Source: Betaproteobacteria bacterium (lineage in GTDB: Bacteria > Pseudomonadota > Gammaproteobacteria > Burkholderiales > JACQAP01). From it: 64,000 nucleotides of DNA. The stretch is taken from positions 1 through 64,000 of the forward strand of contig JACQAP010000004.1 in assembly GCA_016194905.1 (NCBI GenBank), written 5' to 3'. Shown piece after piece: positions 1 to 64,000 of the stretch. Position numbers and translations under genes: made by a program. A model generated the notes under the pieces. That model saw nothing but the letters and a program-made list of their open reading frames with translations, ran no database searches and was not told the origin of the DNA. The first letter of the stretch is position 1, and each line of letters starts with the position of its first letter.

Positions 1-407
1 AAACAGGAAGCGGCGAGCTTGCTCTGCGTCGGCTTGAACCAGGACGCAATCGGTCTACCGCTTCCCCGCTCTCAGGTCCGGCCAGACCTGAGAACACAAA
101 CAACATACACGTACAAAACGAACATACAAGGACGCGGAGGAAAATCGATTCCAGGCAGTGACCGTTCGTCTCTCCCGCATTTCACTCCTCTGCGCTCTCC
201 GCGTCCGCGGTGAGAGTGGTTTTGGTTGACTGCCGTGGAAAGGGAATGACCCGTCATTTGGCCGACAGCGTCTGCTGGATCAAAGCCAGTTTTCTACATG
301 TTATGTTGTCTGGCCGGTTATGGCGCCAGATCGGCGCACCGGACAAATTGCGTATTTTGTTTCGATGGGCTCGATTCGTAAAGATTCGATCTCAAGTCGA
401 GGGCGAT
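1..407. other. Left-edge non-coding stretch
   Basis: No convincing gene was found in the first 407 bases. It holds the F-family repeat pair described separately and the region downstream of the large minus-strand regulator. Open frames here are short, have no recognisable product and overlap the repeat. A gene lying mostly to the left of the window could end here, but I cannot show it. Confidence 0.5.
127..218. repeat. F-family inverted repeat (GCAGAGG type)
   Basis: A left arm with GACGCGGAGG (about 130-139) faces a right arm reading CCTCTGCGCTCTCCGCGTC (about 187-205). The arms are built of imperfect 8-9 base units related to the repeat at 15412-15604. Similar 'cgcagaggcgcag' sequences are common as dispersed intergenic repeats in environmental bacteria, from general knowledge. 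No gene lies between the arms. Confidence 0.6.
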
Positions 408-3400
408 TTAGCGTGCCTCTGTAGATGTCAGCGATTCAAATACCGCCCGCGTTTCGGGGGATGGCTTTAGGCCGAGGACAATGGACAACATATCCCTGAG
501 GCGACGGTACGTTTCCGTCGCCTGGGTCCTGTCGTCGAGGGCTTTTTGGCACACCATGAGCCGCCGGTAGAACTGCTCCGCGAGGCCATCGACCTCAATC
601 CCCCGCTGATAGAGCGTCGCGGCAGTCTGCCAGTCGCCTAAATTTTCCAAGGCGGATCCGAGCACCGTTACGCTCCTCTCGAACGCACTGCGCGCCTTTT
701 CGCGACCCTCGGCGGCCCATGATGGTGCCTCACTCCCGAGCACATGTCCGCAATAGAGGCGCAGCAGTTTGTCCACATAGGTCGTCACTTGTTCGATCGA
801 AAGGCCGCCGCTGCGAGCCAGTTCAGTGACTTCCGAGCATAACGATTCGAATTCCCAGAGATCGAGTTGGCAAACGCGATCGTTGATGGACACTTGACCG
901 TCGCTCAATAGAATAACCTCGTCGTCACCGAGAAGTTTGCGCAGACGATGGAGCGCATTTGTAAATGCACCATCGGCCGCATCGCCATCACCATCCGGCC
1001 ATAGTGAGTGTTTAATGTAGGCGGCACTTACCGAGGCCCCACCCCTGGATGCAACTAATTTCAGGAATTCGAGCAAGCGGGCGGGCGCCTTGCGGTTGAA
1101 TCGAAGCGGTAGTGAATCCCTGAACACCTTGAATCCCCCTAAAACATGGATTCGGAAAGGCCATGGCCAATCCGCCGCCACCAGCGCCGGAGGGTGAACT
1201 CGCCAGGACCGAATCAATGACTGCACGTATTCGGTCTCGATCTTCGCTTCGATGGCCGCCGAGAACATGACGGGCATGCCCGCGACCATCCATCGAAAAA
1301 AGTAAGGCGTGCCGCGTTCCTTGCTCCACGTCAGTGCTTCCTTCAAGCAGGCGTTTCTCGCCGACACATTCCCTCGCAGATGCTCGACATAGGCCTGGCC
1401 CAACACGAGAAGACCGTCATAGCACGCGTAGCACGTACCCGCGAGTTGTCGGCGGGCATTGACCACCATGGCCTCCGCCTTGTCGAAATCTCGAGCTTGC
1501 GCATAAACACTTGCTAACGCCGCATCCCAACAGAAGATGAAGAATGGTGCGGTTGTTCGAGTTGCCGCCCCGCGGGCTTGATCGGCGAAGCGGCGCGCAT
1601 CCTCTATTTGCCCATCCAATTGGGCCAGGAAGCACCGACCGAGATAGAAGTTGGCCAAACCTACCAGCATGTCCTGGCGCAGTAGTTTCTCCTGCGCCAC
1701 CAGTACTTGCTCGGTCTCTTCGCGATTACCGAGAAAAACATACGTATAAGCCAGAAACTCCAAAGCACGCTTTTCTACGTGGGCCAACCCCTCCGTCTGT
1801 GCCAGCGCGCGCGCGTCGCGCAGATCCTTCAAGGCTTCGTCCGGGCGCGCGATGCCATAGAAGTAACTTCCACGACTCACAAGCCAGTTCGCTTTCTCGA
1901 TCGGCATGACGTCAGCGGTTTTCGCGAGAGCATCCACCTTGTCCACAAACCGCGCCCCGAGTTCAACGCTCGCTGCGTTTTTGCAGTACTGCATCACAAA
2001 ACTGCCCATGGCTATTTTTTCATTCAGACCAACATCGCTGTCCATCAACTCCAACAGGCGCACTGCGGTGCGATGCAATTCTGAATGGTCTGGCTGTAAA
2101 TACATGGCACCCAGAAAGAACGCAGACAGAGCTGCGACCTCAAAATCCGCCGAGGGAAAGTCATGCCTGGGGGATAGAAGGGGGCCGAGTGCCGACATCC
2201 AACTCTTCAGCCGCTCCGTGGAGCGCGCCTCGAGAAAGTGAGACCAGATAATGCCGGCTATACACATGAGTTGTCCGGTGCTGTCCTGTCTCGACTCGAA
2301 AGTATGCAACGCACGCTCGAAGCTTTCACGTGCCTGCGAATGGCTCGTCGGAATAAGGGCTCTGGCCAGCCAGTATCTCAGCCACGGCGACGTCTCGAGG
2401 CACTGGGCCGGTAGGCAGTCGATCCAATCACGAAGGGTTTGCCACCGACCTTGAGACAGCAAGCCGGGTGCGACGATTAAGATCATTTGCCCCGCGTCTT
2501 CCCAGGCATGCGCCATACAGAACAAGCTAAATGCGCTGTCCTGGGATCCGTGCTCTTTAAGTAAAGTGGCTGCTCTCAATGCCAAGGCTCGATACTCGTC
2601 TCGCGAGTATCGCTTAGCAGCTGTATCCAGCAGGAAGGCCCGAAACAGTGCGTGATATTCGTAGATGTGCTCTGTTTCAAATCCCATCGCCGAAGCGACT
2701 GATTCCGGGGGATGGAGGCGGGTTCGCGACTGGGAACGACGATCCGTGAATAAACGTCGTCGATACAACAAATCTAGAAGTCGCCCGGCTTCGTTGTTTC
2801 CGGTCATGCGTTCCGCGAGCTCCGCCGTGATCCGCGGGAAGAACGCTGACTGGAGGAGGGTCTCCTGGTCGGAATGTGAGGTCGCCCCAAGAAGTTGGTC
2901 GGCGAAGTAGCCAAAAATGGATTCCTGCGTGCCCGCGGGAATGTCCTCGGTCGAGCAGTGCTTATTTCGCGCACCTTCTAGCACGAGGGTAAGACCTGCG
3001 GCCCAGCCTCCACATAATTGATGAAGGGCCTGTGCGCTTTCGTCGTTGGCCACGTTGCGGGCTTGCATGATCGACCTGGTTTCGTCGATCGTAAGTTGCA
3101 AGTCATTCCAGTCGAGCGCCGCAAGGTCGCTATTAGCTTGCAAGACGGAGATTTCAGCGGGAGGTGAAGTCCGGCTGATCGCGATCACGTTTATGTCCTC
3201 CGGAATCTCTCCGAGCGCGACGCAGATCAGTTTGTGAATCGCGGAAGACTCGGGAACCTCTTGATAGTTGTCAAACACGACTACGGTACGTGGGGCGAGG
3301 CGCGAAAAGAACTCCCGAAAAAACCGTCGCGTAAACCCTTCGAGGCTAGCGAGGTATTCCGGCGAAAGAACGGGTAGCCGCGCCTTTCCACTTGGAGCGG

Positions 3401-3650
3401 ATAGTCCTAGATAGTAGAAAAAAGTGGAAGGATCAGAGTCGCCCGGGTCGAGTTGGTACCAGAGAACCCCGTAGCGGCGGGATTCAAGGTAGCTCGCGAC
3501 CAAGGCGGTCTTGCCGGCGCCAGGCGGGCCTTCCACCCAAACCACGGGGTGTTGCATTCGCTCATCCAGCAGCCGAAACAGTCGCCGTCTCGGCACCACG
3601 CTGAACAAGCGCGGACGGCTTAATTTCGCATATGCCGCCTTACGCCCCAT
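408..3650 (-). CDS. STAND ATPase-SARP hybrid transcriptional regulator
   Basis: A 1080-residue cytoplasmic regulator. The N-terminal part is a MalT-like STAND NTPase with Walker A GPPGAGKT near residues 41-48 and a 'VVVFDNYQEV' Walker B-like strand. The middle is helical and TPR-like. The C-terminal 250 residues resemble the SARP/AfsR output module: an OmpR-type winged helix (from 'RIHVLGGFKVFRD', with 'NALHRLRKLLGDD' as the probable recognition region) followed by a BTAD-like helical domain. Such proteins usually activate transcription after binding an inducer or partner protein. The target is unknown: the neighbouring genes are not an obvious regulon, and the gene points away from the metabolic genes to its right. 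Domain order is clear; ligand and regulon are not. Confidence 0.8.
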   Translation of the reverse strand: MGRKAAYAKLSRPRLFSVVPRRRLFRLLDERMQHPVVWVEGPPGAGKTALVASYLESRRYGVLWYQLDPGDSDPSTFFYYLGLSAPSGKARLPVLSPEYLASLEGFTRRFFREFFSRLAPRTVVVFDNYQEVPESSAIHKLICVALGEIPEDINVIAISRTSPPAEISVLQANSDLAALDWNDLQLTIDETRSIMQARNVANDESAQALHQLCGGWAAGLTLVLEGARNKHCSTEDIPAGTQESIFGYFADQLLGATSHSDQETLLQSAFFPRITAELAERMTGNNEAGRLLDLLYRRRLFTDRRSQSRTRLHPPESVASAMGFETEHIYEYHALFRAFLLDTAAKRYSRDEYRALALRAATLLKEHGSQDSAFSLFCMAHAWEDAGQMILIVAPGLLSQGRWQTLRDWIDCLPAQCLETSPWLRYWLARALIPTSHSQARESFERALHTFESRQDSTGQLMCIAGIIWSHFLEARSTERLKSWMSALGPLLSPRHDFPSADFEVAALSAFFLGAMYLQPDHSELHRTAVRLLELMDSDVGLNEKIAMGSFVMQYCKNAASVELGARFVDKVDALAKTADVMPIEKANWLVSRGSYFYGIARPDEALKDLRDARALAQTEGLAHVEKRALEFLAYTYVFLGNREETEQVLVAQEKLLRQDMLVGLANFYLGRCFLAQLDGQIEDARRFADQARGAATRTTAPFFIFCWDAALASVYAQARDFDKAEAMVVNARRQLAGTCYACYDGLLVLGQAYVEHLRGNVSARNACLKEALTWSKERGTPYFFRWMVAGMPVMFSAAIEAKIETEYVQSLIRSWRVHPPALVAADWPWPFRIHVLGGFKVFRDSLPLRFNRKAPARLLEFLKLVASRGGASVSAAYIKHSLWPDGDGDAADGAFTNALHRLRKLLGDDEVILLSDGQVSINDRVCQLDLWEFESLCSEVTELARSGGLSIEQVTTYVDKLLRLYCGHVLGSEAPSWAAEGREKARSAFERSVTVLGSALENLGDWQTAATLYQRGIEVDGLAEQFYRRLMVCQKALDDRTQATETYRRLRDMLSIVLGLKPSPETRAVFESLTSTEAR

Positions 3651-3836
3651 GAGTTCCGCCTATCGAAGAAGTCTCAGGTATGTTGTGCGAGGGAGCACCC
3701 CTCCACGAGGATCAATCGTGGTCTCGTTCGGACTCTACATATGAGGATGATAGATCATTCGCAGACTTGGGCCATGATCCAACGGACCGATGGGTCCCTT
3801 AGCCGCCCGGAGCGCAGTCTTCATGGCGGCAGGCCC

Positions 3837-4283
3837 TTATGGACGGGGTCCTAGCGGTCCGAAGAAACCGGTGATGCGACGGATCTGACCCTTCTCGTCC
3901 ACCTCGCCAAAGTCCATCCCTTCCAGCGCGGTGGATCCGTCTGCCGCTAACATTTTCCATCCGAACCGGAACCTTTCGTGATGCGCATCGACCGCACTGG
4001 AAACGACGATTTGTGCCCCTGGATATTGTTCCAGAAACTTCCCGATGTGGACGATAAGCGCCTCGCGTCCCTCCACTTGAGCCGTCGGATCGGTGTAGGT
4101 GCCCTGCCTGGCCCAAGTCCTCTTCAACATATGTGTGCGTTTCGGCACGTCCGACTCACCCCATGCGGCGCAATACATCACGATGGTCTCGCTTAATGCC
4201 GCCGTGTCGGTTTGTTGGGCATAACTGCTGAAAGCGCCGGCTGCCAGAATGACTAGCATGGTGGTTGTGAGAAATCTGATCAT
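3837..4283 (-). CDS. Secreted SnoaL/NTF2-like small protein
   Basis: A 148-residue protein beginning 'MIRFLTTTMLVILAAG', a typical signal peptide probably cleaved after 'SSYA'. The mature part looks like the SnoaL/NTF2-like fold: an N-terminal helix 'IVMYCAAWGE', then 'GTYTDPTAQVEGREALI', a common pattern in SnoaL-like polyketide-cyclase/isomerase-type proteins. I chose ATG 4283 because a GGAGGG ribosome site lies just upstream; a longer frame to 4397 would lack the signal peptide at its start. The catalytic role and substrate are unknown. It lies between the large regulator and a degraded ftsH fragment and is transcribed with neither in an obvious operon. Confidence 0.6.
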   Translation of the reverse strand: MIRFLTTTMLVILAAGAFSSYAQQTDTAALSETIVMYCAAWGESDVPKRTHMLKRTWARQGTYTDPTAQVEGREALIVHIGKFLEQYPGAQIVVSSAVDAHHERFRFGWKMLAADGSTALEGMDFGEVDEKGQIRRITGFFGPLGPRP

Positions 4284-4399
4284 CTTGTGGCCCTCCAAGG
4301 TTAATGGGTCTATACACCTTGACGTTGGCCAGCTTAGAAATAGGTTAGCGATTCGATCTTTGCCCTGAAAGTTTGTCCACGAGGCCGCTTGTTGCATCT

Positions 4400-4581
4400 T
4401 TGCCTGACCAAGTAGACCTTCACCTTGATCTTGCCGATGGACATGAGATCACCGCCGATTCCGCCCTCGCCCGCCATGCGGCGAGCGAGGAACATCCACA
4501 AGCCGAAAAGGATCAGCGCCAGACGAGCGCCACCAGCGCGATCACCAAGTACCAGATGTTGAACTTCGTCTGCTTTTCCAC
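4400..4581 (-). pseudogene. ftsH: Relic of ftsH (N-terminal fragment, deleted and frameshifted)
   Basis: On the minus strand a GTG at 4581, preceded by an AGGAGA ribosome site, opens a frame reading 'EKQTKFNIWYLVIALVALVW' and then a stop. In the next frame (about 4525-4400) the sequence reads 'LILFGLWMFLARRMAGEGG' and then 'DLMSIGKIKVKVY'. These are the first transmembrane segment, and the second transmembrane segment with the following linker ('LMSIGKSKAKVY' in betaproteobacterial FtsH). The periplasmic domain between them is deleted out of frame, and the AAA and protease domains are missing. The relic lies divergently next to glpD. A real ftsH is presumably elsewhere in the genome. Confidence 0.7.
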
Positions 4582-4729
4582 CGAATCTCTCCTGGAGAAT
4601 TCCCGCAGGTGTGTCGAGCATCATGGCATTTATCGCGGCGGCCGGATTGATCGAGGTCAAATCACCAGCCAACTGCGGCGCATGTACTATGCGTGGAATC
4701 GGTGCGTCCACCGATAAAAGGAGCATGCC

Positions 4730-6262
4730 TTGAGCGCTTCCCCGGGCAACGACCCGATTTACGATTTGCTGATCGTCGGCGGCGGCATCAACGGCGTGGG
4801 GATCGCGCGCGACGCCGCGGGCCGCGGGCTGTCCGTTTTGCTTTGCGAGCAGGACGATCTCGCCGGTCACACCTCGTCCGCCAGCACCAAGCTCATCCAC
4901 GGCGGATTGCGCTACCTCGAGTACTACGAGTTCGGCCTGGTGCGCAAGTCGCTGCAGGAGCGGGAAGTGCTGCTGCGTGCCGCACCTCACATCATCCGGC
5001 CGCTTTCCTTCGTGATGCCGCACAACGCGGGACTGCGCCCCGCCTGGCTGATCCGCGCCGGGCTGTTCCTGTACGACCATCTCGGCAAGCGCGAGCTGCT
5101 GCCCGGTTCGCGCAGCGTGAATCTGCGTACTCACGCGGCGGGACAACCGCTCAAGCCCGAATTCGAGACGGGCTTCATGTACGCCGACGCGTGGGTGGAG
5201 GACGCGCGTCTCGTCGTGCTGAATGCGCTCGATGCGGCCGAACGCGGCGCAAGGGTTCTGCCGCGCACGCGCTGCGTCTCAGCCCGGCGGCATGCAGACC
5301 TGTGGGAGATGACTTTGCAGCCTGCGGGCGGCGATTCGGTGCAAATTGTGCGCGGCCGCGCGCTGATCAACGCAGCCGGGCCGTGGGTCATGAACGTGCT
5401 GCGCGAATCGCTCGGCATGCCATCCCGGCGCCATCTGCGCCTGGCCAAAGGCAGCCATATCGTGGTGCGGCGGCTGTTCGAGCACGACCATGCCTATATT
5501 CTGCAGAACCCCGACAAGCGCATCCTGTTCGCCATTCCCTTTGAGCGCGACTTCACTCTGATCGGCACCACCGACGTCGAATATGAAGGCGACCCCGCCA
5601 ATGCGTCGATTACGGATGCGGAAGTCGCTTACTTGTGCGAAATGGCGAACCGCTACTTCGCGCACGGCATCGCTCCCGCCGATGTGGTCTGGAGTTATTC
5701 AGGGGTGCGCCCTTTGCTGGCCGACCACGCAGCCAATCTTTCCGCCGTCACCCGCGACTATGTGCTGGAATGCGACGCCACATCCGAGCGCGCACCGCTC
5801 CTTTCCGTGTTCGGCGGCAAGATCACGACTTTCCGGCGCCTCGCGGAAGAAGCGCTCGATCTGCTTGCGCCTAGCCTGCCCGAATTGAAAAAGGCATGGA
5901 CGGCGGGCGCGCCGCTGCCCGGAGGCGACATCCCGGACGCGAACTTCGAAGGATTTCTCGCCGACTTTCACCGCTCGGCCCCGTGGTTGCCGGAAGCCCT
6001 CGCGCGCCGCTATGCACGCGCCTATGGCACTCGCGTCGACCGGCTCCTCGCAGGCGCAAGCAATCTGACGCGACTCGGCGAAGATTACGGCGGCGGGCTG
6101 TATGACGCGGAAATAGATTACCTGATAAGTCAGGAATGGGCGCAAACGGCGCAGGACATTCTCTGGCGGCGCTCGAAGCTGGGGCTGCATGTTTCGGACG
6201 AGACCGCAAGGCGACTTGCCGCGCGGCTGGCGCAGAATCTTAAAAGCAGGACTGAGGACTGA
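4730..6262 (+). CDS. glpD: Glycerol-3-phosphate dehydrogenase (FAD)
   Basis: A 510-residue aerobic glycerol-3-phosphate dehydrogenase, which oxidises glycerol-3-phosphate to dihydroxyacetone phosphate at the inner membrane and passes electrons to quinone. The N-terminal FAD motif is '[18 protein letters not shown]'. The family signature '[20 protein letters not shown]' follows, and the C-terminal helical domain starts near residue 390. The start is a TTG with an AAAGGAG site 7 bases upstream. The last codons and the stop (L-K-S-R-T-E-D-stop) lie inside a copy of the B-family repeat (6239-6273), so the native C-terminus has probably been replaced or extended. No glpK or glpF is adjacent. Confidence 0.93.
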
Positions 6263-6336
6263 GTAAGGGCGAAAAAATCAGAAAACGGGACCGAAGACCG
6301 CCTTAGAAGCAGTGCAGAGGGCTGAGTAAAGGCAAA
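6239..6336. repeat. B-family direct repeat (two 35-bp copies)
   Basis: Two 35-base copies at 6239-6273 and 6302-6336 agree at 28 of 35 positions by eye. Both begin CTTA.AAGCAG and contain CTGAGTAA.GGC. The first copy supplies the end of glpD. On the minus strand both are read as the abnormal tail of the four-helix-bundle pseudogene. The bases 6316-6333 recur exactly, as the reverse complement, at 28593-28610, where they overlap the stop codon of the AI-2E-family transporter gene. Confidence 0.75.
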
Positions 6337-6630
6337 GATCAAAAGATGAAACTCAGTACGACGTCCACGCCCAAATCCCTCGGCGATGTTACTCAGAATT
6401 GAAGTGGATGCTCGTCTGATCTGATCAATGAGAGAAAAATCTCTCGAGAACCCAGGAGCGAGGGTGGTTTTATAGATGTCGCGTACAAGCACTCTGGCCT
6501 TCTGCCATGCAATCAGATCTTCGAATCTTTCGATCTTGCTCATGGTTGCCCTCGGGTCATTGGTTAAGTAACAATTTTTCCGCCGTTACCGCCCGTCTTT
6601 CCGGCTCATTTCCCAGTCCTCAGTCCTGCT
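6245..6630. mobile_element. Putative element: B-family inverted repeats enclosing a four-helix-bundle gene
   Basis: AGCAGGACTGAGGACTG at 6245-6261 is the exact reverse complement of 6614-6630, a perfect 17-base inverted pair. Between them lies the N-terminal half of a four-helix-bundle protein gene. The arms consist of two 7-base units (GGACTGA). 23S rRNA intervening sequences show the same plan, a four-helix-bundle frame inside terminal inverted repeats, though none of the flanks here are rRNA. Mobility is inferred; target-site duplications were not identified. Confidence 0.45.
6345..6543 (-). pseudogene. Four-helix-bundle protein, truncated (23S-IVS/Avd-like family)
   Basis: The first 66 or so residues match the four-helix-bundle family: '[20 protein letters not shown]', then '[21 protein letters not shown]'. 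The family is normally about 120 residues. After 'GRGRRTEFH' homology stops, and the frame runs on to 6130 through the two B-family repeat copies and the antisense of glpD, giving a repetitive '[10 protein letters not shown]'/'[10 protein letters not shown]' tail. A GAGG site precedes the ATG. The family includes proteins encoded in 23S rRNA intervening sequences and the Avd subunit of diversity-generating retroelements; no reverse transcriptase is present. The truncation suggests a decayed copy. Confidence 0.7.
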
Positions 6631-6642
6631 TATCCGCCCCCC

Positions 6643-7344
6643 TCATTCCTCGACCTTAAGTAGCTCCGCCACTTCTTTGTGTTTGGCGTCACGCGCTATT
6701 TCCGCCGCCGTCTTGCCTCGATCATCCTTCAAACCGGGATCGGCACCCTTGGCGAGCAGCGTTCTGACTGTTTCCGTCTTGCCGTAGCCGGCAGCCCACA
6801 TCAACGCCGTAACACCGTGGTGATAGGATTTGTTGACGTCCACGCCAGCATCCAGAAGCAGGGCGACGATCCCGGTGTTGCCCTGCCCCGCCGCGTACAC
6901 CATCGCGGTCTTGAACAGCTGATCGCGGGCGTTCACGTCGGCGCCATGATCGAGCAGCGTGCGCGCGATGCCGGCATTGCCGTTGTAAGCCGCCGTCATC
7001 AGCGGCGACACCTTTTGGAGATTCTGCAGGTTGACGTCGGCATCTTTGCCGATCAGCAGGTCGACCATCTCGGCGTTGCCCTTGCGCACGAACATCATGA
7101 GCGCGGTGTCGCCGGCACGATTTCGTGAATTCGGTACCGCACCATTCTCCAGTACGCGGCGCACGGTCACGACATCGTCATTGCGCGCCGCAACAAGCAA
7201 CTGAGCATTCAAACCGAGGTCCGGAGAGGTCTGCGCATATGCACATGGATGCATAACCAACCGTTGATTCAAAGACGAAAACAGAAAATCGGAACCGGCA
7301 AAAAGTACTGCGACTACGAGTGAAAACCGGTGGAAGCGTGTCAT
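6643..7344 (-). CDS. Periplasmic ankyrin-repeat protein
   Basis: A 233-residue protein with an N-terminal hydrophobic segment ('FSLVVAVLFAGSDFLF') that looks like a signal peptide with a late cleavage site around 'CAYAQ', followed by about five ankyrin repeats. Repeat hallmarks are visible: 'GDTALMMFVRKGNAEMVDLL', 'SPLMTAAYNGNAGIARTLL', 'KTAMVYAAGQGNTGIVALLL', 'VTALMWAAGYGKTETVRTLL' and a capping 'GKTAAEIARDAKHKEVAELL'. Ankyrin domains bind proteins; the partner is unknown. It diverges from the PQQ dehydrogenase across a 158-base gap, so the two may share a control region. Soluble secreted ankyrin proteins are common in Proteobacteria, some linked to catalase or other redox enzymes. Confidence 0.82.
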   Translation of the reverse strand: MTRFHRFSLVVAVLFAGSDFLFSSLNQRLVMHPCAYAQTSPDLGLNAQLLVAARNDDVVTVRRVLENGAVPNSRNRAGDTALMMFVRKGNAEMVDLLIGKDADVNLQNLQKVSPLMTAAYNGNAGIARTLLDHGADVNARDQLFKTAMVYAAGQGNTGIVALLLDAGVDVNKSYHHGVTALMWAAGYGKTETVRTLLAKGADPGLKDDRGKTAAEIARDAKHKEVAELLKVEE

Positions 7345-7502
7345 GGAAGCAGTCGGGGAATCTTGCGAATTTGGAACGCGGATATGACCCTTGTACGGCC
7401 GGGAATTGTTCCTTATAGTCGCAGCGTCCGCAATCGCTACAGTCCGCGTGACAACGCGACAGTGAAAGCGCTGACTCTAACTACAACGCAACGGGAGGTT
7501 TT

Positions 7503-9230
7503 ATGAAGCTACATGCCCAAGTGAAACTGGCGGCGGCGGTAATGATGGCTGTCGGCAGCTTCAACTGTGTCCTGGCTGCGGAGATCGAAGGCGGCGCCAC
7601 CACTTCGGCGAAGCCGATGTCTTCGAAGCTCGGCATGGTCACGCAAAAACGTCTGAACAACGCACACAGCGACAAGGCCAACTGGCTGCATGTCAATGGC
7701 GGTTACTCGCAAACCCGCTATTACCCTGGCGGCCAGATCAACAGCGGCAACGTTTCCAAACTCAAGCCCGCGTTCGTATTTCAGACCGCGTTGGTCGAAT
7801 CGATGGAAACCGCACCGTTGATCATCGACGGCGTGATGTTCCTGACCACTTCCTACAACCATGTCTACGCAATCGATGCGAAGACCGGTCAGGAGTTCTG
7901 GCACTACAAGCACAACATGGGTCCGATCACCGTGTACTGCTGCGGCCCCAACAACCGCGGCGTAGCGGCGGCGGATGGCCTGCTGTACATGGGCACCCTG
8001 GACGCCAAGCTGGTGGCATTGGATGCAAAGACCGGCAAGGTAGCATGGGAAACCGAGATCGCGGATCCCGAAAAGGGTTACTCCGAAACCATGGCGCCGA
8101 CCGTGGTCGACGGCAAGGTCCTGATCGGCACCAACGGCGGCGAGTACGGTATTCGCGGATTCGTGAAGGCATTCGACGCCAAGACCGGCAATTTGCTGTG
8201 GACCTTCTACAGCATCCCGGAAAGGGGCCACGAAGGTGTGTGGGCCACGCATGACGCTACCGGACGCAACATGCTGCGCGACATCGCGGCGGAGAAGAAG
8301 ACGCTGCAGGATAACGGCGGCGACTTCTATCAGACTCTGGGCGGCGGCGTGTGGATGACGCCGGCAGTCGACCTCGAGACCCGCACCGTGTTCTTCGTGG
8401 TGGGCAACCCGTCTCCCGATCTGTATGGCGCGATCCGCCCGGGCGACAACCTGTACACCAACTCGATGGTTGCAGTGAGCCTGGACACCGGCGAGTACAA
8501 GTGGCACTCGCAATACATCGCGCACGACGTATGGGATCTGGACGCGGTCAGCCCGGTCGTCCTGACGGAAGCCAAGGACAAAGCCGGCAAGGTTCGCAAG
8601 GTCGCGATCCACGGCGGCAAGAGCGGACATGTGTACGTGCATGACCGTGCCACCGGCGAATTGATCCGCTTCTCGCAAGCCATGATTCCGCAGGAGAACA
8701 TGTGGGTCCTCCCGACTGCGCAAGGCGCTCGCATGCTTCCCGGTGCGAACGGCGGCGTGGAATGGAACCCGATGGCGGTGAATCCGAAGCTGCACATGGC
8801 CTATGCGGCCAATTTGCACCAGCCGATGACCTACCACGTCGAAGAAGCCGGCTATCCGGGTGGCGACAAGCTGTGGTTGGGCGGTGCGTTCAAGGCGATC
8901 GCGAGCGAGAAACAATGGGGTCGTCTGGCCGCAGTGAATCTCGACACCGGCAAACTGGCTTGGAAGGCCGACACCGCACAACCGCTGATGGGTGGCGTGC
9001 TGGCCACCGCGGGTAACCTGGTGTTCACCGGCGAAGGCAATGGCAGTTTCAATGCCTATGAGGCAAAGAGCGGCAAGAAGCTGTGGTCGTTCAACTGCGG
9101 CGCCGGCGTGAATTCGCCTCCCGTGTCGTACGAGATCGGCGGCAAGCAGTACATCGCGGTTGCGGCGGGCGGTAACAACCAGCTCGACTTCAAACGCGGC
9201 AACAGCGTTTTCGTTTTCGCCCTGCCCTAA
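7503..9230 (+). CDS. PQQ-dependent alcohol dehydrogenase, probably lanthanide type
   Basis: A 575-residue quinoprotein with a signal peptide ('[19 protein letters not shown]'), so periplasmic. It has the eight-bladed propeller repeats of methanol/ethanol dehydrogenases ('[14 protein letters not shown]', '[14 protein letters not shown]', '[13 protein letters not shown]'). The vicinal disulfide over PQQ is C146-C147 ([10 protein letters not shown]). A metal-binding Glu lies in 'GGEYGIRG' and an Asn in 'GNPSPD'. The catalytic region reads 'HDVWDLD', with D345 and a second Asp two residues later, D347; that extra Asp marks lanthanide-using XoxF/PedH-type enzymes, whereas calcium enzymes usually have a small residue there. 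It lacks a C-terminal haem domain, so it needs the cytochrome encoded just downstream. The alcohol substrate cannot be fixed from sequence, and no PQQ synthesis genes are nearby. Confidence 0.88.
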
Positions 9231-9265
9231 ACTTTTCGGCCGGTTAGTCGTTCTAACGTAGTCAA

Positions 9266-9293
9266 GGAGGGGCCACCTTCGGGTGGCCCCTCC
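9266..9293 (+). terminator. Strong hairpin after the PQQ dehydrogenase
   Basis: A perfect 12-base-pair stem (GGAGGGGCCACC / GGTGGCCCCTCC) with a TTCG loop. It is followed by CATTTCC rather than a long T run, so it may terminate or attenuate readthrough into the cytochrome gene. A TTCG tetraloop makes the RNA hairpin very stable. Confidence 0.75.
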
Positions 9294-9365
9294 CATTTCC
9301 ACCTCGTCCCCGCCTTCTCCCCAGAGCGGAGAAGGTGCTTGAAAACATTGCAACGGAAGTCACAG

Positions 9366-9941
9366 ATGAAGAAACTACTCGCGCTCGCCACGTTTCTTGC
9401 GCTGATCCCCGCGGGCGCACTCGCGCAGGACGCCGCCACCGGCAAGGAAAAGGCGGCCGTGTGTGGCGCCTGTCACGGCGCGGATGGTAACTCCACCATT
9501 CCGCAGAATCCGATCCTGGCGGGACAAACCGCGCGCTACATCTATCTGCAACTGCGCGACTTCAAGGAAGGACGCCGCAAGGACCCGATGATGTCGCCGA
9601 TGGCGGCGAACCTGTCGAAGAAAGACATGCTGGACCTCGGCGCCTATTTCGCCGCGCAGAAGCCGACGAATCAAAACTCGAAGGGCGAACCTTCGCTCGT
9701 GGCGAAAGGCAAAGCGGTCGCCGATGCCGCCATCTGCACCATGTGCCACTTGGGCAGCTTCTCCGGCCAGAACGAAATCCCGAAGACCGGCGGCCAGCAC
9801 TACGAATACGTGCTCAAGCAGTTGAAGGACTTCAAGGCGAAGAGACGCACCAACGACGCCGGCAACATGACGGCGGTATTGCGCACGATAGCGGATGAAG
9901 ATCTGGAGGCGGTTGCGGCGTATGTCGCGAGCCTCGACTGA
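9366..9941 (+). CDS. Periplasmic dihaem cytochrome c (c4-like)
   Basis: A 191-residue protein with a signal peptide ('KKLLALATFLALIPAGALAQ') and two haem c sites, CGACH (C33, C36, H37) and CTMCH (C124, C127, H128), in two homologous domains, the plan of cytochrome c4. Each domain has a later Met that could be the sixth ligand. Start ATG 9366 is chosen because it begins the signal peptide; an upstream in-frame ATG at 9339 adds an uncharged-poor leader. Its position 135 bases after the PQQ dehydrogenase suggests that it accepts electrons from that enzyme and passes them to an oxidase. The terminator-like hairpin between them means the two may be unequally expressed. Confidence 0.86.
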   Translation: MKKLLALATFLALIPAGALAQDAATGKEKAAVCGACHGADGNSTIPQNPILAGQTARYIYLQLRDFKEGRRKDPMMSPMAANLSKKDMLDLGAYFAAQKPTNQNSKGEPSLVAKGKAVADAAICTMCHLGSFSGQNEIPKTGGQHYEYVLKQLKDFKAKRRTNDAGNMTAVLRTIADEDLEAVAAYVASLD

Positions 9942-9945
9942 GACC

Positions 9946-10461
9946 GTGATTGGTGACTGGTGATTAGTGATTGGTACTTCTACAATTACTACTCCAGTAC
10001 TGGTAACCTAGAGCGGCAAGATGAACGGACCGCTCGATGAAATCGCATAAAGACCTCGAAGTCTGGAAGGCGGCCATTCAACTTGTCAAGAGTGTTTACG
10101 ATCTCACCGAGCACTTCCCGCAGAGGGAACGGTTTGGCCTTGCGGGTCAGATGCGTCGTAGCGCGGTATCGGTCGGAAGCAATATCGCTGAAGGTGCCGC
10201 TCGGAAAGGAAACAAGGAATTCCTCCAATTCCTGTGTGTGGCACTGGGGTCGGCCAGCGAGCTCGATACTCAACTGGAAATAGCCAAGCTGACTGGAATC
10301 GCTTCCGCTAATAATAGCGATCTCGTGACCGCAGATCTGGCTGCCGTATCTCGCATGCTGCAGGGCTTGATTCGATCCGTAAAAGCAAAACCTCGCGATT
10401 AAGTTCGCTATTCCCATTCAGGTGCCCTTTGCCAGTTACCAGTCACCTATCACCAGTCACC
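9946..10461. mobile_element. Putative element: A-family inverted repeats enclosing a four-helix-bundle gene
   Basis: The left arm (9946-9977) is made of GTGATTG/GTGACTG/GTGATTA units. The right arm (10427-10461) is the inverted form: GCCAGTTACC, AGTCACC, TATCACC, AGTCACC. A complete four-helix-bundle gene lies between them. The same arms, separated only by short loops and without a gene, occur at 11327-11394, 25574-25658 and 33872-33949. The layout therefore looks like a gene-carrying element with gene-less derivatives. The left arm begins 4 bases after the cytochrome stop codon. Confidence 0.5.
10037..10402 (+). CDS. Four-helix-bundle protein (23S-IVS/Avd-like family)
   Basis: A complete 121-residue member of the four-helix-bundle family (TIGR02436-like). 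It has the typical start 'HKDLEVWKAAIQLVKSVYDL', then 'FGLAGQMRRSAVSVGSNIAEG' and 'GNKEFLQFLCVALGSASELD', and a C-terminal helix with 'MLQGLIRS'. Relatives sit in 23S rRNA intervening sequences; the structurally related Avd binds reverse transcriptase and RNA in diversity-generating retroelements. No reverse transcriptase or template repeat is visible here. No clear ribosome site precedes the ATG. It is enclosed by inverted A-family repeats, and I infer that gene and repeats form one unit. Molecular function is unknown. Confidence 0.85.
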   Translation: MKSHKDLEVWKAAIQLVKSVYDLTEHFPQRERFGLAGQMRRSAVSVGSNIAEGAARKGNKEFLQFLCVALGSASELDTQLEIAKLTGIASANNSDLVTADLAAVSRMLQGLIRSVKAKPRD

Positions 10462-10485
10462 GACGGATCATTTCGCCAGTGCGAA

Positions 10486-11316
10486 ATGTCCGCGCTCTGC
10501 CTCCACGGCTTCCACCGCCTCAACTACTACGAATGGGGAGACCCGGCCAACTCGAAAGTCCTGATCTGCGTGCATGGCCTGACGCGAAACGGCCGCGACT
10601 TCGATGACATTGCGCGCGCGCTTTCCTCCGAATATCGCGTGCTCTGCCCCGACGTGCCCGGCCGCGGAAAAAGCGAATGGCTAACGCATAAAGAGGACTA
10701 CGCCTATCCGGTTTACTGCGCGGACATGGCCGCGCTGATCGCGCGCAGCGGCGCGCAAACCGTGGACTGGATCGGCACGTCGATGGGCGGACTGATCGGT
10801 ATGCTGCTCGCTGCTCAGCCGAATTCACCGATCCGCAAGCTGGTGATGAACGATGTCGGACCGTTCATTCCGAAGGCATCGCTGGAAAGGCTGTCCACTT
10901 ACGTGGGCAAACCCGTGAGCTACGATTCATTCGACGCCTTCGAACAATACATTCGCGTGGTGTCCGCATCGTTCGGCCCGCTGACCGATGCGCAATGGCG
11001 TCATCTCACCGAAACCACCGCCCGGCGCAAGGACGACGGCCGATGGGGAACGAACTACGACCCGGCGATCGCACTGCCATTCGCGGGACCGATCGCCGAT
11101 GTTGCGCTGTGGCCGTTCTGGGATCAGGTCCGTTGCCCCACACTCCTGTTGCGCGGCAAGACTTCCGACCTGTTGATGAGCGAAACCGCACGCGAGATGA
11201 CCACTCGCGGTCCGAAAGCAAAGCTCGTGGAATTCACCGGCATCGGCCATGCACCGATGTTGATGGCAGCCGACCAGATCAACGTAGTCCGCGAATTTCT
11301 TCTCGGACAAGGCTGA
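10486..11316 (+). CDS. Alpha/beta-hydrolase
   Basis: A 276-residue single-domain alpha/beta-hydrolase. Features are the oxyanion 'CVHGLTRNGRDFDD', the nucleophile elbow 'IGTSMGGLIG' (Ser), the acid-bearing strand region 'CPTLLLRGKTSDLL' (Asp) and the catalytic His in 'EFTGIGHAPMLM'. I start at ATG 10486 because an upstream extension to 10429 would only translate the A-family repeat. It lies between two copies of that repeat and upstream of dgoK-dgoA, so it may be co-transcribed with the sugar-acid genes, but nothing in the sequence shows lactonase activity. The substrate is unknown; the family includes esterases, haloperoxidase-like enzymes and C-C hydrolases. Confidence 0.82.
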   Translation: MSALCLHGFHRLNYYEWGDPANSKVLICVHGLTRNGRDFDDIARALSSEYRVLCPDVPGRGKSEWLTHKEDYAYPVYCADMAALIARSGAQTVDWIGTSMGGLIGMLLAAQPNSPIRKLVMNDVGPFIPKASLERLSTYVGKPVSYDSFDAFEQYIRVVSASFGPLTDAQWRHLTETTARRKDDGRWGTNYDPAIALPFAGPIADVALWPFWDQVRCPTLLLRGKTSDLLMSETAREMTTRGPKAKLVEFTGIGHAPMLMAADQINVVREFLLGQG

Positions 11317-11326
11317 TCGGTGGCCC

Positions 11327-11394
11327 GGTGATTAGTAACTGGTGACTGGTGGAAGCAATAAGGACTTTTCACTAATCACTAGTCACCAATTACT
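11327..11394. repeat. A-family hairpin repeat without a gene
   Basis: The left arm (11327-11351: GGTGATTAGTAACTGGTGAC and on) and right arm (11369-11394: TCACTAATCACTAGTCACC and on) are imperfect inverted copies separated by about 17 bases. The repeat fills the gap between the hydrolase stop (11316) and the dgoK start (11400), which leaves dgoK with no clear ribosome site. Confidence 0.8.
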
Positions 11395-11399
11395 GAACC

Positions 11400-12278
11400 A
11401 TGCTCGCCATCGACTGGGGCACCACTTCCTTTCGCGCATACCGTCTCGATCCGGCCGGCAGGATAGTCAATACACGTTCCGCACCGGCGGGCATTCTTTC
11501 CGTCGAGGGTGGAAACTTCGCCGCCGCACTGGAGCAGCAGGCCGGCGACTGGATTGCCGACGGCGAGACGCAGGTCGTCATGAGCGGCATGATAGGCAGC
11601 CGCCAGGGATGGATCGAGGTGCCTTATGCGGCATGCCCCGCCGGTCTGGATGAAATCGCCGCAGGAATGCGCAAGGTCGCGTGGGATCGCGGCGAGGCCT
11701 GGATTGCGCCGGGACTGACTTGTCGCGACGACGCCGGGGTTCCGGATGTGATTCGCGGCGAGGAGACCCAGATTCTGGGCATTCTCGCCCAGTTCGGCGC
11801 GGGCCGGCACACCATCTGTCTGCCGGGCACGCACAGCAAGTGGGTCGAGGTCGAAAACGGGAAGATCGTACACTTCTCGACGCACATGACCGGAGAGGCC
11901 TTCGCCGTGTTCAAGGCGCACAGCATTCTGGGACGCATGATGAAGGATGGCGTCACGGACAGGAATGCGTTTACGGACGGCGTGCGCCGTTCGGCCGATG
12001 ACGGCGGGATGCTGCACCACCTGTTCGGCGTGCGCTCCCGTGGATTGCTCGGCGAACTGCAGGAGACGGCTTCCGCGTCGTACCTGTCCGGCCTGCTCAT
12101 CGGCCACGAGATTCATGCCGCCGGTATCAGCGGACAACCCGTGCACCTGCTGTGCACCCCCCAGCTCGCGGACGTCTATCGTCAGGCACTTGACGTACTG
12201 GGATTGGAATCCAGTACACTCGATTCCAACGCGGTCACCACTGGACTGTTCCGGCTGGCGTCTCACCTGAAAAAATGA
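11400..12278 (+). CDS. dgoK: 2-dehydro-3-deoxygalactonokinase
   Basis: A 292-residue kinase of the DgoK family, which phosphorylates 2-dehydro-3-deoxy-D-galactonate at O6 in the DeLey-Doudoroff pathway. The N-terminal phosphate-binding loop is 'AIDWGTTSFRAYRLD'; a second signature, 'LPGTHSKWVEVENGKI', is the DgoK adenosine/substrate motif, followed by 'FSTHMTGEAFAVF'. Length is normal for the family. The gene overlaps dgoA by 4 bases (ATGA), so the two are translationally coupled. Its own leader has been overwritten by an A-family repeat ending 6 bases before the ATG. Galactonate dehydratase and a transporter are absent from the window. Confidence 0.92.
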   Translation: MLAIDWGTTSFRAYRLDPAGRIVNTRSAPAGILSVEGGNFAAALEQQAGDWIADGETQVVMSGMIGSRQGWIEVPYAACPAGLDEIAAGMRKVAWDRGEAWIAPGLTCRDDAGVPDVIRGEETQILGILAQFGAGRHTICLPGTHSKWVEVENGKIVHFSTHMTGEAFAVFKAHSILGRMMKDGVTDRNAFTDGVRRSADDGGMLHHLFGVRSRGLLGELQETASASYLSGLLIGHEIHAAGISGQPVHLLCTPQLADVYRQALDVLGLESSTLDSNAVTTGLFRLASHLKK

Positions 12279-12916
12279 AAACCGAATCCTTTGCCGGCTG
12301 GCTCAGGCGCTGGCCGCTGGTCGCCATCCTGCGGGGCATCAAGCCCGGGGAGGCGATCGACATTGGCGCTGTGCTGGTGGAAACCGGTTTTTGTATCGTC
12401 GAAGTTCCATTGAATTCTCCCGAACCTTTCGCCAGCATCATCAGGCTGTCGAAACGGTTCGGCGACAAAGTGCTGATCGGTGCGGGAACGGTCACGGACT
12501 GGGAGCAGGTGCAAAAGGTGGCCGATGCGGGCGGCAGAATCATCGTGATGCCGCATGCGGATGAGCGCATCGTCGAAGCCGCCAAGCGTCGCAATCTTTA
12601 CGCGGTGCCCGGCTTTGCCTCGGCCACGGAAGGTTTTCGCATGATCGAAGCCGGAGCCGACGCCATCAAACTATTCCCCGCCGAGGCCAACCCGCCGAAA
12701 GTGCTGAAGGCGCTGCGCGCCGTGTTGCCGAAGGCAGTGCCGGTGCTGCCGGTGGGCGGCATCACCCCGAACAACATGAAGGAATACTGGGAAGCCGGCG
12801 CGGACGGCTTCGGACTCGGTTCGGCGCTGTACAAACCCGGCGATACGGCGGCAAAAGTCGCGCAGTCAGCGGCGGATTTTCGCTTCGCTCTTCACGTTCT
12901 GCCGAAGAAGCCGTGA
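12275..12916 (+). CDS. dgoA: 2-dehydro-3-deoxy-6-phosphogalactonate aldolase
   Basis: A 213-residue class I KDPG/KDPGal aldolase (TIM barrel). It cleaves 2-dehydro-3-deoxy-6-phosphogalactonate to pyruvate and glyceraldehyde-3-phosphate. Family marks are 'PLVAILRGIKPGEA', with the catalytic-pocket Glu in 'IVEVPLNSPEP', 'IGAGTVTDWEQV' and the Schiff-base Lys in 'ADAIKLFPAE'; a phosphate-binding 'PVGGITPNNM' follows. The phrase 'PLNSPEPFASI' is typical of the galactonate rather than the gluconate enzyme. It overlaps dgoK by 4 bases, so KDGal is phosphorylated and then cleaved by consecutive gene products. Confidence 0.92.
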   Translation: MKTESFAGWLRRWPLVAILRGIKPGEAIDIGAVLVETGFCIVEVPLNSPEPFASIIRLSKRFGDKVLIGAGTVTDWEQVQKVADAGGRIIVMPHADERIVEAAKRRNLYAVPGFASATEGFRMIEAGADAIKLFPAEANPPKVLKALRAVLPKAVPVLPVGGITPNNMKEYWEAGADGFGLGSALYKPGDTAAKVAQSAADFRFALHVLPKKP

Positions 12917-13270
12917 CAGGATTGCGGAAATTTCGGCACTCTCGTCGACCCTTCGACCCGCCCAAGACGGGTCATCACCTGCAATAGCGCTTTCTTACGC
13001 GCTTGTAAGCCCCCCGACCGTTGATCCGGCCGCGAGCCTCACTCCCCTCGCCTCATAACGGTCGCATTGAGGCGACGGACGGTCGTTTTCACCTTACCGC
13101 CGTGCGTAGCCCGCCTGGTTGTCAGAAGCCGCCGCTCGTCAGCCACGCGCTGTACTGCGTCGCTCCTGGCATCGGATATGCACATGTCAAGGGTAAAGCG
13201 GGCGACTGGCGTGGTATCCACGACCACTGCAACCTAACGTGACGAAGGAGTAACCGAAGCGGAGTTCATC
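12917..13270. other. Intergenic stretch, no gene recognised
   Basis: About 350 bases between dgoA and a small hypothetical gene. Open frames are present on both strands but none has a recognisable product or a good start site. A short inverted pair, GCCTCA...TGAGGC, lies near 13050-13075. I see no tRNA, no repeat of the families found elsewhere and no convincing transposase remnant. Confidence 0.4.
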
Positions 13271-13654
13271 ATGAAGACAAGCGAACGCACCATGGCTGCC
13301 ACCCTGTCCGACGAAGTTTGGAAAGCATTGCATTCAGTGTCTGGACAGCGAGCGGACGCGGCATCCGCCATGCCGAAGGAGTTGGAGCAACCTTCCACCG
13401 ATACGGTGGACAGCATCCGCCGGCTGATGCTTCAGCCGCAAGGGCTGCGCAAAATCGTGCCGATGGCCGGCAGTCGGTTCGCATCCCGGCTCGCTATCGA
13501 AGACAAGGACCGGGCGAAGGTCGACGCCATATTCGCCTGCCTGGCGATCTGCGCGGATGAAGAACGCCGCGCAATTGCGTTCGGGTCCCGGGAAGCGGTT
13601 GCCGTGACGCAACGCTGCATCTATAGCATCAAGAAGAAGTTTGGGATCAGCTAA
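13271..13654 (+). CDS. Hypothetical protein, 127 residues
   Basis: A small soluble protein that I do not recognise. It is largely helical and charged, with 'LSDEVWKALHSVSGQ' near the start, a middle 'TVDSIRRLMLQPQGLRKIVPM' and a basic end 'RCIYSIKKKFGIS'. It contains two Cys and no signal peptide or membrane segment. A GGAG site lies about 7 bases before ATG 13271. It stands alone between the dgo genes and an acyl-CoA dehydrogenase on the other strand, and a C-family repeat begins 17 bases after its stop. Coding is supported by the start context and G+C at third positions, but function is unknown. Confidence 0.5.
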   Translation: MKTSERTMAATLSDEVWKALHSVSGQRADAASAMPKELEQPSTDTVDSIRRLMLQPQGLRKIVPMAGSRFASRLAIEDKDRAKVDAIFACLAICADEERRAIAFGSREAVAVTQRCIYSIKKKFGIS

Positions 13655-13670
13655 AGGCCGAGAAAAGCAG

Positions 13671-13723
13671 TGAATGACGTGAATGCGTGAAAGGACCGCG
13701 CATGCGCGTGAATGATGTGATTC
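13671..13723. repeat. C-family repeat (GTGAATGACGTGAA type)
   Basis: Imperfect units GTGAATGAC, GTGAATGC and GTGAAAGG, then a palindromic CGCGCATGCGCG and further GTGAATGATGTGATTC. It lies between the hypothetical gene and the acyl-CoA dehydrogenase and reaches the latter's stop codon (13722-13724). It is related to the repeat at 23753-23850. Confidence 0.6.
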
Positions 13724-15389
13724 AAATCTCCCTATCGTTCGCCAATGCGCTCGATCCTGCGAGTTCTTCGACGCCGATGAGGTCGATGCCATTTCTGGCA
13801 AAGCGCCGCGCGGCGTAGAGAGCGCGCTGATCTTTTTCGTGGTCGAGCGACCATTGCGCATGGCGACAGAGCAGGAGCAACGCAAAGGCGCGGCCCAGGG
13901 TCATGGCGAAGCGCCGTGCGCCCGCCTCGACCGCTTCCTCTGAAGCGGCGCCGATCCACCGCTGCGCACGCAGCAGCGCTGCCTGCGCCGACTTGGCACA
14001 TTCCAGCAATCGCACATCGCGCACGCCTGAAGCCAGCGTCTCGATCTCTATCTGCAGTGCGGACAGCGCACTACCGGACTGCAACGCGCGCAGCACGTCC
14101 AGCGACAACACGTTGGTGGTGCCTTCCCAGATCGAGAACACCTGCGCGTCGCGCAACAGCGCCGGCAGTCCGGTGTCTTCGACATAACCGGCCCCGCCGA
14201 AACTTTCCAGGACTTCCGACAGCACGGCCACCGACTGTTTGCCGGTGACGAGCTTCGCGATCGGTGTCAGCAGCCGCAGCAGGTCCTTGCCTGCGGCATC
14301 GAGCCCATCGGTTTCGTCGCGGCCGAGCAGCTCCACCGCAGAGAAGGCGAGATGAAAGCCGGCCTCGTACTCCGCCTGCAAGCCGGCCAGCGTATCGACA
14401 TGCAGCGGTTTCTCGGCCAGCGGCGCGCCGAAGGCGACGCGCTTTTTCGCATAGTCGCGCGCCAGCGCAAGTCCGCGGCGCATGTAGGAAACCGCGCTGA
14501 CGCTGTTCCACGTGCGGGTGACATTCAGCATCGGGGAAATGCTGCGCACACCATCCGCTTCGCCGGCGACCGTCAATGCCGGCGTACCGTCGAGCGTGAG
14601 TTCCGCGGTCGGCACCTTGCGCGTGCCGAACTTGTCCTTGAGCCGGTGAACGAGGATGTTATCGAGCTGCCCGCCGGCATTGCGCGTTTCCACATAGAAC
14701 AGGGCAAGGCCTTTTCCGCCGCCGGGATTGCCCTCGGGCCTTGCCAAGGTCAGCGCCATCTGAGAAGTCGCCGCGGACGTAAACCATTTCCGGCCGTAAA
14801 GCCGCCATCGCGAACCGTCCCGCTTCGCCGCGGTTTCGCTCAGACCAACGTCGGAACCGCCGGTACTCTCCGTCATCCACTGCCCGCTGGTCCAGAACCA
14901 CGCCGGATCGCGCGAAGTCAGGTGCGGCAACGCACGTTCGATGAGTTGTTTGTTTCCGGATGCGACCAGGGCGCGCGCAGCGCCGTCGGTCATCGCCAGC
15001 GGACAACTGTAGACGTCCGTCGCCGGCGTGAACAGGTGAACGAGCGCGAACTGATGAATGCGCGAGTGCCGGCCGTTGCGCCGCTCGTAAGCCGTCGCGA
15101 TCAGCCCTCTTTCGGCGGCGAGACGCTCCGCGAGCTTCCACAGCGGCGACACCTCAATCCGATCGATGCGGTTGCCCCACGCGTCCCAGGGCGTATGCAC
15201 GGGTTCGTTCAGACGATCCGCGATCTGCAGGCAATACAACTCGCCACCCGCCAGGTCCCCCAGCTCGAGCAATTCCCGCTCGATCGCCGCCAGCATCCCG
15301 GCGGGCAGCACCCGCGCGAGATAAGAGCGCGGGACCCGGTCGTCGGAATATTGGTTACCGAGTTGGGGCGGGGGTTGGTTGAACGGCAT
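13722..15389 (-). CDS. AidB-like acyl-CoA dehydrogenase family protein
   Basis: A 555-residue flavoprotein. The acyl-CoA dehydrogenase fold is evident: 'GQWMTESTGGSDVG' (FAD/substrate signature 1), 'RWRLYGRKWFTSAATSQMALTLA', 'TRTWNSVSAVSYMRRGLALARDY' and the C-terminal 'SFGGAGYVEDTGLPALLRDAQVFSIWEGTTNVLSLDVLRAL'-type region. The length and long N-terminal extension match the AidB/isovaleryl-CoA-dehydrogenase-like branch rather than the usual 380-residue enzymes. AidB itself binds DNA and protects against alkylation, but most relatives have no known substrate. It stands alone, flanked by C-family and F-family repeats; the upstream repeat starts 23 bases from its start codon. Confidence 0.82.
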   Translation of the reverse strand: MPFNQPPPQLGNQYSDDRVPRSYLARVLPAGMLAAIERELLELGDLAGGELYCLQIADRLNEPVHTPWDAWGNRIDRIEVSPLWKLAERLAAERGLIATAYERRNGRHSRIHQFALVHLFTPATDVYSCPLAMTDGAARALVASGNKQLIERALPHLTSRDPAWFWTSGQWMTESTGGSDVGLSETAAKRDGSRWRLYGRKWFTSAATSQMALTLARPEGNPGGGKGLALFYVETRNAGGQLDNILVHRLKDKFGTRKVPTAELTLDGTPALTVAGEADGVRSISPMLNVTRTWNSVSAVSYMRRGLALARDYAKKRVAFGAPLAEKPLHVDTLAGLQAEYEAGFHLAFSAVELLGRDETDGLDAAGKDLLRLLTPIAKLVTGKQSVAVLSEVLESFGGAGYVEDTGLPALLRDAQVFSIWEGTTNVLSLDVLRALQSGSALSALQIEIETLASGVRDVRLLECAKSAQAALLRAQRWIGAASEEAVEAGARRFAMTLGRAFALLLLCRHAQWSLDHEKDQRALYAARRFARNGIDLIGVEELAGSSALANDREI

Positions 15390-15411
15390 GGCCGCTTGGC
15401 AAAGATCAAAA

Positions 15412-15604
15412 TCTCAACGCAGAGGCGCAGAGAGCGCAAAGGTCGCAGAGGAAAACAAAACGGACGATAAGGGTAAACGCAGTACCGTGATCCAATCGAC
15501 AAATAGAAACTGACGCAGCGGACTATTGTGTACGGACACCTCTAGCGTGCCTCCATCGTATTCCTTTGCGCCCTCTCTTTTCACCTCTGCGCCCTTTGCG
15601 TCAA
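15412..15604. repeat. F-family inverted repeat pair
   Basis: The left arm (15412-15455) consists of CGCAGAGG, CGCAGAGA, GCGCAAAG and GTCGCAGAGG units starting TCTCAACG. The right arm (15561-15604) is the inverted form, ending GCGTCAACG. About 105 bases lie between, without a gene. It occupies the space between the acyl-CoA dehydrogenase start and the SSADH stop. Confidence 0.75.
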
Positions 15605-15631
15605 CGATTCTGATGCCGGCCCGTGGCCGGC

Positions 15632-17113
15632 TTACAGACCGCCAATGCACAAATACTTTACCTCCAGATACTCTTCGATCCCGTACTTCGAGCCTTCGCG
15701 CCCGATGCCGCTCTGCTTGACGCCGCCGAACGGCGCGACTTCGTTCGAGATCAGGCCGGTGTTGACGCCGACCATGCCGGATTCGATGGCTTCGCCTACG
15801 CGCCAGATGCGGCCGATGTCGCGGGCATAGAAATACGACGCCAGCCCGAACTCGGTGTCGTTGGCCATGGTGATCGCTTCTTCTTCGGTCTTGAAGCGGA
15901 ACAGCGGCGCGACGGGACCAAAGGTTTCCTCCTTCGTCACTTTCATCGTGGTGTTCACACCGGTCAGCACGGTCGGCTCGAAGAACAAACCGCCGAGTTT
16001 ATGCTTCTTGCCGCCGACCAGAACTTTGGCGCCTTTGGACAAGGCATCCTCGATATGCTCTTCGACCTTCTTCACCGCGTTCTCGTCGATCAGCGGTCCG
16101 GCATTGACGCCGGCCTCGGTGCCTGGCCCCACCTTAAGCGCCCTCACTTTATCCGCGAGCTTGGCGGCGAATTGATCGTAGACGCTGTCCTGCACCAGGA
16201 TGCGGTTGGCGCAAACGCAGGTCTGCCCGTTGTTGCGATACTTGGAGATCATCGCGCCTTCGACTGCCGCGTCGAGGTCGGCGTCGTCGAATACCAGGAA
16301 CGGCGCATTGCCGCCCAGTTCCAGCGAGACTTTCTTGATCGTCTCCGCACTCTGCTTCATCAGCACGGCTCCGACTTCGGTGGAACCGGTGAAGCTGATT
16401 TTGCGAACCGCCGAATTCGACGTCAGCTCGCCGCCGATTTCCTTCGCGCTGCCGGTGACGATGTTGATCACGCCCTTGGGCACGCCGGCGCGTTCAGCCA
16501 GCTCCGCCAGCGCAAAGGCCGAGTACGGTGTCTGCGTTGCCGGCTTGATCACCACCGTGCAACCCGCCGCCAATGCCGGCGCGGCCTTGCGCGTAATCAT
16601 TGCCGCCGGGAAATTCCACGGCGTGATCAGACCGCACACGCCGATCGGCTGCTTGATCACCACCAGACGCTTGTCGGCCTGATGCTGCGGAATCATATCG
16701 CCGTAAATGCGCTTCGCTTCTTCGGCGAACCACTCGATGAAAGAGGCAGCGTAGGCGATCTCGCCCTTCGCTTCGGCAAGAGGCTTGCCCTGCTCCGTGG
16801 TCATCAGCAGGCCCAGATCGTCGGTATTGGCGATCATCAGGTCGAACCATTTGCGCAGAATGTTTGCGCGCTCCTTCGGCAGCTTTGCGCGCCAGGCCGG
16901 CAACGCAGCGCTCGCGGCTTCGATGGCCCGGCGCGTTTCCACCGCACCCATTTTCGGAATGGTGCCGATTACCGCCCCATTGGCCGGGTTGGTGACGTTG
17001 ATGGTGGATTTGGCATCCGCGTCGAGCCAGGCCCCATTGATATAGCCTTGCTGGCGGAAAATTTTTTGGTCTCTGAGTTGCAGCGTGAAATTCGTATCTC
17101 TGGGGGCATTCAT
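15632..17113 (-). CDS. gabD: Succinate-semialdehyde dehydrogenase (NAD(P)+)
   Basis: A 493-residue aldehyde dehydrogenase that oxidises succinate semialdehyde to succinate. The fold marks are complete: 'CGLITPWNFPAAMITRK', cofactor motif 'SFTGSTEVG', the general-base Glu in 'SLELGGNAPF' and the catalytic Cys in 'NNGQTCVCANR'. The motif around the Cys, with a second Cys two residues later, matches the redox-regulated GabD branch. Start ATG 17113 follows a CAGGAGA site; a longer frame to 17245 is unsupported. No GABA transaminase is nearby, so its role could be GABA, 4-hydroxybutyrate or general aldehyde oxidation. Confidence 0.9.
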   Translation of the reverse strand: MNAPRDTNFTLQLRDQKIFRQQGYINGAWLDADAKSTINVTNPANGAVIGTIPKMGAVETRRAIEAASAALPAWRAKLPKERANILRKWFDLMIANTDDLGLLMTTEQGKPLAEAKGEIAYAASFIEWFAEEAKRIYGDMIPQHQADKRLVVIKQPIGVCGLITPWNFPAAMITRKAAPALAAGCTVVIKPATQTPYSAFALAELAERAGVPKGVINIVTGSAKEIGGELTSNSAVRKISFTGSTEVGAVLMKQSAETIKKVSLELGGNAPFLVFDDADLDAAVEGAMISKYRNNGQTCVCANRILVQDSVYDQFAAKLADKVRALKVGPGTEAGVNAGPLIDENAVKKVEEHIEDALSKGAKVLVGGKKHKLGGLFFEPTVLTGVNTTMKVTKEETFGPVAPLFRFKTEEEAITMANDTEFGLASYFYARDIGRIWRVGEAIESGMVGVNTGLISNEVAPFGGVKQSGIGREGSKYGIEEYLEVKYLCIGGL

Positions 17114-17219
17114 GGTTAGTCTCCTGGAAAACGGCGGAACAATGAGTCGATTATAGACGCCGCGGCCAAACATGCGTGCATACCCGGACTGCCGATTGGG
17201 ATAAACCACGATCCCCAGG

Positions 17220-17609
17220 ATGGTCGTCGTCGCGGGACCGCGCATCGATCCGCGCGAATTGCCGTGCGCAGCGGGCGTCGAGCTGCACGGATTCCTTCCG
17301 GATCTGCATCAGCGCCTGGCCGCCTGCGACCTCGCCCTCGTGCAGGGCGGGCTGACCACTTGCATGGAACTGACCGCGGCGAAGGTCCCGTTCCTGTACT
17401 TCCCGTTGCACAACCACTTCGAGCAGACCGTCCACTTCCGCTACCGCCCGGAACGCTATCTCGCGGGCCGCCCGCTCGATTATGCAGCAGTCACTGCGGA
17501 TGAAATCGCCGATGCAATCGTCGCCCAGATCGGGCGGCCGGCTGCATACCGGGACGTGGAGAGCGACGGCGCTTCCCGTGCAGCCAATCTAATTGCCGTC
17601 CTTATCTGA
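17220..17609 (+). pseudogene. C-terminal fragment of a GT-B glycosyltransferase
   Basis: A 129-residue frame that begins abruptly inside a GT-B fold. 'ELHGFLPDLHQRLAACDLALVQGGLTTCMEL' is the donor-binding domain of MurG/UGT-like enzymes, and 'PFLYFPLHNHFEQ' is the conserved sugar-nucleotide loop. Full-length relatives have about 350-400 residues, so the acceptor domain and the start are missing. The sequence upstream belongs to the divergent SSADH leader and gives no further homology. No ribosome site precedes the ATG. A truncation relic is the simplest reading. Confidence 0.65.
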
Positions 17610-17741
17610 ATTTGAACTATAACGAAGAGAGAAACGTCGCCAATTTGGAAAGTTGGAGCGCGAGAATCGGACAGCCAGGGCTGAAGTTTTGACCTTCCCT
17701 ATAACTTGTGCGTTCGTAGTCAACCTGGAGGAGAGCCAATC

Positions 17742-18947
17742 ATGAAACGCTGGATAGTGTGTTTACTGGCCGGGTTAACAGTCGCAGGAACGGCTTTTTC
17801 CGAAACCTGCATTTCGCCCTACGTCAAGGGCTTGAAAACCCCTGAAAAAGTCATGTACCTGTGGACTCTGCCTGCCAAACCGAATGGAGGCCCTGATTTT
17901 CTCGCGGTGATCGACGTGAATCTCGCCTCGCCCACTTACGGGCAGATCATCAAGAAGGTAAAGGTCGGTTCTTCAGGGAACGAGGCGCATCACATCGGCT
18001 TTACCGATGATCGAACCAAAATCTGGGCGGCCTCGCTCAATACCAGCCGCCTGTTTATTTTCGACGTCGGCACGGACCCCGCGAACCCGAAGCTGATTCG
18101 CACCATCGACAATGTTCCCGGGCTGACCCGGTTGAGCGGGCCGCATACCCCATATGCGATCCCGGGGAGAATACTGGTCAGCATGGCATCGGGGCCCGAC
18201 GGCACCGGTACGGGGGGAATTGCGGAATTCACCAATGACGGCGAATTCATCGCCGGTCACAACGCCTCCAACCATCCCTACGAAACAGTGATCAAGCCCG
18301 AGTTCAATCGCATGATCACCTCTGCATGGTTTCCGCAGAAGACCTTCATGAGCCCCCTCGACAAGTGGAATCCGCAGGACTGGACCAATCCGAACACGAT
18401 GCTGGTGTGGGATCTGAAGGAGCGCAAGGTGATCCAGACCCTCTCCGGAGACCCGATCAATCTCGCTGCGCGATGGATGCTCAAACCGGGTGCGAGGTAT
18501 GGTTACAACATCAGCAACGGCGGTAATTCCATTTGGATGTTCAAGATGGAAGACGATGGTACCTTCACCTACCGCAAGGCAGCCGATACCGGTCCCGGCT
18601 GCGGCCCAGCCGATCTGCGGCAATCTCCTGACGACAAGTTTCTCTACGTGAGTTGCTTCGTCGGCAGCGAGGTTCAGGCCTGGGATATATCCGATCCGGA
18701 GAACATTCGTCTGCACGACACCATTCAGGGCGTCGTTCAGCCCAACATGATGCACGTCACCTCTGACGGCCACCGGCTGTACTTTACCAACTCTGCGATC
18801 AGCACGATCGACTACTCGTCGCGCTATTCACTGCAATTGATCCAGGTCGGGCGAGATGGACGGCTAAAGCTGGACCCGAACTTCAAGGTCGACTTCGTGC
18901 AGGCGCCAAACGGCCCGGCGAGGCCGCACGATATGCTACTCAATTGA
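17742..18947 (+). CDS. mtoX: Methanethiol oxidase (SBP56 family), periplasmic
   Basis: A 401-residue protein of the selenium-binding-protein (SBP56) family with an N-terminal signal peptide ('MKRWIVCLLAGLTVAGTAFS'). Bacterial secreted members such as MtoX of Hyphomicrobium oxidise methanethiol to formaldehyde, hydrogen sulfide and hydrogen peroxide and contain copper. Candidate metal ligands are H83-H84 ('GNEAHHIGF'), H135 ('SGPHTPY'), the His in 'ASNHPYE' and the C-terminal 'RPHDMLLN'. The repeated 'IDVN', 'DLKERKV' and 'WDISDPENIR' strands fit the seven-bladed propeller. ATG 17742 has a GGAGGAG site. A SCO copper chaperone follows 65 bases later, the same pairing as in known mtoX loci. Confidence 0.85.
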   Translation: MKRWIVCLLAGLTVAGTAFSETCISPYVKGLKTPEKVMYLWTLPAKPNGGPDFLAVIDVNLASPTYGQIIKKVKVGSSGNEAHHIGFTDDRTKIWAASLNTSRLFIFDVGTDPANPKLIRTIDNVPGLTRLSGPHTPYAIPGRILVSMASGPDGTGTGGIAEFTNDGEFIAGHNASNHPYETVIKPEFNRMITSAWFPQKTFMSPLDKWNPQDWTNPNTMLVWDLKERKVIQTLSGDPINLAARWMLKPGARYGYNISNGGNSIWMFKMEDDGTFTYRKAADTGPGCGPADLRQSPDDKFLYVSCFVGSEVQAWDISDPENIRLHDTIQGVVQPNMMHVTSDGHRLYFTNSAISTIDYSSRYSLQLIQVGRDGRLKLDPNFKVDFVQAPNGPARPHDMLLN

Positions 18948-18958
18948 CGTTCACGTTT

Positions 18959-18988
18959 CGCTGCGAGGGCGCAGACGACGCAAAGAAG
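18959..18988. repeat. Degenerate F-family repeat arm
   Basis: GCTGCGAGGGCGCAGACGAC followed by GCAAAGAAG, between mtoX and the SCO gene, resembles the GCAGAGG-type repeat at 15412-15604. No opposite arm was found. It is short and could be chance. Confidence 0.35.
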
Positions 18989-19012
18989 TTGTCCGGAAGG
19001 GAGGACATTGCA

Positions 19013-19618
19013 ATGCGGCGAATCATGTTCTGGATTCTGTGTTGGATGTTTGGCGCCGCGTCTCCGCTTCTTGCGGCGGAGGCGCCCTCAGAGGTTCAAA
19101 TTTCTTCCAATCCGAGCCTGTCGGTGATCGCGCGTGCGCCAACGTTCATGCTGCACGATACTTCGGGAAAGGTCGTGCGCCTGTCGGATTATCAAGGGCA
19201 TGTAGTGCTGCTCGCCTTTATATTCACCACCTGTCCGGGGGTCTGTCCGATCATCAGCCGGCAGATGGCCGCCGTGCAATCCGGGCTTAAGTCGGCGAAA
19301 CTTTTCGGAAGTCAGGCAAGTCTTGTGTCGGTGACGGTGGACCCCGAAACCGATACTGCGGACGTGCTGGCGCGCTACGCGCGAAATCACGGCGCAGATC
19401 CAGCGGGATGGAGGTTTCTGACAGGCACGCCCAAACAGATCAGGCCGGTACTCAAGGCGTACGACGAGTGGACCAAGCTTTTACCAAAAGGAGAGATCGA
19501 CCACCCGGCGCGCGTGTACCTCATCGACAAGCAGGGCAACATTCGCGAGATCTACAGCCTCGCGTTCTTCAATGAGAAACAGGCACTGATCGACATGAGC
19601 AGGCTTCTGGAAGAGTAA
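19013..19618 (+). CDS. SCO1/SenC-family copper chaperone
   Basis: A 201-residue thioredoxin-fold protein exported or anchored by an N-terminal hydrophobic segment ('RIMFWILCWMFGAASPLLAA'). The copper-binding set is present: C74-P-G-V-C78 in 'FTTCPGVCPI' and H164 in 'EIDHPARVYLID'. SCO proteins deliver copper or act as thiol-disulfide reductants for copper enzymes such as cytochrome oxidase. Immediately after mtoX, the likely client is the methanethiol oxidase. ATG 19013 follows a GGAAGGGAGG site; a frame opening at 18944 overlaps the mtoX stop but lacks the signal peptide at its start. Confidence 0.88.
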   Translation: MRRIMFWILCWMFGAASPLLAAEAPSEVQISSNPSLSVIARAPTFMLHDTSGKVVRLSDYQGHVVLLAFIFTTCPGVCPIISRQMAAVQSGLKSAKLFGSQASLVSVTVDPETDTADVLARYARNHGADPAGWRFLTGTPKQIRPVLKAYDEWTKLLPKGEIDHPARVYLIDKQGNIREIYSLAFFNEKQALIDMSRLLEE

Positions 19619-19770
19619 ATGCCGCACCGACGCAGTAGGTCGGCTAAAAGGTAGCCTGCACCGAAACGCCCTGCGTTCGCTCCGGTCTCTGCATGATTTG
19701 AGGGCCAGTCTCGGCGGGAAGAAATTGATTCACAGCCTCTTCTCACGATCCTTAAGCCCCGGGACCTTGC

Positions 19771-20550
19771 TCAGAAGGTTCCGGGATACGCTCCGCCGTC
19801 GATCAGGAAATTCATCCCGGTGATGTAACCGGCCTGCCTGCTGCACAGATAGGCGCAGGCATCGCCGAATTCGTCGGGATTGCCGAAGCGCCCGGCGGGA
19901 ACGGTCTTCATGCGCGCGGCGTGAACCTCCTCCACCGGTTTGTTCTGCATCTTCGCCGCCGCGACACTGCTGCTCTTCAGCCGGTCTGTGTCGAACATGC
20001 CGGGCAGAAGGTTGTTGATGGTGACGTTGTGAGCCACGGTCTTGCGAGCGATACCGGCGACAAAACCGGTGAGACCGGTGCGCGCGCCGTTGGACAATCC
20101 GAGGATGTCTATAGGCGCCTTGACCGCGCTGGACGTAATGTTGACGATGCGACCGAACTTGCGCGAGATCATGCCATCGACGGTGGCCTTGATCAGTTCG
20201 ATCGGCGTAAGCATGTTCGCCTCGAGGGCCGCAATCCACATATCGTGGGTGAAATCCCGGAAATCCCCGGGCGGCGGACCGCCGGCATTGTTGACCAGGA
20301 TATCGGGACTGGGACAGGCGGCAAGCGCCTCCTTGCGGCCGGCCGCAGTGGTGATGTCCGTCACTACTACGGTAACCTTTACGCCGGTGGCCTTGCGAAT
20401 CTCGTCGGCAGTCGCTTCAAGCGCCTCGCGGCCGCGAGCCAGTATGGTTACATCGACGCCTTCGCGTGCCAGCGAAAGCGCGCAACCCTTTCCCAGTCCC
20501 TTGCTGGCCGCACAGACCAGTGCGGTTTTACCCTTCAAGCCGAGATCCAT
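19771..20550 (-). CDS. SDR-family oxidoreductase with atypical active site
   Basis: A 259-residue short-chain dehydrogenase. The nucleotide-binding 'ALVCAASKGLGKGCAL', 'DILVNNAGGPPPG' and C-terminal 'GRFGNPDEFGDACAYLCS' with 'GYITGMNFLIDGG' are typical. The active-site region reads 'NITSSAVKAPIDILGLSNGAR', so the usual Tyr-x-x-x-Lys is replaced by Ser-Asn-x-x-Arg; a known SDR subgroup shares this. Catalysis by the normal mechanism is therefore doubtful, and the substrate is unknown. ATG 20550 has an AAGGAAG site. The gene is convergent with the SCO gene and divergent from mlaA. Confidence 0.82.
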   Translation of the reverse strand: MDLGLKGKTALVCAASKGLGKGCALSLAREGVDVTILARGREALEATADEIRKATGVKVTVVVTDITTAAGRKEALAACPSPDILVNNAGGPPPGDFRDFTHDMWIAALEANMLTPIELIKATVDGMISRKFGRIVNITSSAVKAPIDILGLSNGARTGLTGFVAGIARKTVAHNVTINNLLPGMFDTDRLKSSSVAAAKMQNKPVEEVHAARMKTVPAGRFGNPDEFGDACAYLCSRQAGYITGMNFLIDGGAYPGTF

Positions 20551-20713
20551 GGATGTCTTCCTTCTTCGAGGTTCTATGTGAATGGCCGCCGTCAGGGCGT
20601 GCCGGGGAGGGGTAATCGTGAAGCAAGCGGGTGGCTTTTGCAAACCACCGGATCGAGCTGATGTCCATATCCCGCGCCGCGATATAATTCCCGGCCAATA
20701 ACATCGACAACTC

Positions 20714-21499
20714 ATGGTCGCACGATTTCTCATCCCACTGCTCCTGACCGCCTGTATGCTCTGCGGATGCGCGGCGGGTCCCGATCCCCGGGATCCGCTG
20801 GAGCCGTTCAATCGCAAGGTCTACGCATTCAACGAGGGCGTGGACAAGGCGGTGCTCAAGCCTGTCGCGAAAGGTTATGTCGCCGTGGTGCCAAAGTTGG
20901 CCCGCCGGGGCGTGTCCAATTTCTTCAACAACCTCGGCATGGTCGTCACCACGCTGAACGATGCGTTGCAGGTCAAGGGCAGCAAGGTTCCGGTGGATTT
21001 CGCCCGCTTCACGACGAATATCGTCTTCGGACTCGGCGGGCTGATCGATGTGGCGACGGAACTGAAGATCGAAAACCGCAATGAGGACTTCGGCCAGACA
21101 TTGGGGTATTGGGGCGTGGCCAGCGGCCCTTATCTGGTGCTGCCCCTGTTCGGGCCGAGCAGTGCGCGGGACGGCCCGGGGTTGGCGGTGGACTTCGTCG
21201 CCAGTCCGCTCTTCTACTGGAACCCCGAGGCTGACGTACGCTGGGGCCTGTTCGCGCTGGACGTCGTCGATACCCGCGCCAACCTGCTGGAAGCGGAAAA
21301 ATTTCTCGAAACGGCGGCGATAGACCGTTACAGCTTCCTGCGCGATTCCTACCTGCAGCGCCGTGAGTATCTGATCCACGACGGCAATCCGCCAACCGGC
21401 CACGGCGCGCGGCAGAAGAGCCTCAAGGAGCTCGAGGAAGAAGACATGATGGACGATCCGGTACCGCTGCGCGCGGCGCCCCGAGTCCGGCGACCTTGA
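20714..21499 (+). CDS. mlaA: MlaA (VacJ) outer-membrane lipoprotein
   Basis: A 261-residue lipoprotein with signal peptide and lipobox 'MLCGCA' (lipidated C19). The family core is clear: 'DPRDPLEPFNRKVYAFNEGVD', 'VSNFFNNLGMVVTTLNDALQ' and 'GYWGVASGPYLVLPLFGPSSARDG'. MlaA sits in the outer membrane with porins and removes misplaced phospholipids from the outer leaflet, handing them to MlaC. No mlaBCDEF genes are in the window, which is usual when mlaA is split from the main operon. The C-terminal tail after residue 235 is charged and variable. Confidence 0.93.
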   Translation: MVARFLIPLLLTACMLCGCAAGPDPRDPLEPFNRKVYAFNEGVDKAVLKPVAKGYVAVVPKLARRGVSNFFNNLGMVVTTLNDALQVKGSKVPVDFARFTTNIVFGLGGLIDVATELKIENRNEDFGQTLGYWGVASGPYLVLPLFGPSSARDGPGLAVDFVASPLFYWNPEADVRWGLFALDVVDTRANLLEAEKFLETAAIDRYSFLRDSYLQRREYLIHDGNPPTGHGARQKSLKELEEEDMMDDPVPLRAAPRVRRP

Positions 21500-21520
21500 A
21501 ATGCGTCTGACTCGGAAGAG

Positions 21521-21653
21521 AAAAGGTGAAAGGTCAAAGAGCAAAGAAAATACTTGCCTTAGGCCTGGCTGTGGCCTAGTTCTTACCTTTCCACTTTAAC
21601 CTTTCCGCTTTAACCTGGTTTCTTTCACCTTTCCTCTCTAACCTTTTCTCTCT
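21521..21653. repeat. E-family inverted repeat (AAAGGTGAAAGGTC type)
   Basis: The left arm (21521-21551) is made of AAAGGTG, AAAGGTC, AAAGAGC and AAAGAAA. The right arm (21581-21653) is a longer inverted series (CTTACCTTT, CCACTTTAA, CCTTTCCGC, TTTAACC, CACCTTTCC). The space between holds its own inverted pair around TAGGCCTGGCTGTGGCCTA. The right arm encodes the end of the Gcr-like protein (E-R-E-K-V-R-E-E-R-stop). Confidence 0.75.
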
Positions 21654-23703
21654 CTTCTTCGAGCTTCCGCGGAAGAATGAAGTCCAGCGGGTGCTGCACA
21701 AACCGCCGCAGCAACCTCGCCCCCAGCACGGCCAATTCCCTTCGCGCCAGATCGTAAGCACGCGACGCGGTATACAGCGAAAGAAAGAAACTCACGCTCA
21801 GGTTCAGGACGAACATCGTCGCCACGCCGGCGAGCGCCCAGAAGAACCAGCCCGTGCTGAACCATCCGCGCAGTCCTGCGCAGGCGAAGGCCAGCATCCC
21901 CGAAGACAATGTGACGTGACGCACGTCGATGGGCAGTCCCAGAAACTGGCCGATCACGGGCGCAAGCCCGAGCAGAAAGCCAAGCGAAATGTTCGTCGCC
22001 CATCCCGACATGTTGCGGGAAACGATACCCGCCGCACGCGCCATGGCCCTGCGTCCGAAACGCTCTCCCAGACGATGGTCGGCGATCGCCTGCGGCAACC
22101 GGTGATACACCGCCCAGTTGTCCATCCAGCCGCCGATCATCGCGGCCATCCAGAGGATTACCCCTGTCAGCGCGGCGTAGAACACGGTGCCGCTGTTGAC
22201 CGGACTGAGTGTTTCGAACACGTCCTGTGCTCCCTTTGTACCGAGATAGTTGTGGCCGAGTGCAAGACGCCAGAGGAAGTTGAACAGGAAGGCGCCGACG
22301 AAGACCACCGACACATTGGCCATGGCGGCGGCAAACTGCGAACGGCAGATGCGGACCGTGAACTCGACCATGCTGTCGAGACGTTCGGTGCGATCGCGAC
22401 TGCGCAGCAGCGTGGCAAGCGTGGCCGCAGTCATGGCCGGTTGTTTGGTCGCCAGAATCAGATGAAAGTGATGCAGCAGCATGAAACTGGCCGCGTAGTT
22501 GAGTCCCGACAGCAGTCCTTCGATGAACAGCGGCAATCCGGAATGCGTGACCTTCAGCTTGATGGCCGCTGTCAGCACCGTCAGCAGTCCACCGCCTGCC
22601 GCGGCCAGCCAGATGAAGCGGTATTCGCGACGACTGTGCGCGACGTAGTGTTCACCGGTTTTTCCGGAGCGGTCGACAATCTTGCGCTGGAGCATCTGCA
22701 GATTGCCGCGGATCAGATGGCGAATGCTGCGGTCGTCGTGGGCCGCAACGATGAGTTCTGCCACTAGATGATGAACGGCTACGTTTCTCGCGGCTCCCGG
22801 CGGACTTTCGATGATGTCGAGCATGGCTTCCATGCGCGACAGGCAGCGCTCCAGCACTTCCAATCCGTAGACGATGTCCACGCTTACGCCTTCACTCTCG
22901 AGGCGGCGTGAAACCTCGGCGGTTTCCGTGCGACACGCGAGGCAGAGTTCCCGCCAGAACCTGATCGGCGCGGAAATGTCTTCGCCCGCGCGCCACGCGT
23001 CCATCAGGACATGGCTGGTCAGCGCGAGAAGGTGAAAAGGCGATTGCGCCACGGACGCGGGATGACTGCGGGCGCGCAACTTCGATGCCAGACCCTGCGC
23101 CTGGACACGGATCGCCAGCAATCTGAAGCCATCCGCGAAAGCCGTTTTCAGCGGCGCCCAGATCTCCGGCCGATCGGCAGGCGCAAGCGCGCCGACGATC
23201 CGGTGAAAAAGTTCCGGCGCCAGCAGATGGAAGCTCTCCGCTTTTTCCCGGCTCGCGTACAGCCGCGACATGAGGCGCGCGAGATCATGATCGTCGTTGG
23301 GTTCGGGGAGGACTCGCCCCATGACGCGGTCGGCCAGCTCGGCGATGAATCCGCGATCGCCGGGAATCCCTGTTTCACCGAACAGGTTCACGCCCTCGGT
23401 CTCGGAAAGAATTTCGGCAAAGGTGTCCTGCAGACTGCGCCGCACGCCGGCCAATGCTTCGAGCACCTCGATTGCCTTGATGAGCCGCGAGCGATCCGGC
23501 CGGCCATCGGCGTCTTCCGGCGCCTGTCGCGTCCAGTCGATCAGCGCAATGAGCGAGTCCAGTCTGTGCGTCAGACTGTCTGCGTTGGCGATTGCTTCGA
23601 AGCAGCTGGCAAGCTCGTAAGCATCGTGGTCCGACCCGAGTCCCTGGTCGAGAAAGGAGACTACGTGTTCGCGAATGCCAGTTGCGGGGATTTCGGTGTT
23701 CAT
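21625..23703 (-). CDS. Gcr-type membrane protein ('site-specific recombinase' family)
   Basis: A 692-residue protein of the family annotated as site-specific recombinase Gcr. The N-terminal 350 residues are soluble and helical. From about residue 365 there are several transmembrane segments ('FIWLAAAGGGLLTVLTAAI', 'GLNYAASFMLLHHFHLIL', 'FVGAFLFNFLWRLAL', 'VFYAALTGVILWMAAMIGG', 'MFVLNLSVSFFLSLY'). No catalytic Tyr or Ser recombinase motif is visible, so the recombinase label rests on history rather than on this sequence; a membrane transport or envelope role is as likely. The last residues and the stop are encoded by an E-family repeat. It is found mainly in Betaproteobacteria. Confidence 0.78.
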   Translation of the reverse strand: MNTEIPATGIREHVVSFLDQGLGSDHDAYELASCFEAIANADSLTHRLDSLIALIDWTRQAPEDADGRPDRSRLIKAIEVLEALAGVRRSLQDTFAEILSETEGVNLFGETGIPGDRGFIAELADRVMGRVLPEPNDDHDLARLMSRLYASREKAESFHLLAPELFHRIVGALAPADRPEIWAPLKTAFADGFRLLAIRVQAQGLASKLRARSHPASVAQSPFHLLALTSHVLMDAWRAGEDISAPIRFWRELCLACRTETAEVSRRLESEGVSVDIVYGLEVLERCLSRMEAMLDIIESPPGAARNVAVHHLVAELIVAAHDDRSIRHLIRGNLQMLQRKIVDRSGKTGEHYVAHSRREYRFIWLAAAGGGLLTVLTAAIKLKVTHSGLPLFIEGLLSGLNYAASFMLLHHFHLILATKQPAMTAATLATLLRSRDRTERLDSMVEFTVRICRSQFAAAMANVSVVFVGAFLFNFLWRLALGHNYLGTKGAQDVFETLSPVNSGTVFYAALTGVILWMAAMIGGWMDNWAVYHRLPQAIADHRLGERFGRRAMARAAGIVSRNMSGWATNISLGFLLGLAPVIGQFLGLPIDVRHVTLSSGMLAFACAGLRGWFSTGWFFWALAGVATMFVLNLSVSFFLSLYTASRAYDLARRELAVLGARLLRRFVQHPLDFILPRKLEEEREKVREER

Positions 23704-23752
23704 CGGCAGCGGTGGTTTGGCACGTTAGGGGGAAAGTATCACAGCGGAGGTT

Positions 23753-23850
23753 CGTGAATATCGTGAATAACGTGAAGCAAGAAGACGTGAGAGTCGTAAA
23801 AGCACTGAGAAGTTACGGTATTCACGATATTCACGGATTCACGGAATTTA
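23753..23850. repeat. C-family hairpin repeat (GTGAATATCGTGAA type)
   Basis: The left arm (23753-23776) is CGTGAATATCGTGAATAACG. The right arm (23815-23845) is the inverted GGTATTCACGATATTCACGG followed by a third unit. The loop is about 38 bases. The right arm contains the stop codon of rlmK (23831-23833), and the left arm begins 50 bases upstream of the Gcr-like gene. Confidence 0.8.
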
Positions 23851-24829
23851 TCCGCCAGCATCTATGAATCCTGCGATTGCGGAAATCAGGCGGCACGGTC
23901 TGCTCCGATATCTCGATCATGCTGAGGTCCGCGAGCGCATCGGCGTCCAGGCGGAAACTGCGCAGGTTGGTCGAGAACAGCAACTCGCCGCCGGGTGCCA
24001 GCAGGGAAAGGCAACCACGAACCAGCGCGACGTGATCGCGCTGCACGTCGAGCACACCCTGCATGCGCTTCGAATTCGAAAAACTTGGCGGATCGAGCAC
24101 GATCAACTCGTAGCGATCCTTCGACGTACGCTCCTCTTCGAGGAAACGCACGACATCGGCTTGCACCAGCCGATTGCGCCCGAATTCGAGTCCGTTGAGT
24201 TCGAAATTGCGCCTTGCCCAGTCGAGATAGGTTTTCGACAGATCGACGCTGGTCGTGGAGGCGGCTTTGTTCCTGGCAGCGTAGACGCTGAAGCTTCCCG
24301 TATAGCAGAACAGGTTCAAGACTCGCCTGCCGGCGGCCAGCGTTCCGACCAACGCCCGCGTCTCGCGATGATCCAGGAACAAGCCGGTATCGAGATGATC
24401 GGTCAGGTTGACGATGAAGCGATGTCCGCCCTCCCGTACCATGAAATCCTGCGCGCTGGTGGCAAGCTTCCGGTATTGGTCATCCGGGCGCTGGCCGTGA
24501 CGTTGCTTCAGCGTCACCCGTTCAAGCGGAATATTCAGTGTCCGTGCAGCCGCCTCGTGCATGGCCGTGAGCCAGAGGCGTTGCGCACGGACATCCATTA
24601 CCGGCTTGCTGTATTCCTGCAAATGGGCACGATCGGAATAAAGATCCAGAGCAAAGGGCAGTTCCGGAATATCACGGTCGTATATCCGAAAGCATTCGAT
24701 ACCGGCATTCTTTGCCCATTTCTTAAGGTGTTTGACGTTTTTCGCGATCCGATTGGCGAACATTTCCGCCTGACGGACCGTCTGGTCCGCACTTACCGCG
24801 TCAGGAGTGTTGTTTTGCTGCGAATCCAT
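23831..24829 (-). CDS. rlmK: 23S rRNA (guanine-N7)-methyltransferase, RlmK type
   Basis: A 332-residue class I SAM methyltransferase corresponding to the C-terminal half of enteric RlmKL, which makes m7G2069 in 23S rRNA. Matching blocks are 'IECFRIYDRDIPELPFALD', 'HRFIVNLTDHLDTGLFLDHR', SAM motif 'VLNLFCYTGSFSVYAA', 'TTSVDLSKTYLDWARRNFELNG' and the catalytic 'VLDPPSFSNSKRM' followed by 'VQRDHVALV'. A separate RlmL/THUMP protein would carry the m2G activity. The last residues (N-S-V-N-P) and stop come from the C-family repeat, so the C-terminus after 'RCWRI' is probably not ancestral. Confidence 0.88.
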   Translation of the reverse strand: MDSQQNNTPDAVSADQTVRQAEMFANRIAKNVKHLKKWAKNAGIECFRIYDRDIPELPFALDLYSDRAHLQEYSKPVMDVRAQRLWLTAMHEAAARTLNIPLERVTLKQRHGQRPDDQYRKLATSAQDFMVREGGHRFIVNLTDHLDTGLFLDHRETRALVGTLAAGRRVLNLFCYTGSFSVYAARNKAASTTSVDLSKTYLDWARRNFELNGLEFGRNRLVQADVVRFLEEERTSKDRYELIVLDPPSFSNSKRMQGVLDVQRDHVALVRGCLSLLAPGGELLFSTNLRSFRLDADALADLSMIEISEQTVPPDFRNRRIHRCWRINSVNP

Positions 24830-24896
24830 TGAAAAAGTCGACAGATAGTGCGAAAAAAATGACTAGAATTAGGTAACGGAGACGTCCAGACGCATC

Positions 24897-25544
24897 ATGC
24901 CGCCCCTCGACTCATCGCTCAAGACGCTTGCGCTGTTTGCGCTTCTGGCATTCGCCCGAACGGTCTTCGCCCAGAACGGGGATCAATGGTACGGCGGCCA
25001 TAGCACGGGATTCTGGGGATTGAGCAATTCAGTCGGCGTCCGCGGGGCTCTGCCCGGCATGTTCAACCCGCCCGGCACCAATCCGGAAAGCCTGAACGCT
25101 CAGCGTCAATACGGCGGCTATCGTATTACCGATGCATTCGCTATTGAAGGCACGCAGACCAATTTCGGCCCCAGCACATCTGCCTGCAGCGGCGATTCGC
25201 CTGCTGGCGATGCCTATCGCTCGTGCTACGGAGCGGCATGGAGCCTGTCCGGCGTCGCCACGTTGCCGTTCCAGTCCGGCTTGTCGCTCTACGGACGCCT
25301 CGGCCTTCATTACTGGCAGAAAGGTTCCCAGGAAGAGGCCGGCAATCGTCGATATTCGGATGAGCCAGGCGGCCTCGGCAAGGTCTACGGCATTGGTCTG
25401 AGTTACGGCTTGACCAAGTCGATTACAGTTCATGCCGAATCCGAGCGTTACTCCGAATTGATCGGCAACAGCACCTCCGGTTCCAGCACTGGCTCCGGAC
25501 TGGATTCGTCGGTTCATTCGATCGGTTTGTCGATAAAATTCTAA
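24897..25544 (+). CDS. Outer-membrane beta-barrel protein (OmpA-N/OmpW-like)
   Basis: A 215-residue secreted protein with a signal peptide ending 'ARTVFAQ'. The mature part alternates hydrophobic and polar residues ('YGGYRITDAFAIEGTQTNFG', 'LSGVATLPFQSGLSLYGRLGLHYW', 'GKVYGIGLSYGLTKSITVHAESERY') and ends 'IGLSIKF' with a terminal Phe, as needed for BAM-mediated insertion. It fits an eight-stranded barrel of the OmpA-like transmembrane type. It contains two Cys (in 'SACSGD' and 'YRSCYG') that may form a disulfide. Function is unknown; it stands alone between rlmK and a repeat region. Confidence 0.72.
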   Translation: MPPLDSSLKTLALFALLAFARTVFAQNGDQWYGGHSTGFWGLSNSVGVRGALPGMFNPPGTNPESLNAQRQYGGYRITDAFAIEGTQTNFGPSTSACSGDSPAGDAYRSCYGAAWSLSGVATLPFQSGLSLYGRLGLHYWQKGSQEEAGNRRYSDEPGGLGKVYGIGLSYGLTKSITVHAESERYSELIGNSTSGSSTGSGLDSSVHSIGLSIKF

Positions 25545-25573
25545 GCAGCCGCGCAGAATTTTATCGCGTAACC

Positions 25574-25658
25574 GGTGATTCGTGACTGGTGATTGGTAAA
25601 AGGCAAGAGCCTTGGCCAGGGGCTTAAAACCAATTACCAATTACCAGTTACCAATCAC
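25574..25658. repeat. A-family hairpin repeat without a gene
   Basis: The left arm (25574-25600: GGTGATTCGTGACTGGTGAT and on, then GGTAAAAGG) and right arm (25623-25658: ACCAATTACCAATTACCAG, TTACCAATCAC) are inverted. The short loop contains its own pair GAGCCTTGGCCAGGGGCTT. It lies 3' of the outer-membrane protein gene and cuts off the end of the EamA fragment. Confidence 0.85.
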
Positions 25659-25662
25659 TTCC

Positions 25663-25884
25663 TCACGACTTTCTAGTCGTAAGGGTCGGCCAGTTGGCAC
25701 GCACCACATGCCACTTGCGCCGGAGTTCCGGGGCGGCAAATGGCAGCAGGATCAGCAGTGCAATGGCCCAGCGCCAGAACCCCATCGCAATCGGCGGCAT
25801 GTCGTTGCGCATCGCCCGCCCCACCACCCAGTTCGCGGCCCAGAACAGCGACGTAAGGGTGAGGAGGAGGTAGGGAGAGGGGTG
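25663..25884 (-). pseudogene. EamA/DMT transporter N-terminal fragment
   Basis: The minus strand reads 'HPSPYLLLTLTSLFWAANW', then 'VVGRAMRNDMPPIAMGFWRW', 'AIALLILLPFAAPELRRKW' and 'HVVRANWPTLTTRKS', then a stop at 25663. This is the first two transmembrane helices of a drug/metabolite (EamA) transporter, normally about 290 residues with ten helices. No start codon is left in frame: upstream the frame enters the D-family repeat. Downstream it stops at the A-family repeat. The fragment is therefore bounded on both sides by repeats, about 74 codons in all. Confidence 0.78.
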
Positions 25885-25903
25885 ACGGAAAAGATCGAGA
25901 ACC

Positions 25904-26089
25904 CGTGACGGTCGTGACGGGGACAGGCTTTTGTAACGACGAGTCGTCTGACTTCAATTTTTTCTCGCTGCCTTGTTTCTCTTGTTCTACCTCGTCACGT
26001 CGTCACGATTATGGCGAAGCCGGTTATGGCCGAAGGTCGGTATCCCTCTAGGAATCCCGTGGGAACGCCCGCGCGTCACGCCGTCACGG
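25904..26089. repeat. D-family repeat cluster (CGTGACGGTCGTGAC type)
   Basis: The left arm CCGTGACGGTCGTGACGGG (25903-25921) faces inverted copies CTCGTCACGTCGTCACGA (25991-26008) and CGCGTCACGCCGTCACGGC (26073-26091). AT-rich sequence lies between. The last copy abuts the stop codon of the SirB1-family gene. Confidence 0.75.
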
Positions 26090-26091
26090 CA

Positions 26092-26967
26092 TCAATTCAG
26101 CCTCGCCGCTTCGCGCCGCAATTCAATGATGCGCCGGCGGATGTCGTCGGCGTCTTCGCAGGACGGTGAACGCTTCAGATACTCTTCGAAATCGGCGAGC
26201 GCGGCGCGTGAGCACTCGAGCTCCTGGTAGAGCATGCCGCGGTCGCGCAGTTCCGGTGTTTGCTCCGGCATGGTCGCGATGATCCAGTTCACGATCGGCA
26301 GTGCCCGATCGAGGTTGTGTCCACGCAGATAGATCGCCTTCAGATTGCGCAGCAGACGCACGATGATTTCCTTGTTGCTCGCCGACACCAGCAACTCGGC
26401 GACGATCGCGCGGGAAACCTCTCCGCCGCGCACTTCGCGCAGGCGCTTCTGCAAATCGACAAGGCCGAGCGAGATACCGCCTGAATAAGGATCCAGCACA
26501 ACAGCGCCGTCTGGCACCGCGCATTTGACCAGGAAATGCCCCGGGAAACTCACGCCCTGCAGCGGCAGGCCGATTTTTCGGCCGAGTTCCATGTAGATCA
26601 CGCAAAGCGTGATCGGGATGCCGGTGCGGCGCTCCAGCACCTCGTTGAGGAAGCTGTTGCGCGGGTCGTAGTAATCCCCGGAGTTGGGCGCGAAGCCGAG
26701 ATCGCCGAACAGAAACTGGTTCAGCGCGCTGATGCGCTCGGGAAAGCTGTCATCTTCATTGATGCGCAACCTGAGCACGTACGTCAGCTCTTCGATGCGC
26801 GACAGGTAAGCCGCGACGTTCAGGTCCGGATAGCCGTGGCCGGCAATCAGCAGCGCGGCCTCGGCGAGGCTGATGTCCTCGTCCGGACCGGAAACGATCT
26901 GCCGCAGACGTTCGGACATCGTTTCCGCCGGTCGGCTTTGCGTCGCGGAGGATGGCGCCGAAGCCAA
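26092..26967 (-). CDS. SirB1-family transglutaminase-like/TPR protein
   Basis: A 291-residue protein of the SirB1 family. It has the transglutaminase-like core 'NSFLNEVLERRTGIPITLCVIYMELGRKIGLPLQGVSFPGHFLV', with 'LDPYSGG', and a C-terminal TPR-like section 'IYLRGHNLDRALPIVNWII' and 'LYQELECSRAALADFEEYL'. The family is widespread in Proteobacteria and no enzymatic activity is firmly established. It starts 9 bases after the rhlE stop on the same strand, so the two probably form an operon. A second possible start is Met17. Confidence 0.85.
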   Translation of the reverse strand: MASAPSSATQSRPAETMSERLRQIVSGPDEDISLAEAALLIAGHGYPDLNVAAYLSRIEELTYVLRLRINEDDSFPERISALNQFLFGDLGFAPNSGDYYDPRNSFLNEVLERRTGIPITLCVIYMELGRKIGLPLQGVSFPGHFLVKCAVPDGAVVLDPYSGGISLGLVDLQKRLREVRGGEVSRAIVAELLVSASNKEIIVRLLRNLKAIYLRGHNLDRALPIVNWIIATMPEQTPELRDRGMLYQELECSRAALADFEEYLKRSPSCEDADDIRRRIIELRREAARLN

Positions 26968-26976
26968 CCCCGACTC

Positions 26977-28368
26977 CTAGGCGTCCTGCTTTTCCGCAGG
27001 GACTGGAGGCAGGAATAACGCAGCGACCTCCTTTTTCGGTCCGCGCGCGGGCGCGGCCGGCTTGGCGGTCTGCGTTGCTTCGGAGGATGGAGTGTAAGGC
27101 CTGGAGAACAGCGGATCGGCGGAAGGTGCGGCGGCACGCGACGATGCTGATCGTGACGGCGCGGAGCGATGCTCGTCGCGACGCGCATCCGGGCGGCGCG
27201 AACCCCCGCGCGGCGCGGACACGCGCTCGCGCTGGAATTGACCGGGCTCCTGCACCGGCAGTTTGATCTTCAGCAGCTTTTCGATTGCGACAAGATCGTC
27301 GCGCTCTTCATCGGACACCAGCGAGATGGCTTCGCCGGCCATGCCGGCGCGGCCGGTACGACCGACGCGGTGGACGTAGTCCTCAGGCGAGCCGGGAAGA
27401 TCGAAGTTGACGACGAAGGGCAGTTGCTCGATGTCGAGTCCGCGCGCCGCAATATCGGTCGCCACCAGAACCTTGGTCTTGCCGTCCTTGAACTCGGCCA
27501 GCGCCTGCATGCGCTCGCCCTGGGTGCGGTCGCTGTGAATGGCCGCGGCGCCGACACCGTCCTTGTCCAGCTTGTAAGCCAGCCGGTTGGCGCCAATCTT
27601 GGTATTGCAGAACACTAGCACCTGGCGCATGTCGCGCGACTTGATCAAGTGCGTCAGCAGATCACGCTTCGCAGTGGCTTCAACTTTGTAAACCAGGTGG
27701 GTCACCGTCTCGATGACTGAATTGCGGCGCGCGACTTCGACGCTGACCGGGTTGGTCAAAAACTGCTTCGCCAGCCCGCGGATATCATCGGAATAGGTTG
27801 CGGAGAACAGCAGGCTCTGCCGCTTCGCCGGCAGCACTGACAGGATGCGCTTGATGTCCGGCAGAAAGCCCATGTCGAGCATGCGATCGGCCTCGTCGAG
27901 CACGAGGAACTGCACCTGCGAGAGGTTTACCGTTTTCTGACCCAGATGATCGAGCAGACGTCCGGGCGTCGCGACCAGAATCTCGACGCCGGCGCGCAAC
28001 TCGGCGATCTGCGGATCGATGTGAACGCCGCCGTACACCACCGCCGAACGCAGCGGAATGTGCTTGCCGTAGGTTTTGACGCTGTCCTGCACCTGCGCGG
28101 CGAGCTCACGCGTCGGCGTCAGGATCAATGCTCGCACCGGATGGCGCGCGGGCGAAACGCTGGTATTGGCGAATTCCTTCAGGCGCTGCAACATCGGCAG
28201 CGTGAAGCCGGCCGTCTTGCCGGTGCCGGTCTGTGCCGCGGCCATCACATCCTGGCCTTGAAGAATGGGAGGAATCGCCTTGGCCTGGACGGGCGTGGGA
28301 TCGGTGTAACCTTGATCGGCGATTGCGCGCAACAACTCCGGGGCGAGCCCCAGATCGGAAAACGACAT
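26977..28368 (-). CDS. rhlE: DEAD-box RNA helicase RhlE
   Basis: A 463-residue ATP-dependent RNA helicase. Motifs in order: Q motif '[14 protein letters not shown]', motif I '[12 protein letters not shown]', Ia 'PTRELAAQV', II 'LDEADRML', III 'FSATY', V '[12 protein letters not shown]' and VI '[10 protein letters not shown]'. The C-terminal 90 residues are a basic, disordered Arg/Ser/Ala/Pro-rich tail, as in RhlE proteins of Betaproteobacteria, which helps RNA binding in ribosome assembly and RNA decay. ATG 28368 follows a CAGGAG site. It probably shares a transcript with the SirB1-family gene behind it. Confidence 0.92.
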
Positions 28369-28524
28369 TAACTTCGACTCCTGCGTCGCCTCGACGGCAA
28401 CGCGATTAGATCAGTGCCGGCGAATGCCGCACCTGAATTGACCGCGCATGCTACAGGATAACTAGCGAATCCGAAAGACTTTTTAACCGCCGTTACGGTC
28501 GTGTGGGCGAGTCCTAAACCGTGC

Positions 28525-28630
28525 TTTTTCTTTCGCCCTTACTCGGTACCTCTCAAGGGGGTACTGAAAAGAATCCTCAGTCCGGCTTCTTGGCCTTTAC
28601 TCAGCCCTCTACCCTTTCACCTCAGTCCTG
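28525..28630. repeat. B-family repeat at the end of the AI-2E-family transporter gene
   Basis: It contains TTTCGCCCTTACTC (28529-28542), CCTCAGTCC, GCCTTTACTCAGCCCTCT (28593-28610, exact match to the reverse complement of 6316-6333) and CTCAGTCCTGC. These are the units of the B-family at 6239-6630. The transporter stop codon (28609-28611) is inside it. Confidence 0.75.
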
Positions 28631-29685
28631 CCTTCCTCGTCCCTAACCTCGCCCTCCACCCACTCGTTCACCATGCGATAGCCGACTGCGAGCAGCGTGG
28701 GGCCGAGAAAAATGCCGACGAAACCGAATGCGGCCGCGCCCCCGAGCACACCCAGCAGGACCAACATGAAAGGCAGATTGCTGCCGTGGCTGATGATCAT
28801 CGGCTTTAACACGTTGTCGACCATGCTGACGACGAGCAGTCCCCACAAACCCATGAAAACGGCCCAGCCGGTGGAGCCTTGCACGAACAGCCAGACGGTC
28901 GCGGGAATCCAGATGAGCGGCGGGCCGACCGGCACCACCGAGAGGAAGAACGTTGCCAGCCCGAGCAACGCCGCACCCGGTACACCGGCGATCAGGAAGC
29001 CGATGCCCGCCACCACGCCTTGAACCAGCGCGGTGCCCAGAATGCCGTACACCACACTGACGACCGTGCTGCCGGCGATATCCAGCAGATGACGGCCGCG
29101 CGCCCTGCCGATGCGACTTGTAATGCGCTTGACCTTGGCCGCTGCAGCCTCGCCGTCGCGGTAAAGGAAGAAGGCGACCAGCACCGCCAGGCCGAGTTGC
29201 AGCAAGCCGGCGAACAAGATGCCCCCGCCAGCCACCAGCACGGACTTGGCGGGAGAAATCAGGCCTTTCAGATCTTGCAGCAGACGGCCGCCGTCGTGCG
29301 ACAGATTCTTCCAGTAGTTTTTGAGCGTTTCGCCGACAAGCGGCAGACCGGTAATCCACTCCGGGAGCGCGGGCGGCCCGTTCTCGAACGACTTGCGCAC
29401 TGCCTCGACGAGTTCGGTTGCGCTATCGGCGAGGCTGAAGGCGACGAAAACGAAAGGTGCAATCAAGATCAGACACGCTGCCAGCATCATCAATGCTGCC
29501 GCCAGATTGCGGCGGCCGCCGACGAATTTCCTCAGGCGGACATACAGAGGCCAGGTCGAATAAGTCAGGATCACCGCCATCAGCAATGCCGTCACGAAAG
29601 GCGTCAGCACCACTAGGCAACCGATGACGAGCGCGGCGAGCGTGCCGATGCCGAGCATCCTGTCGATGCGATTGGTCCTCGTCAT
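28609..29685 (-). CDS. AI-2E/PerM-family membrane transporter
   Basis: A 358-residue polytopic inner-membrane protein of the AI-2E (YdiK/PerM) family, with about eight helices: two near the N-terminus ('GTLAALVIGCLVVLTPFVTALLM'), a central soluble section ('WITGLPLVGETLKNYWKNL') and the conserved C-terminal block 'AGVPGAALLGLATFFLSVVPVGPPLIWIPA' with 'NVLKPMIISHGSNLPFMLVLLGVLGG'. Members include autoinducer-2 exporters and Na+/H+ antiporters; the substrate here is unknown. The C-terminal 'GRTEVKG' and stop are encoded by a B-family repeat, in the same frame as the 'SRTED' end of glpD. ATG 29685 begins a basic leader; a longer frame to 29724 is less likely. Confidence 0.85.
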   Translation of the reverse strand: MTRTNRIDRMLGIGTLAALVIGCLVVLTPFVTALLMAVILTYSTWPLYVRLRKFVGGRRNLAAALMMLAACLILIAPFVFVAFSLADSATELVEAVRKSFENGPPALPEWITGLPLVGETLKNYWKNLSHDGGRLLQDLKGLISPAKSVLVAGGGILFAGLLQLGLAVLVAFFLYRDGEAAAAKVKRITSRIGRARGRHLLDIAGSTVVSVVYGILGTALVQGVVAGIGFLIAGVPGAALLGLATFFLSVVPVGPPLIWIPATVWLFVQGSTGWAVFMGLWGLLVVSMVDNVLKPMIISHGSNLPFMLVLLGVLGGAAAFGFVGIFLGPTLLAVGYRMVNEWVEGEVRDEEGRTEVKG

Positions 29686-29758
29686 CTGAATGGAAATCCG
29701 GTTCGCATGCCCGCATGAGGCCACAGCAAATATCCATCGTCAATCGGCGCGCAGCCGT

Positions 29759-31675
29759 TCACGCACCCGCCTGGTCGCGCATCGCTTCGAGCTCTTCCCA
29801 GCGGCTCAGGCAGGCGGTCAGTTCTTCTTCAATGGCGGCATAGCGCTTCTGCAACTGCCGGATCTCGTCGGGCGCGTCACTATAGAGCGCCGGGTCGGCA
29901 AGCCGCGCACCGATCTGCGCCTGTTCCGTCTCCAGCGTCTGGATGCGCGAGGGCATCGCTTCCAGTTCCCGGGTCTGGCCGAAGCTGAGCTTGCGCGGCC
30001 GCTGCGGCGCGGACCGGTCGCGCGCGGGCACCGCCTTCGCCGTCTCTTCCGGTGGTCTCGATGCACGCGCCACGCGCCCGTCGATCAGCCGCTGCCAGTC
30101 GGTATAACCGCCCGGGTTACGCGTCCAGCGTCCATCGCCTTCCGGGGCAATCGTGTCCGTGACGACGTTGTCGAGAAAAGCGCGGTCGTGGCTGACCAGC
30201 AGCACCGTGCCCGCGTAATCCTGCAGCAGGCTTTCCAGCAGTTCGAGTGTGTCGATGTCCAGATCGTTGGTCGGTTCATCCAGCACCAGCAGGTTCGCCG
30301 GCTGGCTGAACAATCTCGCGAGCAACAGCCGGTTGCGTTCCCCGCCCGACAACGCCTTCACCGGCGCACGCGCGCGCTCCGGCGGGAACAGGAAGTCGGC
30401 AAGGTAGGTCATGATGTGCTTGCGGGCACCGTCGATTTCGACATAGTCGGAGCCGGGCGCGATGGTTTGCGCCACCGTGGTCTCCTCATCCAGGCGCGTG
30501 CGGAACTGGTCGTAGTACGCCACGGCCAGCCGCGTACCGCGGCGGATGCTGCCCGCATCCGCGCTCATTTCACCGAGAATGAGCTTTATCAGCGTCGACT
30601 TGCCGGCGCCGTTCGGCCCGATCAGGCCGATCTTGTCGCCACGCAGGATGCGGCAGGAAAAATCCCTGACCACCTGCCGCTCGCCGAGGCGTTTGTCGAC
30701 GTGCTCCAGTTCCGCCACGAGTTGGCCAGAGCGTTCGCCCTCCGCAACCGAAATCGAAACCTGGCCGAGACGCTCGCGCCGCGCCGAGCGTTCCAGCCGC
30801 AGGCGTTCGAGCCGCCGCACGCGACCTTCATTGCGCGTGCGGCGCGCTTCGATACCCTTGCGGATCCAACCCTCTTCCTGCGCCAGCAGCTTGTCGAACT
30901 TCTGATTGTTCACCGCCTCGACCGCGAGTTGATCCGCTTTGCGTTGCTCGTATTCGGCGAAACTTCCGGGATAGAGGCCGAGCCGGCCGCGATCGAGTTC
31001 GGCGATGCCGGTGACGGCACGGTCGAGAAATGCGCGGTCGTGGGTGACGACGAACACTGCGCCGGGAAATTCGGCCACCATGTTCTCCAGCCAGACGATC
31101 GATTCCACATCGAGATGGTTGGTCGGCTCATCGAGCACCAGCAGTTGCGGATCGCCCGCCAGCGCGCGCGCCAGCGCCACGCGTTTGCGCATGCCGCCCG
31201 ACAGCGTGTCGATGCGGGCATCCTGCGCAAGTCCGAGACGCGACAATACGGATTCGACCCGGTGCTCGACGCGCCAGCCATCGTGCCGTTCGAGCAATTC
31301 CTGCGCAGTCTGCATCCGGTCCAGGGAGCGCACGTCGTCCTGGCCCAGTTCCAGGGCATGCGCGGCGGCGTGGTAGTCGGCCAGAATGCGCGAAAGCTCG
31401 CCGAGTCCCGCGACTGTCGCTTCGAAAACCGACTGCATCGCATCGAGTTCCGGCTCCTGTGCGACGAAGCCGATGCGCAAACCGGGCTGCCGCCATACGC
31501 GGCCGTCGTCGGGCAGCGCCATGCCGGCCAGCAATTTGAGCAGGCTGGACTTACCCGTGCCATTGCGGCCTATCAGTCCGATGCGGCTGCCCGGCTCCAC
31601 CACCAAGTCGACGTGATCCAGCAATGGCACATGGCCGTAGGCAAGCGAAACATTTTCGAAAGTGGCGAGCGGCAT
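29759..31675 (-). CDS. uup: ABC-F ATPase Uup
   Basis: A 638-residue ABC-F protein with two ATPase cassettes and no membrane domain. Cassette 1: Walker A '[10 protein letters not shown]', signature 'LSGGMRKRVALARAL', Walker B '[12 protein letters not shown]'. The interdomain linker lies around residues 240-310. Cassette 2: 'GPNGAGKSTLI', 'LSGGERNRLLLARLF', 'LLVLDEPTNDLD'. A C-terminal coiled coil ('IRQLQKRYAAIEEELTACLSRWEELE') is the Uup hallmark and binds DNA or ribosomes. ABC-F proteins act on ribosome function; Uup also affects transposon excision in E. coli. ATG 31675 is the first plausible start ('MPLATFENVSLAYG'); longer frames run through the D-family repeat. Confidence 0.92.
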   Translation of the reverse strand: MPLATFENVSLAYGHVPLLDHVDLVVEPGSRIGLIGRNGTGKSSLLKLLAGMALPDDGRVWRQPGLRIGFVAQEPELDAMQSVFEATVAGLGELSRILADYHAAAHALELGQDDVRSLDRMQTAQELLERHDGWRVEHRVESVLSRLGLAQDARIDTLSGGMRKRVALARALAGDPQLLVLDEPTNHLDVESIVWLENMVAEFPGAVFVVTHDRAFLDRAVTGIAELDRGRLGLYPGSFAEYEQRKADQLAVEAVNNQKFDKLLAQEEGWIRKGIEARRTRNEGRVRRLERLRLERSARRERLGQVSISVAEGERSGQLVAELEHVDKRLGERQVVRDFSCRILRGDKIGLIGPNGAGKSTLIKLILGEMSADAGSIRRGTRLAVAYYDQFRTRLDEETTVAQTIAPGSDYVEIDGARKHIMTYLADFLFPPERARAPVKALSGGERNRLLLARLFSQPANLLVLDEPTNDLDIDTLELLESLLQDYAGTVLLVSHDRAFLDNVVTDTIAPEGDGRWTRNPGGYTDWQRLIDGRVARASRPPEETAKAVPARDRSAPQRPRKLSFGQTRELEAMPSRIQTLETEQAQIGARLADPALYSDAPDEIRQLQKRYAAIEEELTACLSRWEELEAMRDQAGA

Positions 31676-31753
31676 AGAAGGTGGCGCGAACCACGTGAAT
31701 ACAGTCGCAGCGCGCCGCCGATGCGGGAAAGAGGCGGCATCATAACCGAGATG

Positions 31754-31803
31754 CCGTGACGACGTGACGGTCGTGACAACGTAAGAGCCGTGACGATCGT
31801 CAC
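31754..31803. repeat. D-family hairpin repeat
   Basis: Units GCCGTGAC, GACGTGAC, GGTCGTGAC and AACG are followed by AGAGCCGTGACGATCGTCAC, which contains a palindromic GTGACGATCGTCAC (31790-31803). It lies between uup and tRNA-Arg and would be in the 5' leader of uup. Confidence 0.7.
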
Positions 31804-31905
31804 AGTTTTTCTCAGCCTGCGGCAGCAGCGAGCGCCTTCTGCGGACGCTACGAAACACCCTGGATGAACGAGGCGGCGCTGGATTTCGGTTAAAATCCGC
31901 GCGTC

Positions 31906-31981
31906 GCCCCGGTAGCTCAGTGGATAGAGCAACCCCCTCCTAAGGGGTAGGTCGCACGTTCGATTCGTGTTCGGGGCGCCA
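31906..31981 (+). tRNA. tRNA-Arg (CCT)
   Basis: A 76-nt cloverleaf: acceptor GCCCCGG pairs with the 3' TTCGGGGC (one G-T), D arm 'AGCTCAGTGGATAGAGC', anticodon loop CT-CCT-AA in the stem ACCCC/GGGGT, TψC loop 'GTTCGATTC' and an encoded CCA. It reads AGG codons. It stands alone; no integrase or repeated 3' end marks it as an attachment site. Confidence 0.93.
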
Positions 31982-32054
31982 GAGGAGGTATTCAAGCCGG
32001 CGATGTGCGCGCAATGACGGACGCGATCAGTCCAGGCGTTCGAGGACTTTGGTA

Positions 32055-32140
32055 GACGGTGAACATTAAAATTTTACGCCGGGACGCCGAAAAACAAAGG
32101 GCCGCAAAAGCGGCCCTTCTGTTAACAGTTCACCGTTCAC
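32055..32140. repeat. G-family inverted repeat (GTGAACGGTGAAC type)
   Basis: The left arm GACGGTGAACATTAA (32055-32069) faces GTTAACAGTTCACCGTTCAC (32121-32140). Between them lies the efp terminator hairpin. On the efp strand, the right arm starts 8 bases after the efp stop codon and is built of GTGAACG, GTGAACT and GTTAAC units. Confidence 0.65.
32089..32117 (-). terminator. Intrinsic terminator of efp
   Basis: The stem AGGGCCGC / GCGGCCCT has a four-base loop. Read on the minus strand it is followed by TTTGTTTTTC, a good uridine tract. It lies about 30 bases beyond the efp stop codon. Confidence 0.85.
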
Positions 32141-32148
32141 TGCTTCAT

Positions 32149-32706
32149 TCAGCCCTTGACGCGATTCCTGTATTCCCCGGTGCGGGTATCGATTTCGATC
32201 TTGTCGCCGGATTCGCAGAACAGCGGCACATTGACGACAAAACCGGTGGCGATCTTCGCGGGCTTCAACACCTTACCCGAAGTGTCGCCGCGCACCGCCG
32301 GCTCGGTCGTGATCTCGCGCACCACGGAGTTCGGCAGCGTCACCGAAATGGGTTTGCCGTCGTAGAACACTATTTCGCACGGCAGTCCGTCCTCGATATA
32401 GTTGAGCGCATCGCCCATGTTGTCCTTCTCGACTTCGTTCTGGTTGTATTCGCTGTCCATGAACACGTACATCGGGTCGGCAAAATACGAATAAGTCACT
32501 TCCTTGCGCTCGAGCACGATGTTTTCCAGCTTCTCGTCGGCCTTGTAGACCACTTCGCTGGCGCCGCCGGTCAGCAGGTTCTTCAACTTCATTCTCATCA
32601 CGGCGGCGTTGCGACCGCCCTTGTTGTATTCGGCGCGCTGCACGACCATCGGGTCCTTGCCGACCATGATCACGTTGCCGGCGCGCACTTCCTGAGCCTG
32701 TATCAT
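32149..32706 (-). CDS. efp: Elongation factor P
   Basis: A 185-residue EF-P, which binds ribosomes stalled at polyproline and promotes peptide-bond formation. The tip of domain I reads '[12 protein letters not shown]', with Arg32 in the position that is Lys in E. coli. Arg32 is the residue rhamnosylated by EarP in Pseudomonas, Neisseria and Betaproteobacteria, and earP lies immediately upstream on the same strand (37-base gap). The three-domain length and the C-terminal '[16 protein letters not shown]' are standard. ATG 32706 begins '[11 protein letters not shown]'; the long upstream extension belongs to another frame of earP. A terminator follows. Confidence 0.96.
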
Positions 32707-32743
32707 CGTCTGTCCTGAAAAAAAGGGGCGAAAAAGCGCGAGA

Positions 32744-33865
32744 TTATACCCGTTCCGCGCAGAATTGAGCCAGATTACCGGCCAGGTCGCCAAGCGCTTC
32801 GAGGTGCGCCGGCCATTGCCCGGCAGCGGTTTCGAACCTTCCCCGATTCTCCATGCATTCTGCCCAGGCGCCCGGCAAGCCCTGCACGGGCGTGAGTCCG
32901 TTCCAGGATCGCCATAGCGGGTCGAGGGAGCGTGGCAGGTCCCCCGAACCGGAATAGCGATCCAGAAAAACCTGTAGTTTGATGCCGTGAGCGTTGCCGG
33001 CCTGGGGATAGGCCTGCCAGACCAGCGGCCGTGCCGCCAGTTGCGCGCGGACGAAGGAATCCTCGCCACGCACGAAGTTCCAGTCGCAAGCCCACAACAC
33101 CCGGTCATAATCGTCCTCGGCGAGAAAGGGCAGGATCTCGCCGGCAAGCGCGCCCCGGCGACGCCCCCCGCCCAGGCCAAACGCGCCCAACGCCTGCGCA
33201 CCGGGCGTCCCGCCGAAGGAAATCGCCCTGATCGGCTGGCTGCCCGCCGCCCAGGCTTCGAGCAGCGCCATCAGCGGCGCATGCGGATAGCAGAACAGCG
33301 ACACCAGAATCTCCCCTTGCGTTTCGGCTCGTACGCCCAGCCCATCGAGAAATTGCCGCATGCGGGCCGTATCTCGCTGGAACGTCTGGCGGCGCTGGGA
33401 CAATCCGCGTTCGATCAGCACCCCTCCGGTATTTGCAGTGAACCCGGGAAAGAAGAAATACTTGATCAGCGGCAACCGCGGATGCGGCGACGGCAGACCG
33501 TGACAACCGTCCACCCAGCTCTCGGCGCTCAGATATTCGAGATTGATCCACACCGACGCACGCGCCCGTTTCGCCATGGCTTCGACGTACGCAGCAGGCA
33601 GCTCGCAACCGAAGGTCTCGACCACGATATCGGCCGGCTCGGCCGGCGGGTAAGGCATCTTCCACGCATGGACCTCGATGTCGCCCAGCCTCTGCACCGT
33701 CGCGTCGGCGTCGAGCATCGGAGCGAGCCGCCGGAAGGTCGCCAGATCGTCCACCCACAGCCGGACGTCGGCTGCATGCTCCGCCGCAAGCTGGCGTGCG
33801 AGCCGCCAGCACACGCCGATGTCGCCGAGGTTGTCGACGACTGCACAGAAGAGGTCCCAACGCAT
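32744..33865 (-). CDS. earP: EF-P arginine rhamnosyltransferase EarP
   Basis: A 373-residue inverting GT-B enzyme that transfers rhamnose from TDP-rhamnose to Arg32 of EF-P. It starts '[26 protein letters not shown]', which includes the catalytic Asp of the DxxGDIGV-like motif, and has '[21 protein letters not shown]' and '[17 protein letters not shown]'. The C-terminal donor site includes '[29 protein letters not shown]'. It is upstream of its substrate gene efp. The 5' leader is an A-family hairpin repeat ending 6 bases before the ATG, so no ribosome site is visible; translation may depend on the hairpin or be weak. Confidence 0.95.
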
Positions 33866-33871
33866 GAATAT

Positions 33872-33949
33872 GGTGACTAGTGATTGGTGATTTGTGACTG
33901 GCAAAAGACCAGGTCTGAAAGCTTTTGCTAATCACCCGTTACCAGTCAC
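33872..33949. repeat. A-family hairpin repeat without a gene
   Basis: The left arm (33872-33906: GGTGACTAGTGATTGGTGAT, TTGTGACTGGCAAAAG) and inverted right arm (33922-33949: CTTTTGCTAATCACCCGTT, ACCAGTCAC) surround a loop of about 15 bases. It fills the gap between fabG-like (stop 33956-33958) and earP (start 33865), so it is both 3' trailer of one gene and 5' leader of the other. Confidence 0.88.
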
Positions 33950-33955
33950 GGCCTT

Positions 33956-34681
33956 TCAGGCCATTCCCCCATTAATCGAAATCACCTGCCCGGTGATGTA
34001 GCCGGCCTGCTCGGAGGCCAGGAACGCAACGAGCGCCGCGACTTCCTCGGTGGTGCCCGCCCGCTTCATCGGCACCAGCGCTTCGATGGCTTCCCTGGGA
34101 AAGGCGTGCTGGGTCACGGGCGAGGCGATGACGCCGGGCGCAATCGCATTGACCGTGATGCCGCGAGAAGCGAGTTCCAGCGCCAGGGACCTCGTAGCCC
34201 CATGCAGACCCGCCTTCGCTGCTGCGTAGTTGACCTGGCCGCGATTGCCGATGACGCCGGCCACGGAGGATACATTGATGATCCGGCCCCAGCGCGTACG
34301 AATCATGGGCAGCAGGAGCGGGTGCGTCACGTTGTAGAAACCGTTCAGCGATACATCGATCACGCGATCCCATTGCGCCCCGCTCATGCCCGCAAGGGGC
34401 GCATCGTCATGCACGCCGGCGTTGTTGACCAGCACCTGGACCGGCGCCTGCTCATCGAGCCGGGCCAGCGCCTGAGCGGCACCATCGCGGTCGGTCACGT
34501 CGAAAGCGATGGCCTGCGCCGCGGCACCGCCGGCCTGCAATTCCGCCGCCAGCCGTTGCGCTTCTTCGAGCCTCTGGTTGGCGTGCACGATCACCTGCAG
34601 ACCTTGTGCCGCCAGAGCGCGGCAGATCGCCGATCCGATCGCCCCGCTGCCGCCGGTTACCAACGCGGTTTTCACTGCCAC
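33956..34681 (-). CDS. 3-oxoacyl-ACP reductase of the aryl-polyene locus (FabG-like)
   Basis: A 241-residue SDR ketoreductase. Motifs: 'ALVTGGSGAIGSAICRAL', 'VLVNNAGVHDDAPLAGM', the catalytic Ser and Tyr-x-x-x-Lys in 'INVSSVAGVIGNRGQVNYAAAKAG', and 'GYITGQVISINGG'. The sequence pattern ('NQRLEEAQRLAAELQAGG', 'VHDDAPLAGM') resembles the ketoreductase of aryl-polyene clusters (ApeQ-like) rather than housekeeping FabG. It would reduce the 3-keto group after each condensation by the KS at 48.4 kb. It starts 117 bases from the divergent antiporter gene, and is separated from earP only by a repeat. Confidence 0.85.
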   Translation of the reverse strand: MAVKTALVTGGSGAIGSAICRALAAQGLQVIVHANQRLEEAQRLAAELQAGGAAAQAIAFDVTDRDGAAQALARLDEQAPVQVLVNNAGVHDDAPLAGMSGAQWDRVIDVSLNGFYNVTHPLLLPMIRTRWGRIINVSSVAGVIGNRGQVNYAAAKAGLHGATRSLALELASRGITVNAIAPGVIASPVTQHAFPREAIEALVPMKRAGTTEEVAALVAFLASEQAGYITGQVISINGGMA

Positions 34682-34797
34682 CTCCCCTGGTTTGTTCCCG
34701 GGCCGAATTTCACCCGGCCAATGTTATGCTTCGCTCCAGCGCGCAGACCGGCGCAACAGTAACTGAAAACGGGTCGCGCGCCAGGAGAAATGATCGC

Positions 34798-36081
34798 ATG
34801 CAATCGACGGTGCACCAAACTGAAGTGTTGCTGTTCTTCACGCTGTTGCAACTGACGGTGATCGTGGTTGCGGCACGGCTCGCCGGAGAAATCGCCGTCC
34901 GCCTGTCGCAGTCGCGCGCAGTGGGCGAAATCGTGGCCGGGCTACTGCTCGGACCCTCGCTGTTCGGGCTGCTTTTCCCGGAAATCTTTAAATATGTGTT
35001 CCGCTCCGCTCCCCCGCAGCCGATGACCATCCTTAGCCAGATCGGGCTGATCCTGCTGATGTTCCAGATCGGCATGGAATTCGAATTCGGCCATCTGCAG
35101 GCCGGCCAGAACCGCAAGGCAGTGCTGCGCGTCTCGGTCGCGGGACTGGCATTGCCGTTCGCACTCGGCCTGCTGTTCGGTTGGTTCTCGCACCCTCACC
35201 TCGCGCCGAACCTCAATCTGCTCGGCTATGCGCTGTTCGTTGGCACCGCATTTTCCATCACCGCACTGCCCACTCTGGGCCGTATCCTGATGGAGCTCGA
35301 TCTCACCCGGACCCGGGTCGGCGTCATCGCGATCAGTTCGGCAGCGATCAATGACGTGGTCGGCTGGCTGATGCTGGCTGTGGTCACGGCGCTCACGTTG
35401 GCGGAGTTCTCGCCTGCGAGCTTTGCCCTGAAAATCGGTCTGATCCTGATTTATGTCGCACTGTGCTGGTGGGTGGTGCGCCCCCTGCTGTTACGCCTGC
35501 TGCGGCGCTCGGGAGCGGACGGCGGACAATTGTCGCCGAACCTGGTCGGAATCCTCATCGGCGCGATCTTTCTGTCCGGCATGACGACTTACCACCTCGG
35601 GATCTTTGCGATTTTCGGCGGCTTCATGCTTGGGGTGCTGCTGCACGATCAAGCCGCATTCGTACGCGCCTGGCGCGAAAAGGTCGGCGTCTTCGTACTC
35701 GTATTCTTCCTCCCGATCTTCTTTACTTATACCGGCCTGCGCACCAACATCGGCACCCTGAACAGTCCGGAATCGTGGGGCTGGTGCGTGTTGCTGGTAT
35801 TGCTGGCGAGCGTCGGCAAATTCGGCGGCTGTTATTTCGCGGCACGCCGCTCCGGCATGAACCCGCGGGAAGCCAAGGCGATTGGCATCATGATGAATAC
35901 CCGCGCTCTGATGGAACTGGTGGTCATCAATGTCGGACTGGACCTCGGCGTGATACCGCCGGACGTGTTCACCATGCTGGTCATCATGGCCATCGCCAGC
36001 ACAGTGGTGACGACACCGGCGCTGAGGGTCTGGCTGAACTTGCACAATCGCGCCAAGCTGGAAGGAGTCGGCCAGTCGTGA
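34798..36081 (+). CDS. CPA2-family cation:proton antiporter
   Basis: A 427-residue inner-membrane protein with about 12 helices, of the KefB/Na+-H+ exchanger CPA2 type. Family marks are 'SRAVGEIVAGLLLGPSLFG', 'LLMFQIGMEFEF', 'GTAFSITALPTLGRIL', the ion-binding-site region 'SAAINDVVGWLML' with an Asp, and 'GIMMNTRALMELVVINVGLDLGVI'. It lacks the C-terminal TrkA-N/RCK domain of Kef proteins. It lies between the ketoreductase and the halogenase-like gene; a role in pigment production is not obvious, and it may simply be a passenger. ATG 34798 follows an AGGAG site 10 bases upstream. Confidence 0.87.
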   Translation: MQSTVHQTEVLLFFTLLQLTVIVVAARLAGEIAVRLSQSRAVGEIVAGLLLGPSLFGLLFPEIFKYVFRSAPPQPMTILSQIGLILLMFQIGMEFEFGHLQAGQNRKAVLRVSVAGLALPFALGLLFGWFSHPHLAPNLNLLGYALFVGTAFSITALPTLGRILMELDLTRTRVGVIAISSAAINDVVGWLMLAVVTALTLAEFSPASFALKIGLILIYVALCWWVVRPLLLRLLRRSGADGGQLSPNLVGILIGAIFLSGMTTYHLGIFAIFGGFMLGVLLHDQAAFVRAWREKVGVFVLVFFLPIFFTYTGLRTNIGTLNSPESWGWCVLLVLLASVGKFGGCYFAARRSGMNPREAKAIGIMMNTRALMELVVINVGLDLGVIPPDVFTMLVIMAIASTVVTTPALRVWLNLHNRAKLEGVGQS

Positions 36082-36152
36082 CCCGGGTCTGCCCGTAGCC
36101 GGCGCCGCCCATAGTAAAATTTGTTCATACCAGCGAACCAAGATAATTTCTG

Positions 36153-37478
36153 ATGTCCGTCCAATCCGGCAATACCGTTTCCAACTGTGATGTTTTCGTG
36201 CTCGGCGGCGGGCCCGGCGGTTCGACCATCGCCGCACTGCTGGCCGAACGCGGCTGGAACGTGGTGATTGCGGAAAAGGAGCGCCATCCGCGTTTCCACA
36301 TCGGTGAATCCCTGCTGCCCCTGAACATCCCGCTGCTCCAACGCCTCGGTGTTTACGAACAGGTCAAACGCATCGGCATGCCGAAGTACGGCGCCGAGTT
36401 CAATTCCCCTCAGCATGGTCCGCCGGTCACTTTCGACTTCAGCAAAGCCTGGGACAAGACCTACCCTTCCGCTTTCGAGGTCAGGCGCTCCGAGTTCGAC
36501 GAAATACTGTTTCGCAACTGCGCAGCCAAGGGCGCACATGCGATCGAGGATTGCCGGGTCACGGACGTCGCATTTCCCGCCGGCGAAGACGTTCGCATAG
36601 AAGCACGCACGGGCGATGGCGGCCTGCGCGCCTGGCGCGCCCGCTTCTTCGTCGATGCGTCCGGGCGCGACACCTTTCTCGCCAACCGCTTCGGCATCAA
36701 GCGCCGCAACCGCTTCCACAACAGTGCGGCGATGTACGGGCATTTCACCGACGCGAAAAGGCTCGACGGAAAAGCCGCCGGCAACATCAGCATGTTCTGG
36801 TTCGAACACGGCTGGTTCTGGTTCATTCCGTTGCTCGACGGCACCACCAGCGTCGGCGCGGTGTGCTGGCCCTACTATATGAAATCCAGGCAGACCGACC
36901 CGACCACGTTTTTCCTCGACACCATTGCCATGGCGCCGAAACTGGCGGAGCGCTTGCGCAATGCCAAGCTCACTCATGACGTCACCGCGACCGGTAACTT
37001 TTCGTACAAGGCGGACAGGATGCATGGCGATCGCTACATCATGATCGGCGACGCGTTCGCCTTCATCGACCCCGTGTTCTCGTCGGGTGTCATGCTGGCG
37101 ATGAACAGCGCGTTTTTGGGTGCCGACGTGGTCGATGCGAACCTGCGCAATCCGGCGCAGGCGCCGGCCTTGCTGCGCAAGTTCGATCGCAGCGTGCGCT
37201 CGGGAGTCAGCGGTTTCTCGTGGTTCATCTACCGCATGACCCATCCGTCGATTCGCGACCTGTTCATGGGCCCGAGCAACAGGCTGCGCATGCAGGAAGC
37301 CGTGCTGTCGTTGCTGGCCGGCGACCTGTTCCGCGGCACGCCGATCCACTGGAGCCTGCGCGCGTTCAAGGGCGTCTACTATCTCGTGAGCCTGGCGCAT
37401 CCGCGCCGCAGTTTCGCCGCCTGGCGTCATCGCCGGCGGACACTGCGCGAGCGGTTGGCGGAAACGCCGGGATCGTGA
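36153..37478 (+). CDS. Flavin-dependent halogenase-like oxidoreductase
   Basis: A 441-residue FAD enzyme of the tryptophan-halogenase-like superfamily. The FAD site is 'VLGGGPGGSTIAALLAERG'. The halogenase motif W-x-W-x-I-P is present as W221-F-W-F-I-P226, and the second motif F-x-P-x-S-x-G appears in 'AFIDPVFSSGV'. A Lys (K78, 'GMPKYGAEF') lies in the region of the hypohalite-channelling Lys. It would act on the aryl ring, as in brominated xanthomonadins, but related enzymes in such clusters can be non-halogenating monooxygenases. It heads a tightly packed series: its stop overlaps the chorismatase start by one base (TGATG). Confidence 0.82.
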   Translation: MSVQSGNTVSNCDVFVLGGGPGGSTIAALLAERGWNVVIAEKERHPRFHIGESLLPLNIPLLQRLGVYEQVKRIGMPKYGAEFNSPQHGPPVTFDFSKAWDKTYPSAFEVRRSEFDEILFRNCAAKGAHAIEDCRVTDVAFPAGEDVRIEARTGDGGLRAWRARFFVDASGRDTFLANRFGIKRRNRFHNSAAMYGHFTDAKRLDGKAAGNISMFWFEHGWFWFIPLLDGTTSVGAVCWPYYMKSRQTDPTTFFLDTIAMAPKLAERLRNAKLTHDVTATGNFSYKADRMHGDRYIMIGDAFAFIDPVFSSGVMLAMNSAFLGADVVDANLRNPAQAPALLRKFDRSVRSGVSGFSWFIYRMTHPSIRDLFMGPSNRLRMQEAVLSLLAGDLFRGTPIHWSLRAFKGVYYLVSLAHPRRSFAAWRHRRRTLRERLAETPGS

Positions 37479-38488
37479 TGCAGCAGATTGCCGCTGCCGC
37501 CGGTCTGCGCTACGCCAGCGCCGCAGATCTGAACGCGCTGCTGGAAGAATGCCGCGGTCGCGTGCTGGGCATCGTCGGGTTCGGCAAACCGTCGCCCGAC
37601 CGCAAGGACATTGCGTCGGCCTGGGTGGACACGCCGGCGATCGGCACCGACCAGGCATTCGAGGTCTGGACCAGCACAGCTCCCGTGCAGACGGAAACCC
37701 GCGGCAGTATCCGCAGCGCACGCAACGCCCAGATATTGTTCGGTTGCGTTGAAATTCCGGAAGACGATCGCACCGACTACGATGTTCTGATCTACAACGA
37801 CTATTGCAGCATCTTCGACTATCTGGACGACCTTGGTTATCCGAATCTGATACGCATCTGGCACTACCTGCCCGACATCCATCTCGACGAGCGGGCGCTC
37901 GAGCGCTACAAGCGGTTTTCACTGGGTCGCCACGAAGCTTTCGTCGCCAAGGGGCGTGCCATCAGCACGGATGCGCCCGCCGCGAGCGCAGTCGGCAAAC
38001 GTTCCGGCGACACGGTCATCTGTTTTCTGGCCGCACCGCGTCCCGGTATTCCGATCGAGAACCCTCGCCAGGTCAGCGCCTATTCCTATCCCGCGCAATA
38101 TGGTCCGCGCGGCCCGACATTCTCGCGCGCCTTGTTTACATCGTGGGATGACCTGCAGCAGCTCTACATCTCGGGAACAGCCGCGATCTTCGGTCATCTC
38201 AGCCAGCATGCAGGCGATGCCGGCGCGCAGGCCGGCGAAACCATCGTCAATCTGCGTTCGGTCATGGACGAGGCGCGCGCGCACGGCCTGATCGACGTCA
38301 GGCAGGACGCCGACCTGCTGTTCAAGGTTTACCTGCGGCAACCGGAGTTCCGCGCAATCGCGGAAATGCAGTTGCGCGAAGCGTTCGGTCCGGCGCCCTC
38401 GATCATTTATCTGCAAGCCGACATCTGCCGGCGCGAACTATTGCTGGAGATCGAGGTGGTCTGTACGACGGGGACGCGATCCTTGTGA
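37478..38488 (+). CDS. Chorismatase (FkbO/Hyg5/XanB2 family)
   Basis: A 336-residue enzyme expected to split chorismate with loss of pyruvate. Family blocks are 'GRHEAFVAKGRAIS', 'IPIENPRQVSAYSYPAQYGP', 'FSRALFTSWDDLQQLYISGTAAIFGH', 'QAGETIVNL' and the C-terminal 'YLQADICRRELLLEIEVV', which carries the catalytic Glu. FkbO makes a dihydroxycyclohexadienoate, Hyg5 makes 3-hydroxybenzoate, and Xanthomonas XanB2 makes 3- and 4-hydroxybenzoate, the xanthomonadin starter. In this cluster a hydroxybenzoate product is the natural reading. Most aryl-polyene clusters instead take 4-coumarate from an ammonia-lyase, which is absent here. It overlaps the following gene by 4 bases (GTGA). Confidence 0.86.
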   Translation: MQQIAAAAGLRYASAADLNALLEECRGRVLGIVGFGKPSPDRKDIASAWVDTPAIGTDQAFEVWTSTAPVQTETRGSIRSARNAQILFGCVEIPEDDRTDYDVLIYNDYCSIFDYLDDLGYPNLIRIWHYLPDIHLDERALERYKRFSLGRHEAFVAKGRAISTDAPAASAVGKRSGDTVICFLAAPRPGIPIENPRQVSAYSYPAQYGPRGPTFSRALFTSWDDLQQLYISGTAAIFGHLSQHAGDAGAQAGETIVNLRSVMDEARAHGLIDVRQDADLLFKVYLRQPEFRAIAEMQLREAFGPAPSIIYLQADICRRELLLEIEVVCTTGTRSL

Positions 38489-39330
38489 CGGGTTCGTTGC
38501 GCGACCTGTTGATCGCCGCTGCCGCGGCAGCGACGATAGCGGCCATGCCGCGCGCCGCGCGATCGGCCGAACTGCCGCTTTGGGAAGCTGGCGCCGGTGT
38601 CGCCGTGCTCGATTTCCCGGACTACCGCGGCTCCGACGAACGGCATACTCTGGTCCTGCCGATTCCCTATCTCGTCTATCGCGGCGATTTCCTTAAAGCC
38701 GACCGCGAAAGCATCCGCGGCCAGTTCTACAAAAACGACCGGCTGGACCTGCATCTGAGCGTGAACGGTTCGATTCCGGTGTACAGCGGGGACAATTCGG
38801 CGCGGCGTGGCATGCCCGATCTGGATCCGACACTGGAAATCGGACCGAATCTGACGGTCATGCTGCTGCGCTCCGATACCACGCATCTGAACCTGCGATT
38901 CCCGGTGCGCGCGGTCATTGCCACCGACCTGTCCCACGTCCGCGACGTGGGCTGGATATTCCAGCCGCAGATCAACGTGGATTTTTACGATCGCTTTCCG
39001 GGTCCGGGCTGGAATCTCGGCTTCGCCGCCGGACCGCTGTTCGGCAACAAGCGCTACCACAATTATTTTTATGGCGTGGCACCGCAATTCGCCACCCCGG
39101 AGCGGCCCGCGTACGCGGCTGGCGGCGGATACGCGGGCATGCAATGGATTGCCGCCCTCAGCAAGCGCTACCCGTCGTACTGGGTGGGCGGCTTCCTGCG
39201 CGCAGACACACTCTCCGGCGCCGTGTTCGAAACGAGTCCGCTGGTGCGGCAAAAGGATGCGTTCTCCGTCGGCATTGCCGCGTCGTGGATTTTTTCGCGT
39301 TCGTCGAAACTGGTAAACGTCGATGAATAA
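38485..39330 (+). CDS. MipA/OmpV-family outer-membrane protein
   Basis: A 281-residue protein with a GTG start overlapping the chorismatase stop and a signal peptide ('LRDLLIAAAAAATIAAMPRAARSAE'). The MipA/OmpV pattern is clear: 'WEAGAGVAVLDFPDYRGSDERHTLVLPIPYLVYRGDFLKADRE' at the start of the barrel, 'LDPTLEIGPNLTV' and 'WNLGFAAGPLFGNKRYHNYFYGV', then 'SYWVGGFLRADTL'. MipA-like barrels interact with murein-synthesising or lytic enzymes or act as channels. Translational coupling to the pigment enzymes suggests a role in placing or exporting the aryl polyene at the outer membrane, which is inference. It overlaps the GT2 gene by 8 bases. Confidence 0.85.
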   Translation: MTGSLRDLLIAAAAAATIAAMPRAARSAELPLWEAGAGVAVLDFPDYRGSDERHTLVLPIPYLVYRGDFLKADRESIRGQFYKNDRLDLHLSVNGSIPVYSGDNSARRGMPDLDPTLEIGPNLTVMLLRSDTTHLNLRFPVRAVIATDLSHVRDVGWIFQPQINVDFYDRFPGPGWNLGFAAGPLFGNKRYHNYFYGVAPQFATPERPAYAAGGGYAGMQWIAALSKRYPSYWVGGFLRADTLSGAVFETSPLVRQKDAFSVGIAASWIFSRSSKLVNVDE

Positions 39331-40129
39331 ACCAATCACGACCCTGCCCGGCCCCCGCTACCTGGTGCTGATTCCCAGCTACAACGCCGGACGCAAGGCG
39401 CTGGAAACAGTCCGTGCGGCGCGCGGAACAGGCGAGTTTGTCTGCGTGGTGGTAGACGGGAGCACCGATGGCACCCGTGAACAACTCATGCAGATGGCGC
39501 AGTCGGATCCGGCGTTGACGGTGCTGGCCCTTGCACGCAACAGCGGCAAGGGCGCGGCCATCCTGCACGGTTTGCGCGATGCGGTCGCTCGCGGCTTTAC
39601 GCATGTGCTGACGATGGATTCGGATGGCCAGCATCCTGCGGGGATGATCCCCGCCTTCATCGCTGCATCGAAAGCGCAAACCGACGCACTGATTCTCGGC
39701 AAACCGGTGTTCGACGATTCCGCGCCGCGGGAACGGGTGGTCGGCCGCCGCATCTGCAACTGGTGGGTGGATCTCGAGACCCTGCACGCGGGCATCGGGG
39801 ACTCGCTGTTCGGCATGCGCATCTACCCGGCCCGGGCGCTGCTGGAAGTCATGGAATCGCAGCGCTCGATGCGGCGCTTCGATTTCGACGCCGAATCCGC
39901 GGTACGGCTGGTTTGGCGCGGCGCCAGGCCGATCAACCTTCCGGTGCCGGTGCGTTACTTCAGTCCGGGCGAGGGCGGCGTTTCGCATTTCAACTACCTG
40001 CGGGACAACGCATTGCTCATTTCGATGCACGTCCGATTGGTCTTCGGCTTTCTGTTGCGTTTTCCCCTCCTGCTGATTCGCAGATTTCGTTCCCGGGCAG
40101 GCGCAGGAAACGACATTCGCACGCAATAG
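39323..40129 (+). CDS. Family 2 glycosyltransferase of the aryl-polyene locus
   Basis: A 268-residue GT-A glycosyltransferase. The N-terminal 'YLVLIPSYNAGRKALETVRAARG' and metal-binding 'MDSDGQHP' (D-x-D) are typical of GT2 enzymes, with 'GARPINLPVPVRYFSPGEGGVSHFNYLRDN' as the acceptor-side region. The C-terminal hydrophobic, basic stretch 'HVRLVFGFLLRFPLLLIRRFRSR' suggests membrane attachment. GT2 enzymes in aryl-polyene and xanthomonadin (XanK) clusters are thought to help build the polar lipid head group to which the polyene is esterified. It overlaps the OmpV-like gene and lies 11 bases before the methyltransferase. Confidence 0.85.
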   Translation: MNKPITTLPGPRYLVLIPSYNAGRKALETVRAARGTGEFVCVVVDGSTDGTREQLMQMAQSDPALTVLALARNSGKGAAILHGLRDAVARGFTHVLTMDSDGQHPAGMIPAFIAASKAQTDALILGKPVFDDSAPRERVVGRRICNWWVDLETLHAGIGDSLFGMRIYPARALLEVMESQRSMRRFDFDAESAVRLVWRGARPINLPVPVRYFSPGEGGVSHFNYLRDNALLISMHVRLVFGFLLRFPLLLIRRFRSRAGAGNDIRTQ

Positions 40130-40140
40130 CACGACAATCC

Positions 40141-41328
40141 ATGCCAATTATTTCGCAGCGTAGCCGGCAGGACGAGCGGGTGGCACTGTATCCGCCTGAA
40201 CTTCTGCGCCATTTCGACGATTCTTTCATCGCCTCCTTCGACCTTTTCGAAGAGTACGTCGCACGTCTGACCCTTTCGCTGTTTCGGTCCACCGGACTGG
40301 CAGCGGCTTGCCGGAACAAGGCCACTGTATCCCAGGCGGCCGCGCGTGCCGGACTGGTACCGGGCGCGGCGCTCGTGCCGGCGTCATGGATCCTGACGAT
40401 GCTCGCCTCGCGCAAGTGGATCGATACGACGCTCGGTGCGAACGGCGAACGCCTCTATCGAGTCGAGCAGGCCTTGCCCGCGCTCGACCCGGATGAGATT
40501 CTCGAGAAGCAGCGGGCACATGATGCGCGCTGTCTGCCCAGTTATGAAATCGCGGCGCTGGCGGCGGCGCACTATCCCGCCGTACTGCGCGGACAGACTT
40601 CGGGCGAGCAGGCGCTGTTCGGTCCGGCAGGCATCATTCCGTGGGTGAGGTACTTTTCCAACGACAACCCGCTCTACGCCATCAGCAACACCGTGGGGGC
40701 GATCGCGGCGGCGCAGGCGCTGCCGGGTGGTGCGACTGCCATTCTGGAAATCGGCGGCGGTCTGGGCAGCGGTGCGGACACACTGCTTGGCGAGCTCGAA
40801 CGCTCCGGCCACGCAGCGCAGCTCTCTTCCTACCACCTCACGGAAATATCCCCGCTGTTCCTCAAACGCGCGCAGCGCTATCTCGCCGCACGGCACCCGC
40901 TGTGCCGCTTCGTGTTTTCCGCGCTGGACATCGACCGCGCGTTTTCGGAAGCCGCGATCGTGCCCAACACCTATTCGCTCGTTTATGGTGTCAACGTTCT
41001 GCATGTCGCCCGCGATCTCGCAGCGACGCTCGGCGAGTTGCGCAACGCGCTGAGCGAGGGCGGCATGCTGGTCATGGCCGAATGCATCCGGCCGTTTCTG
41101 GATACCCCGCTGCATCTGGAGCTGGTGTTCAACCTGTTGAGTTCGTTTCGCGATGCGGTGCTGGTGCCCGGTTGGCGCCCCAACGGCGGCTTCCTTACAC
41201 CGGAGCAATGGACAGCCGCTCTTGAGGCCAACGGCTTCGAGGCCGTCCGCATCTATCCCGATATCGCAGCGATCCGCGACGCTTATCCGAGTTTCGTCGT
41301 TGCGGCAATCGTGGCCAGACGGGCATGA
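40141..41328 (+). CDS. SAM-dependent methyltransferase of the aryl-polyene locus
   Basis: A 395-residue class I methyltransferase. The SAM site is 'AILEIGGGLGSGADTLL', with 'YHLTEISPLFLKRAQ', 'YSLVYGVNVLHVARDL' and a C-terminal 'GFEAVRIYPD'. An N-terminal helical section of about 150 residues ('RLTLSLFRSTGLAAACRNKATVSQAAARAGL') resembles the winged-helix dimerisation region of O-methyltransferases. In aryl-polyene clusters a methyltransferase methylates the aryl head group, so O- or C-methylation of the hydroxyphenyl ring is likely. It overlaps the dehydratase gene by 4 bases (ATGA). Confidence 0.84.
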   Translation: MPIISQRSRQDERVALYPPELLRHFDDSFIASFDLFEEYVARLTLSLFRSTGLAAACRNKATVSQAAARAGLVPGAALVPASWILTMLASRKWIDTTLGANGERLYRVEQALPALDPDEILEKQRAHDARCLPSYEIAALAAAHYPAVLRGQTSGEQALFGPAGIIPWVRYFSNDNPLYAISNTVGAIAAAQALPGGATAILEIGGGLGSGADTLLGELERSGHAAQLSSYHLTEISPLFLKRAQRYLAARHPLCRFVFSALDIDRAFSEAAIVPNTYSLVYGVNVLHVARDLAATLGELRNALSEGGMLVMAECIRPFLDTPLHLELVFNLLSSFRDAVLVPGWRPNGGFLTPEQWTAALEANGFEAVRIYPDIAAIRDAYPSFVVAAIVARRA

Positions 41329-42101
41329 ATGCGACGATCGAGGTCCCCTCCGGCGGCGCTTATTTCGAAGGGCACTTCCCGGGACGGCCGATCCTTCCGG
41401 GCGTCGCGGAACTCGCGCTGGTTCTGGACGCACTGGCACTCGAGGCGCGCCGCCCGGTTTCGATTCAAGGCATCGCGTTTGCGCGCCTGCGCCAACTCGT
41501 CTTCCCGGGAGACCGTCTCGAACTCGTGGCGCGCGAACAGGAAGCGGCGCGCCGGCGGTTCGACCTGAAACGCGACGGCGTCCTGGTCGCCAACGGCGAA
41601 TTCATCCTCGGTCCGCCGCATGCGCCGCGCAACGCAGCCGCTACCTACGCAGTTCCCGGAACACCGGCAGCCACCGCCCGGCCGCTCGACGATTTGCTGC
41701 CACACCGCCCGCCGATGCGTTTCCTGACATCGATCCTGCAGCAGACCGCGGACCGCCTGATTTGCGCGGCCCGCATACCGGGTACGTGCGCGCTGGTCTC
41801 CGGCGGCAGCGCCCCGGCAGTGGCTGCTATCGAAGCCGCTGCGCAGGCGGCAGCGGCATGGGAGGCCCTGCAGCGCTGGCGCCATACAGGTGTCGCTTCA
41901 CCCCGCATCGGCTATCTGGTTGCCATGCGCGAAATCGCTTTTTTCAGCGACCGCATGCCGGCTGATCGGGACTTGCTGGTTTCAGTCAGCCGCGAAGGCG
42001 CCGCGCTGCCGCTCACGCATTACCGGATCGAGGTCTCGCTGGAAGGAATGCCGATAGTGCGTGGGACGATCGCGACTTTTATGGCCGACGACCGCAAATG
42101 A
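41325..42101 (+). CDS. Fused double-hotdog dehydratase (ApeI-like + ApeP-like)
   Basis: A 258-residue protein joining two hotdog domains. Domain 1 (about 1-95) has 'GGAYFEGHFPGRPILPGVAEL', the FabZ/ApeI signature with the catalytic His. Domain 2 (about 115-258) has 'LDDLLPHRPPMRFL' and 'PAVAAIEAAAQAAAAWEAL', then 'SPRIGYLVAMREIAFFSDRMPADRDL', the ApeP pattern. In E. coli, ApeI and ApeP are separate proteins that form a heterodimer and dehydrate 3-hydroxyacyl-ACP during polyene growth. Here both halves are one chain in the order ApeI-ApeP. It ends 3 bases before the convergent MMPL stop. The catalytic residue of domain 2 was not located with certainty. Confidence 0.83.
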   Translation: MNATIEVPSGGAYFEGHFPGRPILPGVAELALVLDALALEARRPVSIQGIAFARLRQLVFPGDRLELVAREQEAARRRFDLKRDGVLVANGEFILGPPHAPRNAAATYAVPGTPAATARPLDDLLPHRPPMRFLTSILQQTADRLICAARIPGTCALVSGGSAPAVAAIEAAAQAAAAWEALQRWRHTGVASPRIGYLVAMREIAFFSDRMPADRDLLVSVSREGAALPLTHYRIEVSLEGMPIVRGTIATFMADDRK

Positions 42102-42104
42102 TCA

Positions 42105-44438
42105 TCAGGCCGGCGGTTGCGAACGCGCTGTCAGGATGACCGCAAACAACAGGCTCAGAAACGCACCGATCGCCACCGTCGTGCCGATGGCGCTGAGTAC
42201 CGGCGTGACTGCGAATCCGAGCACGCCGAAACCGACCACCGTCGAAAGATTGCAGAACAACACCGAAGTGGCGGTGCGCTGCGGATCCGCTCCGCCCGGA
42301 TTGCCACGCTCGAAGAACAGCGTGTAGTTCGAACCGACGCCGACGACCAGCAGCAACGCCACCAGATGGAAAATGTTCAGGCGCGCGCCGGTTGCAAGCA
42401 AAATGCCCGCGGTAACCAGCACCGCCGCGGCCAGGGGCGCAAGCACGTCCCAGCTACGCCGGACTGAACGCAGCGTCACCATCAGCAGCACCCCGATCGC
42501 CACCACGCCGAGAACGGCAAAGGCAAGCGCCCGCATCCGGTAACCGTGATACAACCCGTCGAGATCGCGCTTCATATCGAGCAACACCACTTGCGAGCGA
42601 TCATGCTTCGCCAGTCCTGCTTCCAACGATTGCAAGTTGGATACATTGCGCAGCGGCATCATGGCGAACCAGCCGCCCTGGCGTTGCGCGAGCAAAGCCT
42701 GCAGCTTCAGGCCGAGGCCGGTTCCCGCCAGATCCTGCACGGTCAGGGGCGCCCGGCGTTTCGCCTCCTGCGCATCTTCGATGAACGGGGCGAAAGTCCC
42801 GGCGCGGAACGGCAGACCTTCTGCGGCCGCGGCCAGGTTGCGCGTCAACGTAGCCGCATCGGGAATAGCCCGTTGCCGTGCACGCTGCGCGCCGATGCTG
42901 GGAAGATAGAATGCCGGCGAATCGAATCCCGCGAGAACCCCTTCGGCCTGGAGCGCAGCGAGCGTGGCGCCAACCTGCTCCGCACTTTCCAGTACCGCCT
43001 GCTCCGAATCACCTCTCACCACGACCAGCGGTCCGACATCCGGCGCACCCAGATCCGCGCGCATCTGCTGATCGAGTCGTTGTATCGGCAACGGCACCGG
43101 ACTCAGGCTCGACAATTCGTCGTCCCAGACCGTCGATCCCTTGATTGCGAGCCATGCAACCGCTGCGATCACCAGCACCAGCAACGGAACACGCAGACGA
43201 TGCGCGCGCGTCAGTACGCGCATCAAGGACGGACCCAGCCCGGCCGCGGTCTTGACGTGGTAGCCCTCCGGCACCAGCTCGGGCAGCACCCAGCGCGTCA
43301 CCGATACCGCAACGACGAGTCCGGCGATCGAAAACAAACCGAGCTGGGAAAGCCCCGGGAATCCGGAAAACAGCATCGCGCCGAATCCGCACACCGAAGT
43401 CAGCATGCCCAGCCGCAGCGTCGGCCAGATGCGTTGCAAGGTCGTCTTCGGCGTGCTGCCCGGCGCGGTATTGGTGAACAGATAGATCGCGTAGTCCACC
43501 GCCTCGCCGATCAGCGTAGCGCCGAATCCTAGCGTCACGCCTTGCACGGACCAGAATGCGAGGCTCACCGCGGCGATACCGGCCAGCGCGCCGCTCGCCA
43601 CCGGCACCAGCGTCAACGCCAGCACGCGCAGGGAACGATAGACGAACAACAGGATCGCGCTTACCAGCAGCGTCCCGAGTATGGAAAAGCGCATCGCATC
43701 GCGCTGGATGCCAGCGCGGCTTTCCACTGCAAAGACGCCCGGTCCGGTGACGACCAGCTGCGCGCGCTGCGCATGCTGTTCCGGCACCGCTTCCTGAAAG
43801 GCGGCACGAATCTGCGCCAATGCCTGTTCCTGCGCATCGATGTCGAAGCCGGCGGCACGCGTCTGCGCAATCAGCAGCGCACGGGTGCCGTCGGCGGAAA
43901 ACCAGATGCCGTTTCGTTTATCCGGCCCGCCCTGGCCCTGCAACCGGTCGATCAGTTGCAGCATCTCGCCGGTCGGGTCGCGCGGCAGCAGATTGCCGAC
44001 CAGCATGCTGGCCGGCGAACTCAGCAGGTCGAGTTGCTGCTCCAGCCCGCGCCGGATGCCGGCCGCGGTAAAGCGCTCCGCCGTGACCGCCGGGCTGAGT
44101 ACATAACGATTGCGCAACAGGAATTCGCCGTCGGCGCGCAACCCGTCCTGCGCACCGTTGGCGACGTAGACAAACCGCTCGTTCTTTTCCAGCCGCGCCG
44201 CCAGCGACCGGCTGAGCGCCGCGAGCTTGTCCTGCTCGCGGCCTCCGATGCCGACCAGGATCAGGCGCGACACCACACCTTCGCGCAGTTCATCGACCAG
44301 GAAGCGCTGCGTCGGCGACGGCGAACTGGGCAGGAAAGCGGCAAGATCGGCGCCGTACTGCGATCTCGCAACGATGATCGCGCAGGCAAGTACGAATCCC
44401 AGCCAGATGCCGACGCGCGCGCGCGCCGGCGATTTCAC
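42105..44438 (-). CDS. MMPL/RND-family exporter of the aryl-polyene locus
   Basis: A 777-residue inner-membrane transporter of the MMPL family with two repeats, each one helix, a periplasmic domain and five or six helices. N-terminal 'GIWLGFVLACAIIVARSQYG' leads to the first loop; then come 'TLLVSAILLFVYRSLRVLALTLVPVASGALAG' with 'GFGATLIGEAVDYAIYLF', and the second half ends 'GVGSNYTLFFERG'. Proton-relay Asp in 'GEAVDYAIY' is replaced by Asn in the second half ('GVGSNYTLF'). Such MMPL proteins move the aryl-polyene lipid across the inner membrane (XanG-like). A GTG start overlaps the LolA-like stop by 4 bases (GTGA). A longer frame to 44945 is antisense artefact. Confidence 0.87.
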   Translation of the reverse strand: MKSPARARVGIWLGFVLACAIIVARSQYGADLAAFLPSSPSPTQRFLVDELREGVVSRLILVGIGGREQDKLAALSRSLAARLEKNERFVYVANGAQDGLRADGEFLLRNRYVLSPAVTAERFTAAGIRRGLEQQLDLLSSPASMLVGNLLPRDPTGEMLQLIDRLQGQGGPDKRNGIWFSADGTRALLIAQTRAAGFDIDAQEQALAQIRAAFQEAVPEQHAQRAQLVVTGPGVFAVESRAGIQRDAMRFSILGTLLVSAILLFVYRSLRVLALTLVPVASGALAGIAAVSLAFWSVQGVTLGFGATLIGEAVDYAIYLFTNTAPGSTPKTTLQRIWPTLRLGMLTSVCGFGAMLFSGFPGLSQLGLFSIAGLVVAVSVTRWVLPELVPEGYHVKTAAGLGPSLMRVLTRAHRLRVPLLVLVIAAVAWLAIKGSTVWDDELSSLSPVPLPIQRLDQQMRADLGAPDVGPLVVVRGDSEQAVLESAEQVGATLAALQAEGVLAGFDSPAFYLPSIGAQRARQRAIPDAATLTRNLAAAAEGLPFRAGTFAPFIEDAQEAKRRAPLTVQDLAGTGLGLKLQALLAQRQGGWFAMMPLRNVSNLQSLEAGLAKHDRSQVVLLDMKRDLDGLYHGYRMRALAFAVLGVVAIGVLLMVTLRSVRRSWDVLAPLAAAVLVTAGILLATGARLNIFHLVALLLVVGVGSNYTLFFERGNPGGADPQRTATSVLFCNLSTVVGFGVLGFAVTPVLSAIGTTVAIGAFLSLLFAVILTARSQPPA

Positions 44439-45043
44439 GGAACGTCCCCGTAGATTTTCATGACCGAACGGTCGCCGTGCGCTTCCTGGACTTCGATGGT
44501 GTCGATGCGCGCCTGGCTGCCGTCGATGCGGATCAGGCTGATGACCTCGCTCATCCTGCGGTCGCGCGGCGCGAGATAAAGCTGCCACTTCGCCGGCACG
44601 CCTTCGAGTTCGACGCGATAGAAACGTTCCAGCGCCTTGATGTCGCCACCGAGCGTGGCGCGGATGCTTTCGACGAAGCCCCACAGCACCGGATAGTCCT
44701 GCAGCTTCAGCACGCGGCGCTCGTTGCGCGCCGGGTTCTCCAGAGTCAGTTTGTCGTCCGCCACGGTGAGGGTTTCCGGCTTGGGCTTGAGTGTGCGTTT
44801 TTCCAGGCGCCCGGGCCGGGTATAGGTCAGCGTGCCGGAGAGTTCCAGCGGTGCCTTCAGGACTTTCAGATATTTGCGTTCGACGAAGCGCGCCTGCGAC
44901 TGCTTTACCTCGGACAACTGCAGCATAAGGCTCTCGACGCCCCATTGCGCCGCAGGTTCAGCAGACCACGCCGGACAGGCTGAAACCGCGTTCAGCGCCA
45001 GGAAAAGTGCCGCAAGGCTACGATCGAGCCCGCGTATTTGCAT
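44435..45043 (-). CDS. LolA-like periplasmic lipid carrier
   Basis: A 202-residue secreted protein with signal peptide 'LAALFLALNAVSACPAWSAE'. The mature part fits the LolA/LolB-like open barrel: 'LMLQLSEVKQSQARFVERKYLKVLKAPLELSGTLTYTRPGRLEKRTL', 'LTLENPARNERRVLKLQDYP' and 'WQLYLAPRDRRMSEVISLIRIDG'. In aryl-polyene clusters a LolA-like protein probably carries the lipid-linked polyene across the periplasm. I chose ATG 45043 because it begins the signal peptide; this start overlaps the acyltransferase end by 26 bases. Next in the operon is the MMPL exporter. Confidence 0.84.
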   Translation of the reverse strand: MQIRGLDRSLAALFLALNAVSACPAWSAEPAAQWGVESLMLQLSEVKQSQARFVERKYLKVLKAPLELSGTLTYTRPGRLEKRTLKPKPETLTVADDKLTLENPARNERRVLKLQDYPVLWGFVESIRATLGGDIKALERFYRVELEGVPAKWQLYLAPRDRRMSEVISLIRIDGSQARIDTIEVQEAHGDRSVMKIYGDVP

Positions 45044-45926
45044 CCGCCCAGAAATCATAGAAGTTGAACCAGTTGTAAGGCGCCAGCCGGCAGTAATGCT
45101 CGAGGCGCTGCGCATAGCGCGCCACCCACTCGCGTATCATCGCGTCGCGCCTGCTGCGATCGAGTTTCGGCATCTCCACCAGGCGCTCGAAGTGCAGATC
45201 GTAGCGATTGCCGCCGCGATAAAGGGCCACCATCAGAACCACCGGCCGTCCGATCAGGGCGGCAATGCGAAACGGCGCGGTCGGCAGCGCCGCCGTCTCG
45301 CCGAGGAACGGCACGCTCACCGCGCCGGAATCATAGAGCCTGCGGTCGCCGAGCATGCCGACCCAATCGCCACGCTCAAGCCTCTCCTGCACCTTGATCA
45401 TCGAATCGAGCGAACCCAGGCCGATCACCGACCTGTCCAGGTCCGGATTGATCGCCCTGGCGAGCGCATTCATGTTCCGGCTGCCATGCTCGAACATCAA
45501 CATGGTGACGTTCATGTTGTGCTCTTCGCCGAAAACATGGAGCGCCTCGAAGCTACCGAAATGGGCGCCGAGTAGAAAGCAGGGTTCGCCGCGCGCCCAG
45601 GCCTCCTCGAGTATGTTTTTGCCATGCACGCGCACCTCGAATTGCGCGAAGCGATTGCGCAGCAGAAACATGCGGTCGAGGGCTACGGTCGCAAAACTGT
45701 AGTAATGACGGAAAAGATCCGCAAGACGCGGCGGGCGATCGAGCGCCTTGTGGAGATATTGCCGGGACGCCGTCCGCCCCTTGATCGAGAACAGCAGGAA
45801 ATAAAGGCAGACCGGATAGAGCAAAAGCCGGCCGGCCGGCCGGCCGAGGCCCAGCGCCAGCCAGACCAGAAACCGAAGCGCGGGGTCGTTGGAGCGTTCG
45901 CGCTGTTCCAGCCAGGCTTGTGTCAA
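45018..45926 (-). CDS. LpxL/HtrB-like acyltransferase of the aryl-polyene locus
   Basis: A 302-residue acyltransferase of the lysophospholipid/LpxL superfamily, anchored by an N-terminal hydrophobic region ('LRFLVWLALGLGRPAGRLLLYPVCLYFLLF'). The catalytic HxxxxD motif appears as 'LGAHFGSFEAL', with His and, in place of Asp, Glu (as in LpxL HxxxxE). 'ERGDWVGMLGDR' and 'PFLGETAALPTAPFRIAALIGRPVV' are conserved. It would esterify the polyene chain to its lipid or sugar acceptor. The start is a TTG at 45926 that overlaps the ligase stop (TTGA) and has a GGGAGGA site 6 bases upstream; an ATG at 45959 lacks one. Confidence 0.86.
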   Translation of the reverse strand: MTQAWLEQRERSNDPALRFLVWLALGLGRPAGRLLLYPVCLYFLLFSIKGRTASRQYLHKALDRPPRLADLFRHYYSFATVALDRMFLLRNRFAQFEVRVHGKNILEEAWARGEPCFLLGAHFGSFEALHVFGEEHNMNVTMLMFEHGSRNMNALARAINPDLDRSVIGLGSLDSMIKVQERLERGDWVGMLGDRRLYDSGAVSVPFLGETAALPTAPFRIAALIGRPVVLMVALYRGGNRYDLHFERLVEMPKLDRSRRDAMIREWVARYAQRLEHYCRLAPYNWFNFYDFWADANTRARS

Positions 45927-47290
45927 GCGGTGTCCTCCCGCTTGGCCCTGGCCGACCATACTTGCACGTACCGGAGCAATGCCTCGCGCGGCAGCTTGCC
46001 GGTGGCGTTGCGCGGAAGCGCATCGACGAAGTACAGCGGCCGCGGCAGAAACACGGCGTCGACCCGGGCGCGCAACGCGCCAATCAGAGCATCCCGCGTA
46101 AGATCGGGCGCCACCACGAAAGCCGTCAGCCGGGTAACACCGTCGCCGCTCTCATCCGGCATGAAGAACACGCCGTCACGGACGCCTTCGATGCTGTTCA
46201 GCTGATGATTGAGGTAACCGAGCGAAGTGCGCTTGCCGGCGATGTTCACCAGGTCGGCATTGCGCCCGTGCAAAATAAAAACGTCATTGCCATCGGGCTC
46301 GATCACATCGGTGAACGGGACCTCGTTTTCGACATGCCCGCCCACGACCCTCACAACGTCGCCTTCGCGACGCAATCGCACATCACGCAGGCAATGCCAT
46401 GACGGGCCTTGTACGGTACGGCGGGTAGCCACCATGCCCGCCTCGGTGAAACCGTAAACCTCGTGCAGCGGCGCCCGATAGCGGGCTTCCGCCTGCGCGG
46501 CCATTTCCGGCGACAGCGGCGCGGTGGCGCAAACGATCAGCCGCAGTTGCGGCAACTGGATGTCTTCGTTCAGCAGCGCCCGCAAATGCACGGGAGTCGT
46601 AACCAATACGCGATCGCCGGGGATCAAGGCCAGTGCCGCGGCCACGTCCGCCGGATAGAAAGGCCGGCTCGCATGCAGCGCGAGCCCGCCGCGCAACGCC
46701 ATCAGTACCGTGGACTCGAGGCCGTACATATGCTGCGCCGGCACCGTACCGACCAGCGTCGCCCGGGGCCCGAGATGCAAATCGAAGCGCATGGCTTCAG
46801 CGGTTGCGCCACGCGCAAGTGCACCCCAGGTTTTGCGATGCGCAGTGGGCAATCCGGTGGAGCCGGACGTAAAAGCGATTGCCGCGATCTGCTCTTCGGC
46901 AAACGCCGGCACTGAGAACGGCCGTATCGAAGAACGCCGTGTGGATTCTTCCGCGGCCCGCGGATACATCACCTGTTCGATCGCGCCGAGTTCCTGTGGT
47001 GCATCGCTCAAGGCATACAGATCGCCGTAGTCTCGTTGCAATTGCCGCAGCATTTCCGGCGTCTGGTTCGGCGGCAGCAGGTTCACCTGCCCTCGCACCA
47101 GAGCCGCGATCAATCCGACAGCGAACCGGTAACGATCGACACAAAAATTGACCAGATAGGAGCGCGCGGGCAATTGTTCCGCGACCCGCTTCACGTCGGC
47201 GAGGAAGCACGCCGCGGTCACCGGCTGGGCGCCGCTGAATGCAACCGCATCGTCCCCTTCGGTATGGCTGATGGCCGCGACAACCGCCAT
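45923..47290 (-). CDS. AMP-forming acyl/aryl ligase (ApeH-like)
   Basis: A 455-residue member of the ANL adenylate-forming superfamily. The P-loop-like motif is 'IAFTSGSTGLPTAHRKTW'. 'GTVPAQHMYGLES', 'YGFTEAGMVATR' (A5), 'ILHGRNADLVNIAGKRTSLGYLNHQLNSI' (A7-A8) and the catalytic Lys in 'NATGKLPREAL' follow. It is shorter than CoA ligases, like ApeH, which activates the aryl acid and loads it on the ACP encoded two genes upstream. With a chorismatase in the locus, the acid is probably 3- or 4-hydroxybenzoate. It lies in an operon ACP - membrane protein - ligase - acyltransferase - LolA - MMPL. Confidence 0.87.
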   Translation of the reverse strand: MAVVAAISHTEGDDAVAFSGAQPVTAACFLADVKRVAEQLPARSYLVNFCVDRYRFAVGLIAALVRGQVNLLPPNQTPEMLRQLQRDYGDLYALSDAPQELGAIEQVMYPRAAEESTRRSSIRPFSVPAFAEEQIAAIAFTSGSTGLPTAHRKTWGALARGATAEAMRFDLHLGPRATLVGTVPAQHMYGLESTVLMALRGGLALHASRPFYPADVAAALALIPGDRVLVTTPVHLRALLNEDIQLPQLRLIVCATAPLSPEMAAQAEARYRAPLHEVYGFTEAGMVATRRTVQGPSWHCLRDVRLRREGDVVRVVGGHVENEVPFTDVIEPDGNDVFILHGRNADLVNIAGKRTSLGYLNHQLNSIEGVRDGVFFMPDESGDGVTRLTAFVVAPDLTRDALIGALRARVDAVFLPRPLYFVDALPRNATGKLPREALLRYVQVWSARAKREDTA

Positions 47291-47294
47291 GCGA

Positions 47295-47984
47295 TCAGCG
47301 GCCGGCCGCAGGCCGGTTGAAATCGAAATTGCGGAAGGCGCGAAACACGGTGGCTATCGAGGCATGGGAAAAATTCGGAAAACGCCAGAGCCGCCATGCG
47401 TATTCGCCGAGATACATCGCCACCACCAGCGGCAGATTGAGCAGGTTGTTGAACACCGACCAGATGGACAGCGGTTCAAACAAGAACAGCAGCATCGAAG
47501 TCAGTGCCATGCCTGCAAAGAAACCGCACCACGCCCATGTCACCCGGCGCGTATAGCCGGCGATCTCCGGGGGGAGTTCGCCGTGAACATGGGTTGCAAG
47601 CCGGGTGACCAGCGGCTGCCGCCCCGGACTCAAGGTACGTCCGAACAGCCACAGCAGCAATGCGTAGACGGTGAGATACGGGACAGGATAGAACAGCGCC
47701 GGATTCGCGCCGACTGCACGCCACAGCAGAAAGCCGATGACACCGAACACGGCGAATGCCGCCAGCAGCAGGCGGCCGCGCCGGTTTCGGCCGAGGACGC
47801 AGCCCAGCACCACCAGCAGTGGCGCGACCATCAGTCCTTCGCCGAGGAAGCCGTCGGGGTTGTCGACAATTGTGCGATAGACCAGCACCTGATAGGCGAT
47901 CACTCCCGCGACCAGGAGCGCAACCTTGTACCAACGGGTCTGGAGCGGACGACTAACGGGTTCGATTTTGCTGGACATGCTCAT
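47295..47984 (-). CDS. COG4648-like membrane protein of the aryl-polyene locus
   Basis: A 229-residue inner-membrane protein with six or seven helices ('VALLVAGVIAYQVLVY', 'LMVAPLLVVLGCVLG', 'LLLAAFAVFGVIGFLLW', 'VPYLTVYALLLWLFG', 'WAWCGFFAGMALTSMLLFLF', 'NLLNLPLVVAMYLGEYAW'). Proteins of this kind (ApeG in enteric clusters) always accompany the ACP and ligase of aryl-polyene loci, but their biochemical role is not known. It overlaps the ACP gene by about 32 bases, or fewer if the internal Met at 47978 is used. The C-terminal 'FRAFRNFDFNRPAAGR' is basic and cytoplasmic. Confidence 0.8.
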   Translation of the reverse strand: MSMSSKIEPVSRPLQTRWYKVALLVAGVIAYQVLVYRTIVDNPDGFLGEGLMVAPLLVVLGCVLGRNRRGRLLLAAFAVFGVIGFLLWRAVGANPALFYPVPYLTVYALLLWLFGRTLSPGRQPLVTRLATHVHGELPPEIAGYTRRVTWAWCGFFAGMALTSMLLFLFEPLSIWSVFNNLLNLPLVVAMYLGEYAWRLWRFPNFSHASIATVFRAFRNFDFNRPAAGR

Positions 47985-48228
47985 TCAGGTTGCGCAGCGA
48001 GCTGAAGGTCTTGACGTTATCGCTGTCATCGGAGCGCAACTGAAAGCCGTACTTCTTGGATACCGCAAGTGCGATCTCAAGGATATCGATCGAGTCCAGG
48101 CCGAGGCCCTCGCGATAGAGCGGCGCTGCCGGCTCGATTTCGTTCGCCTGAATTTCCAGATTAAGCGCCGCCACGATCAGCTCCGCAAGCTCCCGTTCCT
48201 GCGCGGTCATGGTTTCGACTGTGTCCAT
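47953..48228 (-). CDS. Acyl carrier protein of the aryl-polyene locus
   Basis: A 91-residue ACP. The phosphopantetheine site is Ser46 in 'GLGLDSIDILEIAL', and the acidic helix-2 surface and 'NLEIQANEIEPAAPLYREGL' loop fit type II ACPs. It would hold the aryl starter loaded by the ligase and the growing polyene. Enteric clusters carry two ACPs (ApeE, ApeF); here only one is visible. It heads the minus-strand operon; the 175 bases up to the divergent KS start should contain promoters for both directions, but no clear -35/-10 pair stands out. Confidence 0.9.
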   Translation of the reverse strand: MDTVETMTAQERELAELIVAALNLEIQANEIEPAAPLYREGLGLDSIDILEIALAVSKKYGFQLRSDDSDNVKTFSSLRNLNEHVQQNRTR

Positions 48229-48403
48229 TGCTTCGATTTGGTCCTGTGTTGAAGACCGGAGTTTCCGGCTCGCTGGATTATAACCTCTCCCTCCCGTCCG
48301 GCAGCCCCGATGAGCGGGCTAAATGCCAGTTGACGTCCACGTCTTGCGCCACGTAACCTCGGCAGCCGGAACGCCGGGTCGGAATCGAACAGGAAATTGT
48401 CGG

Positions 48404-49597
48404 GTGCAACCGCTTTTTTTCAATCGCTACGCCATTGCCAGCAGCGCCGGGATCGGGCTCGACTCGACGGCGCAGGCGTTGTGTCAGATGCGTTCGGGAC
48501 TTGCCGCCTGTGCGTTCGAGACGGCCAGGCTCGACACCTTCGTCGGCCAGATGTCCGATGCCGTGCTGGCGCCGGTGCGCGCCGATCTGGCCGAATTCGA
48601 CTGCCGCAACAACCGGATCGCGCAGTTGTGCCTGCGGCAGGACGGATTTGACCATGCGGTGATGGCGGCACGGGAGAAATACGGTGCCGCCCGCATCGGC
48701 GTATTCGTCGGCACCAGCACGTCGGGAATACTCGAGACGGAACTTGCCTACCGCAGGCGCGACGCCAGCGGTGCGCTACCCGCTGACTTTCGCTATGCCA
48801 CGACCCACAACACCTACTCGGTTGCCTGGTTCGTCCAGTCCTACTTCGGCCTGACCGGACCATCGATGGCGATTTCCACCGCGTGCTCGTCGAGCGCCAA
48901 GGCGTTCGGAAACGCGGCGCGCATGATCGCGGCCGGCCTGTGCGATGCGGCTGTGGTCGGCGGCATCGACAGTCTCTGTCTCACTACGCTGTATGGATTT
49001 GGCTCGCTCGGTCTGCTCTCCTCGCTCGGGTGCCGTCCCTTCGACACCGATCGCGATGGCATTTCCATCGGCGAGGGAGGAGGCATGGTATTGCTGGAGA
49101 AGACGGCAGACGGCGGGACCGCAGATACGATCGCGCTGCTCGGTGTCGGCGAAAGCAGCGACGCTTACCACATGTCCACTCCGCATCCCGAAGGACTGGG
49201 TGCGCGCATGGCCATGGAGCAGGCCTTGCTGACTGCGGGAATTCAGCCCGCTGCGGTCGACTACATCAATTTGCACGGCACCGGAACCCGCAGCAACGAT
49301 GCCACCGAGGACAAGGCGGTCTGTGCCGTATTCGGCAACGCGACGCCATGCAGTTCGACCAAGGGCTGGACCGGCCACACGCTGGGTGCGTGCGGCGCGA
49401 TCGAAGCCATCATTTGCGCGCTGGCGATCGAATGGGGCTTCATGCCGGGCAGCGTGAACACGCGCAAGGTCGACCCAACCCTGGGGCTTCAATACCTGGT
49501 CGACAATCGCAATCAGCCGGTCGAAATCGCGATGAGCAACGCGTTCGGGTTCGGCGGTACCAACTGCAGTCTGTTGCTCGGGCGGGTGAAATCGTGA
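48404..49597 (+). CDS. Beta-ketoacyl-ACP synthase of the aryl-polyene locus
   Basis: A 397-residue type II ketosynthase with a full catalytic set: C161 in 'ISTACSSSAKA', H291 in 'NLHGTGTRSND' and H325 in 'GWTGHTLGACG', plus 'EDKAVCAVFG' and C-terminal 'SNAFGFGGTN'. It condenses malonyl-ACP units on the aryl starter together with the chain-length-factor-like protein that follows. The start is a GTG at 48404 with an AGGA site 9 bases upstream; the frame is open further up but without homology. It overlaps the next gene by 4 bases (GTGA). Only this one complete KS is present, fewer than in enteric clusters. Confidence 0.88.
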   Translation: MQPLFFNRYAIASSAGIGLDSTAQALCQMRSGLAACAFETARLDTFVGQMSDAVLAPVRADLAEFDCRNNRIAQLCLRQDGFDHAVMAAREKYGAARIGVFVGTSTSGILETELAYRRRDASGALPADFRYATTHNTYSVAWFVQSYFGLTGPSMAISTACSSSAKAFGNAARMIAAGLCDAAVVGGIDSLCLTTLYGFGSLGLLSSLGCRPFDTDRDGISIGEGGGMVLLEKTADGGTADTIALLGVGESSDAYHMSTPHPEGLGARMAMEQALLTAGIQPAAVDYINLHGTGTRSNDATEDKAVCAVFGNATPCSSTKGWTGHTLGACGAIEAIICALAIEWGFMPGSVNTRKVDPTLGLQYLVDNRNQPVEIAMSNAFGFGGTNCSLLLGRVKS

Positions 49598-50388
49598 AAC
49601 TGTTTGTCGAAGGCGCCGCAATCCTGGCGCCGGGGCTGACGGGCTGGGCCGCCGGTCGCGCGGTTCTTGCAGGCGAAAAAACCTACGAACCCGCACCGCT
49701 CGCGCCACCGGTTGCGGATCTGTTGCCGGCCGTAGAGCGCCGGCGTACCGGTTCGACGGTCAAGTTAGCCCTGGCTGTCGGGTACGAGGCCCTTACCTCC
49801 GCCGGCAGACCGGTCGATTCCGTGGCAACTGTATTCGTTTCTTCCGGAAACGACGGGGACGTCATAAACGACATCTGCATCACGCTCGCCGGATCGGACA
49901 GGCAGGTTTCGCCCACGCGCTTTCACAATTCGGTGCACAACGCGCCGTCCGGTTACTGGGGCATCGCCACGCATTCGCACCATCCCTCGACCAGCCTGTG
50001 TGGATTCGACTGGAGCTTTGCCATCGGGCTGCTGGAGGCGGCCGCACAACTGCAAGTCGATCGACTGGAGGTATTGCTGGTCGCGTACGACACCCCCTAT
50101 CCCGAGCCACTGCGAGGCATTCGTCCCGTAGCGCAGGCATTCGGCGCCGCACTCCTGTTTTCCCGCGATCGCACAAACCGGACGATCGCCGAACTCGAAA
50201 TCACGATGGATGCACGAGCGAAGGAAATCTCGCGGATGGGCGATGCGGCACTGGAGCGCCTTCGCATCGGCAATCCGTGCGCACGCGCACTGCCGCTGCT
50301 AGCGGCGCTGGCGGGTGCGCAGCCACAATCGGTAACCCTGGAGCGCGATGCCGGGCAAACGCTCTCGGTTTCCGTGCGCACGTTCTGA
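49594..50388 (+). CDS. Ketosynthase chain-length-factor-like protein
   Basis: A 264-residue protein of the 'beta-ketoacyl synthase chain length factor' type, corresponding to an N-terminal thiolase half only. It has 'RRRTGSTVKLALAVGYEALTSAG', 'VFVSSGNDGDVINDICITL' and 'FHNSVHNAPSGYWGIATHSHHPSTSLCGFDWSF' (with a Cys but no catalytic-triad context), then 'EVLLVAYDTPYPEP'. In aryl-polyene clusters this partner (ApeC-like) pairs with the KS to set polyene length. The GTG start overlaps the KS stop. A bidirectional terminator follows, ending the pigment locus. Confidence 0.85.
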   Translation: MKLFVEGAAILAPGLTGWAAGRAVLAGEKTYEPAPLAPPVADLLPAVERRRTGSTVKLALAVGYEALTSAGRPVDSVATVFVSSGNDGDVINDICITLAGSDRQVSPTRFHNSVHNAPSGYWGIATHSHHPSTSLCGFDWSFAIGLLEAAAQLQVDRLEVLLVAYDTPYPEPLRGIRPVAQAFGAALLFSRDRTNRTIAELEITMDARAKEISRMGDAALERLRIGNPCARALPLLAALAGAQPQSVTLERDAGQTLSVSVRTF

Positions 50389-50413
50389 TCAACCGCGCCG
50401 GAGTCGAAAACAA

Positions 50414-50440
50414 AACGCCCGCTTGCGCGGGCGTTGTTTC
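50414..50440. terminator. Bidirectional terminator between the polyene locus and htpX
   Basis: AACGCCCGC / GCGGGCGTT stem (9 base pairs) with a TTGC loop. On the plus strand it is followed by GTTTCTTCC. On the minus strand it is followed by TTGTTTTC. It serves two convergent genes. Confidence 0.85.
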
Positions 50441-50455
50441 TTCCAAATTCCGGTG

Positions 50456-51343
50456 TCATCGACCGGCGCGCAGCGCCTCGATGCGTTCGTCGAGCGGCGG
50501 GTGCGACATGAACAGCCGCGCAAGCCCTCCGGTCTGTCCGCCGGAGATACCGAAGGCACGCATCTGTGCAGGCAGTTGCGGCGCTTCGTGGGCCTGTTTC
50601 AGCCGCTGCAGGGCGGCGATCATCTTTTCGCGCCCGGCAAGCGAGGCACCCCCGGCATCGGCGCGGAACTCGCGCCGGCGGCTGAACCACATCACGATGA
50701 TGCTGGCAAGGATGCCCAGCACCAGCTCGGCAATGATCGACGTGATCCAGAAAGCCGGGCCGTTGCCGCGCTCGGTCTTGAATACGACCTTGTCGACGAG
50801 GTTGCCGATGATGCGCGACAGGAAAATCACGAAGGTGTTCACCACGCCCTGGATCAATGCCAGCGTGACCATGTCGCCGTTGGCAACGTGAGTGATCTCG
50901 TGGCCCAGCACTGCCTCGGCTTCGTCGCGAGTCATATTGTTGAGCAACCCGGTACTGACCGCGACCAGTGCGCTGTTCCGGTTCATGCCCGTGGCAAACG
51001 CGTTGACGTCCGGGGCATCGTAGATCGCGACGTCGGGCATGCCGATATTGGCCTGTTGCGCCTGCCTGCGCACCGTCTCGACCAGCCAGTGCTCTGCTTC
51101 CGTGCGCGGATTGTCGATGACCTTCGCACCGGTCATGAATTTGGCCGACCACTTCGACATCGCCAGCGAAATCAGCGCGCCGCCGAATCCGATGACACCG
51201 GCGAACACCAGCAGCGCGCTCAGGTTGAGGCCGCCGCCGGATTGCGCCAGCATGCGATCGACACCGAGGATCCTCATCGTGATGTTGAGGACGAACAGGA
51301 CCGCCAGGTTGGTGATCAGGAACAGCACAATGCGTTTGAGCAC
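50456..51343 (-). CDS. htpX: Membrane metalloprotease HtpX
   Basis: A 295-residue M48 protease of the inner membrane that degrades misfolded membrane proteins. It starts '[19 protein letters not shown]' (first helix) and has '[18 protein letters not shown]' (second helix), the zinc motif '[14 protein letters not shown]' (HExxH) with the third ligand Glu in '[14 protein letters not shown]', and two later helices. The GTG at 51343 after an AAAGGG site is chosen because other HtpX proteins begin just there; the frame open to 51457 adds nothing conserved. Often controlled by CpxR or heat shock, but no operator was identified here. Confidence 0.95.
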
Positions 51344-51420
51344 GTATTGCCCTTTCTGAAAAAGTAAACCAATCATTAGAGGACCGCCCGGCACCCAAGT
51401 TCCGGCTTGGCATCCGTTGT

Positions 51421-53316
51421 CTAACCGCTCGCAGCCAAGACCTCGAACTCGGCGCAAAGCGCAAGCCAGCGCTCCTCCGCACCCTGCAGCTTTTTCATGA
51501 CCTGCGCTTGCTCCAGCAGGCAGCGCTTCAGGTCGTCCTTCCTGGTTTCGCCGTACATATCGGGTGCGGCAATCAGCTTTTCAAGACGCAACCTTTCGGC
51601 CCCCAGCGTTTCGATTTCCTTCTCGGCGGACTTTATGCGCGCCTCCAGCGGTTTGCGCTGGGCAAAGCGGCGGTTACGCTCTTCGGCTTCCAGGCGCTTT
51701 TGCTCCTTGCGGCTGACTGCCGGCTCTGCGATAACGGTCTGCGCCTGCTCTTTGGCGCGCAACCGTTTCGCATAGTCTTCCAGGTCGCCGTCAAACGGCG
51801 CCACCCTGCCTTCGTCGACCAGCCACAACTCGTCGGCAGTCGCCCGCAACAGGCTGCGATCGTGCGATACCAGCACCAGAGCGCCTTCGTAATCCTGCAG
51901 TCCGAGGGTCAGCGCATGGCGCATCTCCAGATCCAGGTGATTGGTCGGCTCATCCAGCAGCAGCAGGTTGGGTCGCTGCCAGACGATCAGCGCCAGCGCG
52001 AGACGTGACTTCTCGCCGCCGGACATCGGCTCCACCGGCTCGGTCGCCTGATCGCCGTGAAAATTGAAACCGCCGATGAAATCGCGCAGCTCCTGCTCGC
52101 GCGTCTTCGGCGACAACCGGGTCAGGTGCCACAGCGCGCTCTCTTCGGGACGTAACTGCTCGAGCTGATGCTGCGCGAAATACCCGATCTGCAACCCCTT
52201 GCCCTCGACGCGCTGGCCGGCGAGCGGCGCCAGCACACCGGCCAGCAGCTTCATCATCGTCGATTTGCCGGCGCCGTTGCGGCCGAGCAGGCCTAGTCGC
52301 GTGCCCGGGCGCAGCGTCAGCCGGATGTCGCGCAGCACCGCGACGTCGCCATAGCCGGCCTCGACGCCGTCCAGATTCAGCATCGGATCGGATTGCACCG
52401 CCGGCTTGCGAAAGGCGAATTCGAACGGCGTATCCACGTGCGCGGCGGCGATTTTCTCCATGCGCGCAAGCGCCTTGATGCGGCTCTGGGCCTGACGCGC
52501 CTTGGTGGCCTGGGCCTTGAAGCGATCGACGAAGGATTGCAGGTGCGCGATCTCGCGTTGCTGTTTCAGGTAGGTCGCCTGCTGCTGCGAGAGCTGCGCC
52601 GCACGCTGCGTCTCGAACGCGGAATAATTTCCGGCATACAGGCGCAGGCGCTGGCCTTCGATGTGGCAGATGACGTTCGCCACGGTGTCGAGAAACTCCC
52701 GATCGTGTGAAATCATCAGCAGCGTGCCCGGATAGCCCGAGAGCCATTGCTCGAGCCAGACGATGGCATCGAGGTCGAGGTGATTGGTCGGTTCGTCAAG
52801 CAACAACAGGTCGGAACGGCACATGAGCGCGCACGCGAGATTCAACCGCACCCGCCAGCCGCCGGAAAATTGCTCGACCGGTCTCTCGATTTCGGAATCG
52901 TCGAATCCCAGGCCGTGCATGAGTTGCGCCGCGCGGGCGCGTGCAGCGTAGCCACCGACACGGTGCAGGTCCTCGTGCAGCTCGGCAATGCGCGTACCGT
53001 TGTGCGCGTGTTCCGCGGCGGCGAGTTCGCGCTCGAGATCGCGCAATTCCGCATCGCCGTCGAGCACGTATTCGATGGCCGGCTGCTCGGTAGAGGGTGT
53101 TTCCTGTGCCACGTGGGCGACGACCAGGCCAGGCTGGATCTCGATGTCCCCCGCATCCTGGTGCAGCTCGCCAAGCAGCAACGCGATCAGGCTGGATTTG
53201 CCGGTGCCATTGGCACCGGTGACGCCGATCTTCTGACCGCGATTGAAAGTGAGGCTGGCGTCTTCGAACAACACTTTTACGCCGCGGCGCAGTCGCAAGG
53301 CGCGCAGAACTATCAT
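51421..53316 (-). CDS. yheS: ABC-F ATPase YheS
   Basis: A 631-residue ABC-F protein with two ATPase cassettes: '[11 protein letters not shown]', '[15 protein letters not shown]', '[12 protein letters not shown]', and '[11 protein letters not shown]', '[15 protein letters not shown]', '[12 protein letters not shown]'. The interdomain arm contains '[24 protein letters not shown]', typical of YheS. A C-terminal coiled coil follows ('[25 protein letters not shown]'). ABC-F proteins bind the ribosomal E site and relieve stalling. It lies 78 bases upstream of htpX on the same strand and directly downstream of the tRNA cluster. Confidence 0.92.
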
Positions 53317-53359
53317 GAATTGCGAATCATCGGGAAACGCGGGAAAAAACGAAGGAAGA

Positions 53360-53436
53360 TGGGGTGGCTGATGGGACTCGAACCCACGACAACCGGAATC
53401 ACAATCCGGGACTCTACCAGCTGAGCTACAGCCACC
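53360..53436 (-). tRNA. tRNA-His (GTG)
   Basis: A 77-nt cloverleaf on the minus strand including the encoded extra G at -1 that pairs with C73. Acceptor GTGGCTG/CAGCCAC, anticodon GTG in the stem CCGGA/TCCGG, TψC 'GGTTCGAGTCC' and an encoded CCA. Third member of a Pro-Arg-His cluster. Confidence 0.94.
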
Positions 53437-53473
53437 ACTTGAAACCTAATGACCAGAGATTATGGGGGTGCAC

Positions 53474-53550
53474 TGGCGTGCCCGACAGGAATCGAACCTG
53501 TAACCCCCAGCTTAGAAGGCTGGTGCTCTATCCGGTTGAGCTACGGGCAC
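53474..53550 (-). tRNA. tRNA-Arg (TCT)
   Basis: A 77-nt cloverleaf on the minus strand: acceptor GTGCCCG/CGGGCAC, anticodon loop CT-TCT-AA in the stem CCAGC/GCTGG, TψC 'GGTTCGATTCC' and an encoded CCA. Middle gene of the tRNA cluster, 37 bases from tRNA-His and 29 from tRNA-Pro. Confidence 0.94.
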
Positions 53551-53579
53551 GTCTCTGACCGGGCAGACCCTCGCTTTTC

Positions 53580-53656
53580 TGGTCGGGGTGGAGAGATTCG
53601 AACTCCCGACATCCTGCTCCCAAAGCAGGCACGCTACCAGGCTGCGTTACACCCCG
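53580..53656 (-). tRNA. tRNA-Pro (TGG)
   Basis: A 77-nt cloverleaf on the minus strand: acceptor CGGGGTG/CACCCCG, the proline-type D loop 'GCAGCCTGGTAGCG', anticodon TGG in the stem CTGCT/AGCAG, TψC 'AGTTCGAATCT' and an encoded CCA. First gene of the cluster Pro-Arg-His, the same set (without Leu) as the argX-hisR-leuT-proM operon of enteric bacteria. Confidence 0.94.
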
Positions 53657-53803
53657 GAGGGCCGGAACTATACCTATCAGGGGGTTAAAGGTCAATTTGA
53701 AGGGTCCGCCGCCGCGGCAATTCCATTGCGGATAAACATTTCTTGCACCCCCCTGTTATTTCTGATATTAAAGCGCACTTTTCCGGACCAGAACCTGTAA
53801 AAA

Positions 53804-54226
53804 ATGGCTTCCGAATTCCATACCAACTTCAAGCCGTACGTGCCGAAAAAGGGCGAGCAATACATGAGCCCGAAGCAGCTCGAGCACTTCAAGAAAATCC
53901 TCAACCAGCTCAAAATTGAGTTGTCGCAGGATATCGACCGCACGGTGCATACGATGCAGGACGAGGCGACGGTGTTCGCCGACCCCAACGATCGCGCAAG
54001 CCAGGAATCCGACATGGCGCTTGAACTGCGCAACCGGGATCGCGAGCGCAAGCTCATCAAGAAGATCGACGAAACCATCGGCAAAATCGATGCTGGCGAA
54101 TACGGTTACTGCGAAAGCTGCGGCGTGGAAATCGGCCTGAAGCGGCTGGAAGCCCGCCCGACTGCAACGCTTTGCATAGACTGCAAGACGCTGGATGAAC
54201 TGCGAGAACGGCAGGTAGCGAAGTAA
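53804..54226 (+). CDS. dksA: RNA polymerase-binding transcription factor DksA
   Basis: A 140-residue DksA that works with ppGpp at the polymerase secondary channel to inhibit rRNA promoters and activate amino-acid genes. The coiled-coil tip 'FADPNDRASQES' has the two Asp and the Ala needed for activity. The four-Cys zinc finger is C103-x2-C106 ('YCESCGVEIGLKRLEARPT') and C124-x2-C127 ('LCIDCKTL'). The sequence 'RNRDRERKLIKKIDETIGKI' is near-identical to enteric DksA. It stands alone, divergent from the tRNA cluster. Confidence 0.96.
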   Translation: MASEFHTNFKPYVPKKGEQYMSPKQLEHFKKILNQLKIELSQDIDRTVHTMQDEATVFADPNDRASQESDMALELRNRDRERKLIKKIDETIGKIDAGEYGYCESCGVEIGLKRLEARPTATLCIDCKTLDELRERQVAK

Positions 54227-54474
54227 GTTCTCCCGCCCGACCGCTAGGACGGCTTGCCGCGGATCAAATCATGGCGCGAGAGTGCAGCTCCCGCTGGCAT
54301 ACCACCATCCGGAACAAGTCAACGCCCCGCAGAGCATTGCGTTGTTATGTTATGCCATGGCATTAGGCGCTTGTCATGGTTCGACATGAGGAACTTTGTC
54401 TGCCGCATGAGGACAAACAAACGAGGATGCGGACTGCATGGCCGTCCGATGACGATCAACCAGAAAAGATTGAG

Positions 54475-54783
54475 ATGAAAATGTTCGAGAAAATTCAGAA
54501 TCCCCGCGAGATACGATTGCGCCTCAACCTGAACCAGCAGGAATTCTGGGGACAGATCGGCGTGACCCAGAGCGGCGGTTCTCGCTACGAAAGCGGCCGC
54601 AATATGCCCAAACCGGTGCGGGAACTGTTACGACTGGTTCACGTGGATCAGATAGACCTGAAGAAAATCAACCGGGGCGACGTCGCCCTGATTTCCTACT
54701 TGAAGTCGGCACAGCCCGCTCTTTATCGCCGCCTCAAGATAGAGGCCAGCACGCGTATCCCGCGCCGCCGCGGCCGTCGCTAG
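54475..54783 (+). CDS. Small helix-turn-helix DNA-binding protein
   Basis: A 102-residue protein with a Cro/C1 (XRE)-like helix-turn-helix: 'IRLRLNLNQQEFWGQIGVTQSGGSRYESGRNMPKPVRELLRLV'. 'GVTQSGGSRYESG' corresponds to the recognition helix. The rest is short: 'LISYLKSAQPALYRRLKI' and a basic tail 'RIPRRRGRR'. It has neither ligand-binding domain nor membrane segment. The start is taken at ATG 54475, with ATG 54481 as alternative; the ribosome site is weak. It ends 3 bases before the convergent radical SAM gene. Target genes are unknown; in related betaproteobacteria similar small regulators often lie alone. Confidence 0.75.
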   Translation: MKMFEKIQNPREIRLRLNLNQQEFWGQIGVTQSGGSRYESGRNMPKPVRELLRLVHVDQIDLKKINRGDVALISYLKSAQPALYRRLKIEASTRIPRRRGRR

Positions 54784-54786
54784 CGG

Positions 54787-55674
54787 TTACGGCGTCACTT
54801 TGACTGCAATCCCCAGCGCACGAATGCGCTGGGCGCAGGCTTCCAGCCATGCCGACGGCAGCGGGGTCAGGCGCGGCGCCTCCGGTTGGAAGGACTGCCT
54901 GGCCAGCCCATAAAGCAGCACGCCCTGCAGGGGAATCGGTTCCGCCCCGCATCCGCGCAGGAAATCCAGATAGGCCTCCTGCTCCGCCGCATCGGGCCCC
55001 TCGCCATTGATTGCAAACATGCAGGTCTGAATCCAGGTCGGGCAGAGTTGCGCGACCAAGGCGAGATTGGCGCGTACACGCGTCATCCCCATGCGTGCAT
55101 TGTTGACCCGGCGCAGTCCGGCATCGGTTGCACGATCCAGCTTGAACCAGACCTCGCCATTGAGCGCCGAGAGCTTCTTTATGCCGCTTTGGACTCCCTT
55201 ACGCTGCATCAGGCTGCCGTTCGTGATCAGCACCGTCTTCACTGCTTCCGGCACACCCGCGTGTCGGCGCACTTCGCCGATCAAATCGACAACCTTTTCG
55301 AATTCCTTTGCGCTGGTGGGCTCGCCATTGCCCGACAGAGCAATGTCATTCAGCCGACGCGCTCCCTCCGGTACACGCGTGGCGAAAAAATCGCCCTTCA
55401 GGACGTCATGCAGAAATCCGGTCAGCTCCGCTCTCAGCCTGGACAAATCGACCGGCGGAGGCGCTCCGCGGCTCAGCCCCGGGACCTGGCAATAGATGCA
55501 TCGCCAGTTGCATGCATTGTTGACATTCAGGTTGATGCCGATAGAAACCCCGCCCGCCCGCCGGGAGATCACCGGGTACACGTAGATCAGTCCCGCGTTA
55601 TCGCGACTGTGATCGAAGATGGTAAGGGGCTGGGTGCGGATATCGGCCACGGCTACGGTACTTGGAAAAGTCAT
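54787..55674 (-). CDS. Radical SAM protein of unknown function
   Basis: A 295-residue radical SAM enzyme. The cluster motif is C55-x3-C59-x2-C62 in 'NACNWRCIYCQVPG', and 'IALSGNGEPTS' is the SAM-contacting 'GGEP-like' loop. Other conserved parts are 'VLITNGSLMQRKGVQSGIKKL', 'EVWFKLDRATDAGLRRVNN' and 'IQTCMFAINGEGPD'. It lacks extra cluster-binding Cys at the C-terminus, so no SPASM domain. This resembles the widespread 'radical SAM protein' group often described as wyosine-like or molybdenum-cofactor-like (COG0731), but the reaction is unknown. The gene starts 14 bases from a 16-base perfect palindrome that could be an operator. Confidence 0.82.
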   Translation of the reverse strand: MTFPSTVAVADIRTQPLTIFDHSRDNAGLIYVYPVISRRAGGVSIGINLNVNNACNWRCIYCQVPGLSRGAPPPVDLSRLRAELTGFLHDVLKGDFFATRVPEGARRLNDIALSGNGEPTSAKEFEKVVDLIGEVRRHAGVPEAVKTVLITNGSLMQRKGVQSGIKKLSALNGEVWFKLDRATDAGLRRVNNARMGMTRVRANLALVAQLCPTWIQTCMFAINGEGPDAAEQEAYLDFLRGCGAEPIPLQGVLLYGLARQSFQPEAPRLTPLPSAWLEACAQRIRALGIAVKVTP

Positions 55675-55687
55675 TAATTCCGTACTT

Positions 55688-55703
55688 AATCAATTAATTG
55701 ATT
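55688..55703. promoter_or_regulatory. Perfect 16-bp AT-rich palindrome, possible operator
   Basis: AATCAATTAATTGATT is its own reverse complement. It lies in an AT-rich leader, 14 bases upstream of the radical SAM start codon, in DNA that is otherwise about 62% G+C. This placement suits a repressor site or a short terminator-like structure. No second copy was noticed in the window, and the binding protein is unknown. Confidence 0.45.
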
Positions 55704-56026
55704 CTAATTTCTCGAAAAAATATAACATCCCTTCCAAAGCCACAAGAGCGGGATCGCTGGCAGGCGCGCACAGGCTGAGCAGAAATGACTTTCTGCGCAG
55801 ATTCAGCGCAAGATTTCCGCTCCCAGTTTCACCCGGACCCGCGCCGGCTGGTTTGCGTAAACCCGGCAATTCCTCACCCGAGCGGACGGCGGACGGAATC
55901 GAGCTCATGAAATTCGTTAGGGATAAATAGGCGTTTTCATCTAGGGAACTTGGTATTCGTCATTCAAAATAGGGCTGCTACAAGTCATTGAGCCGTTCAA
56001 CCAAACAAATATATAGAGGAGTTGCC
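55704..56026. other. AT-rich intergenic stretch upstream of tpx
   Basis: About 320 bases between the radical SAM gene and tpx, divergently transcribed. It contains A/T-rich patches (CTCGAAAAAATATAACATCC; AAAATAGGGC) and short open frames without homology. It presumably holds the promoters of both genes; I see no repeat of the families found elsewhere. Confidence 0.4.
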
Positions 56027-56659
56027 ATGAAACCATCTTCATTGATGTCATTGATAATAACCGGCCTGCTCGGAGTTGGCTCGGTTTCGGCCTACGCCGC
56101 AGGGGAGGAAGTCCAGGCCATCAAGGTTGCCACGGAGAGCGCCTCGTCCGGTGACGGCAATACCGTCAAGCTCATGGGCAACGACATGCCGTTGAGCGGT
56201 CAGGCACTCAAGGTGGGTGATCCCCTGCCCGCCGCAATGGTCACCGCCGGCAACCTCGCGCCAGTCAATATCGCCGAGGCCAAAGGCAAGGTTCGTATCA
56301 TCAGTGTCGTTCCTTCACTCGACACGCCAACCTGCGAGGCCCAGACCCACCAGTTGAGCGAAAAGGATCGGAAACTTGCGGAAAAGATCGACATGGTCAC
56401 GATCAGCATGGACCTTCCCTTCGCGCAACAGCGCTTCGCCAAGGAAGCGAAGATCAAGAACGTCACTTTCTATTCGGACTACAAGTCTGCCGAGTTCGGA
56501 AAGAACAATGGCCTGCTGATGGACCCGCTGCGTTTGCTGGCGCGAGCGGTAATCGTCACCGACAAGGACAACATCGTGCGATACATTCAGGTCGTGCCGG
56601 AAGTGACCCAGCTTCCCGACATGCCGGCGGCGATGAATTTTGCCAAGACGCTTCTGTAG
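56027..56659 (+). CDS. tpx: Periplasmic single-cysteine thiol peroxidase (Tpx family)
   Basis: A 210-residue atypical peroxiredoxin of the Tpx family. The peroxidatic site is intact: 'PSLDTPTCEAQTHQL' with C103 and the preceding Thr. The usual resolving Cys in 'LPFAQ.RFC' is Ala138 here ('LPFAQQRFAKEA'), and C103 is the only Cys in the protein, so the normal intramolecular disulfide cannot form. An N-terminal signal peptide ('SSLMSLIITGLLGVGSVSAYAA') predicts a periplasmic protein, whereas most Tpx are cytoplasmic. Recycling would need an external thiol. ATG 56027 follows an AGAGGA site. A strong terminator and tRNA-Ser follow. Confidence 0.88.
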   Translation: MKPSSLMSLIITGLLGVGSVSAYAAGEEVQAIKVATESASSGDGNTVKLMGNDMPLSGQALKVGDPLPAAMVTAGNLAPVNIAEAKGKVRIISVVPSLDTPTCEAQTHQLSEKDRKLAEKIDMVTISMDLPFAQQRFAKEAKIKNVTFYSDYKSAEFGKNNGLLMDPLRLLARAVIVTDKDNIVRYIQVVPEVTQLPDMPAAMNFAKTLL

Positions 56660-56682
56660 AGTTTTCCACCAAAGTGCAGAAA

Positions 56683-56706
56683 AGCCCCGCTTCCTGCGGG
56701 GTTTTT
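56683..56706 (+). terminator. Intrinsic terminator of tpx
   Basis: The stem CCCCGC / GCGGGG, extended by AAG/TTT, has a TTCCT loop and is followed by TTTTTC. It lies 24 bases past the tpx stop codon. Confidence 0.88.
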
Positions 56707-56712
56707 CATTTC

Positions 56713-56802
56713 TGGCGGAAGGGGTGGGATTCGAACCCACGAGAGACTTGCGCCTCTGCCGGTTTTCAAGACCGGTGCATTTAACCGCTCTGCCACCCTT
56801 CC
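56713..56802 (-). tRNA. tRNA-Ser (TGA)
   Basis: A 90-nt class II tRNA on the minus strand with a long variable arm. Acceptor GGAAGGG/CCCTTCC, anticodon loop CT-TGA-AA in the stem CCGGT/ACCGG, variable arm 'CAGAGGCGCAAGTCTC', TψC 'GGTTCGAATCC' and an encoded CCA. It reads UCA codons. Confidence 0.94.
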
Positions 56803-56957
56803 GTATGTCCGTACATCACTGTGCCGGTTTTAGCTCCGGATAACCTTTGGCAGCGATGATAGCTCATAGGCAAGGGACGTCACACAAGCCATTGAAACTT
56901 TGATTGCAGTTGCGTAGTCTTATGCCGTGTCATTTCCCTTGAGGAGGCTGTAACAAT

Positions 56958-57644
56958 ATGCAACCTGAAATCCAGTACGGTTCGCAACCCGGACAACTGT
57001 CGGTCGCTCAGAACAAGGTATTGCGAAACACTTACCTGTTGCTGGCGCTGACCATGGTGCCGACCGTCGTCGGCGCATTCGCCGGCATGGCGACCGGCGG
57101 AATCATCATGCAGCATCCGATCATGGCTTCGCTGCTGATGATCGGGGCAGTCATCGGACTGCAGTTTGCCATTGCGGCCAACCGTAATAGCGGACTGGGC
57201 GTAGTGCTGTTGCTCGGCATGACGTTCATTCTCGGCTGGTGGCTGGGACCGCTTCTCAATTTCGCACTGCAACTCAGGAACGGACCTCAGTTGATCGGCA
57301 TCTCTGCGATCGGCACGGGCGGCATTCTGCTGGTCATGAGCCTGATCGCAACGACCACGAAAAAAGACTTCAGCTTCATGGGCAAGTTCCTGTTCGTGGG
57401 CATGATCGTGCTTCTGCTGGCGATGCTGGCGAACATGTTCTTCCAGATTCCGGCGCTGGCCCTGACGATCTCGGCCCTGGTCGTCGTCGTTTTCTCGCTG
57501 TTCCTGCTGCACGATGTCAGCCGCATCGTCACCGGCGGGGAGACCAACTACATCATGGCGGCGACCGGCGTTTACATCAGCCTGTACAACATATTCGTGA
57601 ACCTGTTGCAGTTGCTCATGGCGTTTACCGGCCAGCGCGACTGA
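56958..57644 (+). CDS. Bax inhibitor-1/YccA-family membrane protein
   Basis: A 228-residue inner-membrane protein with seven helices ('NTYLLLALTMVPTVVGAFAG', 'ASLLMIGAVIGLQFAIA', 'SGLGVVLLLGMTFILGWWLG', 'GTGGILLVMSLIATTT', 'FLFVGMIVLLLAMLANMFF', 'LALTISALVVVVFSLFLLHD', 'YLYNIFVNLLQLL'-type end). The family hallmark is 'FLLHDVSRIVTGGETNYIMAATGVYISLYNIFVNLLQLL'. E. coli YccA inhibits FtsH; other members are calcium-leak channels. 'GAGGAGG' precedes the ATG. A terminator follows, and no partner gene is nearby, although an ftsH relic lies at the other end of the window. Confidence 0.9.
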   Translation: MQPEIQYGSQPGQLSVAQNKVLRNTYLLLALTMVPTVVGAFAGMATGGIIMQHPIMASLLMIGAVIGLQFAIAANRNSGLGVVLLLGMTFILGWWLGPLLNFALQLRNGPQLIGISAIGTGGILLVMSLIATTTKKDFSFMGKFLFVGMIVLLLAMLANMFFQIPALALTISALVVVVFSLFLLHDVSRIVTGGETNYIMAATGVYISLYNIFVNLLQLLMAFTGQRD

Positions 57645-57660
57645 TTCGGTAAAACAATGG

Positions 57661-57692
57661 AAAAGGGCGGCCCCTGAGGTCGCCCTTTTTTC
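57661..57692 (+). terminator. Terminator after the YccA-like gene
   Basis: AAAAGGGCG / CGCCCTTTT stem with an 11-base loop and a run of six T. Also placed to terminate rlmD on the opposite strand, whose stop is at 57707. Confidence 0.85.
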
Positions 57693-57706
57693 GCCCGGCG
57701 ATTGCT

Positions 57707-59017
57707 TCAGCGTTCGAACACTGCGATTGATTCGACGTGTGAGGTATGCGGAAACATGTTGATCACGCCGGCCGCCGTGAGCCGGTATCCGTGTACGTTC
57801 ACCAGCACCGCCGCGTCCCGTGCAAGCGTCGCCGGATTGCAAGACACGTAGACAATACGCGCCGGCGCCATTTCGCCCAGTGCCTTCACCAGCTCGATCG
57901 CGCCATCTCGCGGCGGATCGATGAGTATCCGGTCGAAAGGCGCCAGTTCCTTCCAGTCTTCCGCTGTGATCTTGAACAGATCCAGATCAAGGAAACGACA
58001 CTGGTCTTCCAGGCCATTGAGGACGGCGTTCCCATACGCCCGCTGCACCAGACGCGAGTTGCCTTCGACACCGAGTACCTGCGCGCCGCGCCGGGCAATC
58101 GCCAGCGAGAAATTTCCCAGGCCACAGAAAAAATCGGCGATGCGCTCTCCCGGTTGCGGATCGAGCAGGGTAATCGCCCGCCGCACCAGCACCCGATTGA
58201 TCTCGTGATTGACCTGGGTAAAATCCGTCGCGTTGAAGGGAAAGGTGAGGTCGAAGTCCGGGATGCGATATTGCAGCGGTATCACTTCCTGCGGAAATAA
58301 GGGATAGACCGAATCCGGGCCTTTCGGCTGCAGCAACAGTTGCACACGATGCCGCGCGGCAAACTGCCTGAGTTTCTCGAGGTCGGAATCGTCCGGCGGT
58401 TCGATCACGCGAAGAACCAGCACGTCGACTGCGTCGCCGATGGCCAATTCGATCTGTGGCAACCGCTCGCGGATGGATAACGAGGCAATCAACTCGCGCA
58501 ACGGCATCAACAGCGCAGAAGTGCGCGCCGGTACAACTTCACACGTCTGCATGTCGACGACAAAACTGCTGCGCCGCTCGCGAAAACCAACCAGCGTGCC
58601 CTTCTTGGCAACATGGCGGGCCGAGAACCGTGCCCGATAGCGGTACTGCCAGGTTGGGCCATGGATTGGCGAAAGGATGGTCTCGGGCGTCACCTTGCCG
58701 ATCCGGGCGAGATTGTCCTCCAGCACGCGCTGCTTTGCCGCCACCTGAGCACGCGGCTCGAGGTGCTGCATGCTGCAACCGCCGCATACGCCGAAATAGC
58801 GGCAACGGGGCTGTATCCTCGATATGGATGCCCGAATGATCCGTTTCGCTTCCGCGAGTTCATAACTCGGTTTGCGCTGGAAAACGACATACTCGACCGT
58901 CTCTCCGGTCAATGCGCCCTCGATGAAAATGACTTTGCCGTCGAGATGCGCGACTCCTCGCCCTTCCTGATCGAGCGATTCGACCCGCACTGCGGGGCTG
59001 ACGGGTCCCAATTTCAC
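57707..59017 (-). CDS. rlmD: 23S rRNA (uracil-1939-C5)-methyltransferase
   Basis: A 436-residue RumA/RlmD enzyme. An N-terminal TRAM domain ('[30 protein letters not shown]') is followed by the 4Fe-4S ligands C72, C78 and C81 ('[10 protein letters not shown]') and C159 ('MQTCEV'), then the SAM domain with '[14 protein letters not shown]', 'ILIDPPRDG' and the catalytic '[13 protein letters not shown]'. The start is a GTG at 59017, one base after the stop of the exonuclease upstream; the long upstream frame to 59428 is a shadow of that gene. Likely co-transcribed with the exonuclease. Confidence 0.93.
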
Positions 59018-59018
59018 G

Positions 59019-59795
59019 CTACGACTGCCAGCCGGCGAGAAATTCGCGCCAGTGATCCTCGCCGGTTTTCGACAGCGTGGCACGCACCAGTTCACATTCG
59101 CGGCGGTACTGTGCTTCATCGAGCACGCCACGCACCAGCTGGAAGCGTTGGTAGAGCAGATAGGTATTGGCGACGTCGGTTTCGCAGTAATTCCGGATAG
59201 CCGCGATGCGTCCCTGCTGGAACGCCTCCCATACTTTGGACCCGTCCATGCCGAGCTTTCCGGGCAGGCCGAGCAGTTGCGCCATTTGGTCGAGCGGTGC
59301 ATTGCCCCTGCCCTGATACATTGCCAGGACATCCATAAGATCGAGGTGGCGGCTGTGATAGCGGCTGATGTAGTTATTCCATTTGAAATCGCGATCGTCC
59401 TCACCCATGTCCCAAAAGCGCGCGGCATGCACGCCGTAGATCAGCGCGCGGTAGTTCAGAACCGGCAAGTCGAATCCGCTGCCGTTCCACGACACGAGCT
59501 GCGGGGTGTATTTCTCGACGCCGTCGAAGAAACGCTTTACCAGATCTCGCTCCGGCTCCGCGGCCTCGCCCAGTGACCAGACACGAAAGCTGTCGCGATC
59601 GCGCAACGCGCAGGAAATGGCGACGACGCGATGCAGATGCAGCGGCAGGAAATCGCTGCCCGTCGCCTCGCGCCGCCGATCGAAAGCAAGTTGCGCCACT
59701 TCGGCATCGCTGATCTGCGCTCCCTGAGCGTTGATTTTCCGCAAACCGGCGACGTCTGGAACGGTTTCGATATCGAATACGAGAATGGGTGTCAT
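59019..59795 (-). CDS. Predicted 3'-5' exonuclease (DNA polymerase B-like fold)
   Basis: A 258-residue protein with the DEDD exonuclease plan: Exo I 'VFDIETVPD' (D8, E10), Exo II '[11 protein letters not shown]' (Asn, Asp) and Exo III '[13 protein letters not shown]' (Tyr-x-x-x-Asp). It resembles the family annotated as predicted PolB-like 3'-5' exonuclease, which is found alone in many Proteobacteria and has no assigned pathway. It has no polymerase domain. ATG 59795 is chosen because '[11 protein letters not shown]' starts the first strand; a longer frame to 59852 adds no homology. It lies directly upstream of rlmD, one base apart. Confidence 0.88.
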
Positions 59796-60045
59796 GAATA
59801 CAAGGCCTGGAATCGACATCCGCGATGCCCGACACGGGCAGTCTTTTTCCACAAGATATCAACGCGTGAGAATACCGGAAATGGCGCCGCATCCTCCAAC
59901 TTTAGTCGCGCTTGTCAGGCATCGCGCAGTGCGAAAACGTCGCGATCATGCGGCGCAACAAGCGATCGGATCGAACGTGGCCATGGGCAGGATGTCCGAT
60001 GATAGACTTTACAAAAAACAAGCGACACGATGAGGAGAATTGCTT

Positions 60046-61914
60046 GTGAGATCGCTCGTCAGCCTGAGCCCGGCAGCACAACCTGCCCTGGTACATCCGG
60101 AATTCGTCAAGAGCGCCCGGCTGCTTGAATGGATCTCGGAAATCGCCGGGCTCACCCAACCGGCGAGCATCCACTGGTGCGACGGATCGCAGGCCGAATA
60201 CGAGGATCTGTGCTCCTGCCTGGTCGCGGGCGGTACCTTCCGCAGGCTCAATCCCGCAATACGCCCCGGCAGCTATCTCGCTTTCTCCGATCCTTCGGAC
60301 GTGGCCAGGGTGGAGGATCGCACGTTCATCTGCAGCGCCCACAAGCAGGATGCCGGCCCCACCAACAATTGGCTCGATCCCCAGGAAATGAAGCGCACGC
60401 TGTTGCCGCTATTCGACGGCAGCATGCGCGGTCGCACGATGTATGTCGTGCCGTTTTCCATGGGGCCGATCGGGTCCCCTCTTGCGCAGGCCGGAGTGCA
60501 GATAACAGACTCCGCTTATGTCGTGGTCAGCATGCGCATCATGACGCGCATGGGTCGCCAGGTTCTCGATGTGCTCGGCCAGGACGGGAGTTTCGTTCCC
60601 TGCCTGCATTCCGTCGGCATGCCACTGATGCCCGGACAGAATGATGTGCCGTGGCCGTGCAACAAGGACCACAAGTACATCGTGCATTTTCCAGAGGAAA
60701 ATTCCATCTGGTCTTTCGGCAGCGGCTATGGTGGCAATGCCTTGCTGGGCAAGAAATGTCTTGCGCTGCGCATCGCATCGAGCATGGGCCGCCGCCAGGG
60801 CTGGCTCGCCGAGCACATGCTGATCCTGGGGGTCGAGTCTCCGCAAGGTGAAAAGAGCTACGTTGCCGCGGCTTTTCCCAGCGCGTGCGGCAAAACCAAT
60901 TTCGCGATGATGATTCCGCCACCCGCGTTCACAGGCTGGAAGATTACAACGATCGGCGATGACATCGCCTGGATCAAGCCCGATGCAGAGGGCCGGCTGC
61001 GCGCAATCAATCCGGAATACGGCTTCTTCGGCGTTGCCCCCGGCACTTCGGAGAAATCCAATCCGAACGCGATGGCGACGTTGCGCGCCAACTGCATTTT
61101 CACCAATGTTGCCCTCACCCCGGACGGCGACGTCTGGTGGGAAGGCCTGACGGACCAGCCGCCCGCACAACTCACCGACTGGCAGGGCCGTTCATGGACG
61201 CCGGATTGCGGCCGTCCGGCCGCGCATCCGAATGCGCGCTTCACCGTTCCCGCGGCGCAATGCCCTTGCATCGATCCTGACTGGGAAAATTCGAAAGGGG
61301 TGCCCATTTCGGCGTTCGTTTTCGGCGGCCGGCGCAGCACGACCGTGCCACTGGTGATCCAGAGCTTCAACTGGGCCGACGGCATCTACATGGCCGCCAC
61401 GCTGGGTTCCGAAACTACGGCCGCCGCAACTGCGAAGGTTGGCGAAGTGCGCCGCGATCCGATGGCAATGTTGCCGTTTTGCGGTTATCACATCGGCGAT
61501 TACTTCGACCACTGGCTGACGATGGGACGCAGGATCAAGGTCCCGCCGCGGATCTTCTGCGTCAACTGGTTCCGCAAGGACGCGAACGGAAAGTTCCTGT
61601 GGCCCGGTTACGGCGAGAACATGCGCGTGCTGAAATGGATCGTGGATCGCTGCCAGGAAAGCGCGGGCGCGATGGAAAGCCCGCTCGGCTGGATGCCGCG
61701 ACATGACGATCTGGAGTGGAACGGGCTCGGCCTCACGCCGGACCGCTTTGCGGAATTGATGACGCTCGACCGAGAGGCCTGGTTGCGCGAACTCGCCTTG
61801 CATCAGGAGCTCTTCGCGAAACTCGACAATCACTTGCCGGAAGAATTTCTACTGAAGCACGAGTCCCTGCTCGACAGCCTGCGACGGACTCCCGGGCGCT
61901 GGACGACACACTGA
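60046..61914 (+). CDS. pckG: Phosphoenolpyruvate carboxykinase (GTP)
   Basis: A 622-residue GTP-dependent PEPCK, which converts oxaloacetate to phosphoenolpyruvate in gluconeogenesis. Marks of the GTP class: '[23 protein letters not shown]', the P-loop with reactive Cys '[15 protein letters not shown]', '[10 protein letters not shown]' and '[13 protein letters not shown]', then '[13 protein letters not shown]' and the guanine-site '[23 protein letters not shown]'. The GTG at 60046 has an AGGAG site at 8 bases; a TTG at 60040 is closer to it and less likely. Together with glpD this supports growth on C3 or gluconeogenic carbon. Faces cysM. Confidence 0.95.
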
Positions 61915-61935
61915 CTGCGCCGGCGCATCCGGCAA

Positions 61936-62844
61936 CTATTCGGTGGGGAATACTCCGGTGGAAAGGTAACGGTCGCCGCGATCACAGACGATCGTGACGA
62001 TGGTGGCGTTTTCGACTTCTGCGGATATCTGCAAGGCCGCCCACAGCGCTCCGCCTGAGGAGATGCCGGCGAAGATGCCCTCTTCGCGGGCCAGCCGCCG
62101 TGTCATGTCCTCAGCATCCTTTTGCGCAATCTCCACCACCCGATCCACGCGCTTGCGATCGAAGATCCGCGGCAGATAAGCTTCGGGCCATTTGCGTATG
62201 CCCGGAATCTGAGAGCCTTCGGTAGGCTGGCAGCCCACTATCGCGATCACGGGATTCATTTCCTTGAAATACCGCGCGCATCCCATGATGGTACCGGTGG
62301 TCCCCATGCTGCTGACAAAATGCGTGATCCGCCCCTGGGTATCGCGCCAGATCTCCGGTGCCGTTCCCTCGTAATGCGATAGCGGATTGTCGGGATTGGA
62401 GAACTGGTCGAGGATCAGACCTTCGCCGCTTGCCTGCATCTGCTCGGCAACGTCGCGTGCTTTTTCCATTCCGCCGTCTTTCGGCGTCAGCACGAATTTC
62501 GCACCGAATGCCGCCATGCTCTGACGGCGCTCGATCGAAAGGTGCTCCGGCATGACCAGTATCATGCGGTAGCCACGCAGCGCAGCGACCATTGCCAGGG
62601 CAATGCCGGTATTGCCGCTCGTCGCTTCTATCAGCGTATCGCCGGGCTTGATCTGCCCGCGTTCCTCCGCCCTGCGGATCATCGAAAGCGCGGGTCTGTC
62701 CTTCACCGATCCGGCGGGGTTGTTGCCTTCGAGCTTCGCGAGGATGACGTTGCTGGTCTCGCGTGGAATACGCTTCAGGCGCACCAACGGCGTATTGCCG
62801 ACGAAGTCATCGAGGGTTTGGGTGTTACCGAGATTGCGATCCAT
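61936..62844 (-). CDS. cysM: Cysteine synthase B
   Basis: A 302-residue PLP enzyme that joins O-acetylserine with sulfide or thiosulfate. The internal aldimine Lys is K48 in 'NPAGSVKDRPA', the substrate loop 'EATSGNTGIALAM' and the phosphate-binding 'SSMGTTGTIMG' are present, and 'GISSGGALWAAL' supplies the pyridine-N Ser. 'IERRQSMAAFGAKFVLTP' and the CysM-type end 'RGDRYLSTGVFP' favour CysM over CysK. It lies 48 bases from hldD on the same strand. With mtoX in the same window, it could recapture sulfide released from methanethiol, but no common regulation is seen. Confidence 0.93.
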   Translation of the reverse strand: MDRNLGNTQTLDDFVGNTPLVRLKRIPRETSNVILAKLEGNNPAGSVKDRPALSMIRRAEERGQIKPGDTLIEATSGNTGIALAMVAALRGYRMILVMPEHLSIERRQSMAAFGAKFVLTPKDGGMEKARDVAEQMQASGEGLILDQFSNPDNPLSHYEGTAPEIWRDTQGRITHFVSSMGTTGTIMGCARYFKEMNPVIAIVGCQPTEGSQIPGIRKWPEAYLPRIFDRKRVDRVVEIAQKDAEDMTRRLAREEGIFAGISSGGALWAALQISAEVENATIVTIVCDRGDRYLSTGVFPTE

Positions 62845-62892
62845 GCCGGAGAATAATACTCGCCCGTGCGCGGATGGAAAAGAAAGGGCGTG

Positions 62893-63888
62893 CTAGCGGT
62901 TCGCCAGCAGCCATCCGACATAACGCCCGACGCCGGCCTGCACGTCGGAGAACGGCGCGGAATACTTCGCGCCATGCAGCTCATCGAGATCGGCCTCCGT
63001 GAAGCTCTGATATCTGTCCTTGAGGCCGGGAGGGAACGGTCCGTATTCGATCAATCCCTGTGCCTTCAGCTCCGAAAGCGTCAAAGCATCCTTTCCTTCC
63101 GCCGCCCGCAAGGCATTGATCGTCGCGACCGCCACTTCGTTGAAGGTCTGCGAAGCGCCGGTACCGCAGTTGAAAATTCCGGACTTTGCGGGATTGTCGA
63201 GGAAGTAGAGATTGACCCTCACCACGTCGTCTACCGAGATGAAATCGCGGCGCTGCTCGCCAGCGGCGTAGCCGCCGCTACCTTCGAACAGTTTTACCTT
63301 TCCGGTTTCTCGAAACTGATCGAAACAATGCAGGGCAACCGACGCCATCCTCCCCTTGTGCGCTTCGCGCGGCCCATAGACGTTGAAATAACGTAGTCCG
63401 ACCACCTGTGCGCTGTTATCCTCCCAGCGCCTGCGTACTATCTGATCGAACAGGAATTTAGAGTAACCGTAGACGTTGAGCGGCTTCTGATTTTCAGATC
63501 TCTCCCTGAATACCGGTCCGGCACCGTACACCGACGCGGAAGAAGCGTAGATCAGCGGCACCGATTCCGATTGGCAATACGCCAGCAGGTCCGACGAATA
63601 ACGGAAATTATTATCCATCATGTAGCGGCCATCGGTCTGCATGGTGTCCGAGCAGGCGCCCTGATGCAGGATGGCGGCGATCTCCCCATCGAACGAGCCC
63701 GCGTCCAGTGCCGTGCGGAAGTGTTCCTTGTCGAGATAGTCTGCAATTTCGCAGTCCGCCAGATTGCGGAATTTTTCACCGCGGCTCAGGTTGTCGACCG
63801 CAAGGATGTTGGTCTCGCCGCGTGCATTCAGCGCCCTGACCAGATTGGATCCGATAAACCCGGCAGCGCCGGTGACGACGATTTGCAT
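62893..63888 (-). CDS. hldD: ADP-glycero-manno-heptose 6-epimerase
   Basis: A 331-residue extended SDR epimerase that makes ADP-L-glycero-D-manno-heptose for the LPS inner core. NAD(P) site '[17 protein letters not shown]', '[33 protein letters not shown]', the catalytic Tyr-x-x-x-Lys in '[12 protein letters not shown]' and '[20 protein letters not shown]' identify HldD (RfaD). ATG 63888 begins '[10 protein letters not shown]'; a longer frame to 63990 overlaps the upstream gene. It lies 7 bases after the stop of an hldE-like kinase gene, consistent with a heptose operon. Confidence 0.94.
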
Positions 63889-63895
63889 ATTGGAC

Positions 63896-64000
63896 TCAGG
63901 AAAAGAGTTCTTCTGGATGAACCACCGCTGTGCCGAGCTTACCGACGACAATCCCTGCCGCCTTGTTTGCGAGCCGAAGCGCCTCGGCAAAGGTGGCGCC
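63896..64000 (-). CDS. Heptose-7-phosphate kinase C-terminus (partial)
   Basis: Only the last 34 residues are inside the window, reading '[20 protein letters not shown]' and then '[13 protein letters not shown]', then stop. This is the C-terminal helix of PfkB-type kinases as in HldE/RfaE domain I ('[19 protein letters not shown]'). Stop and hldD start are 7 bases apart, so this is probably the kinase of the same ADP-heptose pathway. Whether it carries the adenylyltransferase domain cannot be decided, but the stop directly after the kinase end suggests a single-domain RfaE1. Confidence 0.8.

Follow-up and report, generated by a model that had tools for sequence, protein, structure and literature searches.

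A gene enclosed by inverted copies of a short word, with the same word recurring nearby around no gene at all, raises the question of whether gene and repeats belong to one genetic unit. Such a locus lies in the stretch of 64,000 nt of betaproteobacterial DNA analysed here (contig JACQAP010000004.1, positions 1 to 64,000, hereafter the window). A first-pass annotation, made from the letters of the window alone, had read it as a gene-bearing unit accompanied by gene-less derivatives.

A four-helix-bundle gene between inverted heptamer arrays

The forward-strand ORF at 10037-10402 encodes a protein of 121 aa that matches PF05635 (23S_rRNA_IVP) in Pfam (E 1.4e-35, 122.2 bits against a cut-off of 33.8) and the four-helix-bundle model TIGR02436 in NCBIfam (E 4.8e-35, 120.1 bits against a cut-off of 24). 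We refer to genes of this family as IVP genes. The first-pass annotation had called the gene 23S-IVS/Avd-like; its scores against Avd models are below the cut-offs (23.6 against 40 bits in Pfam, 21.4 against 80 in NCBIfam). The same annotation saw no known nuclease fold in the protein, and this agrees with our searches of the ORF in Pfam and NCBIfam, which returned neither a transposase nor a nuclease match. The Pfam scan, carried out on the gene itself, yielded 23S_rRNA_IVP and bAvd only, and no REP-associated transposase.

The gene is indeed enclosed by inverted GTGATTG-type arms. The left arm (9946-9977, forward strand) consists of four 7-nt units, GTGATTG, GTGACTG, GTGATTA and GTGATTG, and the right arm (10423-10461, reverse strand) carries the GTGATTG-type unit in inverted form. 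Arrays with a lag of 7 extend over 9946-9975 and 10423-10461, and the segments 9952-9976 and 10437-10461 form an inverted pair of 25 nt with 88% complementarity. According to a listing of the ORFs in 7000-13500, the IVP ORF is the sole gene between the arms. It is neighboured by a cytochrome c-like and a hydrolase-like gene, neither of which exceeds a curated cut-off in a family scan of three neighbouring ORFs, and the element is not inside an rRNA gene, as there was no Rfam match at the gathering threshold in 5800-26500. The unit pattern GGTRAYTRGTRAYTRG, with at most two mismatches, has 21 matches in the window, compared with a mean of 0.36 and a maximum of 2 in 100 shuffles. All 21 are found in four places, namely the gene element and the hairpins at 11327-11394, 25574-25659 and 33872-33950, which are the three further occurrences of the arms that had been reported.

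A second IVP element lies on the reverse strand of the window (6244-6631), where the IVP profile search and inverted repeats (6244-6266 and 6609-6631, unit GGACTGA) coincide. It contains a partial IVP gene (6346-6522, reverse strand) that covers profile positions 1-59 of 106. The third IVP of this genome, on contig C30, has arms of GGGGCTA. Each of the three IVP genes found in the source genome thus lies between inverted 7-nt arms, and no two of them use the same word. Because the unit differs between loci, the single 'A-family' repeat named in the first-pass annotation does not exist as such.

Generality of the arms around IVP genes

IVP loci came from the source genome and from four further sets: 60 relatives, of which 14 gave a match and 13 exceeded the cut-off; 299 genomes of the phylum, 52 of them matching and 48 above the cut-off; 99 genomes from a single genus, of which 82 matched; and a scan of one genome per species, from which the best 80 of 589 confirmed stretches were taken. 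These best 80 represent many phyla and one Methanophagales archaeon. From the 163 loci collected we left out L071, which is identical to L023, and eight truncated loci, so that 154 were usable. Arms were scored as the best inverted match between the 300-nt flanks, with a threshold of more than 15, and control pairs were cut farther out at the same loci.

Inverted arms were present at 123 of the 154 IVP loci and in 2 of 290 control pairs. This is the outcome of a check that the first-pass annotation had proposed, and it supports the idea, voiced there, of a broader type of mobile element. The 154 loci are not mutually independent; when those that share a flank are counted once, 58 of 79 have arms and 71 of 79 a period of 7 or 8. 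The dominant tandem period was 7 at 125 loci, 8 at 20 (145 for 7 or 8) and 9 at 3, whereas in the 290 controls, with period harmonics folded as in the loci, it was 7 in 37, 8 in 10 and 9 in 52. Neither arms nor arrays were found at 11 of the 154 loci.

The two arms of a locus commonly carry one and the same word. The left unit was the reverse complement of the right unit (at 0.85 or above) in 70.5% of the 129 loci with two arrays, compared with 6.4% when the two units were taken from different loci. The counts given here for the meta-motif, for orientation and for protein-unit pairs use representatives of these 129 loci and are therefore conditioned on arrays; in them, as in the unit comparison, L030 was read at the gene of L024, which does not affect the 123 of 154 or the 2 of 290. 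The left unit of 63 representatives had more G than C in 53 cases, less in 6 and equal amounts in 4. Four or five units per arm were counted on the left in 35 of 63 and on the right in 40 of 63, with a tail up to 38. A meta-motif common to 54 seven-nt units was set aside as weak (best LL -365.8; mean -378.6 and best -371.7 over 30 shuffles of letters within units).

Some loci depart from this picture. The arms of L097 (acidobacterial) and L140 (planctomycete) comprise about 20 or more units, as against the usual four to five. At L018 (genome G040; flanks of 1501-1803), an IVP gene by a dnaK-like gene (by eye) has flanking inverted repeats that are CTAGGACGACG-like and lack a 7-nt period, possibly a further type of arm. 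On G002:C270, a span of about 7.5 kb contains three IVP elements, one of which is split into two matches (L303, L024 and L030).

Insertion sites and joint presence of gene and arms

We compared the spacer that holds the window element with that of three congeners. In G003 it contains another IVP (L027, 39% identical) in the opposite direction with arms of GGCCGAG, in G001 neither an IVP nor 7-nt arms, and in G002 other insertions and neither the window gene nor its arms. None of the three keeps the gene at this site without the repeats, a combination that the first-pass annotation had held to speak against a joint unit. In G001 this spacer, after the cytochrome c-like gene, holds a different inverted repeat of the TGGGTTGAGCGCAGCGATACCCA type (L038).

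Two further sites in genus g134 could be followed through many genomes. The right neighbour of locus A is 3-hydroxyisobutyrate dehydrogenase and the left one, by eye, acyl-CoA dehydrogenase. Gene and 7-nt arms are both absent here from 13 of 17 IVP-less genomes, two of these 13 having another short insertion, and decayed remnants of arms are visible by eye in 4 of the 17. At locus B, the nuoC/nuoD spacer, gene and arms are both absent from all 14 IVP-less genomes that could be matched (3 of 17 gave no match). The genomes of L173 and L064 have another IVP with other arms at locus B, in flanking DNA that is 83-94% identical. These joint absences, which had been suggested as a check, and the different elements in one spacer reveal that gene and arms come and go together and that one spacer can host different elements. 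Target-site duplications were not evident by eye at the two loci with empty sites. Nor was a recent transposition seen: IVPs at unrelated sites reach at most 78% identity.

Other IVP genes lie between dnaK and dnaJ (L025), after IMP dehydrogenase (L009) and before recN (L031), as well as, by eye, at thyA/folA, livK/livH and other sites. L033 lies inside a bacterial 23S rRNA gene (Rfam RF02541, LSU_rRNA_bacteria) and has 7-nt inverted arms of like plan, as expected from the earlier statement that 23S rRNA intervening sequences (IVSs) share this layout. Two ideas about how the words arise or change were set aside. Some arms resemble the stop-codon region, which would fit a unit copied from the host target, but this idea was dropped because the unit is missing from L220, the closest of the empty sites at locus A. 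At a livK/livH-like locus (GGGGCTA versus GGGGCGA), the IVP genes are too diverged for a concerted change of both arms to be told from replacement.

Orientation could be assessed at 54 loci with both neighbours called (9 of 63 representatives were uncallable). By these ORF calls, which are crude and look wrong by eye for L006, all three genes are co-directional at 38 loci, the IVP gene runs against co-directional neighbours at 3, the left neighbour is divergent at 8 and the right one convergent at 5. The IVP gene thus lies in the sense direction in 38 of 41 co-directional spacers. As the arms are symmetric, this bias must stem from the gene, which fits read-through expression.

An unrelated gene family with the same layout

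A family of PD-(D/E)XK-like proteins unrelated to IVP has arms as well. On contig C5 of the source genome (137729-138199), inverted arms of CGCAAAGG-like 8-nt units surround a GxxExxY protein (TIGR04256, E 4.8e-40; PF13366, PD-(D/E)XK nuclease superfamily, E 1.2e-39). Among 25 GxxExxY matches from relatives, 18 score above 17, the highest value in 40 control pairs; the 25 include two pairs that are fragments of one gene, two matches below the family cut-off and two whose flank was set wrongly at a contig end. Of 30 loci from the phylum, 8 were truncated and left out; the threshold of 15 is exceeded at 17 of the remaining 22 and in 0 of 44 controls.

GxxExxY and IVP genes occur partly in the same genomes. 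A hand count over G000-G050 gave 12 genomes with IVP over the cut-off, 8 with GxxExxY over the cut-off and 7 with both, four of the seven belonging to one genus. In the phylum sample, also counted by hand, both were present in 18 genomes, of 48 with IVP and 57 with GxxExxY; this co-occurrence is largely within one family, so kinship may explain it. GxxExxY elements resemble IVP elements in having one small gene, inverted arms of short units and gene-less hairpins. They differ in their nuclease-like protein and in their units, which are mostly of 8-10 nt (CGCAGAGG-like) and less varied.

The Avd accessory proteins of diversity-generating retroelements (DGRs), which are taken as homologous to PF05635 (PMC10053308) and are related to IVP at the profile level, offer a contrast. 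Inverted arms were found at 0 of 8 usable Avd loci and in 0 of 16 control pairs (15 of 30 loci taken, 7 skipped as truncated, and four of the eight used below the family cut-off). The Avd kinship suggested for the window gene therefore does not extend to its layout.

Hairpins without a gene

Two of the three gene-less hairpins with the GTGATTG-type unit were found both by a hairpin scan and by the unit pattern. The one at 11327-11394, between the hydrolase-like gene and an ORF at 11400-12278, has a loop of about 25 nt. The one at 25574-25659 has a loop of about 24 nt. The third, at 33872-33950, was found by the unit pattern and is below the threshold of the scan. The scan also revealed hairpins with other words in the window. 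A hairpin at 23752-23835 has a 9-nt unit, CGTGAATAT, that resembles the arms of the 9-nt IVP element L302 (congener G002) and the left array of L011 (G003). Another, at 15425-15600, has a 9-nt unit of the GxxExxY type and a loop of 132 nt. The short hairpin at 21522-21611, with 7-nt units AAAGGTG/AAAGGTC, is a near tie between unit classes (0.75 versus 0.71). Hairpin 25574-25659 has matches of nearly full length in G002 and G003, at 7 places each, but not in G001, and one nearby spacer holds different hairpins in G002 and G003.

We scanned sampled DNA for such hairpins (periods 7-10, loops of at most 250 nt). With classes that lean on unit lists chosen by hand from earlier results, 16 short hairpins were nearest to IVP-type units and 23 to GxxExxY-type units. 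The 16 comprise 12 from the 644 kb sampled in the window's genus and 2 each from 100 kb of G048 and 100 kb of G038. Three genomes with neither IVP nor GxxExxY yielded five hairpins in 400 kb, all in G010 and none with such units by eye. G030, which has GxxExxY only, contained two gene-less hairpins of the GxxExxY type, two of periods 11 and 12, and none of the IVP type. Neither type was found in the 100 and 120 kb sampled from G049 and G045, which have IVP only, and 100 kb of G037, which has both genes, held no gene-less IVP-type hairpin. Several hairpin words resemble units of resident IVP elements: GTGATTG and GGGGCTA in G000, an 8-nt GTGAACGA-like word in G038, and 8-nt GTGATTA-like and GAGTGAT-like words in G048. 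These observations support the relation between a gene-bearing unit and gene-less derivatives that was proposed for the window; the protein may act on the hairpins in trans.

Correlation of protein and unit, and selection on the gene

To relate proteins and words, 65 loci without common flanks were compared. A unit was shared (at 0.85 or above) in 15 of the 69 pairs with proteins at least 60% identical; over 5000 permutations the count averaged 2.5 and never exceeded 10, so that none reached 15. By the measure used, the other 54 of the 69 pairs share no unit, and among pairs with proteins below 50% identity a unit is shared in 2-3%. L025 and L031, for example, lie at the dnaK/dnaJ and recN sites and encode IVPs that are 75% identical, and both have GTGAACG-like 8-nt units. 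This pattern could arise from a cassette that moves with its arms or from a protein and unit that change together, as either would give it. Conservation of the unit and its correlation with the protein could also follow if the cassette is simply inherited whole and no binding takes place.

The IVP gene is under strong purifying selection at three fixed loci of one genus. Median omega was 0.063 at locus A (16 of 18 genes, 120 pairs), 0.061 at locus B (4 of 6 genes, 6 pairs) and 0.066 at locus C (5 of 5 genes, 7 pairs), with median dS of 0.6-1.4 (0.83 at locus A). Such very low values at sites fixed throughout a genus are as compatible with vertical inheritance of a gene that benefits its host as with mobility. 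In the first 35 nt of each array, the unit AGTAGGC persists nearly throughout both arms of the 18 loci at locus A, with a partly changed left arm in L185. Its copy number ranges from 2.6 to 13.1, and the left and right arms vary independently.

The protein itself offers some clues. The net charge of the matched IVP domain is about zero (mean -0.24, range -5 to 4), unlike the usual charge of a strong nucleic-acid binder; charge lends no support to such binding. The family alignment matches the solved structures 2gsc and 2rld, each with five chains per entry, and the title of the 2gsc paper, as listed among the references of PMC10053308, speaks of five four-helix bundles. By analogy, the count of five subunits may be related to that of four to five units in each arm.

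A proposed class of small cassettes and its alternatives

We interpret the window locus, with a probability of roughly 0.6, as a member of a widespread class of small cassettes in which an IVP gene lies between inverted arrays that its cognate protein reads as DNA sites. A cassette would consist of a single IVP gene and two inverted arrays; an array would commonly have four to five units, each 7 nt long or, in some cases, 8 or 9. It would enter short intergenic spacers, mostly between co-transcribed genes, with the IVP gene along the direction of transcription and probably expressed by read-through. Gene and arms would be gained and lost as one unit, and gene-less derivatives would persist as short hairpins. 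On the DNA, the arms would serve as arrays of binding sites for a ring-shaped protein, with about one subunit per unit; protein and unit would change together, so that lineages have their own word of nearly constant length. The 23S rRNA IVSs that carry an IVP gene would be cassettes of the same class that landed in rRNA. We read the class as mobile over evolutionary time, with gene-less derivatives and with the 23S IVSs as a special case; recognition of the unit by the IVP protein, and its role in movement, is what we infer from the patterns described above. The lack of near-identical copies at different sites and of an evident target duplication, together with the very low omega at fixed sites, argues against easy mobility.

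Two other accounts strike us as unlikely. One places the function in RNA: the arms would pair in the transcript, RNase III would cut the stem and release the IVP segment, insertion into operons or rRNA would be tolerated, and selection would act on RNA pairing. The arms do form the outer stem of the predicted RNA fold of 9940-10466 (z -3.57, reached by 0 of 100 shuffles), although the inverted repeat as such accounts for most of this score; the sense direction of IVP genes in spacers of operons also fits, as does the cleavage of the Coxiella 23S IVS by RNase III in vitro (PMC4990558). Selection on pairing is nevertheless not supported, as arm mismatches on the sense strand of 58 representative loci comprise 80 G-U and 104 A-C, a difference in the other direction (two-sided p 0.09), and the copy numbers of the left and right arms at locus A are independent. 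Given the predicted stem and the Coxiella cleavage, processing may happen without being what selection keeps. The other account, which we consider slightly less plausible still, holds that IVP is a host-beneficial, vertically inherited regulatory gene whose protein adjusts the expression of its own operon by binding to the arms there, and that it spreads by horizontal transfer with its flanks rather than by transposition. It would explain an omega of about 0.06 at the three fixed loci, orthologous elements in many species of one genus and the strong sense orientation. It is harder to reconcile with similar IVP and unit pairs at unrelated sites, such as L025 and L031, and with the many absences, the different IVPs in one spacer and the multi-copy gene-less hairpins.

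There is very little to recommend the view that the arms are ordinary slippage-prone heptanucleotide repeats that gather in spacers, with IVP genes there by coincidence. Among long simple repeats, those of heptanucleotides form the most abundant class in the majority of the genomes that Mrazek et al. 2007 examined (cited in PMC4679880). The arms, however, are inverted and usually have a common, locus-specific unit; flanks farther out and Avd loci lack them, and the 400 kb from genomes without either gene gave no hairpin with such units by eye. We consider this view ruled out by the inverted same-unit arms and the controls.

If the cassette reading is correct, the 23S rRNA IVSs, long a curiosity, become one instance of a class of cassettes that spans bacterial phyla and one archaeon. 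The reading would suggest a role for a family in which the solved proteins bear only the names 'uncharacterized' or 'putative uncharacterized', and a possible origin for the 7-nt repeats that are so puzzlingly abundant in bacterial genomes. Reading of the unit would further mean that each IVP protein prefers its own word. A bolder version, which we offer tentatively and would not bet on, is that these are transposase-free mobile cassettes of bacteria and archaea in which a ring protein reads about five short units, one per subunit. Lock-and-key evolution would turn over the unit sequence while its length stays at 7 (8, 9), the IVP four-helix bundle and the unrelated nuclease-like GxxExxY would have converged on this design, and such cassettes would be the source of the IVP-bearing rRNA IVSs and of a good part of heptanucleotide repeats.

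Comparison with known systems

The IVP family, the 23S IVSs and the tandem heptamers of the Coxiella IVS are already known. Among the papers listed by full-text searches of the literature, at the level of titles and abstract starts and with subscription journals and preprints mostly outside their coverage, none joins IVP genes beyond rRNA with heptamer arms or GxxExxY genes with repeat arms. Dispersed heptamers have been described in other contexts. Geobacter metallireducens has 49 dispersed elements with four tandem GGACCGG-like heptamers, which were read as regulatory (PMC2700814); by description they are like IVP cassettes in being dispersed short tandem heptamers. TAACTGA heptamer repeats reportedly have a distribution similar to that of XisH/XisI proteins (PMC4679880) and might, by analogy, represent a further cassette family.

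In 23S rRNA IVSs such as that of Coxiella (S23/IVP ORF), the IVP ORF lies between inverted terminal repeats, as it does in the window. Tandem GACAGAT heptamers precede the Coxiella ORF (PMC4990558), and IVP ORFs have been reported in rRNA insertions of CPR bacteria (PMC11270868). Unlike 23S IVSs, the cassettes described here lie in spacers between protein genes, have gene-less derivatives and carry a locus-specific unit that follows the protein. The window element also differs from DNA transposons or insertion sequences with their MITEs, as neither Pfam nor NCBIfam gave a transposase or nuclease match for the one gene between its arms. REPIN/RAYT systems combine a small gene, cognate inverted hairpins and many gene-less copies (PMC3116915), and dispersed hairpins are found here too; however, IVP is a four-helix bundle with no Pfam transposase match, and its arms consist of 7-nt units in tandem, with a different word from locus to locus. 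REPIN/RAYT would thus be the closest analogue in logic, and the cassette appears IVS-like in its parts and REPIN-like in its logic.
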